Assembly (NCBI GenBank): GCA_003602645.1
Contig: QQSI01000020.1
Coordinates: forward strand, 9,452-54,582
Direction: 5' to 3'
DNA: 45,131 nt
DNA from: Candidatus Poseidoniales archaeon
GTDB lineage: Archaea > Thermoplasmatota > Poseidoniia > Poseidoniales > Poseidoniaceae
The translations under genes were made by a program, and so were the position numbers. Within the stretch, counting starts at the first letter, position 1. Each line of letters opens with the position of its first letter. The notes under the pieces were generated by a model. It saw only the letters and a program-made list of their open reading frames with translations. It was not told where the DNA came from and did not search any database. Below are positions 1 through 45,131 of the stretch, in pieces.

Positions 1-168
1 GATTGCAACACCCGTTTTGGACAACCACTCACAACAGGTATGGCCTACATCTATGGTGACCAAGAATCGATGACAGTTGAGCCTGAATACATTCACAAGC
101 GCCACGAGCAGTTTTGGACTGCTAAGGCCCCAGAGGCAGAAGATTCCTCCGAAGGAGGTGACGAGTGA
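1..168 (+). CDS. rps24e: 30S ribosomal protein S24e, C-terminal fragment (5' truncated by window)
   Basis: Frame 1 reads [56 protein letters not shown]24e-like C-terminus, and overlaps the start of an S27ae gene (ATGA-type junction), the usual archaeal order. Confidence 0.75.
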
Positions 169-341
169 TGGGCGACGGTCCTAAAGCTGGTGCAAAGTGG
201 TCAAAGTATTCCGTTGGTGAAGACGGTACCTTGACTCGCAATGCTGAATTCTGCCCAAAGTGTGGACCTGGCGTTTTCTTGGCGGTTCACAAAGATCGTA
301 AATCATGTGGTCGCTGTGGTTACACTGAAACGATTGAGTGA
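168..341 (+). CDS. rps27ae: 30S ribosomal protein S27ae (zinc ribbon)
   Basis: 57 aa: [57 protein letters not shown]; CxxC...CxxC zinc ribbon typical of S27ae. Too short for the supplied ORF track. Confidence 0.9.
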
Positions 342-377
342 TTGAGCACCATTGATGCTTCACCAATTTGACCAAGG

Positions 378-1304
378 TCAAAGGTTTGATTCGATCCATT
401 CTCCGTTGTTCAACAACAGGAAAATTCGTCCGTTATGCTCGAGGATGTGAACTGGAATTTCGCTCATAGTTTTTCGTTCAATGCCTTTGTTTGACAAATA
501 CAGTTCTTCTCTCCAACCGGCAATCCGCCATGCAGATTCATTTTCATTCCAAAAAGCATGTTGCACGGGTCCTGCTAATTGACCTTCGGCGCGAACTTCG
601 CCTGCCGTCAACCAGACCACACTCCCGTTGCCATAGACTAAGAGTTCATGTTGGTTTTTCGAATAGACTTCCTGAAGAACGCCATCATACACGAACACAT
701 CGGTCGATATAAGGTCGCCATTTTGCAAATCGTATGTGTTTCTTCCTCCGCCGCGCGACCACACCTTGAGTGAATTATGGTTGAGCGTTGCAGCAACAAT
801 ATCATTGGCCCGTGGCAATTTTTTCAACTCGGGCCATGTTGGCAATTCAATTCTCCAATGCTCCCCAGCATCGTTTCCCATGGCGTAGATTCCTTTCTTG
901 TAGAGCACAAATGCAAAGCCTTTCGCGTGACCACAAAGGGCGAGGGGTTCTGCATCCAAAACATGTGACCAAAGAGCCCCTTTTGGGTGTTGGGCAGCCT
1001 CAATGGTCGTACGAGTGCGTAGCACCCCCCTGTCAGGTCCTTCAACCAGGGGGAGATTGAAATCTAGAGCTGCCATACGTGCCATCAATAGTTCGTGGTC
1101 GATCCATGTTCCCACAAACACACCGTCTGCGATGCATGTTTGGCGAACCCCCATGGGAAAGGGGTTCGCAACTTCTCCTATCGGTGCTAAATGCTCATCA
1201 AGGCGAAGAAATTCTCCATCGATTCCCACTGCCATGTAACCTTGCGGGTGTTGAACGATCGTGAGTGCATGGAACGGGACACTCGGTGGTAAGGTGCCCG
1301 TCAT
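378..1304 (-). CDS. Hypothetical protein, possibly beta-propeller-like
   Basis: Long minus-strand ORF (annotated ORF 378..1349; Met at 1304 avoids overlap with the divergent gene). Repeated short beta-strand/Gly/Trp segments including a BNR-like 'DAGEHWRIEL'. Fold assignment is tentative. Confidence 0.6.
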   Translation of the reverse strand: MTGTLPPSVPFHALTIVQHPQGYMAVGIDGEFLRLDEHLAPIGEVANPFPMGVRQTCIADGVFVGTWIDHELLMARMAALDFNLPLVEGPDRGVLRTRTTIEAAQHPKGALWSHVLDAEPLALCGHAKGFAFVLYKKGIYAMGNDAGEHWRIELPTWPELKKLPRANDIVAATLNHNSLKVWSRGGGRNTYDLQNGDLISTDVFVYDGVLQEVYSKNQHELLVYGNGSVVWLTAGEVRAEGQLAGPVQHAFWNENESAWRIAGWREELYLSNKGIERKTMSEIPVHILEHNGRIFLLLNNGEWIESNL

Positions 1305-1379
1305 GGATGGTGGTTGGTGGGGTGGTTTGTCAATCCTCCCACTCAACAAAATGAAAAGCCATCACCGCTTCAGAACACT

Positions 1380-2348
1380 ATGGTAGGCACCTCCGTCGTC
1401 TTGATTGTTGTGAGTGGGGGTGACATCGCATCTACAAACCAAGCTGAAGTTGTTCGGCAACTTGCCAACTGGAAAGCGCTCGATGATGTTGAAGGGCAGC
1501 CTGCTCATGCATGCAATGATGTGCGAATGTGGACGTTCCCGGATGGAGTGCTCTGGGAGGACAACCTCGACCAGCGTTGGCAAAAAGCCACAGGTGAACA
1601 AGTGACTGAGGTTATTTTTCCATCGCGTCATGTGGCTCAAAGTGGACGAGCCTGCTTGACCCTTCACCCAATTGGTGTTATGCAATTAGATCCCGAATCA
1701 GAGCCACCATTTGGCGGTAAAGCAGGTGATGCACCACCCCCCTCCACCCGTCTTGGCTCGTGGTGGCGGGAGTTATTGTCCCGCTCAAATGATGCAGATC
1801 TTGGTGAACCGTTTGACATCTCTCTTGAAGTCACCCACCATGGCCCATGGCTCAGCGTTCCTTCTTTGTTCATAGAAGTCGGATCCACGAGTGATACTTG
1901 GGGTCACCTTGGCGCTGCATCCCTTCTTGGCAAGCTCATTCACGAAGGACTTGGTTTAGATGGCGGCGAAGGTTTTGGCTCGTGGGATGCCGTAAAAAAT
2001 GCTGGTGAACCAGTCCTCATTACGCTTGGAGGGGGCCATTACGCTCCACGTGGTAACCTCACCGCTTCTGAAGAAGGTGTTTGGCTTGGCCACATGCTGG
2101 CCACTTACGCCCTTCCTTTTGACGGGCAACCGGAAGAGGGTGAGGATGCCCCAGGGTTTTGGAAGCAATCAATCGATGCCGCCTACGCCGCAACTCGTAT
2201 CGCTTTTCCAAACGGCAACATTGTGTTTTCAATGGACAAAAAGGCGTTCAAAGGGTGGCAACGCCAAGCCATTCGCCACCACCTCGAGCAATTAGGAGCT
2301 CCATTGCTCAAACGCAATGGTGTGCTTGATTTGGTTCAATCATCTTGA
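1380..2348 (+). CDS. dtdA: D-aminoacyl-tRNA deacylase (archaeal DtdA/GEK1 type)
   Basis: Motifs FDISLEVTHHGPWLSVPSLFIEVGSTSDTWGHLGAA and VLITLGGGHYAPRGNLTASEEGVWLGHMLATYALPF are characteristic of archaeal DtdA. In-frame Met at 1380 (MVGTSVVLIVVSGGDIAS) is the likely start. Confidence 0.85.
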   Translation: MVGTSVVLIVVSGGDIASTNQAEVVRQLANWKALDDVEGQPAHACNDVRMWTFPDGVLWEDNLDQRWQKATGEQVTEVIFPSRHVAQSGRACLTLHPIGVMQLDPESEPPFGGKAGDAPPPSTRLGSWWRELLSRSNDADLGEPFDISLEVTHHGPWLSVPSLFIEVGSTSDTWGHLGAASLLGKLIHEGLGLDGGEGFGSWDAVKNAGEPVLITLGGGHYAPRGNLTASEEGVWLGHMLATYALPFDGQPEEGEDAPGFWKQSIDAAYAATRIAFPNGNIVFSMDKKAFKGWQRQAIRHHLEQLGAPLLKRNGVLDLVQSS

Positions 2349-3391
2349 CGCTTCAATCATCAAAGCAAAAACCCTCAAGAGTCTCCTGTGCTGACAGACC
2401 ACTGGGTGAAGGCATGGTCGGACTTTTTTCGAAGACTGTCGTCGCCGCCACCGTCCGGATGCCAAAATGGTTCGTGGGGTGGGTTTCAAGGCGGTATGTG
2501 GCAGGGCCAGCCCTTGAGGATGCGGTCAAGGTGATGAAGCGCCTGAGCGAAGAGGGTGCCTGCTTCACCGTCGACGTGCTTGGAGAAGAAATAACCAACC
2601 TTGATCAAGCACACTTTTTCTTTGAAGAATATGTTCGAGTTCTCGACGCCATTCGAACCCACAACCTCGACGCCAACCTCTCGATAAAGCCAACAGCTTT
2701 TGGATTGCTCATCGACCGGAAAAAGGGCATGGAGAACATCGAGAAGTTGGTCAAATTGGCGCATGACCAATCCATGTTTGTTCGCCTAGATATGGAAGAT
2801 CATCGCGTGACAAGCGATACCATTCAAGTCGTGCTCGACTTACATAAGAAGGGATTGACCAACGTTGGTACGGTGCTGCAAGGACGACTGTTTCGGACCT
2901 TGGATGACATCAATGCTCTAGAAGTCGAACTTGGTCCAGCCGCAGATTATCGAATTTGTAAAGGAATATACCTTGAGCCAGAAGACATCGCATACACTGG
3001 GTATCAGGACATCGTCGACTCAACCAATGCATGCATTGACAGAATGCTTCTTGCTGGTTCCTATTGTTCAATTGCCAGCCACGATCTGCCGGTCGTTGAT
3101 TATGCGTTAGAGGCACTCACCTCTCATGGCATGGGCCCAGGTCTTCCTGATCCACGTCCAAACGCTGGGCCGCAAAGGGATGCGAAAGGGCCGGGTTATG
3201 AATTCCAAATGTTGCTCGGCGTTCGGGGCCCATTGCGTCGTAAATTGGCTAAGGATGGTCATCGGACACGCGTGTACATCCCTTACGGAGAGAAATGGTA
3301 CGAATACAGCATTCGTCGCTTAAAGGAAAATCCAACGGTTGGAGCCCAAGTTGCAAAGGCATTTTTGATGCCGTGGACCAATCGACCGTGA
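2345..3391 (+). CDS. putA: Proline dehydrogenase, monofunctional (PutA/PRODH family)
   Basis: LSIKPTAFGL, VRLDMEDHRVTSDTIQVVLDL, GTVLQGRLFRTLDDI, RICKGIYLEPEDIAY, IASHDLPVVDYALE are PRODH-type TIM barrel motifs. Met at about 2414 (MVGLFSKTVV) is a plausible alternative start. Confidence 0.85.
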   Translation: MTLQSSKQKPSRVSCADRPLGEGMVGLFSKTVVAATVRMPKWFVGWVSRRYVAGPALEDAVKVMKRLSEEGACFTVDVLGEEITNLDQAHFFFEEYVRVLDAIRTHNLDANLSIKPTAFGLLIDRKKGMENIEKLVKLAHDQSMFVRLDMEDHRVTSDTIQVVLDLHKKGLTNVGTVLQGRLFRTLDDINALEVELGPAADYRICKGIYLEPEDIAYTGYQDIVDSTNACIDRMLLAGSYCSIASHDLPVVDYALEALTSHGMGPGLPDPRPNAGPQRDAKGPGYEFQMLLGVRGPLRRKLAKDGHRTRVYIPYGEKWYEYSIRRLKENPTVGAQVAKAFLMPWTNRP

Positions 3392-4213
3392 TCACCTTCG
3401 AGGTTGTTTCTTTCGCTTGTTGTTTGGCTGGACGCGTTTCTTGGTGATTTCTTTTGGCAGGATTGGATTTGGGTTGAATCCCAAGCGTCCTTCCTTCCAT
3501 GCTTGACGCCGCTCCCTCGGTGTGCGGGGTTCGAAATGCTCGGGGTTTGGAGGTTCATGGAGGTACATTCGTTTGATGTCCGGGGCGTCAACTGTGCCTC
3601 GCATCGTTCGTCCACGGCCGGTATGGATGGCTCGTATCCTCCAAGTCTGCCCATCCAATTCAATTAATTTACTCGCAGTGTACTTTGTTTCCTCTGGGAC
3701 AATAAGCACATCGGCCTCAGAATCTTCCCCACGTGTCATGGTGATTTTGACCCGAACCATGTCGCAACGCAATGCTGATGCTCTTGCGATGAGGGTGGCT
3801 TCAGCACGCTTAGCTTTCTTACCGTTTTTCAATTCAATTTGGTTGATCTTCCACAACTTTTCACCATCTTTGAACACATCTTCAAGTTCAATCATCTCAT
3901 CTGCGTCGATCTCCAAACGTGAGGTACTTGATGACGGTCCTTCGGTAAGAATGAATGGGATCTCTACGACAGGAGGCGGTCGTAAGTGGACGGTGTGGAC
4001 CTTTGAACAATCGATGCACTTCAGAAGGTAATCCATTCCTTTGCCCTTCTCTTTTTCCTTGAGAATTTCGTGGCCTGTGAGTTCATCACAAATAGGGCAA
4101 TGAACGGCATTTTCCAAGAAGACTTCTTCCTCTTCATAGAAATCTTCCATTTCTTCAGCCTCGTCCATGCTCTTCCCCAAAGTAAGCGCGGAATCACTCT
4201 CGTTTGAAGTCAC
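3392..4213 (-). CDS. HVO_0476 family zinc finger protein
   Basis: Acidic N-terminus, CPICDELTGHEILKEKEKGKGMDYLLKCIDCSKVHTVHLRPP zinc finger, followed by two repeated beta domains; matches the archaeal HVO_0476-type family as I recall it. Confidence 0.75.
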   Translation of the reverse strand: MTSNESDSALTLGKSMDEAEEMEDFYEEEEVFLENAVHCPICDELTGHEILKEKEKGKGMDYLLKCIDCSKVHTVHLRPPPVVEIPFILTEGPSSSTSRLEIDADEMIELEDVFKDGEKLWKINQIELKNGKKAKRAEATLIARASALRCDMVRVKITMTRGEDSEADVLIVPEETKYTASKLIELDGQTWRIRAIHTGRGRTMRGTVDAPDIKRMYLHEPPNPEHFEPRTPRERRQAWKEGRLGFNPNPILPKEITKKRVQPNNKRKKQPRR

Positions 4214-4269
4214 CGGCCACGACTTAGGTTCATGCGAGGCTTCAAGGGGAAGTCATTGGAGGGGTTAAC

Positions 4270-5013
4270 ATGGTCACAACGGACGAGCCCTCTGCCTTGG
4301 CCAACAAGGAGGAGGTTCTTGCTCAACTGCTGACGGCAGACCCGCAACGCAGTCGCGATGAGCCCGAAATTGCGGCTAACATTAGCACACAATTACAACA
4401 CATGGGACTCTCAACATGGTCCATTTCCGCACATCGTCGTCTGAGGGATGCACTTGGTCGCATCAAACCAAACCGTGTCATCGAAGTTGGAGGTGGAATT
4501 GGCCATCGCTCGGCTTGGATTTATGATTTATTTAATGTGGATGGATACACTCCAGAGCGCTATGACATTATCGAAAATGGTGCTAAATTTGCGGTGATCC
4601 TTCATCGTTTGATGACCCGCCATAAAGCAGAAAGTTACACCAAAATTGTTGTTGGTGTTCTTGATGCTCTCGTCGGCGAAACACTTGCTTGGAAAGCTGC
4701 GTCATCCACCGGTTTGGAAGTAGGCGATTCACCCATTCAACCAGAAGCAGATGCCATCATTGTCGATGGAATTTCTGCAGTCAGGGCGAAGAATGTCGAA
4801 CTCATGCTGCCTTTCTTAGCCCCGGGCGGTGTGTTGTTCACAATGGAACCAGACATGCCTGTCGGTGATGTTGATCCTGATGATGAGCTTGGAATGGCGC
4901 TTGTTGAAGGGTTTAATGCTTGGATTGAATTGATTCAATCCTCCAATGAAACTCATCACATAGGATTCATGCCGCTCTTTGGCGGGACCCTCGTTGCTAT
5001 GATTCCTCGGTAG
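4270..5013 (+). CDS. SAM-dependent methyltransferase (O-methyltransferase-like)
   Basis: Rossmann motif RVIEVGGGIGHRSAWIYDLF, YDIIENGAKFAVILHRLM and DAIIVDGISA. Confidence 0.7.
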   Translation: MVTTDEPSALANKEEVLAQLLTADPQRSRDEPEIAANISTQLQHMGLSTWSISAHRRLRDALGRIKPNRVIEVGGGIGHRSAWIYDLFNVDGYTPERYDIIENGAKFAVILHRLMTRHKAESYTKIVVGVLDALVGETLAWKAASSTGLEVGDSPIQPEADAIIVDGISAVRAKNVELMLPFLAPGGVLFTMEPDMPVGDVDPDDELGMALVEGFNAWIELIQSSNETHHIGFMPLFGGTLVAMIPR

Positions 5014-6274
5014 TGGATTCAGGGTTTGGATTCGCAGCCTCAATGAGGGCTTTAATTTGGAGCAAGCCGTAGCCGTAATTATCGTCGTGTCCCTCTTGGT
5101 TGGCTTTTGGAAGGGATGATTGCTGAATCCATTGCTTCACCTGGTTGATGCTCGAAATATCACCTTGAGAGCCGTTTGCTGCGAGTTCTGGGTTGTTTTG
5201 AAGCAGCAGTGCAATCGCACCGGTCACGTAGACTGTTGCAGCACTGGTTCCATCACTGAGCGACCATGTTCCCTCCTTGTTGATGACCGCCACAGATTCA
5301 GCTGGTGCAACAAGTTCAGGTTTTTTGTGAGGATCAGAACGTGGAGTGATGATGGGCAATGGCCACAACCGACCGTTATTATCCCCGACTGACGAGCCTT
5401 CCCAATGGGTTCCCGATTGGGTCACACCGCCAACGCAAATGACCGCCGTTTCGCTGCATGGGGTCGCTACGTCACCATCGTCGCCTTCACCTCCATCATT
5501 GCCTGCAGCCGCAACGACATAGATTCCTGATTCAACCGCGTCTTCTGCTGCCTGAGCGGAGGAACGTTCCGAACCAAAATTGAACGGAAGAAGGCCTGGA
5601 GCCCCGCCTAGTGAGAGCGAGATAATGTGTGCGCCGTTTTCAGCACACCAGTCGATAGCTTCAGCGACAACCGCATCATCGCCTGATCCATTTGCTGCAA
5701 GCGCTTTGGCGACAAGGAGAGTGACATCTGGGGCGATGCCTTTCATCCAACCGTCGGCAACAAGGATACCAGCCATGCTTGTGCCATGTCCGTGATCATC
5801 GTACGGGAGGTTTGCATTACCAACAAAATCCTTCCATTTTGAGACACGAAGGTTGTCGAGGTCTTGGTGGTCTTTGTTCAATCCGGAGTCGACAATGCAA
5901 ACTGTAACACCAGCACCTGTCAAACTCACCTTGTTTGCTTGAATCAAATCGTCATAAATTTCCTGTGATTCAAGTGCGGCGGCTCCGGGCCGGTATCCGG
6001 TGAACTCACCGCCATCAAAAATGACAAAACCAACGTAGGCAAGACTTGCAATCATGATGAGTGAAAGGCTGAAACTGACAATCTTTTTCGCAATTGCAAT
6101 ATCCCCTTCCAGGGCTGATGGGTATTGTGCTGGGCCAGTGGTTTCACCCATGCTGTGTTGGGTGTTGATTTGTTCAGAGATTGGAGGTAAAGGTGGCAAT
6201 GGGGGGAGGGATGGTGTCTCTTCAATTGATGCGTTTGCATCGTCCCATTCGAATTGCTTGGACATGATAATCAA
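4997..6274 (-). CDS. Membrane-anchored subtilisin-like serine protease (S8)
   Basis: Catalytic triad contexts VCIVDSGLNKDH, DDHGHGTSMAGIL, SDGTSAATVYVTGAIALLL; N-terminal Pro-rich stretch LPPLPPLPP then a TM helix SFSLSLIMIASLAYVGFVIF. Confidence 0.9.
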   Translation of the reverse strand: MIIMSKQFEWDDANASIEETPSLPPLPPLPPISEQINTQHSMGETTGPAQYPSALEGDIAIAKKIVSFSLSLIMIASLAYVGFVIFDGGEFTGYRPGAAALESQEIYDDLIQANKVSLTGAGVTVCIVDSGLNKDHQDLDNLRVSKWKDFVGNANLPYDDHGHGTSMAGILVADGWMKGIAPDVTLLVAKALAANGSGDDAVVAEAIDWCAENGAHIISLSLGGAPGLLPFNFGSERSSAQAAEDAVESGIYVVAAAGNDGGEGDDGDVATPCSETAVICVGGVTQSGTHWEGSSVGDNNGRLWPLPIITPRSDPHKKPELVAPAESVAVINKEGTWSLSDGTSAATVYVTGAIALLLQNNPELAANGSQGDISSINQVKQWIQQSSLPKANQEGHDDNYGYGLLQIKALIEAANPNPESTTEES

Positions 6275-7494
6275 CTGAACGCCTGGACTGCTTCCTCGAA
6301 GGTATCGGCAAACAGTTTGACCTCCTCTTCGGTGTTGTAAAAATATGCTGACGCCCTGAGCGACCCATTTTCATGACCCCGGTTGTTGAACCATGAATGG
6401 ACACAATGCTGTCCACTCCGAACCATGACGCCTGCTGCTTCATCCAACAAAAGGGCGATGTCATGAGCAGGTAAATCGTTCATGAGGATCGAGCAAATCC
6501 CTCCTCGCTGGCTTGCATCTTCGGGCCCAATGATATCCACTTCGCTTAAACCGCTCACGGTTTTACTCATGATTCGATTAAGTTTGATTTCGTGTTCCTT
6601 GACTTTGTCCATGTCGAGGTTGGAAAGATAATCGATGGCAGCACCTGTTGCTATCATCCCCGAAAAGTGACCCAAACCACCTTCAAATCGAGCGGGCGGT
6701 GCCGCCCATTCGAGACCATCATAGTGGGATGTTTGGACAGTTTGTCCACCCCCTTGGATGGTGCGTAATTCGTCAAGGAGTTCGTAACGGCCCCACAAAC
6801 CACCCATGCCGGAGGGTCCGCACATTTTGTGAATGGAGAACGCAAGGAAGTCGATGTCTAAATCTTGAACATCCACATTCATGTGCGGTGTTGATTGAGC
6901 GCCATCCACGCAAATTAATGCCCCATGGTCGTGGGTGATTTTGGCAATCTCCTTGACGGGGATGGAGATTCCATCGAGGTTCCCAACATGGCTGACTGAA
7001 ACCATTTTCAATTTATCTCCAGCACTTGCACACGCTGCTTCAAAAGCCTCAATGTCGAAGGTGTTGTCTGGGTGTGACGCAACAACTCTGTGGTCAATTC
7101 CTTGCTCTCGTTCAAGTTGAAGCCATGGCACAAGGTTGGAGTTATGTTCTCGATCGGTCGTGAGGACAACATCGCCTTTGTTCCACTGCATACCGTGGGC
7201 GACTTGATTCAAGGATTGTGTTGCGTTTCGGGTGAACACCATTTCCTTGTTGCTTTCAGCATTCAAGAACTTGGCAAGTTTAGCCCTTGATGCGGATGTC
7301 GCTTGGGATACTTTTGTTCCATAGCGGTGGACGGAGCGGCCACCGCACCCGGGACCATTTGTGTAGTAGTCATGGATTGCGTCAACGACGGAATCAGGCT
7401 TGAGCGTGACACAAGCATTGTCGAGATACGCCGGTGCATTTTCATCACGAAGGGTCGGAAAATCTTGTCTCAGTTCGTTAAAATTCATCACCAC
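6271..7494 (-). CDS. sufS: Cysteine desulfurase, class V aminotransferase (SufS-like)
   Basis: YLDNACVTLKPDSVVDAIHDYYTNGPGCGGRSVHR, ICVDGAQSTPHMNVDVQDLDIDFLAFSIHKMCGPSGMGGLWG (PLP lysine context), VRSGQHCVHSWFN. Confidence 0.88.
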   Translation of the reverse strand: MVMNFNELRQDFPTLRDENAPAYLDNACVTLKPDSVVDAIHDYYTNGPGCGGRSVHRYGTKVSQATSASRAKLAKFLNAESNKEMVFTRNATQSLNQVAHGMQWNKGDVVLTTDREHNSNLVPWLQLEREQGIDHRVVASHPDNTFDIEAFEAACASAGDKLKMVSVSHVGNLDGISIPVKEIAKITHDHGALICVDGAQSTPHMNVDVQDLDIDFLAFSIHKMCGPSGMGGLWGRYELLDELRTIQGGGQTVQTSHYDGLEWAAPPARFEGGLGHFSGMIATGAAIDYLSNLDMDKVKEHEIKLNRIMSKTVSGLSEVDIIGPEDASQRGGICSILMNDLPAHDIALLLDEAAGVMVRSGQHCVHSWFNNRGHENGSLRASAYFYNTEEEVKLFADTFEEAVQAFS

Positions 7495-8624
7495 GCCTCC
7501 ACGTCAGAAAGGAAATCCATGACGGGAGCATTAATCCCACATGATGGACAGTCGTACCGAGTCGGTGCTGCGGTTTTACAACTTGAGCACTTGCTTCCAA
7601 TGGTGCATGTTTTCGAACACCCCTCAGTCGGGCATGGCAATTGAATTTCTCCAGTTTTGTTTCGAGTGATTGCAACTGGGGCCTCACATTCGGGGCAAGT
7701 GGAATCGCTGCTTACAATGGATTCTTGAGATGAATTCGAGAGTTCTTGGTTGGCCAACATTGCAGCCCGTACTTGAACGACGGTGTCCTGTCCTAGCATT
7801 CGTTGAGGGTACCAAATGACAAGCATGAAAATTGGAATTGATACCAAGCCAGCCATCAGGTGGAGGACGAGCGTGAAGGTTCCCACATCCAAACGGTCGG
7901 CCACGAAGTGTGTCCCTGCCCAAGCAGAGAACATCGTGCTGCCAGTCCATGAAACCAGCATGAATCCCCAACCCATCAACGAATGTTCGGCCATCTCCAA
8001 TTCCATCAATCGGACATCTTCATGCAGGTGGTATTCCTCGATGTGAAGGTCCCTTGTTTCAAGCACTGCCTTCCAGAAAAAATAGATGAAAAAGAAGACC
8101 ATCAGGACAATCAAAGTCCCCATCATGGTGTCAGAGAGCACCAAGTTCTGAGGGAAATTAGGATTGGCCTGATGGTAGAGAATTTGAGCAACGACGAAGC
8201 AATTCCAAAAAATAAGCAACCATATTGCATTCGTCCTCATGATCGGAAACATGCTCCAAATTTGGACGGCAAACCATACCCATAGAGTCATTGAGATTAA
8301 CATCTGGAGGAAGACAACGCCAGATAACGACTGAATGCCTTCTGTCCCAATCTGCATTGGGTCGCCACCGCTCATGACTTCCGTAGAAAGCGAACCCAGG
8401 AGGAAAGCTACGGCACCAACGGCCATCGTCACCCAATGCTTTCGTTCCCATTCATGAAGCGCTAAACGGGTCGTAAACATCAGTTGGGTTTGCAGCACAT
8501 CGATGGTTTTCCCAAATCGATGAATGCTTGCAAATGAGAAGTAAGGGTCAAAATCCCTCAGGCGAAATGGCATTTCACCATGATCACCGTCGGCAATCAC
8601 TTCACCGGCGACTGCCTCGCTCAT
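7488..8624 (-). CDS. Hypothetical multi-pass membrane protein with C-terminal zinc ribbons
   Basis: Several TM helices (WVTMAVGAVAFLLGSL, FLQMLISMTLWVWFAVQIW, LLIFWNCFVVAQILY, TLIVLMVFFFIYFFW) then CPECEAPV...CPTEGC...CSSCKTA...CPSCG. Confidence 0.75.
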   Translation of the reverse strand: MSEAVAGEVIADGDHGEMPFRLRDFDPYFSFASIHRFGKTIDVLQTQLMFTTRLALHEWERKHWVTMAVGAVAFLLGSLSTEVMSGGDPMQIGTEGIQSLSGVVFLQMLISMTLWVWFAVQIWSMFPIMRTNAIWLLIFWNCFVVAQILYHQANPNFPQNLVLSDTMMGTLIVLMVFFFIYFFWKAVLETRDLHIEEYHLHEDVRLMELEMAEHSLMGWGFMLVSWTGSTMFSAWAGTHFVADRLDVGTFTLVLHLMAGLVSIPIFMLVIWYPQRMLGQDTVVQVRAAMLANQELSNSSQESIVSSDSTCPECEAPVAITRNKTGEIQLPCPTEGCSKTCTIGSKCSSCKTAAPTRYDCPSCGINAPVMDFLSDVEAW

Positions 8625-8733
8625 GCACTGGCTAAGAGGTCACCCTATGAGTTCTTTCGCTTCGTCCTCCTCCCTTATTCATAGGTATTTTTCCGTGAGC
8701 ATTAAACGCAGAAGGCAAGTGGGCGGGTTACAA

Positions 8734-8819
8734 GCCGAGATCGCATAGCCTGGTAGTGCGCGCGACTGGAAATCGCGTGGGCCCGTCCCTCGGGAGTTCA
8801 AATCTCTCTCTCGGCGCCA
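8734..8819 (+). tRNA. tRNA-Ser (anticodon GGA), CCA encoded
   Basis: Acceptor GCCGAGA/TCTCGGC, anticodon arm CGCGA-CTGGAAA-TCGCG (GGA), long variable arm, T-arm GGGAG-TTCAAAT-CTCTC, discriminator G plus CCA at 8817-8819. Confidence 0.93.
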
Positions 8820-8953
8820 TTTACCCAGTCTTCATTGTACCCATTTCAGGGATGCTTTCAATTTGGTATGCCATCAAGCCTGTTGGTAAAATTTCGACTG
8901 CAGTCCTCAGTATGCCGGGTTAAGAATTTAAACAGCCAAGGCCTCGATTGGTC

Positions 8954-9757
8954 ATGGGTTTCAGTTCAAAGTGTTACGATTTATCTGAAAGTTCTAGGTT
9001 TCAAAATGCGATTCTCGCTCTGATTGTTCTGAATGCTGTCACCATCGGCATGGAGACTTTTTCATTCTCTAAATCCACGACGACGATTTTGGAAGCACTT
9101 GATTCGGTCATCTTGTGGGTGTTCATCATTGAACTGATCATTCGATTAATCGGAGGTGGACTTGGCTTTTTCAAAGATTCATGGAACAATTTTGACTTCG
9201 TTATTATTCTCTGTTCCATTTCCCCCGCAACTGGCCCGTTGAGCGTTCTTCGTGTGTTCCGTGTCTTCAGAGCGCTGCGCCTTGTATCAAGCATGCCAGA
9301 AATGCAGCGCATGGTTGAGGCAATGCTGCGTTCATTGCGCGGTATTGCGGCCATAAGCTGGCTCTTGGTGATTGTCATGTATGTGTTTTCGGTGATGGGG
9401 ACCATGTTGTTTGGCAATGGCGGGGAGGCTGGTGAGATGTATTTCGGAAACCTCGGCCTCTCGCTTTACTCACTCTTCCAGATCATGACGCTCGAATCAT
9501 GGTCGAATGGCATTGCTCGCATGATTGTTGATGAGCAAGGTTGGTGGGCTGCTCTCTTCTTTGTCACCTATATCATCAGCACATCGTTCACTTTCCTCAA
9601 CATGTTCATTGCTGTGTTCACCAACACAATGGCAGCGATTGACGTTGAAGACGAAGGGGGAGAAGAAATGGCCCAGGTTCTTCGCGAACTTCAACTTGAA
9701 ATTGCTGACCTCAAGGGCATGATTGAGCGCAGTGTGGTCGACCATGACGATGAGTAG
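8954..9757 (+). CDS. Voltage-gated ion channel, single 6-TM domain, NavBac-like
   Basis: S4 PLSVLRVFRVFRALRLVSSMPEMQRMV with Arg every third residue; pore LYSLFQIMTLESWSNGIARM; S6 FVTYIISTSFTFLNMFIAVFTNTM; C-terminal coiled coil. ORF track start at 8948 is a TTG; ATG at 8954. Confidence 0.9.
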   Translation: MGFSSKCYDLSESSRFQNAILALIVLNAVTIGMETFSFSKSTTTILEALDSVILWVFIIELIIRLIGGGLGFFKDSWNNFDFVIILCSISPATGPLSVLRVFRVFRALRLVSSMPEMQRMVEAMLRSLRGIAAISWLLVIVMYVFSVMGTMLFGNGGEAGEMYFGNLGLSLYSLFQIMTLESWSNGIARMIVDEQGWWAALFFVTYIISTSFTFLNMFIAVFTNTMAAIDVEDEGGEEMAQVLRELQLEIADLKGMIERSVVDHDDE

Positions 9758-9793
9758 CCATTTTCCTACAGCAACAGCGTCTCAATGTTCACA

Positions 9794-9868
9794 TGGAGCC
9801 ACCGGCGAGAATTGAACTCGCGACCTCCTCATTACCAATGAGGTGCTATACCGCTAAGCCACGGTGGC
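9794..9868 (-). tRNA. tRNA-Thr (anticodon GGT), CCA encoded
   Basis: Reverse complement GCCACCGTGGCTTAGCGGTATAGCACCTCATTGGTAATGAGGAGGTCGCGAGTTCAATTCTCGCCGGTGGCTCCA; acceptor GCCACCG/CGGTGGC, loop TTGGTAA, discriminator U then CCA. Confidence 0.94.
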
Positions 9869-9888
9869 AGTAGTCGTGGCGACTTACC

Positions 9889-9899
9889 GGACCAATATA
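9889..9899 (-). promoter_or_regulatory. Candidate archaeal TATA box for tRNA-Thr
   Basis: Minus-strand GGTTATATTGG lies about 20-30 nt upstream of the tRNA-Thr 5' end. Confidence 0.4.
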
Positions 9900-9961
9900 A
9901 CCGCTTCGCGTCATCACCAACAATCAAAAAGAAGGTAGGTCGCCAACTTCTTTGCCTCAAA

Positions 9962-9971
9962 GGCTATAAGG
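9962..9971 (+). promoter_or_regulatory. Candidate archaeal TATA box for the small coiled-coil ORF
   Basis: gctataaggt, about 45 nt upstream of the ATG at 10014. Confidence 0.35.
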
Positions 9972-10013
9972 TGATTTTAACAGATATTTTTTTGGAGAAG
10001 GCAACTTCTCTGG

Positions 10014-10211
10014 ATGGGATGGAACATGGAGCGAGAGCTTGAAACAAAAACGGAGATGCGACAACGAGTTCGTGATCTTCAGAGCCAAGTAGATGAATTG
10101 AAAGACCTTGTGAACACGTTACTTAGCGTGATATGTGAGGAACCGGATGGTGTGCACAGTGGTGCTGCACCGACGATACCTGGGCAACCAGCTACCAATT
10201 ACTGCATGTGA
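10014..10211 (+). CDS. Small coiled-coil protein (65 aa), hypothetical
   Basis: MERELETKTEMRQRVRDLQSQVDELKDLVNTLLSVIC heptad-like; non-overlapping ORF preceded by a TATA-like element; ends 3 nt from the convergent RtcB stop. Confidence 0.55.
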   Translation: MGWNMERELETKTEMRQRVRDLQSQVDELKDLVNTLLSVICEEPDGVHSGAAPTIPGQPATNYCM

Positions 10212-10213
10212 GA

Positions 10214-11689
10214 TTAGCCCTTGATCACGGCCAGCGGGCTGAGACGAGCCACTGGTCGAGCAAGGTTCGCCATGTCAGTGAGAGCGATGACCTCATCGAC
10301 ATTTTTGTAGGCATCAGGCGCTTCCTCAGCAAGGACATTTGGGGTGGAGGCATGAATTCGAATGCCTTTGGCTTCCAATTCTCCTTTGAGTTGCTTTCCA
10401 TCAATCGTCTTCTTCGCCTTCGTTCTCGATAGAGCGCGACCAGCACCGTGACATGATGAGCCAAAGGCCTTGTTCATGCCGCTTTTTGGGCCAGACATAA
10501 TCCACGATCCTGTTCCCATGTCACCTGGTACGAGGACGGGTTGGCCGCTTCTTGAATAGGAATCAGCCACGTCGCTGTGATCGCCCCCAAATGCACGAGT
10601 TGCCCCTTTCCGGTGAACGCAACAAGTGCATTGAACTCCATCAATGGTATGATGTTCGACCTTTGCTATGTTGTGGGCCACATCGTACAAGAGTCTTGCT
10701 TCTCCATCAATGCCGAGTTCCAACTTGAGCACTTCTCGTAAACGATGAGCGAGGGCGCTTCGGTTTGCAAAAGCAAAATTTGCGGCAGCGTTCATGGCGT
10801 CGAAATAAGACTGTCCTTCTTTGCTGTGAAACGGTGCTGCGGCGAGTTGCCGGTCCGCCAATGTATAGTCCCACTCATCATTGACCCATTTGTTACCTCT
10901 CGATTTGTACCTTGATTCAAGTGCACGTACATGGTCGCTGCACACTTGGTGTCCAAGGCCACGAGAGCCTGAGTGAATCATTGCCACAAGTTGTCCTTCA
11001 TACAGGCCCCAAGCCTCAGAAGTTGCTGCGTCAACCGTCTTTCCAACGGTTTGCAGTTCCAAAAAGTGGTTGCCACTGCCAAGTGTTCCAAGCGCACGCA
11101 TCCCACGTTCTCTTGCCCGGGTTGAAACCGCAGCGTGCACCGTGTTAAGCATGCCATTTGATTCGATGGCCTTGAGGTCTTCATCATACCCAAAACCCAT
11201 GTCAACCGCAGCATGAGCGCCCCTTTGAATGAGGTCGTCAAGTTGACGTGTGTTGATCTCCAGTCCACCTTTACCCGAAGCTCCAGCAGGAATTCGCCCG
11301 GCGAGGCGTCCGGCGAGTTTCTTGAGGTTGGGAATGTCAGATTCAGTTGCATCAAGGGCAAGCATTCTCACACCACAGTTGATGTCAAAACCGACGCCTC
11401 CGGGCGAGATGGCTCCACCCAATTCTCCTGCGTTGGTGTCTGTGGCGACCACACCGCCGATGGGTAGACCATAGCCAAAATGCCAATCCGCCATGGCCCA
11501 TGCTTCGCCCACAACGCCAGGCAAGGATGCAGCGTTCACCAATTGTTCCGGTCCCCGGTCATCAACGTGTTTTAGCAGATGCTCTTGGTTGGTGACGAGC
11601 CGAGCGTCGACCTTCATGTCACCATGGGCTCTGATTCGCATGGTGCCATCACCCTCATCCGAGAGGTGGTTGCGCCAATCTTCGCCCAT
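10214..11689 (-). CDS. rtcB: RNA-splicing ligase RtcB
   Basis: GGVVATDTNAGELGGAISPGGVGFDINCGVRMLAL, LGSGNHFLELQ, MIHSGSRGLGHQVC, CCVHRKGATRAFGGDH, SSCHGAGRALSRTKAKK are RtcB signatures. Confidence 0.95.
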   Translation of the reverse strand: MGEDWRNHLSDEGDGTMRIRAHGDMKVDARLVTNQEHLLKHVDDRGPEQLVNAASLPGVVGEAWAMADWHFGYGLPIGGVVATDTNAGELGGAISPGGVGFDINCGVRMLALDATESDIPNLKKLAGRLAGRIPAGASGKGGLEINTRQLDDLIQRGAHAAVDMGFGYDEDLKAIESNGMLNTVHAAVSTRARERGMRALGTLGSGNHFLELQTVGKTVDAATSEAWGLYEGQLVAMIHSGSRGLGHQVCSDHVRALESRYKSRGNKWVNDEWDYTLADRQLAAAPFHSKEGQSYFDAMNAAANFAFANRSALAHRLREVLKLELGIDGEARLLYDVAHNIAKVEHHTIDGVQCTCCVHRKGATRAFGGDHSDVADSYSRSGQPVLVPGDMGTGSWIMSGPKSGMNKAFGSSCHGAGRALSRTKAKKTIDGKQLKGELEAKGIRIHASTPNVLAEEAPDAYKNVDEVIALTDMANLARPVARLSPLAVIKG

Positions 11690-11807
11690 AGAGGTGCGTT
11701 GGGTGTGTCACCTTTGAGCATTGTTCATACCAATTGTAGCAAACCACGGCACAGGTTTCAAGGGGGATGCGTCGCTGGACGAATCGTTCCTCAACGGGTG
11801 TGCTGCT

Positions 11808-14663
11808 ATGAGTCTACCACCAATCGATTTGGCTGTGTTCCATGAGAACGGGTTTATTCGCAAGCAATGTCGAATCACAGAACTTTGGTTTTGGACCGCA
11901 GACCACGACCGTACAACTTGCGGCGATACAACTGAAGATGAGTACACATTCATCGGTGCGCCACTGATTCAAGGCTATCCAATGCGAGGAAAAGAACTCA
12001 AAGATGCAATGCGAGAAACTTTTCTGACCTTCTTTGAACAACGAGAACACACCCGGGTTGCACCTTATCCGGTTCTTGCAAGATGGCGCGATGATATCCA
12101 TCTCACCATTGCTTCCATTGCTGACTTTCAACCCCATGTGACTTCGGGTGAGGTTGAACCTCCCGCAAATCCACTCACCATCTCCCAACCGTGCATTCGC
12201 TTGACAGACGTGGATGCAGTTGGTCGATCTGGGCGGCATTTGACCACCTTCGAAATGATGGCTCACCACGTATTTAATCGTCCAGAGGAGGGAAAAATGT
12301 TCTATTGGATGGAAGAATGTGTTCGCTTTTGCCATGAACTCATGACCGAGGCGCTATGTATCGATCCGAACGAAATCACCTATGTTGAAAATCCATGGTG
12401 TGGCGGCGGTAATGCTGGTGCTGCAGTCGAGGTTATTGTTGGGGGTCTCGAATTGGCCACTCTGGTGTTCATGAACCTCGAAGAACATCCTGACGGGGAG
12501 ATTGAACTCAAGGGGGATAAATACCGAGAAATGCCCTTGCAAATCATTGACACTGGCTATGGTTTGGAGCGGTTTTGTTGGGCAGCAGCAGGCACGCCAA
12601 CCATCTATGAATCAATTTATCCTGAGTCAACAACCTGGCTGAAAGATCTTTCCTCCTTTAGCACCATCACAGCACAATGGCCCTCACTCGACCTTGACGC
12701 GCTGCTTGGAGAAATGAGCCGTTTGAACGGGATCATGAACATCGAGCCGGGTGTCGACGCGGATGAACTTCGAAACACGTTCCTTCGTCGCCTAGGTGAA
12801 CGTGGCATCGAGGTCACAGCCGAACAATTCTCAGCCGTCACCGAACCTTTAGCGAAGATCTATGCCATCCCAGACCATTTGCATGCCTTATGCAACATGC
12901 TTGGCGATGGTTTAGTCCCCTCCAATGCGAAAGCAGGATACTTGGCTCGTATGCTGGCCCGGCGCACACTACGTCTCCGGGACGAACTCAATCTTGATGT
13001 CTCGCTTGCTGATCTTGCACGACATCATATCGAAGTGAATCTTGGCAGTGCTTCAATGAAGCAAACGCATGATGGATTGCTCGGCATTCTTACCTTGGAA
13101 GAAACCCGTTACGGTGAGATGCTAAGGAAGGGTGGCAACGTCATCAACACACAACTCAAAAATGTACCAAAAGAAGCAACCAGTATTCCGGATGAGACTT
13201 TGTTCAACATGAACGATTCCCACGGACTAGCACCAGATATGGCCGTTAGTCTGGCGAAGAAAGCGGGTTGGAATTCAGTTTCAGTTCGAACAGGATTCGC
13301 TGCAGAGATGGCAGAGCGACACGCAAAATTGGCCAAACAAGCCGCCCAAGCCGTAGAAGCCAAACCGCTCGTCAACGCTCCGTTAACAGTTCCATCAACC
13401 CAATTGCTGTTTTATGATGATGTGCAACAACAAGAATTTGATGCGTCTGTGCTTGCTTGTTTACCGCTTGTAGGCGAAGACCTTCCCGATGGAGCAACGC
13501 ATGCAGTTGTTATGGACAAAACCTGTTTCTATCCCGAGGGTGGCGGCCAAGAAGGCGATTATGGTTCGCTTTCCACCGCTTCTTCCCAAGGGCGTGTCAT
13601 TGACACTCGAAAATTTGGTGATCATGTTCTGCATCTCACGGATGGGCCTTTTGAAAAAGGAGATCTCGTCCACGGAAGCATCGATTGGAAGCGAAGGAAG
13701 CAACTGATGGATCATCACACAGCCGTTCATATTGTCGGCGGGGCTGCACGTCGAATATTGGGCCCCCACATCTACCAGGCCGGAGCGAACAAATCAGTCG
13801 AAATGGCCCGTTTGGACATCACCCACTTCAATCGGCTGACTCGGGATGACCTCGATGCAATCGAAGCCCTAGCTAACGAGGTCTTAGGCCAAGTTCAGAG
13901 AACAGAAAAAACAGAGTTGAATCGAAAAGATGCTGATAAGAAATATGGCTTTGACCTGTACCAAGGAGGTGCTCCGAAGGGCAGTTCCATCCGCATTCTA
14001 AGGATTGCCGACCACGACATACAAGCATGTGGAGGCACACACCACGACGAGCCGGGACAAATCGGTTCCATCCGCATCGTGCGGTCATCAGCTGTTCAAG
14101 ACGGTGTCGAACGGTTGCACATCGTCGCTGGACAAGCGGCCTTAACCTATGCTCGTGAGCAAGATGCATTGCTCAGATCGATGTCTGAGTTATACGGTGT
14201 TCCTAACACTGAACTCCCTAAAACTTCACAACGTTTCTACAAAGAATGGAGAGACCAACGAAAGCGTATCGAGCAACTTGAAGCAGAAATTGTTCGTCTG
14301 CGCACTTCGGGTGGCGGTTCAGATTCCAAAGAATTGGACGGTGTTCGCATCGTGATCATGGAGGCTCATGGTAACTTGAAAAAGATGACTAAGATGCTTA
14401 AGGAACTGACCTTGGACAAACAAAACCCGACCCTTGCAGTGCTGGGTTCCAAGGAGGGAGGAGGGAAACTTATGATCGCAGTCACCGAAAACACCGTAGC
14501 AGCAGAACGCTATGATGCTGTGGCCTTACTCAGGGAGATCGCCCCTCACATCAACGGAGGCGGTGGTGGCCGGCCGACTCTTGCTCAAGGTGGCGGCTCG
14601 AACCCCGATGGCCTCGATGCAGCGCTTGATGCTGCACGTGCTGCCGTTGGTTTGTCGAATTAA
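11808..14663 (+). CDS. alaS: Alanyl-tRNA synthetase (archaeal type)
   Basis: LTISQPCIRLTDVDAVGRSGRHLTTFEMMAHHVF, WCGGGNAGAAVEVIVGGLELATLVFMN, editing-domain DHHTAVHIVGGAARRILG and CGGTHHDEPGQIG. In-frame ATG at 11808 preferred. Confidence 0.95.
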   Translation: MSLPPIDLAVFHENGFIRKQCRITELWFWTADHDRTTCGDTTEDEYTFIGAPLIQGYPMRGKELKDAMRETFLTFFEQREHTRVAPYPVLARWRDDIHLTIASIADFQPHVTSGEVEPPANPLTISQPCIRLTDVDAVGRSGRHLTTFEMMAHHVFNRPEEGKMFYWMEECVRFCHELMTEALCIDPNEITYVENPWCGGGNAGAAVEVIVGGLELATLVFMNLEEHPDGEIELKGDKYREMPLQIIDTGYGLERFCWAAAGTPTIYESIYPESTTWLKDLSSFSTITAQWPSLDLDALLGEMSRLNGIMNIEPGVDADELRNTFLRRLGERGIEVTAEQFSAVTEPLAKIYAIPDHLHALCNMLGDGLVPSNAKAGYLARMLARRTLRLRDELNLDVSLADLARHHIEVNLGSASMKQTHDGLLGILTLEETRYGEMLRKGGNVINTQLKNVPKEATSIPDETLFNMNDSHGLAPDMAVSLAKKAGWNSVSVRTGFAAEMAERHAKLAKQAAQAVEAKPLVNAPLTVPSTQLLFYDDVQQQEFDASVLACLPLVGEDLPDGATHAVVMDKTCFYPEGGGQEGDYGSLSTASSQGRVIDTRKFGDHVLHLTDGPFEKGDLVHGSIDWKRRKQLMDHHTAVHIVGGAARRILGPHIYQAGANKSVEMARLDITHFNRLTRDDLDAIEALANEVLGQVQRTEKTELNRKDADKKYGFDLYQGGAPKGSSIRILRIADHDIQACGGTHHDEPGQIGSIRIVRSSAVQDGVERLHIVAGQAALTYAREQDALLRSMSELYGVPNTELPKTSQRFYKEWRDQRKRIEQLEAEIVRLRTSGGGSDSKELDGVRIVIMEAHGNLKKMTKMLKELTLDKQNPTLAVLGSKEGGGKLMIAVTENTVAAERYDAVALLREIAPHINGGGGGRPTLAQGGGSNPDGLDAALDAARAAVGLSN

Positions 14664-15400
14664 AGCGATTGAAGTGCTTGACGGTCAAAGTGAGACACAG
14701 CCACTGCGGTTGCTTCCTCCACGCTAAACCATTGAACTTCAGAAATTTCTTCAACGAGGATTTCAAGACTGTTTGGATTTCCATTCCAAAGCGCTCTGTA
14801 CGTGAACGACACGAAGGAAATCCCCTCATCCGTGAAGATGTTCTGCGTAACGACAGGCTCAGTGTCAAGCAGTTCAATTTCTAGGCCCAATTCCTCTCTT
14901 GCCTCACGGACGCATCCAACTGTTGGATGTTCATTGTGATCCATGTATCCACCAGGGAGGGTCCAATAGCCTCTGAAATGTCCTCGTTCGACCTTGGCCA
15001 TGAGCACTTGATTGTCATCGTTACAAATCATGACCTTTGAGACAAGCCGATGGATTGAACGGTACACAGCTTCTCGAGCAATTGGATGAACAGCGTTGTC
15101 GCTGATTAAATCATCTTTCAGTGCCCAATGGCTTGGCCATGGAATCTTTGGATAGCCTTTGACGACAATAGTGTCGACCTTTCCCCAACTGATCCGGGTA
15201 TGTCCAATGACGTTCCATGGTACTCCAATGAGTTCGATTTCTGCTGCGGTCGGTAAGCGTAGACCATCCTCACTTGCCAATCGGCCCTTGACGGGTAGGT
15301 GAGGGCCGTTACCATTCTCATCAACGAGAAGCACTCGCCCATCATGTTCGAGATGGACGACCTCCTTCGGGTGCATGCTGTTTCTTTTTAGCCATCGCAC
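14660..15400 (-). CDS. NUDIX hydrolase with extra N-terminal domain
   Basis: Nudix box GYMDHNEHPTVGCVREAREELGL fits GX5EX7REUXEEXGU exactly. Confidence 0.9.
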   Translation of the reverse strand: MRWLKRNSMHPKEVVHLEHDGRVLLVDENGNGPHLPVKGRLASEDGLRLPTAAEIELIGVPWNVIGHTRISWGKVDTIVVKGYPKIPWPSHWALKDDLISDNAVHPIAREAVYRSIHRLVSKVMICNDDNQVLMAKVERGHFRGYWTLPGGYMDHNEHPTVGCVREAREELGLEIELLDTEPVVTQNIFTDEGISFVSFTYRALWNGNPNSLEILVEEISEVQWFSVEEATAVAVSHFDRQALQSL

Positions 15401-15488
15401 ATCAATGCTCGTATGGGTGTCCTCAACAGCAATGCATTATCGAAATAAACGACTGACTCTTCAAATATGGCCACGATGTGGGCATGGC

Positions 15489-16208
15489 ATGGGCTTCGAA
15501 CAACTGAACGACACCGGCTGGGCCAAGACATACTTGATTTGGGACGAAGTCACCAAAGAGGCAGCTTTGGTCGATCCTGTATATGATTACATGGACGCTT
15601 ACACCTCAAGACTCGAGAGTGAGGGATTGACCCTTGTGCACGCAATGGCCACTCATACCCACGCAGACCACATCACAGCTTGTTTCGAATTGCAAAAAAC
15701 CTTGGGCTGTTCCTATGTGATGTGGCACTCAACCTCATGCTTAGGTGTGACTCATTACATCAACGACAAGGACCAGATGACCATGGGCTCAATTCAGTTC
15801 ATCTTTCACCACGCACCTGGCCACACAAGCGATAGCATGCTCATTGAAACGAACGGTCATGTCATGACGGGTGACTTCCTGTTTACAGGCAAAGGTGGTG
15901 TTGGGCGAGATGATTTACCAAGCGGGCGAATGAAGGTTCACTGGGATGCTCTAAGTGTCCTTGAACGTCTTGATGGTCATCTGATTGTATGCACAGGTCA
16001 TGACCCTCCCGGCACCGAGATGATGTCCCTTGAATGGAACCGTGAAAACAATCCTGTTCTCAACATGAATTCCTACGATGAATATGAAGCATGGCAACTC
16101 GAGGTAAGCGCCGGTTTGGGTGCTGTCAGCAAAATCAAAACTGCGGTTCCAGCGAATGTCTTTGCCGAAATTCCGGAGCATATTCCTTGGTTGGACGGCG
16201 AGAACTGA
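15489..16208 (+). CDS. Metallo-beta-lactamase-fold hydrolase, ETHE1/persulfide dioxygenase or glyoxalase II-like
   Basis: ATHTHADHITACFEL, HAPGHTSDSMLIE, MTGDFLFTGKGGVGRDDLPSG, VCTGHD. Met at 15489 chosen over the upstream 15375 ORF start. Confidence 0.8.
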   Translation: MGFEQLNDTGWAKTYLIWDEVTKEAALVDPVYDYMDAYTSRLESEGLTLVHAMATHTHADHITACFELQKTLGCSYVMWHSTSCLGVTHYINDKDQMTMGSIQFIFHHAPGHTSDSMLIETNGHVMTGDFLFTGKGGVGRDDLPSGRMKVHWDALSVLERLDGHLIVCTGHDPPGTEMMSLEWNRENNPVLNMNSYDEYEAWQLEVSAGLGAVSKIKTAVPANVFAEIPEHIPWLDGEN

Positions 16209-16258
16209 TTGCACAATTGATGGCAATCCCTTTCAATGTCCGAAGAGGGGCGGGAAGC

Positions 16259-18775
16259 ATGCGCTCCTTCTCTGCACGTGGACTTCTCATCGTTCTCAGT
16301 TTGCAACTCCTCCTGGTTGGGGCTTCCGCGGCACCGATGATGTCATCGCTCAATCCTGCAGGTGATGCTGAACGAATGGACCCGTTCCTCGAAGAAGCGC
16401 TCAAGGACTCACAACACGATGATGAACTTTCAGTTATTTTCCAACTTAACAGTCCTGTGACTTCTGAAGATCATGCGTGGCTTGAACGTCATGGGGCTGC
16501 CATTTTAGGTGATGCTCCATTGATTGATGGCGGCCTCATTGAGGCATCAGCAATGGACCTTCGAGTGATCAGTGAGTGGTCACGAACTGAGTACCTTGAA
16601 CTTAATCGAGAACTGGAATTTTTCTACCTCCCTACCGAATGGGGAGGTGAACCCGCACCCGGAATCATGATGCATGAAACCACACATGTGGTCAATGCAA
16701 CCACCTCTTGGCACCGGGCAATCATTAACCCAGACGGAACCGTTGCCTTCGACACGGATATGTCCTTCACAGAATGGGATGGCGATGGTACGGCCATCGT
16801 GGACCTAGACACTGGTGTTGATGCTGGCCATCCAGATTACGATTACCTCGGACCTTGGACTGGTGAGAAAACCCTGTACTCAGCAAAGTGGGATGGTGTT
16901 TGGACGGAAACGCGGAACTCTGACACATCCTCTGGTCACGGCACACACGTTGGCGGAACCATTGCAGGGAATGGAGACGCATCTGCAGGTCGTCGTGCAG
17001 GAGTGGCTAAGGGCGGTCAACTGGTTGCGCTTGGAACAGGCGATGGTGCCTCAATTTTTGCAGCTGAACAGGGGTTGGAATGGACCTTCCAACATTCCAT
17101 TCCCGGACAGAACGAATACCATATTCGAGTCGTTTCAAATTCATGGGGCACGGACGGTGATTATGATCCAAATGGAGCAGTTGCCCAATTGACCGATCGC
17201 TTAACCTACGAAAACGGAGTTGCTGTCATCTTTGCTGCTTCAAACTCAGGTGGGAATGGTGGTGAGTGTGCAGGTGGACTGAAAACAAACGTCTACGCAA
17301 ACACTCCCTCGGCCATTTCCGTGGCTGCCCTCACTCATGATGGATCTGCAGTGACCTCTTTTTCGAGCCGAGGGTGCATGAATCAAATGCACACTTGGCC
17401 GGATGTTGGAGCACCAGGACGGGACATTTGGGCCACAGCACCTCGAGGCACAGCGATTGATGCATCGACCAAATTGCAAGGGGATCTGTATTACATGGCC
17501 ATCTCAGGGACAAGCATGGCAACACCTCACGTAGGTGGCATGGCGGGTCTTTTGCTCAACGCTGCCCCATCCCTCACTGTGGCTGATTACCACCGTGAAG
17601 ACCACGACGAGGGTGATTCCTTGGTTGGTGGTGAAGGAACAGCGGCTTACGGTCAATTCGAGGATTGGGACACGGCTAATTTTTCGAGGGTCCATGAACT
17701 TGAACTCATCCTAGAGCTGACCGCACGGTATGAGGGAATGGCTAATTCCTGTGAAGCAGGGAATGACGATGATGCCTGCAATGATATTCCAGCAGAATGC
17801 TATCGCTCCCTTACAGGAAGATGCCACGATTGGCGCGTTGGCCATGGCCTCACCGATGTTGATGCCGCAGTTGCACTTGCTCGAACATTACAACTCATGC
17901 GCGATCAAAACAACGACGGTATTGTCGATCATCCAGAATACACCGTTTGGGATGCTTTCGAAATCTTCGATGCGCTAAGAACTGAAGAAAGCATAGTGGT
18001 GGACACCGATCGGGTCCGTCATGCTTGGAAAGGCGACTGGAATCACTTCAATAACGGAGCAAGTGGCGCTGTCTATTACACCGAAGACTCTCACTATGTC
18101 TGGATTCCAAATGGAACATACAACATGTTGGTGCAATTTTCCCCTACCGAAGTTGATGTAGAGACTGCACAAGTTGGGAACCTCCAAATGGAAATCGACC
18201 TCGGCGAAGACGGTTCTAACGATGCTCAAGGACAAGGTACCCGTGTGTCTGATACCTGGGTTTACGACTTGGATGTCGATTCTTCCCATTGGAACACTTG
18301 GGCACATTTTGATGTGACAGGCCAAGCTATGGCCTTCCTCGGCGTGTTTGAAGATCCAGAGTTTTTCGAAGCCAGCATTCCGTACACAGTGGACGCAGTG
18401 CTCACCATCGACCTCTCCACTCCCGTTGATATTTCCATTCCTCAGCGGCCGGACTTTTACTCGGATTTAGACCCAACCACGCCCTCGGATGCTTGGGATG
18501 ATTCGTACTCTGGACAACTCACGTTCACACGAGCGGTGTACAATCAATCTGCTTTGATGGATGCGGTCCTTCCAAAGGTCATCATCGAGGAACAGAAGCC
18601 AAGTTTCTTTGGCGCCCTTGGTGATGTGTTCTCAGAATACACAGGTGCTTCCATACTCTTTGGCCTGTTTGCCTTGCTTTGTGCTTTAGGGGTGGGTTAT
18701 GTTGTCCGTAACACTCGAGAAGATCAACCGCTCACTTTGAAGACTCTACCCATTGATGCGGAACTCGACGACTAA
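16259..18775 (+). CDS. Secreted subtilisin-like serine protease (S8) with C-terminal TM anchor
   Basis: Signal peptide MRSFSARGLLIVLSLQLLLVGASAAP; triad contexts AIVDLDTGVDAGHPDYD, SGHGTHVGGTIAG, ISGTSMATPHVGGMAGLLL; C-terminal TM ASILFGLFALLCALGVGYVV. Confidence 0.92.
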   Translation: MRSFSARGLLIVLSLQLLLVGASAAPMMSSLNPAGDAERMDPFLEEALKDSQHDDELSVIFQLNSPVTSEDHAWLERHGAAILGDAPLIDGGLIEASAMDLRVISEWSRTEYLELNRELEFFYLPTEWGGEPAPGIMMHETTHVVNATTSWHRAIINPDGTVAFDTDMSFTEWDGDGTAIVDLDTGVDAGHPDYDYLGPWTGEKTLYSAKWDGVWTETRNSDTSSGHGTHVGGTIAGNGDASAGRRAGVAKGGQLVALGTGDGASIFAAEQGLEWTFQHSIPGQNEYHIRVVSNSWGTDGDYDPNGAVAQLTDRLTYENGVAVIFAASNSGGNGGECAGGLKTNVYANTPSAISVAALTHDGSAVTSFSSRGCMNQMHTWPDVGAPGRDIWATAPRGTAIDASTKLQGDLYYMAISGTSMATPHVGGMAGLLLNAAPSLTVADYHREDHDEGDSLVGGEGTAAYGQFEDWDTANFSRVHELELILELTARYEGMANSCEAGNDDDACNDIPAECYRSLTGRCHDWRVGHGLTDVDAAVALARTLQLMRDQNNDGIVDHPEYTVWDAFEIFDALRTEESIVVDTDRVRHAWKGDWNHFNNGASGAVYYTEDSHYVWIPNGTYNMLVQFSPTEVDVETAQVGNLQMEIDLGEDGSNDAQGQGTRVSDTWVYDLDVDSSHWNTWAHFDVTGQAMAFLGVFEDPEFFEASIPYTVDAVLTIDLSTPVDISIPQRPDFYSDLDPTTPSDAWDDSYSGQLTFTRAVYNQSALMDAVLPKVIIEEQKPSFFGALGDVFSEYTGASILFGLFALLCALGVGYVVRNTREDQPLTLKTLPIDAELDD

Positions 18776-18779
18776 GCAT

Positions 18780-19925
18780 TCACAGCGGGTTGTCTGGAAT
18801 TTGCCCTTTGTGTTCTGATGCAGGAAGGGCTTGCAAATCAGCAAAGGTCAATTGGTCGGGTGGTGCTTCATTGAGTGAAGTCAACCGTTCTTTCATTTCC
18901 ATGCGAACGTGAAACTCAATTCGCCCCTTTGAACGTGTTAAATCGTAGGACAACGGATTGAGCGCTTCGATAACTTGAGTTTCGAAGTCGTCCTTCACCC
19001 GAGACCCCCGCCACAATGAATATCCCCAACGGAATGCAATTCCTACCACGGCAGCACCATAGAGGAGCATGAGGATTGAGGTAGCAAATAACACAGCGTT
19101 ACCGGAGCGTGATTCATCCAATAGATTTCGTCCAATCAAAAACACCAAACCAATGCCAACAAGCGGTTTGAGAATGCTTTCAAGCCATTGGTCAACAGGG
19201 ACCAAGCGTCCTTTTGCGGGGTCGACGAAAACCAGGTCTGATTCGAAAGCTGTGTTCATGACTGATAACGCTCCCAATAATATGATGTACAAACCGGTGG
19301 AAACAGCCAGTTCAATCCCCCAAGAATCAAAATTGAATGTCCAATGGATAATTAGCCACGCAAACAAACCAAGGAAGGCACCCTGTGGAACATGGTTGAA
19401 GTGGATCACGTGATGTGAAAATTCATTCAATTTTGTGCTTGTTGTGGTGATTCCACGGTGTGGTTTTGGAATGTGGATGATTTGCCAATGCATGTAATGT
19501 TCAATCGTTGTCAATCCTTTGACAAGCAAGCGTTGACGGATCATGAGCGTTTCAATAAGGATCAAGACCGGTAGTCCGATCAAGATCACGGGCAAAGCCA
19601 TGACCGCTGCCAATGGGAAGATGATGATGGTCGGAAGCAGCAAAAAGTGGGATAGGGTGAGGGGGTGGAACAAATCAGCCTCAATCAAACGTTGTTGACT
19701 TGGCTGAATGTGGAGGCTGCGTGCAACATCGTCTAAAGTTGCTCTGAATGGTGCAACTTGGCGACCCGCATCAATGATTTGCAGCACCGTGTTTCTGTAC
19801 TGTGATTCTTCATGTCCCGCACCAGTGAACAACCGCCATGCGATCCTCATAGGCAATGCGAGCAGCAGTGGGATGGACAACAATCCAAGTGCCCACAGGA
19901 GGGCATTGACATCAACATCTGCCAT
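18780..19925 (-). CDS. Hypothetical multi-pass membrane protein
   Basis: Several TM helices (LLWALGLLSIPLLLALPM, FLLLPTIIIFPLAAVMALPVILIGLPVLILI, GLFAWLIIHW, GIELAVSTGLYIILLGAL, AVLFATSILMLLYGAAVVG). Confidence 0.7.
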   Translation of the reverse strand: MADVDVNALLWALGLLSIPLLLALPMRIAWRLFTGAGHEESQYRNTVLQIIDAGRQVAPFRATLDDVARSLHIQPSQQRLIEADLFHPLTLSHFLLLPTIIIFPLAAVMALPVILIGLPVLILIETLMIRQRLLVKGLTTIEHYMHWQIIHIPKPHRGITTTSTKLNEFSHHVIHFNHVPQGAFLGLFAWLIIHWTFNFDSWGIELAVSTGLYIILLGALSVMNTAFESDLVFVDPAKGRLVPVDQWLESILKPLVGIGLVFLIGRNLLDESRSGNAVLFATSILMLLYGAAVVGIAFRWGYSLWRGSRVKDDFETQVIEALNPLSYDLTRSKGRIEFHVRMEMKERLTSLNEAPPDQLTFADLQALPASEHKGQIPDNPL

Positions 19926-20024
19926 GGTCTCTCCCTCAGGCCTAGCAGGGCGACGGTTTCAAACATTGGGCAACCGAACCTCTCAAGCCTAAGATTCATG
20001 ACCTTGTTCGAACGGTTCGTAGTC

Positions 20025-21011
20025 ATGGCCAGAATTGCAGTCACAGATGGAATGGCTAAAGACGCCGTCGCCCTTCTGGAACAGTCAGGCCACGAAGTCA
20101 TCTTGGGCACCATTTCCGCGACCGATCTTGCGGCCGGTGCCTTAGGCGAATTCGACGCCATTATTGTTCGAAGCGCAACAAAATTGCCAGCACATGTCAT
20201 CGGGGTTTCCGGCGATCGACTTGCCGTCATTGGAAGAGCTGGCGTTGGCGTCGACAACATCGATATTGCCGCTGCTGCTGAAGCTGGCATTCCCGTAGTG
20301 AATGCTCCACGCGCCTCAACACAATCCGTTGTCGAACTGACCATTGGACATTTACTTGCCTCCCTTCGCCACATCCCACGCGCTGATCGTGGAATGCGAT
20401 CGGGAAAGTGGGAGAAAAAAGCGATGAAAGGAACCGAACTGTCAGGGAAAAACCTCGGTCTTATCGGATTTGGTAGAATTGCTCAAGGGGTTGGATCTGT
20501 GGCCCAGGCGCTCGGTATGACGGTCCACACCTACGACCCATACCTGCCGCCCAAGGTAGCAAAAGCCCAAAACACCATCCTTCACAAAAAAGTGGAGACA
20601 TTGTTTTCCAATTGCACCCACATTTCGATTCATTGCAACCTCAATGACGAAACCCATCACCTGGTGAATGCAAAGCGCCTTTCGCTTATGCCAGGACGAT
20701 CCAACGACGGCATTGATTGCGGCAATCACATTGTGAACTGCGCTCGTGGTGGCATCATTGATGAAGACGCCCTTTTCCAAGCCATGGAAGATGGAACAGT
20801 AGCATCAGCGGCCCTCGATGTCTTTGAAATTGAACCGGTCGACCCTTCATCCCCACTTCTTCAGCATGAGCACTTCCACGGGACACCTCACATCGGAGCT
20901 GCAACCATGGAGGCGCAAGCGCGTGTCGGACTCGATATTGCTCGAGCAATTATGACGGTCCTCAACGGAGGCACCTGCGAAACAACCGTCAATGCTCACC
21001 TCCTCACCTGA
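20025..21011 (+). CDS. serA: D-2-hydroxyacid dehydrogenase / D-3-phosphoglycerate dehydrogenase-like
   Basis: MARIAVTDGMAKDAVALLEQSG, VIGRAGVGVDNIDIAAAAEAGIPVVNAP, LIGFGRIAQGVGSVAQALGM, NCARGGIIDEDAL, HFHGTPHIGAAT. Confidence 0.88.
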   Translation: MARIAVTDGMAKDAVALLEQSGHEVILGTISATDLAAGALGEFDAIIVRSATKLPAHVIGVSGDRLAVIGRAGVGVDNIDIAAAAEAGIPVVNAPRASTQSVVELTIGHLLASLRHIPRADRGMRSGKWEKKAMKGTELSGKNLGLIGFGRIAQGVGSVAQALGMTVHTYDPYLPPKVAKAQNTILHKKVETLFSNCTHISIHCNLNDETHHLVNAKRLSLMPGRSNDGIDCGNHIVNCARGGIIDEDALFQAMEDGTVASAALDVFEIEPVDPSSPLLQHEHFHGTPHIGAATMEAQARVGLDIARAIMTVLNGGTCETTVNAHLLT

Positions 21012-21075
21012 ATCACTTTCACTTGTACCGAAGGGTCACCCACAAGGTGGTGAAGCGGTGTGACCCCCTTTGGTC

Positions 21076-21363
21076 ATGGGTCGAACTGTTCCAACATGGC
21101 GGACACGAATTGAAGATGAACTTCAGAATTTAGAGGCGTTTCGTCGAGCGCTTCCCTCAACGGAAAAGCCGCTTCTTGATGCTCTCTGCACTGGAGTTCG
21201 GCATCGCAGAACAGCCGGGGGCATGTTGCCTTCACATGATGTATGGAAGCCGATGCTCTTGTCGATGCTTGTCGAAATCATGGTTCAAAATTCAAAGTTG
21301 GAGCATCGCATTCTGGAACTTGAACTGGCGATGGTGGAGCGAGATGATCGGCTCGATTCTTGA
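21076..21363 (+). CDS. Small conserved protein (RTVPTxR N-terminal motif, reminiscent of haloarchaeal DUF8156-like proteins)
   Basis: MGRTVPTWRTRIEDELQNLEAFRRALPSTEKPLLDALCTGVRHRRTAGGMLPSHDVWKPMLLSMLVEIMVQNSKLEHRILELEL; stop overlaps the next gene's ATG (21344) by 20 nt. Family resemblance is from memory. Confidence 0.65.
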   Translation: MGRTVPTWRTRIEDELQNLEAFRRALPSTEKPLLDALCTGVRHRRTAGGMLPSHDVWKPMLLSMLVEIMVQNSKLEHRILELELAMVERDDRLDS

Positions 21364-23764
21364 TGTCCAAAGTGCGGCGAATGGTACATCGATGGACGTT
21401 TGGTTGGTTGGTGGGCCAGAAGGTGTTGTCAAAGTCAATGTTCCATGGTGTCCTTCAATCCATGTTCATGCGTCGCAGCATCGGCTGAATCATCTGTGCG
21501 CATGGCTTGAGCAACCAGAGATACGGGACCGGTTTGGGGTTGGTTTGATGCGGATGTACCGCTCCCGACTTTCACTTGACGCGTCGGAAGTTGATGAAGT
21601 GCTCGAGATAGATGTCCACAACAGTTGGAACATGAGAAAATTGGCAGCCCACATCGAGTCGCGTGGTGATTACAGGCACTATACGCTCTATTCGGTCGAT
21701 GCCCATCTTGCACAGCGGTTTCAAATTGAATTCGGTATCGCTCCGTTTCAAACTGTTGAATGGAATGGTTCATCCTTTGAAACCGCTCTCTCACCCATCG
21801 CACCAAATCTGGTGATTCTTCACATGGCTGTGCATTACCAAACTCAAACCGGGTTTCATACTGAGCAAGCAGAAATCGAATCTGTAGAGTTCCGCAGATG
21901 TTCACATGACGGGATGCATGAAGACGAAGCCTCACCTATCGCCACATTGAATCGCCACCCCGGTGAGGAGACAGAATTCCTTGAGCGCCTCGAATCGACC
22001 ATGCGTGCTTTGGATCCGGATGTGGTGGTCACGAATGGAGGCGATGGCCTTCACTTTCCCGCCTTGATTCGAATGGCATCCAGGTCAGCCACACCCTTCT
22101 CTCTGAGTCGAGATGGGCGACCATTAGCGGCTCGAACATCAGCCCGCACTCTGCACTCCTACGGTCAAACTTTGCACAAAGATGGTTACATCCCGTTGTA
22201 TGGGCGCCTCCACATCGATCGAAATGGAAGTTTCATTGTTCGCGAGGGTGGCTTGCTAGGGTTGTTTGAGCTGGCGCGTCATTCGCAGCAATCACCTCAG
22301 GACATCTCGCGCCTTTCACCAGGCTCGGTGATCAGTGCGATTCAGATGCGCACGGCTATGGAAGATGGCGTGCTGGTCCCGTGGAAGAAAAACAGGCCGG
22401 AAGATACCAAAACCGCATGGTCATTGCTTCACGCCGATCGTGGAGGGCTTTACCTTGATAGCAAACCCGGTGTTTACGAACATGTCATCGAGCTTGACTT
22501 TGCCAGCCTGTTTCCAAGCATCATTGCGACTCGTAACATTTCAACTGAAACCCTCAATTGCCCATGCTGCCAAGCCACGGTTGGTTCAACAGCTGCAGCC
22601 TTTGTCCCCTTGCACCCAGACGAAGCAGAGCGTGCCTTTACAGAGCGACATACTGAACGCTACTTTGGAGCTGGTTTGTTCCCAATCACTTCCTCGAATG
22701 CCTTGCTTGTCCCCGGCTTGACATCACACACATGCGGGCGAGTGCATGGTTTTCTCGGAAGGATTGTGGCACCTCTGATCGAACGTAGACGGCAACTGAA
22801 AATTCTCAGCAAAGCAAAAGGCGATGCAGAAGATCAGCAACAGAATGCACTGAAATGGTTGCTTGTCACCTGTTTTGGCTACACGGGTTACAAGAACGCT
22901 CGGTTTGGACGGATTGAGGCGCACGAAGCTATTTGTGCGTGGGCCCGAGACATTCTCCTCGACACCATCCAGATGGCTGAAGACGATGGGTGGGAGGTGC
23001 TGCATGCCATTGTTGACTGCGTTTGGATTCAAGACCTGAGGGGGCGAAGCCCTGAGCAACGGTTGATTGACGCTCATGAGTTTGCCCAGAAAGTCACATC
23101 ACGAGTTGGCATTCCTCTTGAGTTCGAAGATGCCTATCGATTCATCGGTTTTGTACCAAGTCGAGTTCACGGCGCAGGTTCTTTGACAAAGTACTGGGCC
23201 TATGGATCACATGGCCTCAAAGTACGTGGCATCGAGCAACGTCAACACTCCACATGTGCCTGGATTTCTGCCATGCAAAATTCAGCATTGCATCTCTTAG
23301 TTGAGCATTCTAATGAGGAGGACGGTGTTCCAAGCGAAGAAGGTCAAAGGGCCGTCGCAGACCTTCTGCGAAAGCAACTAAGTCGACTTGAACACCAAGA
23401 AATTGATCTTGAAGATCTCGTGGTGGCGCGTCGAGTCGACCGAGAAGTAAGCGAATTCAATGTCGCTACTTTGACTCACGCTGCATTGCTGCGGGGGCGA
23501 CTTCATGGTGTTACCATACCGCCGGGTGGCAAGGTACGGTTCGTTGTTGTCGCTGGCTCTGGGACTGTACAGCATGAACGGGTCCTCCTCCTTGAGGAAC
23601 TTCGCCATTCCAAAACCACCACTAAGCGTGCCAATATTGCTCACTATACGCCACTGGCACAGCGCGCCATCTGGGCCATTTTAGCACCATTCGGTTGGGA
23701 TGAAGAGGAAATTGCAGTTGGACGCCGACGCGCATCGCTCAAAACCTTCACAACAGCCGATTAA
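21344..23764 (+). CDS. B-family DNA polymerase homologue with degenerate motif C and exonuclease motifs (PolB2/Dpo2-like)
   Basis: Motif A VIELDFASLFPSIIATRNIS; motif B ALKWLLVTCFGYTGYKNARFGRIEAHEAI; motif C position VLHAIVDCVWIQD instead of YGDTDS; no recognisable ExoI DxE. ATG at 21344 preferred over the ORF-track start. Confidence 0.85.
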   Translation: MIGSILDVQSAANGTSMDVWLVGGPEGVVKVNVPWCPSIHVHASQHRLNHLCAWLEQPEIRDRFGVGLMRMYRSRLSLDASEVDEVLEIDVHNSWNMRKLAAHIESRGDYRHYTLYSVDAHLAQRFQIEFGIAPFQTVEWNGSSFETALSPIAPNLVILHMAVHYQTQTGFHTEQAEIESVEFRRCSHDGMHEDEASPIATLNRHPGEETEFLERLESTMRALDPDVVVTNGGDGLHFPALIRMASRSATPFSLSRDGRPLAARTSARTLHSYGQTLHKDGYIPLYGRLHIDRNGSFIVREGGLLGLFELARHSQQSPQDISRLSPGSVISAIQMRTAMEDGVLVPWKKNRPEDTKTAWSLLHADRGGLYLDSKPGVYEHVIELDFASLFPSIIATRNISTETLNCPCCQATVGSTAAAFVPLHPDEAERAFTERHTERYFGAGLFPITSSNALLVPGLTSHTCGRVHGFLGRIVAPLIERRRQLKILSKAKGDAEDQQQNALKWLLVTCFGYTGYKNARFGRIEAHEAICAWARDILLDTIQMAEDDGWEVLHAIVDCVWIQDLRGRSPEQRLIDAHEFAQKVTSRVGIPLEFEDAYRFIGFVPSRVHGAGSLTKYWAYGSHGLKVRGIEQRQHSTCAWISAMQNSALHLLVEHSNEEDGVPSEEGQRAVADLLRKQLSRLEHQEIDLEDLVVARRVDREVSEFNVATLTHAALLRGRLHGVTIPPGGKVRFVVVAGSGTVQHERVLLLEELRHSKTTTKRANIAHYTPLAQRAIWAILAPFGWDEEEIAVGRRRASLKTFTTAD

Positions 23765-24483
23765 ACTCCTGTTCGTACTGTTGGTAAAGTTGACTTCCTC
23801 TGTTCAATGGCTTGAACGAGGGTGATGAATGGTCGTTGAGTCGGCCACACGCCAATCGCACCAGTTGGTTGATGCACCAGAACCCCGCGATTTCGTAGCT
23901 TTGTCTGTTCTGCCTGTCGCAATTGTTGATCGGCTCTCCGTTCAACCATTGAAAGCAAGTGTTGGTGGCGCTTTGATTTGGGCCGATTGGAGGTGATGAT
24001 GATGACTGCGACATGGTGCATTCTAGCCAGATGCTGTAAGTTAGCAACCATCCTTCGCATCAAACAACGGGCTTCATGATCACCAACTTGTCGGTCCAAG
24101 TGCATCCCAATCGGTCCATCGATGATGACCAAAGGCGAAGCGGTGATGGACACTTCACGAATGAGCCGTTCCACCAATGTCGTCAATTGGTGAACGGTAA
24201 ATCCGCGTCCGATGAAAAGTCGACGAAGATGCTCTTGCGGAGCGGGCTCTGTCGGAGGAAAAGCAGCGAGAACCCGTGCAGGGTCAATTCTTGATGCCCC
24301 GTCAATCCAGTGGACGCATTCACCCCTTAACAGGGCAGATGCTGCCCAGTTTTCAGCATATTTTCTCATGCTTGATCCAACGCGTCCAGTTCCCTGAAGT
24401 TGATAGATCTCGCCACGCTTTGGAGCAATCGCTCGGAGGTTAAGTGGCGTCATACCTCGTTGGACTGGGGCTGAAATGGTCAT
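23761..24483 (-). CDS. RecA-superfamily (RadB/ImuA-like) ATPase-fold protein with degenerate Walker A
   Basis: RGEIYQLQGTGRVGSSMRKYAENWAASALLRGECVHWIDG; LFIGRGFTVHQLTTLVERLI; Walker B-like SPLVIIDGPIG; HHVAVIIITSNRP. Start at Met 24483 preferred. Confidence 0.7.
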   Translation of the reverse strand: MTISAPVQRGMTPLNLRAIAPKRGEIYQLQGTGRVGSSMRKYAENWAASALLRGECVHWIDGASRIDPARVLAAFPPTEPAPQEHLRRLFIGRGFTVHQLTTLVERLIREVSITASPLVIIDGPIGMHLDRQVGDHEARCLMRRMVANLQHLARMHHVAVIIITSNRPKSKRHQHLLSMVERRADQQLRQAEQTKLRNRGVLVHQPTGAIGVWPTQRPFITLVQAIEQRKSTLPTVRTGV

Positions 24484-24602
24484 ACCTCGGAAGGTGGTGA
24501 AATCGGCAGACCTTCTTTGCCCAGACCCCTTTGAGTAAAAGTGAACATGGACCACGCTCTTCTGTCATCAACTTGAAACACCGCGGACGCTCAAGGGCGG
24601 GT

Positions 24603-25736
24603 ATGAACGGCGGGGATTCATCATCTGACCCCCATGGTGAGCGCATCCTCGTACATTGTGATTTAGACGCGTTCTTTGCTTCGGTTGAGATTCTCCACCG
24701 TGACCTTGACCCTACCCGCCCATTGATCATCGGTTCAGATCCAAAGGGTGGTAGGGGTCGCGGTATTGTCTCGACGTGCAATTATGCTGCAAGGGCGTTC
24801 GGCATTCGTTCTGCGATGCCAATTGGTGAAGCTTGGCGAAGGTGCCCTGGGGCGCCATTTGGGACGGGGCATTACATCAGCGGTACGCGTGGCCTCTACA
24901 GCAGAGCATCGCGCAAGGTCATGGAATTGTTGAGACCACCAGCTGAACATTTCGAAAAGGCTGGCATTGATGAGGCCTACCTTGACATTACTAAGGCAGT
25001 GGATGGTGATTGGGACAAGGCCTATGCTCTTTGCCGCCAGTTACAAGATTCAATCGAGGACCAGGTAGGTTTGACTGCTTCGTTTGGAATCGCTCCGACT
25101 CGTATATTGGCCAAGATGTCAAGTGAAATCAATAAGCCGAAGGGAATTTTTCGCCTGCTTCCTGATGAGACTCAAGAGTTCTTCGTCAATCGTTCTCTTC
25201 GCGATGTCCCCGGTATTGGTCCCAAACGAGCCACGCAATTGGCTGAATGGGGATTCAATTCAGTGGACGAAGCATGCGAACTCGGGGAATTAGCTCTAGG
25301 GCGAATTGCGGGAGAACGCTTTGCCTCTTGGTTGATTCGGGTTGTGGACGGAACGACGAGTTCCGAAGTCAGCCCCCTACGCAGTCGTAAATCAATTGGT
25401 AAGGAGCATACATTTGGCCAGGATCAAAACAATCACGAACGGGTGCTCAACCATCTCAAAACCTTGGTGGAACTGGTGATGACAAAAGCCAAGACGATCG
25501 GTGTGGCTGGTCGGTTATGTGAGGTGAAAATTCGCTACACTGGATTTGAAACTCACACGCATGGTCGTTCAATACCTGTTGCCATGGATGACCTGGATGT
25601 GTTTAGCAGGCTGGCTGAACGTTTGTTTGCTCTGAATGTTGAACATCATCGGCCGATTCGTTTGATTGGCTTTAGACTTGGCCAACTGGATATGCCGACA
25701 ACAAGGCAAGCCAAACTGCTTCTTGAAGAGGAATGA
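24603..25736 (+). CDS. dinB: Y-family DNA polymerase (DinB/Dpo4-like)
   Basis: ILVHCDLDAFFASVEILHRDL, STCNYAARAFGIRSAMPIGEAWRRCP, FEKAGIDEAYLDITKAV, ASFGIAPTRILAKMSSEINKP, DVPGIGPKRATQLAEWG, RKSIGKEHTF. ORF extends upstream to 24531. Confidence 0.93.
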   Translation: MNGGDSSSDPHGERILVHCDLDAFFASVEILHRDLDPTRPLIIGSDPKGGRGRGIVSTCNYAARAFGIRSAMPIGEAWRRCPGAPFGTGHYISGTRGLYSRASRKVMELLRPPAEHFEKAGIDEAYLDITKAVDGDWDKAYALCRQLQDSIEDQVGLTASFGIAPTRILAKMSSEINKPKGIFRLLPDETQEFFVNRSLRDVPGIGPKRATQLAEWGFNSVDEACELGELALGRIAGERFASWLIRVVDGTTSSEVSPLRSRKSIGKEHTFGQDQNNHERVLNHLKTLVELVMTKAKTIGVAGRLCEVKIRYTGFETHTHGRSIPVAMDDLDVFSRLAERLFALNVEHHRPIRLIGFRLGQLDMPTTRQAKLLLEEE

Positions 25737-25737
25737 A

Positions 25738-28230
25738 TCACTCAAGGTGATGCATTCGAGTCAGGATCGCAGTGAAAGGTTCGAGTTCTTTTGGAATCTC
25801 AACGCCACTGACAGGCTGGTTGAGAGAAATTCCTTGTTCCTTTTTGTGCCCCCAAGTGTCTCCATTAAAGCTCTGAATCGATGCAGACAATGCTCGTAAT
25901 TCGTCACCTCTTGCGGTCCCGCTGGCAACGCTGGGGTACGGTTGGCTTGGAAAAGCATCGACATCAACAGCAGATGTGCCGTAAATGGTTGAGGAGATGT
26001 GATGTGTAAAGAATGGACACACAGGAGTGAACATGCTCATGTAATCACGCACCATTCGATGCAATGTCCACGCCGCCGCTTTGTCCTCATCATACAATCG
26101 TGATTTGACCATCTCGAGGTAGTGGCTTGGAAGAAGGCCCGTTCCAAAGGTTTTGAGCGCCTGAGTGGCCGTGTAAATGTCAAGATCAGCCCATGCCTGT
26201 TCAACGGTTGACATCGTCGATTGGAATTCTGCTAAAATCCATTCATCTTCTACCGCAAGTCCCTCAGGAGCATCTTCAAGGTTGTTTGGAACCTCGAATT
26301 GTGATGCAAACCGTGCAACATTGAACAGCTTTGTGAGCACCCCGAAGTATTTCTTTTCGATTTCTTCAGGATTGATGTGGAAATCATCACCCACTTGAGC
26401 ATCACAAGCTTTCCAGAGACGGAAGCATTCGCTGCCAATTTTGTTTGCTCGCAAACTGACGGTCTTGTCAGGCCCCTTCACCTTCCATGACCCTGTTCGA
26501 CCTCCTGCTCCACATTCAAGAACTGAATCTGCATCAATTCCATTGCCGAGGGATTTACTCATCTTACGGCCCCACGGATCCATTCCGAGTCCGTCAATCC
26601 AGACATGCTTGAAACCTGGTTGATCAAGCAAGAGGGTCGATTTTAACAGCGTGTAATACAACCATGTTCGGACGATTTCTTTTCCTTGCGGGCGGAGGGC
26701 TGTAGGAAACGCTTTCTCAAAGACCTCTGGCTGATTGAGGTAACCGCTGACGAAGAGGTTAGAGTTGGAAGAATCCATCCAAGTATCAAACACCTTTTCC
26801 TCACCGACAATTGTGCCCAAATCTTGTTTCAACTCATCAAAAGAACCGATGACTTCACGGCTCTTTCGGTCGAGGACTTGACTTCCTTCTGGCGGCTCTT
26901 GGCACCATGGTTGAACGTAGATTCCCGTTGGTGGGACGATGATTTTGTCTTCATCATCACAATACCAAATTGGGATTTCGGTGTGGTACCACCGTCGCCT
27001 TGATATTGGCCAGTCGATGCTAATGTTGTCCATCCAATCCATTAGAAATTGCTTGTTCCTTGGTGGATGGAACTCGATTTGTTCGGCGTGTTCCCTAATT
27101 CGATCTTGTGTGTGAGTTTGGCGAACGTACCATTCTTTCAAGAGGATGATTTCCACAGGATTTTTTCCACGCTCTGAAACAGGTATGTCCTGTTCCCTTT
27201 GCTCGATATTGAGGATTTTTCCAGTTGATTCGAGATGTTCAATGGCGCTCTTTCGAGCTTCAAGCACGGTTTGTCCTGCAAACGGACCTGCCAGTTTAGT
27301 CATCTGACCTTCGAGGTTAATGGCTTGGAACGGTGTTAAACCAAGTTCACGGAACACCGCCACGTCGTTTTGATCGCCGAAGGAACACACCATGAGAACA
27401 CCTGAGCCAAAGTCAGATTTCACAGAGGGATGCGTTTTGATTTCGACGGTCGTTTCTCTTCCATCAACCGGCAGCGGAAGCCGAATTCGTTTGCCGACAA
27501 GATGTGTGTATCGTTCATCATCAGGATGCACCACAACAACGCCGCATGCACAAATCATCTCAGGGCGTGTTGTTGATATGGCGATGGTGGTGCCGTCTTC
27601 GCACGTCCATTCGACATCCACGAGATTGGTTCTTCGAGGAAGTCGTTCGACTTCTGCATCTGCGATGGTCGTACCTTCAACTGGATCGTATATGTTTGGG
27701 CGCAGATCTTCTACAATTGAACCATTTTTGAACAGTTCAATAAAAATTGATTGAGTGACGGTACGGTACTCTGGGGAATCGGTGAGGTATTCTCTGTCGA
27801 AATCACAAGACAGTCCAACCCTTCGTGCGGTCTCCCTCATGGCTTGTGTGAACGTTTCAATGGTTGTCTTGCACAATTCAAGGAACTCCGCACGGTCGTA
27901 TGTCTTCATTTTCCTCTTGGTGTTTTTTTCAACCGTAAACTCGATGTTAATTCCATTTCGGTCAACCCCCCAAGGGAAATAGACTTCTTTTCCAAGAAGT
28001 CGTTGGGAACGAGCAATGACATCGATCATTGAATACTGCGCAACGGCACCAATGTGCCAAGTTCCAGAGGGGTAGGGTGGTGGTGTGTCGATGACAAAGA
28101 ATTCCTTGTCACTGTCTGGGTTGAAGGCGTAACGTTGGGCGTAGACTTGTGGGTCTTCAGCATGTGCTTCTTGGATCCTTTTTTCGAGGTCAATTGACCA
28201 ACGCTTGTCGTTTAATGTCGGGGTTGGCAT
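25738..28230 (-). CDS. valS: Valyl-tRNA synthetase (archaeal type)
   Basis: PPYPSGTWHIGAVAQYSMIDVIAR (HIGH region), ISTTRPEMICACGVVVVHPDDERY (editing), WIDGLGMDPWGRKMSKSLGNGI (KMSKS). Met at 28230 preferred. Confidence 0.92.
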   Translation of the reverse strand: MPTPTLNDKRWSIDLEKRIQEAHAEDPQVYAQRYAFNPDSDKEFFVIDTPPPYPSGTWHIGAVAQYSMIDVIARSQRLLGKEVYFPWGVDRNGINIEFTVEKNTKRKMKTYDRAEFLELCKTTIETFTQAMRETARRVGLSCDFDREYLTDSPEYRTVTQSIFIELFKNGSIVEDLRPNIYDPVEGTTIADAEVERLPRRTNLVDVEWTCEDGTTIAISTTRPEMICACGVVVVHPDDERYTHLVGKRIRLPLPVDGRETTVEIKTHPSVKSDFGSGVLMVCSFGDQNDVAVFRELGLTPFQAINLEGQMTKLAGPFAGQTVLEARKSAIEHLESTGKILNIEQREQDIPVSERGKNPVEIILLKEWYVRQTHTQDRIREHAEQIEFHPPRNKQFLMDWMDNISIDWPISRRRWYHTEIPIWYCDDEDKIIVPPTGIYVQPWCQEPPEGSQVLDRKSREVIGSFDELKQDLGTIVGEEKVFDTWMDSSNSNLFVSGYLNQPEVFEKAFPTALRPQGKEIVRTWLYYTLLKSTLLLDQPGFKHVWIDGLGMDPWGRKMSKSLGNGIDADSVLECGAGGRTGSWKVKGPDKTVSLRANKIGSECFRLWKACDAQVGDDFHINPEEIEKKYFGVLTKLFNVARFASQFEVPNNLEDAPEGLAVEDEWILAEFQSTMSTVEQAWADLDIYTATQALKTFGTGLLPSHYLEMVKSRLYDEDKAAAWTLHRMVRDYMSMFTPVCPFFTHHISSTIYGTSAVDVDAFPSQPYPSVASGTARGDELRALSASIQSFNGDTWGHKKEQGISLNQPVSGVEIPKELEPFTAILTRMHHLE

Positions 28231-28416
28231 TGGCCTCACCTGGCCCCACACGCATGAATGGTGCGGGTCCAATTGGCGCTGGGACGGTTCACCTTTGAAA
28301 CCAACGGCCTTTATTCCCTGGTGTTCGTCGGCCTTTCAGAAATCGATTCAAGACAACCAAAACGTAGGTAGGGCTTTCAATAGGTTCCTTTTCGTTTCTA
28401 GCGGAGGGGCAGATGT

Positions 28417-31400
28417 ATGGGGAGTGAGAACGACCAAAAAACGCCCCAAAATGGCGCTGAAAGCCTGAGAGAGCGTGGTTCGAATCTTGCCGAGTACGGA
28501 CGGGCACGCCTCCAATCAAGCGCTGTTGATTTATCGGCGAGGGTCAAAGAATTCAAACCCAAAGAAGCCCTTGACGCTGTTCTTGATGCTCCCGACCGAT
28601 TCAAACGTGAATGGCAAAAAAACGGGGCGACTGGAGCAATCACTCGGTTCCCATTAGCGACGGTGATTGTTTTCTTGATGATGACCGCCTTCTTTGTCAC
28701 TCAGTCTGGCTTTCTTGACAACAGCAGATTTGATGACGACCTTGAAAACCCCGCTCTGAACGTCAACGGTGATCTCGAAGTTTACCTCCCGGAGGGCTCA
28801 AAGATTGCGGCGTTACTTGGGAAAGTTGAAGAAGATTGGACCACTAATGTGATGGTCATTTACATCGAGTTGAACAACGAGACAGGTGGAAACATTACCG
28901 ATCAACGAATCTTACAGGAAATCAGTTTCGTCGAGAAGGATCTGAACCCGGAATTATCTGACCCAAGCGATGATGTAATTTACATTCTCTCGATATCGAC
29001 CGTCTTGAAAGAAGTCAACTCCAGTGCACCTCGGGTTCGAAAAGCATTCATCGATCAAATTGGGCAACTTGGTTGTGGCGTCCAGCAGGATGATTGTACC
29101 AGTGCTGCGTTTACTGACGCACTCAATAGCGTTCTCGATGACACCACTTCAGAGTTGGAAGGTGGTTACGAAATCCCTTCTCAAACTACAATTGATTTGG
29201 TTATTGGTGAGATGTATGAAGACGATGGTTCGCCCACACCCGGTTTAGATAAATTGGCACGGGACATCAGTGGGCCTCAAGGAACGCCAGATGGAAAATT
29301 AGACCGGGCCATCATGGCGATTGCGGTCACAGAAGCAAAACCCGCTAAGGAGATCATTGAGAACACCCAAGAGCGTCTTGATTACATCAGTCAACTTCAA
29401 CGTCCTTGTGAATTCAATCCAGACGGGACCGCTGCAGGAACAGAGCGTTGCAATTGGGAAGACTTGGGCATCACAATGACGCTGACAGGCCCAGTGCCAA
29501 TTACCAACGCAGTGACAGAATTTTCTTTCAAGCTCTTTTGGGATATTTTCCCAATGGCTGTTGTTCTGGTCGCAATCGGCCTGTTCGTCTTCCACTCCGA
29601 TCTTCTCCAAGCCGGTTTAACGGGGATTCGCCCAATTCAGGGCATCAAGGTGGTCATCATTTCTGGGTTGCCTACCCTCTGTGCCGTGTTCTGGACATTA
29701 GGGATCATTGGATGGACCAATTTTGAAGTAACGATGACAGTGATCATCGTCGGGCCGATTTTGCTAGCGCTCGGCGTCTCCTATGGTCTACACATTACAA
29801 ACCGCTATGCAGAAGAAGGTGGAACTAAATCCGAGAAAATGAAGGCCTCCTTGAGTTCAACAGGTAAGGCTGTTTTCTTATCTGCAGTGACAACCGTCAT
29901 TGGTTTCATTTCACTCGTGTTCACGCCAATGGCACCAATTCAAACCGTTGGTATTGCGCTTTCTGGAGGAATTGTTGTTGTGTATATTCTCACGATGTTC
30001 ATGGTCCCTAATTTGACGTTATTGCTAGATTTACGCAAACCGAAGCACCCACCTCTTCGAGCGTTTGAGGTTCTTGTGGATCTTCCCGTCAAGAGAAATG
30101 TCGGTGTCATTGCGGTGTTCGTTCTCTTAATTCTCTTTTCAGCAACTATTGGTCAAGCCAATGTTGAAGAGAACATCGACCTCCTTGGAATGGCTCCAGA
30201 AGAAGAAGCATCAGTCATCAAGATGAAACAGTACAGCAGCGAATTTAGTTCGGGCCAAATTGGTATGGTGCTTGTTGAAGCCAATGTCAGTGGAGACCGT
30301 CAAGATTCAGATTCCTCAAACGATGACCCCGCCGGTAATTTACGTGCCATTGACCAACTTGAAGGGAGCCTCAACACGGTGGAAAACACGACTGCAGTTT
30401 CCATCGTGTTCTTGATGAAATCAACGGGTATTGCACCCACCGTTTCGGGATCAGGTTTGAACGATATCATTCAGGCAAACCCACTCATCCCTCAAGATAT
30501 ACGTGATACTGCCGCTGTCTTACTCGACAATTCTGTGACCCAGGACGCATCTTTTTGGGATCTTTTGATGGCGCCGGATGATTTTGGTTTGCCCGGGGGT
30601 CCAGAAAGTGAAATTTTCCTGCTGAACGTCTTTTACGCTTCCATCACTGATGAAACGCGCGAGATTTTCATTAACAAGGATTTCAGCCGGAACTTGATTT
30701 ATGTGGACATGCCGTATTTACCAGTCGCCGCCACAAGCGAAATGGTTGATTCAGTTGACAAGTACGCAAGTCAGTTTGAAGGGACATCCATTGGTGATGC
30801 TGCGAACCCGCTGGCGGGTGTCGCCTCAACGGCCATTGAAGTCAATGAGTTGATTGTAAACTCACAATGGACTTCCCTTGGATTTGCTGTAATCTTGACC
30901 TTAATCACTCTGGCCATTGTGTTCAAGAATGTGCAATATTCAATTTGGACCACCTCTCCAGTGATTGCGACGGTTGCGATGCAATGGCTTGTTATGTGGC
31001 AGATGGATGTGCCGCTTTCGTTGGTGACAGTGATGATTGGGTCTATCTTAGTCGGAGTAGGGGTTGATTTCTCAATTCACATCGCGAATCGCATTCGTGA
31101 ATTGGGCGGAGGCATTGAAGCCATACGAAGCGCAGCCATTGGAACCGGTATGTCCCTGTTCGAAGCTGCAGTTGTCACAACACTGGGTATGTTAACTGCC
31201 TATCAGATTCCGATTCCCGAAATCAAACCTTTCGTAACAGTCATTTTGATCTTGCTTTGGGTTGCTGCTGCGAGTGCGCTCATCCTCCTCCCGGCAATTT
31301 TCGTGACGTTAGAAAAGGCAGGCCTCGGAGCGGTTGGCGGACGCACAACCATGGCTAAACGCCTTGGCCTCGGTGGAAAGAAGCCAATGGAACTGGATGT

Positions 31401-31443
31401 TCTCGATGCAGCGCTTGTTGATGATGTCATTGATTCATGGTGA
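28417..31443 (+). CDS. RND superfamily / MMPL-like transporter
   Basis: 1008 aa, two TM bundles separated by large extracytoplasmic loops; ALGVSYGLHITNRYAEEGG and VGVGVDFSIHIANRIRELGGGIEAIRSAAIGTGMSLFEAAVVTTLGM. Confidence 0.88.
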   Translation: MGSENDQKTPQNGAESLRERGSNLAEYGRARLQSSAVDLSARVKEFKPKEALDAVLDAPDRFKREWQKNGATGAITRFPLATVIVFLMMTAFFVTQSGFLDNSRFDDDLENPALNVNGDLEVYLPEGSKIAALLGKVEEDWTTNVMVIYIELNNETGGNITDQRILQEISFVEKDLNPELSDPSDDVIYILSISTVLKEVNSSAPRVRKAFIDQIGQLGCGVQQDDCTSAAFTDALNSVLDDTTSELEGGYEIPSQTTIDLVIGEMYEDDGSPTPGLDKLARDISGPQGTPDGKLDRAIMAIAVTEAKPAKEIIENTQERLDYISQLQRPCEFNPDGTAAGTERCNWEDLGITMTLTGPVPITNAVTEFSFKLFWDIFPMAVVLVAIGLFVFHSDLLQAGLTGIRPIQGIKVVIISGLPTLCAVFWTLGIIGWTNFEVTMTVIIVGPILLALGVSYGLHITNRYAEEGGTKSEKMKASLSSTGKAVFLSAVTTVIGFISLVFTPMAPIQTVGIALSGGIVVVYILTMFMVPNLTLLLDLRKPKHPPLRAFEVLVDLPVKRNVGVIAVFVLLILFSATIGQANVEENIDLLGMAPEEEASVIKMKQYSSEFSSGQIGMVLVEANVSGDRQDSDSSNDDPAGNLRAIDQLEGSLNTVENTTAVSIVFLMKSTGIAPTVSGSGLNDIIQANPLIPQDIRDTAAVLLDNSVTQDASFWDLLMAPDDFGLPGGPESEIFLLNVFYASITDETREIFINKDFSRNLIYVDMPYLPVAATSEMVDSVDKYASQFEGTSIGDAANPLAGVASTAIEVNELIVNSQWTSLGFAVILTLITLAIVFKNVQYSIWTTSPVIATVAMQWLVMWQMDVPLSLVTVMIGSILVGVGVDFSIHIANRIRELGGGIEAIRSAAIGTGMSLFEAAVVTTLGMLTAYQIPIPEIKPFVTVILILLWVAAASALILLPAIFVTLEKAGLGAVGGRTTMAKRLGLGGKKPMELDVLDAALVDDVIDSW

Positions 31444-31480
31444 GCAACACATCAAAGAAGCCCCTACTCTTGGACCATCC

Positions 31481-31957
31481 ATGGTCAATTATTGGCTGAT
31501 GAAATCTGAGCCCGATGTGTACCCCTATGAGCAACTTGTTGCAGATGGTTCAACTCATTGGGACGGTGTGAGAAATTATCAAGCGAGGAACATGATGCGC
31601 GATGAAATGAAAATCGGTGATTTGGTGCTGTATTATCATTCAAATTTCAAGCCACCCCACATCGTTGGTGTGGCGCGCGTATGCAAGGAAGGTTACCCTG
31701 ACCACACCTCTTGGGATTCAGGTGGTAAGTATTTTGATCCTAAATCTACGCCAGAAAACCCACGTTGGTTCATGGTTGACATCGAACCTGTCATGGAATT
31801 GGAGCGTATTGTTCCTTTGCAAGAGGTTCGAGATAACCCTGCATGCTCCGGGATGTTACTGATTCGAAAGGGACAGAGACTTTCGATTCAACCGGTTGAA
31901 CGGTCTGACTTCAAAACAATCCTCTCCATGGGCGGCTCTTCGATGGAAGGGTTGTAA
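31481..31957 (+). CDS. EVE domain-containing protein (thymocyte nuclear protein 1-like)
   Basis: NYWLMKSEPDVYPYEQL...THWDGVRNYQARNMMRDEMKIGDLVLYYHSN...IVGVARVCKEGYPDHTSWD...RWFMVDIEPV is a typical EVE sequence. ORF track start at 31334 is a TTG inside the upstream gene. Confidence 0.92.
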   Translation: MVNYWLMKSEPDVYPYEQLVADGSTHWDGVRNYQARNMMRDEMKIGDLVLYYHSNFKPPHIVGVARVCKEGYPDHTSWDSGGKYFDPKSTPENPRWFMVDIEPVMELERIVPLQEVRDNPACSGMLLIRKGQRLSIQPVERSDFKTILSMGGSSMEGL

Positions 31958-32002
31958 CTCAACCTTCAAGGACGGGGCAGTGAAGCATCCAGTGGTGAGA
32001 AA

Positions 32003-33214
32003 ATGAGCAACGACCAAATTCCGGTGGCCCCGCGTGCATCGGGCATCGAATATGCCATTCGTGATGTGGTTGTCCCAGCAACGAAACTCGAATCAGAAGG
32101 ACATACAATTCTCAAACTCAACATCGGCGATCCCATTGCCTATCCCGGTTTGCCAACACCAGAACACATGGTTGATGCGTATGTAAAAGCCCTTCGTGAC
32201 GGTCACAATGGATACTCGCCTTCATACGGACTTCCCCAACTGCGCAAAGCCATTGCTGACGATGAGCGGACCAAAGGTTGGAATGCGAGGGCTGATGATA
32301 TTTATGTCTGCCACGGCGTGACCGAGGCGTTACAAATTCTCTTTGCTTCGGTCCTGTGTGAGGGTGATACTGTACTCGCACCTGGCCCGCATTATCCTCC
32401 ATATATGGCGTATCCGCAAATGTATGGTGCTACCACAATTGAATACAAGCTCAAGCCAGATGATGGTTGGAAGTTAGATTTGGCAGACATCGAGGCAAAA
32501 ATGGACGACAGCGTCCGACTTCTGGTTTTAATCAATCCAAACAACCCATGCGGTAGTGTCGCCAACAAAGAGGAGATTCAACGTGTTCTCGAACTTGCTC
32601 GTGGATATCCAAATTGCATCATCGTTGCTGACGAAATCTACGATGGCTTGGATTTCACAGGAGAGCATGTGAGCGTGGCGAGTTGTTCCTCGGATGTTCC
32701 TGTGGTTGCACTCAACGGTGTCTCAAAGGTCTACTATGCTCCTGGTTGGCGCATTGGTTACATGGCCATTCACGATCCAAACAAACGAATGATGTTGGTG
32801 AGGGATGGAATTGAGCGTATGTTGAGGTCGCGTCTGTGCGCATCAACTCCGGCCCAACTTGGATACCTTGCAGGACTCGAGGGTGATCGAGGTTGGATGA
32901 AGATGTATTCTGACCGTGTCGTGGCTCAGCGCAACACTTGCGTTGAACGGATCAAACGGATTGAGGGTCTTGAGGTTCAATCATCCGGTGGGGCGTTCTA
33001 CATGTTTGTCAAACTCACAGATGAGAAATGGGCGAATAATGACAAACAATTTGTCCTCGATTTACTTCACGAAGAACATGTGTTGGTCGTTCACGGAAGC
33101 GGATTTTCACCGGATTTAGGCCGAGGTCACTTCCGTATTGTTTACTTGCCAAGCGTTGAGGTTTTGAACGACGCCTTTGACCGAATCGAGCGCTTCTTAA
33201 TCCGACATCGCTGA
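32003..33214 (+). CDS. Class I/II aminotransferase (alanine aminotransferase-like)
   Basis: ILKLNIGDPIAYPGLPTPEHM, NGYSPSYGLPQLRKAIA, LVLINPNNPCGSV, VADEIYDGLDF, LNGVSKVYYAPGWRIGYMA (PLP lysine). Confidence 0.9.
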   Translation: MSNDQIPVAPRASGIEYAIRDVVVPATKLESEGHTILKLNIGDPIAYPGLPTPEHMVDAYVKALRDGHNGYSPSYGLPQLRKAIADDERTKGWNARADDIYVCHGVTEALQILFASVLCEGDTVLAPGPHYPPYMAYPQMYGATTIEYKLKPDDGWKLDLADIEAKMDDSVRLLVLINPNNPCGSVANKEEIQRVLELARGYPNCIIVADEIYDGLDFTGEHVSVASCSSDVPVVALNGVSKVYYAPGWRIGYMAIHDPNKRMMLVRDGIERMLRSRLCASTPAQLGYLAGLEGDRGWMKMYSDRVVAQRNTCVERIKRIEGLEVQSSGGAFYMFVKLTDEKWANNDKQFVLDLLHEEHVLVVHGSGFSPDLGRGHFRIVYLPSVEVLNDAFDRIERFLIRHR

Positions 33215-33261
33215 TGTCATGTCGCCGATGATTTGATGTTCAAGTTATTTGAGGGGTAACC

Positions 33262-36200
33262 ATGCTTGAGCAGGTGCGAAAGGTTCGGTTCGCTGTTTTA
33301 GCGTGTCTTTTTGCGATTCTAGCTGTGCCTCAGGTTTCTGCTAATCAGGTCACAGATATATCAGACATCAAGTTGGAATATTTTTTGCCGGCATTGATTG
33401 CATTTGCCGTAGCAATTCCTGTTTGGCGATGGTTCATACCCAATCAATTGGCCAATTTACAGGTTGCCTTTGAGATCGATGACGATCTGTATGAAGTTCA
33501 CCGCATCACGAAGAATGTAGGTGATGCGAGGGAACTGCTGCAAGAAGGTGGTACCGCTTATGGGATTGGTTTGTACGTTATGGGGATGACAGGTGTGCTT
33601 CTGTTGATCGCAGAACTGCTGCTCAATCCCGACACCTATTATCTTCCCAACTTGTTTTTAATTGGTGTCCTTGTTGTGATTCCAGTCATCATCTCTCCTT
33701 GGGAAACTCTGAATGTTCAATTGATCGGCACGAGAAAAGGGAGTTCTAAAGGAAAAATCTACGTGAAAATCGTACGGAGGATGACCACGCTTTTCATTCT
33801 CCTTGGCGTGACCTTTGCCGTCGTTCTTTACGGCAGTTCACAGTCCCCATCATCGATTTTTATTGAGCCAATCTGGGTAGCTGCCGCCCTCCTTACGTTC
33901 ATGGCTCCAACTATTTTTGCCTACGGCCGAATCATGGGTGCCTCTTGGAACATGATTTTGATTAATAAATGGCGTACTGCAAACGGTCGGCCAAATCCGA
34001 TTGACCCAGACAAGCCGAGGTTTGTCAATCGATTGTTTTCACTTTTGTTGGTGGTCTTCCTCATCACAATGCCAATCACAGCATTGAATGGTGTCATTAC
34101 CGTGTACCATATTCTGTTCAATGATCCAGATCCAGACAAGGCCTTTTTGATTCTGAATTATGGTGGTGTCCTTGGATACATGGTGTTCGAGCGTGTGGAT
34201 TTGATTGCTCAAATTTTGTTTGAGTGGCAATTCATCAAAGAATTGCCGCAATTCCTTTCTCTTTACCTTTCTCTTAACATCGCCATCGTTGGCTTAGCGT
34301 TTATTTTTGAGTTGACTCGAAACCTTGTTCTGGGCGGTCAATCCTTTGGTGGGTTGTTTGGTGTGACCCTCGACACCCCACGAGAAATTCGAACAGAAGT
34401 GGAAGCTCAATCAAGGCAACTCACGTTTGCCTTTGCAGGTTTTTCTGGGTACACCGTGCTCCTACTGATCCTCGTATGCTACAAAGAATTTGGCTCATTG
34501 ATGCCATTCACTGAAACTTTGGAAGCACCAAAGTTCGGGTTTGATGAACGCGCTCGGCTTGAAGCGACATGGATGTTTATTGCCCTAGGGCAAGCCGTTT
34601 TCTTATTCACTTGGGCCCTTTCGGTCATCCGCTTCCGGACGTTGAGGACCTTGCGCTTCGATCTCAATCCAGACGAACGAAGAGAAGGTGCAGTCAAGTT
34701 TGCCGAAGGAGATTGGATGCGGAGTTTGGTGGAGGAGGCTGCAATCTCCGAAGATCTCGATGCTTTGATTCAGTTCCAAAGGCGCTCCATCGAGGGTGAC
34801 CCCTCACTGATTCGCCACGAAAAGGCTCGCGCTCGTATGTGGGAACTGGCGTTGCGTGGGTTGTGGCCTAAAGCCATTGAAGAGGCAAAGAAAGTTCTAG
34901 CTCAGGCCGGAGGAGATGATGACATCTGTCGAATGATCATCGCTACAGGCCACATGGCGTCGCGTCGTTTAGACGCTGCACGAGAGGCACTTCATGGGCT
35001 TCAACAGCCTGAAGGGTATGACGAACCCGAACTGCTCGCATTTGTGTGTGAATGGCTTGACCCCTGGCAAGGAAAAGTCGAGGAAGATGATTTCTGGGAT
35101 TGGGAAAACAACTCTTGCATCGATCACCTCCAAACTCTCATGCGAATGTTACGAGGTTGGCAACCAGCACCAACGGAACAATCCATTCACAACGATCGTT
35201 TGACAAGAGTGGCACAACTTTCAATGGTCAGTCTCATGCGAGCACAACGTCGCCACTCTGAGGCTTTGGAACTCGCGCTCCAACTCGTTCGAGCCGACCC
35301 TCTTGGAGTTCGACCTCGTATTGCGGTTGCACTCTGCTTGGTCGACAAGGGCGATTGGCACAGCGCACGCTCTATCCTCTCTGAATTGAAAGTGAGTGAC
35401 GGCCAAGACCCAAGGGTGCTTTCATTGGCAGCCATATTAGGACAGTCAGTCGATGACGAAGAGATGGAGGTCGCCTTGGCAATAAGCGAGGGGAAAAAGA
35501 TCCGTCAATGGATCAATGATGCTCCTGTCAACGCTGTTGCAGGTTTGGTGGTTCGCGGGGGAATGGACGAAGCCATCAACGCCAACATACTGATCGCTTC
35601 TCATGAAGCAACCCGTCGAGGAATGCCGCCACGGTTTACATTTGGATGGCTTAGTATCATCTACAATTACTTGGTTTTGGTACCCCTTTGGATGGTCTTA
35701 GCCATCTTCGTGAACGGAGAGCAGGGCCAAATGGCAGGACTTGTTGTGCTCACCACTTTGCTGTTGGTCCATTTAGGTTCAAGACGCTTTGCAAGGCAAC
35801 AACGAAGGGTGATTCGACATCGTGATCAAAAAGCAATGGTTGCCTATTCCCGTCGGATGAAACGGTACAAAGTGAGCCCTGAACGAGGGAATATACCTGT
35901 TGGAACCCATCTTTTACTGTCCGGAATGTTGGTCACCGTTAACGGCGTTGTGCTCGACCTTGGAATGCCGGGTTGGCTCAGTGTCCGCCTACCCAAAGAC
36001 ACGGATAAAGCTGTGAAATCACGCCTCAAGCGTCAATCCAAGTCCATCGCTAAGTCACGACCTCCACGGCTCCAACCTCTTGGTGATGGTTGGTGGCTTA
36101 AGCGTCCCAAGGAAGATGGGGCTGATGTTCCTGCCCTTGAGCGTTTGATCGGACAAGCAGCCTACCGTGGAAGACAACAACATGTGGCGAAGAAAAAGGG

Positions 36201-36420
36201 CAAGGTGATTTCCCAAACCGTTCGAACAAAACCAACCACGGCAGCGGTTGTAACAGATATTAATCTCAACAAACGAGGCATTCCAACCAACACCCGTGTG
36301 TCCGAACGCGTGCAAACTCGACGTCCAGTATCGCCAACCGTTATTGGCTCAAAGAAACCCGGTCCCAATGTGAAACCCCAGCCTAAGCAGGATATGGGCG
36401 ACACGATCGATTTCAGTTGA
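33262..36420 (+). CDS. Large hypothetical membrane protein with central TPR-like helical region and basic C-terminal tail
   Basis: Signal-peptide-like N-terminus, about 8-10 TM helices, then helical repeats (e.g. WELALRGLWPKAIEEAKKVLAQAGGDDDICRMIIATGHMASRRLDAAREAL), then two more TM helices and a Lys/Arg-rich tail. Confidence 0.75.
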   Translation: MLEQVRKVRFAVLACLFAILAVPQVSANQVTDISDIKLEYFLPALIAFAVAIPVWRWFIPNQLANLQVAFEIDDDLYEVHRITKNVGDARELLQEGGTAYGIGLYVMGMTGVLLLIAELLLNPDTYYLPNLFLIGVLVVIPVIISPWETLNVQLIGTRKGSSKGKIYVKIVRRMTTLFILLGVTFAVVLYGSSQSPSSIFIEPIWVAAALLTFMAPTIFAYGRIMGASWNMILINKWRTANGRPNPIDPDKPRFVNRLFSLLLVVFLITMPITALNGVITVYHILFNDPDPDKAFLILNYGGVLGYMVFERVDLIAQILFEWQFIKELPQFLSLYLSLNIAIVGLAFIFELTRNLVLGGQSFGGLFGVTLDTPREIRTEVEAQSRQLTFAFAGFSGYTVLLLILVCYKEFGSLMPFTETLEAPKFGFDERARLEATWMFIALGQAVFLFTWALSVIRFRTLRTLRFDLNPDERREGAVKFAEGDWMRSLVEEAAISEDLDALIQFQRRSIEGDPSLIRHEKARARMWELALRGLWPKAIEEAKKVLAQAGGDDDICRMIIATGHMASRRLDAAREALHGLQQPEGYDEPELLAFVCEWLDPWQGKVEEDDFWDWENNSCIDHLQTLMRMLRGWQPAPTEQSIHNDRLTRVAQLSMVSLMRAQRRHSEALELALQLVRADPLGVRPRIAVALCLVDKGDWHSARSILSELKVSDGQDPRVLSLAAILGQSVDDEEMEVALAISEGKKIRQWINDAPVNAVAGLVVRGGMDEAINANILIASHEATRRGMPPRFTFGWLSIIYNYLVLVPLWMVLAIFVNGEQGQMAGLVVLTTLLLVHLGSRRFARQQRRVIRHRDQKAMVAYSRRMKRYKVSPERGNIPVGTHLLLSGMLVTVNGVVLDLGMPGWLSVRLPKDTDKAVKSRLKRQSKSIAKSRPPRLQPLGDGWWLKRPKEDGADVPALERLIGQAAYRGRQQHVAKKKGKVISQTVRTKPTTAAVVTDINLNKRGIPTNTRVSERVQTRRPVSPTVIGSKKPGPNVKPQPKQDMGDTIDFS

Positions 36421-36470
36421 AGTTGCCTCAGTGTGTGTGGCAATGAGTTCAAAGACCGACTCAAGAATCA

Positions 36471-37790
36471 ATGGGTATGCCCCAAGAACGTGGAACATGG
36501 TCTGCATCTCAAACGACCCTGGACAAGGCCACGAAAGTGATGGAAGCAGCAGCTGCGAGTGGTGATTTGTACCGAAATGGATTGGGCATGATTGCTTCAG
36601 AAAACATTGTCTCCCCGATGGTTCAAAAAATCGTGGCCAGCGATTTGCACGGGCGGTATGCTGAGGGTCTGCCAGGAAAGAGGTACTACCAAGGATGTGA
36701 TGATTTCGACACCATCGAGTCAGTCGGTATTGAATTGGCAAAGAGTGTCTTTAAGGCACCTTTTGCAAACATTCAATCAACATCGGGAACGGTTTCTAAC
36801 ATTGCCGCGCTCAAAGCACTGGCAAAGCCTGGTGACGCAATAACGGCTGTGTCCACCGCTGACGGAGGTCACATCTCCCATGCTCGGATGGGTGCAGTCG
36901 GGCTTCGCGATCTTAACTTGTCTACGTATCCTTGGAATGAAGAACGAATGGAGCCTGATGTTGATGGGGCCTGCGATTTGATTCGTTCGATTGAGCCAAA
37001 GGTTGCATTGATTGGACAATCTGTTTTTCTCTTTCCCACACCGCTTGAAGAAATTTCTGCAGCCGCTCACGAGGTTGGAGCGAAAGTCATGTATGACGGT
37101 GCTCACGTATTAGGTTTGATTGCAGGGGGTGTCTTTCAAGATCCATTGCGGGAGGGTGCCGATCTCATGACGGGTTCCTCTCACAAAACCTTCCCTGGCC
37201 CTCAAGGTGGTTTCTTGCTCTCAAGCAGCGAAGACCCAGCCTTTCAAAAGCGACTCAACAACGCAATCTTCCCGGGTGTTTGCTCATCTTACCATCTGCA
37301 TCATGTTGCGGGCAAAGTCATCGCACTGGCAGAATTTGAGGAATACGGTGCGGCCTATGCAAAGGACATCGTTGCTAACGCACAGCACTTCGCAAGTGCT
37401 CTTGCGGCAGAAGGCTTTGATGTTCTTGCAGAAAGCAGAGGCTACACAGCATCCCATCAAGTGTTAACTCGACATGGAGAGACCGATTCTGGAGCCGGGG
37501 CCAAGGCAGCACGATTGCTTGAGGACGCAGGCATCATAACCAACATGAACATGTTACCCGGTGACACCAAGGCAATGACGCCATCCGGTCTTCGGTTGGG
37601 AGTCCAAGAGTTGACCAGGGTGGGTATGGGCCGATTGGAAATGGAGGAGGTTGCCCGCCTTTATGCCCGCGTGTTGATCCATAACGAAGAGCCCTCGAAG
37701 GTCAAGAATGATGTCAAGGAATTGAAATCAAATTTCCAAGTCATCCGTTACTGCTTCAATGATGAGGAACGCACGGGTTATCCTTTCTGA
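36471..37790 (+). CDS. glyA: Serine hydroxymethyltransferase
   Basis: GMIASENIVSPMVQKIVASDLHGRYAEGLPGKRYYQGCDDFDTIES, VMYDGAHVLGLIAGGVFQDPLREGADLMTGSSHKTFPGPQGGFLL. Confidence 0.93.
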   Translation: MGMPQERGTWSASQTTLDKATKVMEAAAASGDLYRNGLGMIASENIVSPMVQKIVASDLHGRYAEGLPGKRYYQGCDDFDTIESVGIELAKSVFKAPFANIQSTSGTVSNIAALKALAKPGDAITAVSTADGGHISHARMGAVGLRDLNLSTYPWNEERMEPDVDGACDLIRSIEPKVALIGQSVFLFPTPLEEISAAAHEVGAKVMYDGAHVLGLIAGGVFQDPLREGADLMTGSSHKTFPGPQGGFLLSSSEDPAFQKRLNNAIFPGVCSSYHLHHVAGKVIALAEFEEYGAAYAKDIVANAQHFASALAAEGFDVLAESRGYTASHQVLTRHGETDSGAGAKAARLLEDAGIITNMNMLPGDTKAMTPSGLRLGVQELTRVGMGRLEMEEVARLYARVLIHNEEPSKVKNDVKELKSNFQVIRYCFNDEERTGYPF

Positions 37791-38846
37791 GTGAGCGCGA
37801 TGGCTGTGCGAAATGAAAGTGCTTTTGATGCTCTGATGGGTTCGTTTACGCACATCGATGGTCACATAGTTGACGAACATACTGATCCATGGGTCCTATG
37901 GCACACCACGGATCTCTATGCTTGGTGGCATTCATTTGAGGACCAATGCCAGACTCCATTGGGTCGAAAACTAATGAATGCCTTTGCTGATCAAGAAGAG
38001 TATCTCCTCAATAGGAATGCCACTCTGTCCACTGGTTGGTTTTCAAAAAAGCGACGTCAGCAAGAAGCGATTCAACGTCGTTGGTCCACATATGGTTGGG
38101 GCCAGTTTGATGTGTCCAAAAATTCGGCTTCTACCCTTCTTTTTGCGCCTATTGCGGCAGGTTTAGCTCTCGCCACGACAGAGGGGGTCAATGGGCAAAG
38201 GAACAAGGTGGAATGGACTCAACTCAATCAACGATTGATTCAATTTGATTTTTCACCAAGTGACACGCGACTCCCACCAGCACCCCATCCCCCAAAGATG
38301 CCATGGACGAGCCCCTTTGACCATGGTCTTCAGCCACCTTATGTCTTTTCTGAACTCCTCCACAACGGCACAGAACTTTCACTTGAAGGCGAAGTCGTTT
38401 GCATGCTTCCGCTCGGTGCTTTCACACGTCTTTTCCATACCTGTAGGGCATACCCAAATGCACTTGCTCAAGAGCATCAAAACTCATGGCAAACGCCAGG
38501 GTTGCAAGCTGGTGATCGGTCGGTGTTGCTGATGGTCGTTTCTTCCATGTCTGGTTTACTGGACCGCGGTGAACGACCGATTTACTTGGAAAATCATGGA
38601 AGCTGGAATCCACTGATTGAACATTACTTGATTCAGTTTGGTTGGGGTGCCCCCACCTCAATTGAGCCAATGGATTCAGAACATGGGGTTCGTTTTTTTC
38701 TATCCCCTACTGCAACTTTTCCCTTCCTGGTTGGTTGGCTTGTTGCAATGTGGGAACGAGGGCACGGAATTCCAAGCAAATTTAGACTTGAAAAAGAGGG
38801 TGAAAATTGGGTGTTGGAGATTGATTCAAGACACGCCTATAACTGA
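37791..38846 (+). CDS. Hypothetical protein
   Basis: 351-aa ORF starting (GTG 37791 or ATG 37800) directly after the glyA stop; no recognised family. Confidence 0.65.
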   Translation: MSAMAVRNESAFDALMGSFTHIDGHIVDEHTDPWVLWHTTDLYAWWHSFEDQCQTPLGRKLMNAFADQEEYLLNRNATLSTGWFSKKRRQQEAIQRRWSTYGWGQFDVSKNSASTLLFAPIAAGLALATTEGVNGQRNKVEWTQLNQRLIQFDFSPSDTRLPPAPHPPKMPWTSPFDHGLQPPYVFSELLHNGTELSLEGEVVCMLPLGAFTRLFHTCRAYPNALAQEHQNSWQTPGLQAGDRSVLLMVVSSMSGLLDRGERPIYLENHGSWNPLIEHYLIQFGWGAPTSIEPMDSEHGVRFFLSPTATFPFLVGWLVAMWERGHGIPSKFRLEKEGENWVLEIDSRHAYN

Positions 38847-38898
38847 GGTGTAGTGGTCCAATTTCGTTCGATTACAACGAGCAACCTCCACGCATCTA

Positions 38899-38917
38899 TG
38901 GTTAAGGACTATAACCA
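38899..38917. promoter_or_regulatory. Inverted repeat overlapping a TATA-like element
   Basis: TGGTTA-aggacta-TAACCA, spanning 'actataacc' about 28-35 nt upstream of the ATG at 38945. Confidence 0.35.
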
Positions 38918-38944
38918 CGACATGGAGTCGGGAAACTTGCACAG

Positions 38945-41900
38945 ATGTGCATGGTGTTGTTTATGTCGCTAAATCACAACCAAATGGCCTACGCTGCTAT
39001 TGTTTCTACCTTGATTTTTGGTTCTATTTTCGTCGGGTTCTCAGGTGTCTTCCAAACCAGCGAAAGCGTTGGTGGATTCGAACCTGCTGCGGAAGAAGAT
39101 TTGCTTGGACAGGGGACTTCGCTTGGAATCGCCATTGATACCGATGGTGACGGCCTTTCTGATGTGCTTGAAAACACGCAGTATGGTACCGACCCCAACG
39201 ATCCAGACACCGATAAAGATGGAATGAGCGATGGTTGGGAAGTCGACCATGGACTCAATCCACTCGACAATGGTGAATCGGATGACCTGCTTGTAGAATC
39301 TGGTGAAGCAGACACTGAGGATGCTAACATTGCTAACGAAACAGATTCTTGGCCTGACCCAAGTCAAGGACCAAACGGAGATCCTGACCGTGACGGTCTC
39401 ATCAACAAAATCGAAGAGGAACTCGGTACCGACCCCCAACGCAGTGACTCGGACAATGATGGTCTCAATGACCGCTGGGAATCCCTCTACACCATGACTG
39501 TGGCAACGCCTGGAGGCGATGTCACACTTTTCGACCCACTCAATGGAAATTGGGATTGCCTTTTGCTTGACCAAGCAATGGAAGACACTCTTTCAACTCG
39601 GTTTAACGGCGAAAACGGAGTTGCAAGTTGGGACGACCTAGCCAACTCCATCGGAGCGCATTCATGTGATATGATCCTCGATTCAGACGACGATGGGCTA
39701 GCAAACTTCGAAGAAGAGGCGTTCGGTACGAACCCAACTGAACGTGATTCGGACATGGACCTCATCGATGATATCATTGAAGTGTCAAACGTTTCGGTCG
39801 GTCTTTTCACCGGTGTAGGCGAAAACTGTAACATTCCTCTTCTCGATTCGATCACCCGCACCGCACCTTTCCAAGACAAAGATCGATCTTGGTTTATGAT
39901 GGACATGGATGGTGATGGTCTCTTGAATGGCCCATCTGATTGGGACACAGACGGAGATGGGATGCCTGACGGTTTCGAATTTTGCTACTCGAACGCTCTT
40001 GACCAACCGAACAACAACGCCCTTGAAACACTGAACCCATCGAACGCCTCCGATGGCTATGGGGATTGGGATGAAGATGGTATGAACAACTACGAAGAGT
40101 ACCAAGTTGCTAACATCTTTGGCCCAACGAACTTCACATCACCATGGCGCATGGATACTGACCTTGACGGTATGCCAGACGGCTGGGAATCAACAAACGG
40201 GCTTCACCCACGGGATGGTGCAAACGGGGACCTCGATCCAGACCACGACGGATGGGATGCAGATGGCGATGGCGCCGTTCGCTACGACACGCTCGAATAC
40301 ACAGCAGTCGTCATCGGTATTGATGTTGCAGAGGACCAATGGGTTGACGCAAACTCAACTGTTGCACGGGCTCAAATCACCCTCGCTGGCGGTAACAAGC
40401 AAACAATCCCTATGGTCGCACCAGTTTCAGGCTATGTCTATGAAATCCACGTATCTCTTGGTCAGGCCGTGGAATCACGGTTGTTCACCTGGATGGAAAT
40501 TGTAGAACCTGAAGAACAGTTCACAAACCTCATGGAATACAACGCTCGTGACCGAGACGGTGATGGAATCATCGATGGACGCTCCACAGACCCGCTCAAC
40601 CCTGACACCGATGGCGACGGCTTGATCGACGGTATTGAGGTCATGGGCTGGGAAATTCTTGTCGTGAATAATGGTGTCATTCGCACATGGGTCACTTCAG
40701 ACCCCGGTTTGTTCGACACAGACGAAGACGGCCTCTCCGATTACAACGAATTTGCCTCAGTCTGTACTGGTGGTTCAAATGCCTCCAATCCAGACACCGA
40801 TGGTGACGGCCTTGGCGATCAATCTGAAGCCTTAGCTGGTTTCTCTTGGGAAGGCGTGGCATACTTCACTAGCCCATGCATGTTTGATACCGACAACGAC
40901 GGCCTAGAAGATGGAGAAGAAGTCATCGCTGGGAAAGACAATTTCCTCACTCACGCCAACAACTCCGACACAGACAACGACACACTCATAGACGGAAATG
41001 AGGTCTTGTTTGTTCCACGTCCCTTCCAAAATCCAACCAACCCTCTACTCAATGATACAGATGCAGATGGAATGTTGGACGGTTGGGAAATGCAAGTGAA
41101 GTCTGCAGAAGAGAACACCAATTCTCACAGTCTATGGGTTTCCTCCTCATCATGGGAACGACCAGGTTGCGTCCCAGCTCAAAACAACGATTGCACAATG
41201 GAAGCTGGTGGGTATGTTTGGCAAAACAACCTAGGTGGGTTCATTATTGAAGCAAAATTCAGCATCTCTGAGATGAACCTCACAGGGTTTGCGTTGCCGC
41301 TCAATGACTTCTGTTCATGCAACGGACGCTGGGCGCTGGATCCCTCGCTTGATTCCCTAAAGGACGATACTTTCGATATTGACAATGATTCATTGGCCAA
41401 CGGGGCAGAAGCACCTGACAAGTGGAACACCAACCCAGTCGATGACGATACTGACGGAGACCAACTACCAGACGGCTGGGAGGTCTACTACTCCGGACTC
41501 GCACTTGAAGCTGGGCTCGTCGACAACGCCAGTGTGAGTGCATACGGCGCTCGAGGTGTGTTGGATCCATCCATGCCTGACAGTGACTTGAATGGTATTG
41601 ATGATGGTCTTGAGGACCCGGATGACGATGGATTGAACCGCACAGGTCTCATGAAGAAGTACTGCCCAGGTTACAACGATACCACCAATTCAGAATGCAA
41701 CATCGACCCTGAATCCCCAGATGGCAAGAGGTTCTACGATAACCTCGAAAATTACACCAACTTCGAGGAATTGCAGAATGGTACCAACCCAATCAGCAAC
41801 GATACGGATGGCGACGATTGGAACGATGGGCCTGAGGTGTATTACCAAGACCACGACAATGATGGCATGGCTTCAGGCTGGGAGTTCCACTTCCAGTTCG

Positions 41901-42043
41901 ATCCGTTTGACGCAGCAGACCGTATGGTCGATCAAGATGGTGATGGACACGTGAACTACTGTGAATACAAATGGGACACAAATCCAAGGGACCCAACCAG
42001 TTTCCCAGGCCAAGGTGAATTGTGCGATCCATTCGCTCAATGA
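38945..42043 (+). CDS. Exported thrombospondin type 3-like calcium-binding repeat protein
   Basis: N-terminal hydrophobic segment AYAAIVSTLIFGSIFVGFSGVF; many DTDGDGLSD/DTDxDGMxDGWE repeats. Confidence 0.9.
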   Translation: MCMVLFMSLNHNQMAYAAIVSTLIFGSIFVGFSGVFQTSESVGGFEPAAEEDLLGQGTSLGIAIDTDGDGLSDVLENTQYGTDPNDPDTDKDGMSDGWEVDHGLNPLDNGESDDLLVESGEADTEDANIANETDSWPDPSQGPNGDPDRDGLINKIEEELGTDPQRSDSDNDGLNDRWESLYTMTVATPGGDVTLFDPLNGNWDCLLLDQAMEDTLSTRFNGENGVASWDDLANSIGAHSCDMILDSDDDGLANFEEEAFGTNPTERDSDMDLIDDIIEVSNVSVGLFTGVGENCNIPLLDSITRTAPFQDKDRSWFMMDMDGDGLLNGPSDWDTDGDGMPDGFEFCYSNALDQPNNNALETLNPSNASDGYGDWDEDGMNNYEEYQVANIFGPTNFTSPWRMDTDLDGMPDGWESTNGLHPRDGANGDLDPDHDGWDADGDGAVRYDTLEYTAVVIGIDVAEDQWVDANSTVARAQITLAGGNKQTIPMVAPVSGYVYEIHVSLGQAVESRLFTWMEIVEPEEQFTNLMEYNARDRDGDGIIDGRSTDPLNPDTDGDGLIDGIEVMGWEILVVNNGVIRTWVTSDPGLFDTDEDGLSDYNEFASVCTGGSNASNPDTDGDGLGDQSEALAGFSWEGVAYFTSPCMFDTDNDGLEDGEEVIAGKDNFLTHANNSDTDNDTLIDGNEVLFVPRPFQNPTNPLLNDTDADGMLDGWEMQVKSAEENTNSHSLWVSSSSWERPGCVPAQNNDCTMEAGGYVWQNNLGGFIIEAKFSISEMNLTGFALPLNDFCSCNGRWALDPSLDSLKDDTFDIDNDSLANGAEAPDKWNTNPVDDDTDGDQLPDGWEVYYSGLALEAGLVDNASVSAYGARGVLDPSMPDSDLNGIDDGLEDPDDDGLNRTGLMKKYCPGYNDTTNSECNIDPESPDGKRFYDNLENYTNFEELQNGTNPISNDTDGDDWNDGPEVYYQDHDNDGMASGWEFHFQFDPFDAADRMVDQDGDGHVNYCEYKWDTNPRDPTSFPGQGELCDPFAQ

Positions 42044-42078
42044 AATTTGGATTTTGGGCACAAGCCTGCCTAAGATTC

Positions 42079-43620
42079 ATGTCTGAGAAGAGCCGAACAC
42101 ATACCATGAGGGGGCAGTTGCGCATAGGTGCCGTGCTTCTTGTGGCCTTCATGTTCATTGGCAGCCATCCTGCTGCAGCTCAAGAAGACCCACATTGGCT
42201 CAGCGGCTCTGACCAACTGGTGTTTTACCAAGAGCAAGGATTGACTGCAAACCAGACCCTTTCACTCAACGGGACGAGCAACCAAGCCTTGCAGGAGGCC
42301 AGTTGGGCCTTGGTCAACATTACCCTCTTCGACCAATACGAAGTCATCACTTCTGGTGATTACCTCTCGAGCGTGATTCCTTCAGGGGAACAACGCTGGA
42401 GTTGGACCCTGGTGATTGATGTCGAGGGTATTGATTGCACATGTGTTCTCGAGGTACATCCCTCACCAGATCCAGACCAACAACCAGCATTGCTTCATAC
42501 TTACCTTGGCGAAAGCGGACATAGGCCATTGCTCATGCCCCCTTCTGAAAATACCTACCTGCTTACTCAGGATGTTATGGACATAGGGTTTGACGCACTG
42601 ACTCCTCTCGGCACGGTCAATGGCTCAGTGATTACAGCTCATGTTTGTGAGGCTCCAAATGATGTTTGCCTTGTCGAAGCCACTCCCTTTAATCTGGATG
42701 CTAGAATGGAAAAGGAAGGCTTCCATGTGATGTTTAACGCCACAGCACTCGATTTACCTGATGGGTTTTGGAAGTTTGAGTTAGAAATGGAGGATTTGAT
42801 GTTAAGACCATCAAATCCAGTATCTTTCCTCCTTCATCTTGACCGACAAGCACCAGTTGTCTCTCTGTCGAATTCTATTGCAAGCGCAGAAACATCCGAC
42901 CAACCATCATCTATGTCGAATTCTGTGGTGGAGGACACTGAAGTTTTGTTTACAGCAGTCGTTTCTGACGGTTACGCCGGGGAATCTGAGGTACTGACAT
43001 GGTCCAAGGTCTCTCCAAGCGGCGTTCAAACGGCGTTTGACAACACTTCCTATGTCTCCGATGCGAGTGTGTTCTTCGTTCCTACTGAAGCTGGTGAGTG
43101 GACCGTTTCTTTGTTGGTCCGAGATTCTGCTGGCCATCTGATCCGAACCACCACCTCATTTTTGGTTGTCAATGCGGATCCGGTAGCTGTAATCACCCTC
43201 GACGGTCTCACGGTGTCCGATGGAGACCAACTCACCATGCCTACTGGCACCGGATGGTCACTAAATGCGAGTCAAAGCATGGACACAACACAGGATCAAA
43301 AGATGCTTCTGTTCAAGTGGTATTTGGGTGAAGAACTCATCCAAAATGGCGGATCAGTTTTGGACCCAACAACATTGACAACAACAGGTGAACAAACGCT
43401 CAGGCTCGTAGTTACAGACGATGATGGTGCTCAAAGTGAGCTCACATTCACCATGTTAATTCCCGCTCAATCGGTCGATGCTCCTGAGGGTTCTTTGGGC
43501 GGCAATCTGTTCACATTCGTCTTCGTTGGTTTGGTTTCAGTAGCACTGTATCTTCTGGTGAAAATGGGTGCAGGTCCTCCACAAGAATCTCTGCCCAAGT
43601 GGCAAAGCAAAAAAGAATGA
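42079..43620 (+). CDS. Exported surface protein with PKD/Ig-like domain and C-terminal TM
   Basis: Signal peptide RIGAVLLVAFMFIGSHPAAAQ; PKD-like NADPVAVITLDGLTVSDGDQLTMPTGTGWSLNASQSMD...LVVTDDDGAQSELTFTM; TM LFTFVFVGLVSVALYLLVKMG. Start 42022, 42079 or 42106. Confidence 0.75.
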   Translation: MSEKSRTHTMRGQLRIGAVLLVAFMFIGSHPAAAQEDPHWLSGSDQLVFYQEQGLTANQTLSLNGTSNQALQEASWALVNITLFDQYEVITSGDYLSSVIPSGEQRWSWTLVIDVEGIDCTCVLEVHPSPDPDQQPALLHTYLGESGHRPLLMPPSENTYLLTQDVMDIGFDALTPLGTVNGSVITAHVCEAPNDVCLVEATPFNLDARMEKEGFHVMFNATALDLPDGFWKFELEMEDLMLRPSNPVSFLLHLDRQAPVVSLSNSIASAETSDQPSSMSNSVVEDTEVLFTAVVSDGYAGESEVLTWSKVSPSGVQTAFDNTSYVSDASVFFVPTEAGEWTVSLLVRDSAGHLIRTTTSFLVVNADPVAVITLDGLTVSDGDQLTMPTGTGWSLNASQSMDTTQDQKMLLFKWYLGEELIQNGGSVLDPTTLTTTGEQTLRLVVTDDDGAQSELTFTMLIPAQSVDAPEGSLGGNLFTFVFVGLVSVALYLLVKMGAGPPQESLPKWQSKKE

Positions 43621-43702
43621 TTGATTCATTTCCCAATTCCTTGAGTTGGATTTCTTCATCCATGGGGCAACGATTGAAGATGGAGCGCTTCTTGGGGTTA
43701 TC

Positions 43703-45073
43703 ATGTACGACGCAGCGCTGGACCTCATTGGGACGCCGCCTTCACCAATTACGAACGAAGAGTATGGTCGACGGGTTGATCGTCTGACTTCACAAATGAG
43801 ACCAGGTGACCTTCTCATCGTGCCTGCATCTTCCGCTGCAGTGCACTCCAATGACGTTCATTATCCGTACAGAACCCAGAGTGATTTACTCTATCTTGTG
43901 GGTTGGGAAGAAGAAGAAGCAGTTTTCACCGTCCACCACGAAGGTGGATCTTGGGTTCGCACTCTTTTCGTTCAACCAAAAGACACACTCAAAGAAATAT
44001 GGGAAGGCCGAAGGCCCGGTGTCGAAGGTGCTCTTGCTGGTTGGGCCACTGACAAAGCACGCTCAACAGCTGAACTTCTTCCTGCCCTTGAGGCATTGAT
44101 CAGCGATTCAACCCGTATCCTGCTTCGAACAGGAATAAGAAGTGAATTGGATGACCTCGTGGTTTCAGCCCTCCAGCGAAGGGATCGTGCACGCCAACAT
44201 TTTGGAACTGGACCAATTACCATTGAAGATCCAACTTCACGGATTGCAGAATTGAGGCTCAGAAAATCTTCGGCAGAAATCGAACAGATGAGGTTTGCAT
44301 CCGATGTGAGTAGCGTCGCCCATGTCGCTGCCATGAGGAACACTAAACCCGGGCGGATGGAATATCAACTCCAAGCAACCATTGAGGGCTTTTTCGTCTA
44401 TGCTGGTACGTCTGGTTGGGCTTATCCATCCATTGTTGGTTGTGGCGATAACGCCACTGTGCTCCATTACCACCAGAACAACGATGTTTGTGAAGACGGT
44501 GAAGTTATTTTGATTGATGCCGGTGCTGAATACCGTGGCTATGCGGCTGACATCACACGTTCATGGCCAATCAGCGGCACATTCACAGAGGCTCAACGCG
44601 AAATCTACCAAATCGTTCTCGATGCTCAGCTTGCAGCTATTGACAAGTGTCGACCTGGGCTTGCTTACAACGCCCCTCATGAGGAAGCACGACGAGTCCT
44701 TGCAGAAGGGCTCATCAAACTGGGTGTCATCACCCAAACTCTTGACGAAGCATTGAATCCAGATACTGGAGATTTGAAGAAGTGGTACATGCACAACACA
44801 GGCCATTGGATTGGCTTGGACGTCCACGATGTTGGAATCTACAAACCGAATGGGGAGCCACGACTTTTGGAAGAAGGGATGGTCCTCACCGTTGAGCCAG
44901 GATTGTACTTTGGTGCGTGGCGTCCCGATGTTGATTGCCCACAGCGTTATGCAAACCTTGGTATACGTATTGAGGACGATGTGTTGGTAACATCGGGTGA
45001 CCCGGATGTTCTCACCGCCTCATGCCCAAAGACCATCGAGGAAATTGAAAGCATTACTGGACAACCTTTCTGA
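43703..45073 (+). CDS. pepP: Xaa-Pro aminopeptidase (M24B, PepP-like)
   Basis: YPYRTQSDLLYLVGWEEEEAVF, ILIDAGAEYRGYAADITRSWPISGTFTEAQREIYQIVL, HNTGHWIGLDVHDVG, MVLTVEPGLYF, IRIEDDVLVT. Confidence 0.93.
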   Translation: MYDAALDLIGTPPSPITNEEYGRRVDRLTSQMRPGDLLIVPASSAAVHSNDVHYPYRTQSDLLYLVGWEEEEAVFTVHHEGGSWVRTLFVQPKDTLKEIWEGRRPGVEGALAGWATDKARSTAELLPALEALISDSTRILLRTGIRSELDDLVVSALQRRDRARQHFGTGPITIEDPTSRIAELRLRKSSAEIEQMRFASDVSSVAHVAAMRNTKPGRMEYQLQATIEGFFVYAGTSGWAYPSIVGCGDNATVLHYHQNNDVCEDGEVILIDAGAEYRGYAADITRSWPISGTFTEAQREIYQIVLDAQLAAIDKCRPGLAYNAPHEEARRVLAEGLIKLGVITQTLDEALNPDTGDLKKWYMHNTGHWIGLDVHDVGIYKPNGEPRLLEEGMVLTVEPGLYFGAWRPDVDCPQRYANLGIRIEDDVLVTSGDPDVLTASCPKTIEEIESITGQPF

Positions 45074-45082
45074 GTCGATTCT

Positions 45083-45131
45083 ATGGATTGGAAATCAATA
45101 TTACAGCGTCAATCTGAGTGGTCGCCCGGTA
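45083..45131 (+). CDS. Possible start of the next gene (truncated by window)
   Basis: ATG at 45083 opens MDWKSILQRQSEWSPG... to the end of the window; only 16 codons visible. Confidence 0.3.
   Translation, partial: MDWKSILQRQSEWSPG

Follow-up and report, generated by a model that had tools for sequence, protein, structure and literature searches.

A canonical BacNav-type voltage-gated channel gene, probably for a Na+-selective channel, at a tRNA insertion site in Marine Group II archaea

The window, a 45,131-nucleotide stretch of contig QQSI01000020.1, belongs to a Marine Group II (Poseidoniaceae) MAG of 1.76 Mb that is 85% complete. Its named near relatives, among them the one-contig MG-II chromosome CM001443.1, are assigned to Candidatus Poseidoniaceae/Poseidoniales. 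A channel gene lies between two tRNA genes, as the first-pass annotation had described (Table 1). Its ATG start codon is kept in relatives, and its product matched the Pfam family PF00520 (Ion_trans) at E=4.1e-47, far above the cut-off, as the sole Ion_trans match in the host genome. Comparison with a 94%-identical relative gave dN 0.020 and dS 0.44 (dN/dS about 0.05). The gene is under strong purifying selection, and the open reading frame is therefore a maintained protein and not a chance one. Elsewhere in the window, a family-B DNA polymerase (PF00136), a 264-residue protein encoded on the opposite strand with no Pfam match and a Y-family polymerase (IMS) adjoin at 21176-25736, in a layout reminiscent of bacterial ImuA/ImuB/DnaE2 mutagenesis cassettes, and a 1032-residue protein with TSP3-type repeats (PF18884; 38945-42043, + strand) is likely surface-exposed and Ca2+-binding.

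Table 1 Features of the channel gene and its insertion site (positions in the window)
Feature	Position	Strand	Basis
6-TM voltage-gated channel subunit, BacNav type, 267 aa	8954..9757	+	Ion_trans match, homologues, trees, model
S4 voltage sensor SVLRVFRVFRALRLVSS, R100/R103/R106/R109	9242..9292	+	three-residue spacing; invariant in homologues
Selectivity filter TLESWSNG, residues 179-186, Asn at position 7	9488..9511	+	alignment
C-terminal coiled coil EEMAQVLRELQLEIADLKGMI, preceded by acidic neck IDVEDEGG	9662..9724	+	heptad register; continuous S6/C-terminal helix in model
tRNA-Ser(GGA)	8734..8819	+	left edge of insertion site
tRNA-Thr(GGT)	9794..9868	-	right edge of insertion site

The conserved parts of the protein are those of BacNavs. 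It is a single six-helix Ion_trans subunit, as seen in both the Pfam match and the model helices, and its four S4 arginines, together with E60 in S2, D81 in S3, T179 and W183, are invariant across 33 archaeal and bacterial homologues, in which the Leu, Glu and Ser of the filter are almost invariant. The filter satisfies TLESWxxG, the BacNav filter motif (PMC4225499). The BacNav neck and coiled coil are also present: the tail follows a heptad a/d register (p about 0.01 against shuffles) that recurs in homologues, and it forms a helix in the model. A subunit with a clear S4 and a coiled-coil tail of the NavBac kind, both proposed earlier from the letters of the DNA, are borne out by these observations.

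An AlphaFold2 model built from 17 sequences, monomeric and of modest confidence (pLDDT 74.5, pTM 0.46), shows S1-S6, two pore helices and a long helix running from S6 into the tail. When the predicted fold was compared with the PDB using Foldseek, NavMs ranked first and NavAb next (E 1.5e-13, 40% identity, TM 0.61). NavMs was also the best single-stretch sequence match in the PDB, aligning along the entire protein (residues 4-261; E about 1e-58). Human Cav3 chains outranked it because their score sums four repeats; the best single Cav3 repeat reached 91.5 bits, compared with about 202 for NavMs, and Cav3 was ruled out as the closest relative.

From its sequence, the protein is probably a canonical BacNav, a voltage-gated cation channel that assembles as a homotetramer, and we infer that it is selective for Na+. 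In such a channel, depolarisation would drive the four S4 arginines of each S1-S4 sensor past E60 and D81. The S5-P-S6 segments of four subunits would build a single pore lined by a ring of four E181 and W183 residues, and the coiled coil would clasp the tetramer and be linked with the gate by way of the acidic neck. The expected outcome is a brief, voltage-triggered entry of Na+ from sea water into the cell. Bacillus BacNavs have proposed roles in pH homeostasis and motility (PMC4225499), and by extension from them the Na+ entering the archaeal cell may feed Na+/H+ exchange, control of pH or membrane potential, or taxis.

Selectivity turns chiefly on position 7 of the filter. The first-pass annotation rightly recognised TLESWSNG as close to the filters of NavAb and NaChBac, but overlooked that Asn occupies position 7, where NavAb and NavMs have Met and NaChBac has Ser. 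Wherever the filter of an archaeal member could be read, it is TLESWSN, or TLESWSH in the two cases of L020 and L054, whereas the sampled bacterial TLESWS channels have Met at this position. A search of the literature for the filter strings TLESWSN and TLDDWSN found none. In NavAb, the M181A substitution raises PCa/PNa to 0.36-0.47, makes the channel permeable to Li+ and Ca2+ and abolishes divalent exclusion (PMC12919392), and it is this loss that makes position 7 the main question. Since Asn replaces Met at the position that governs Ca2+ exclusion in NavAb, Na+ selectivity of the window channel is likely but not assured, and by analogy the exclusion of divalent ions could be weaker in channels with Asn or His at position 7.

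A similarly built channel whose polar position 7 leaves it poorly selective or permeable to Ca2+, and which serves Ca2+ or mixed-cation signalling, would fit both the uniform archaeal departure from bacterial Met and the behaviour of NavAb M181A, and CavMr and the AnclNavs typically have a polar or acidic residue at position 7 (PMC7041947). We nevertheless consider this reading unlikely. The archaeal filter retains Glu3 and Ser4 and has gained no additional acidic residue, the Ca2+ selectivity of CavMr does not need position 7 (PMC7041947), and NaChBac is Na+-selective with Ser there (PMC4225499), so that a polar residue at this position is not disqualifying alone. In Bacillus channels, a filter glutamate suffices for Na+ selectivity (PMC4225499). 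A separate observation concerns two bacterial channels with doubly acidic filters, from Nonomuraea (L059, TGDDWGN) and Microvirga (L065, TFDDWSG), which nonetheless group with NavAb-like channels; these may be filters of the Ca2+ type that occur naturally outside the AnclNavs.

The phylogeny is consistent with a canonical BacNav. In two maximum-likelihood channel trees, the archaeal orthologues, which split into clades A and B, formed one group (100/99 and 100/97) that adjoined NavAb, NavMs and alphaproteobacterial BacNavs (98/91 and 98/92); both trees left NaChBac and the AnclNav-like proteins outside this union. A placement among K+/Ca2+ or non-selective channels, which would have spoken against the initial identification, did not occur; family, tree, fold and key residues all bear out a NavBac-like channel in an archaeal genome. 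Within a bacterial sampling limited to plasmid records, Planctomycetota and PDB sequences, the archaeal channels are a branch new to a known family, placed beside the NavAb/NavMs-type BacNavs and not in the AnclNav group. AnclNavs have been reported from archaea (PMC7041947), and forcing the archaeal clade together with planctomycete AnclNav-like proteins cost 7.5 log units at AU p=0.055, which is no firm rejection of that union. However, given the position beyond NaChBac in both trees and a filter with Ser4 and Asn7 in place of the AnclNav signature (Gly or Asp at position 4, an acidic residue such as Asp at position 7), an archaeal AnclNav of the CavMr or NavPp kind is very improbable. Among the planctomycete sequences, L078 (G559) fuses a BacNav-like channel with an extended cytoplasmic part that looks like nucleotide-binding domains of the RCK/CASTOR type.

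Within Poseidoniaceae the channel is an accessory gene present in single copy. Matches were found in 38 of the 171 genomes of the family, one of them (G133) weak and Kv-like, and in 6 of the 21 that are at least 90% complete; little weight attaches to a missing match in an incomplete MAG. Clade A occurs in genera g1, g3 and g7 and is about 62-94% identical to the window channel; clade B, about 42-47% identical, occurs in g5, g6, g9 and one g3 genome. Across 390 sampled genomes of the phylum, all good matches fell within Poseidoniaceae, and the sole match outside was a fragment from another family of the same order (L037, G450 C13). This fragment, truncated at a contig end, comes from a second voltage-gated channel whose S4 appears AnclNav-like by eye. 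Viral contigs searched with peptide patterns of the window channel gave no match, and one unannotated partial match (34.7%) came from a phage record.

The tRNA-flanked arrangement recurs in seven genomes (the window, L039, L040, L041, L042, L044 and L055), most of which share neighbours on both sides, with two contigs stopping at tRNA-Thr. Because these congeneric genomes include the one-contig chromosome CM001443.1, a binning artefact was ruled out. Another 19 congeners have this tRNA pair upstream of RtcB but no channel within it, and the spacing between the two tRNA genes is 41-101 bp, or 313 bp in L097, compared with 974 bp in the window. The enlarged gap of L097 is a duplicated tRNA end; a channel remnant there was ruled out. 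Two empty-site genomes, L096 and L097, lie near the window lineage in the RtcB tree. The tRNA-flanked channel is thus a lineage-specific insertion between tRNA-Ser and tRNA-Thr. Between tRNA-Thr and RtcB, a conserved 65-residue coiled-coil-like open reading frame with no Pfam match (10014-10211, + strand) is also present at the empty site of L097, and the RtcB frame of L098 (G056) contains an internal TAA, reflecting a pseudogene or an assembly error.

In other lineages the gene lies elsewhere. It is found beside photolyase-related, MGMT, PRA-PH and UbiA genes at a second site (L043 and L045-L048; L049 and L056 on one side only), at a third site in L051-L053, and at further loci; genomes of the tRNA-site lineage, like several others, have the UbiA/PRA-PH locus without the channel. 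The empty tRNA pair in congeners and the different loci in other lineages indicate that the gene moved within the family, its position changing while the protein stays orthologous. Furthermore, in the channel tree G048 fell outside a group made up of the tRNA-site lineage and five site-2 genomes (96/89), whereas the RtcB tree grouped G048 with those site-2 genomes (92/87), a conflict that suggests, short of proof, transfer within the genus. The horizontal acquisition proposed from the tRNA position therefore holds in part, as mobility within the family; neither a bacterial donor nor a direction emerged, the gene has an unremarkable composition, and the archaeal channels form an old, monophyletic clade. 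An original acquisition from bacteria is plausible. A single recent transfer from a marine bacterium into the window lineage at the tRNA site would account for the split tRNA pair and the patchy presence, but is scarcely credible when the nearest sequences are all from Poseidoniaceae (94-62%, bacterial ones at most about 44%), GC (0.47) and GC3 (0.56) are close to those of neighbouring genes, and the surroundings of the channel showed neither an integrase nor an att repeat or mobile element.

In the literature searched, archaeal BacNav relatives were mentioned solely as AnclNavs (PMC7041947), with none characterised, and no paper linked voltage-gated channels to Marine Group II in this sense, although orthologue sequences are already public, for example in CM001443.1. 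These channels extend the canonical NavAb/NavMs type into archaea, provide a natural experiment on how filter position 7 bears on selectivity between Na+ and Ca2+, and raise the question of voltage-gated Na+ entry in abundant uncultivated marine archaea. More speculatively, and with considerable doubt, Poseidoniaceae may own an old canonical-BacNav branch whose Asn7 or His7 confers a selectivity unlike that of bacterial BacNavs, carried by a gene that changes site within the family and equipping archaea that rank among the most abundant in the ocean with rapid, voltage-driven signalling by cations.

Compared with known systems, the window channel resembles NavMs of Magnetococcus marinus (PDB 5hvx, 6sx5) from S1 to the coiled coil, in the TLESWS core and in the S4 arginines. 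It differs in overall sequence (about 40% identity), in Asn7 in place of Met7, in a longer S5-P turret (GNGGEAGEMYFG) and in S6, which reads NMFIAVFTNTM where NavMs has NLFIGIIVDAM. With NavAb of Arcobacter butzleri (PDB 3rvy, 5vb2) it shares the charge pairs of the VSD, the filter core and the coiled coil, at about 35% identity and with Asn in place of Met181. NaChBac and the Bacillus BacNavs have the same architecture, TLESW and a polar position 7 (Ser), but branch outside the group formed by the NavAb-like and archaeal channels. The AnclNavs CavMr and NavPp (PMC7041947) are likewise single-repeat voltage-gated channels, but carry the filters TLEGWVD and TLEDWTD and form a clade of their own.
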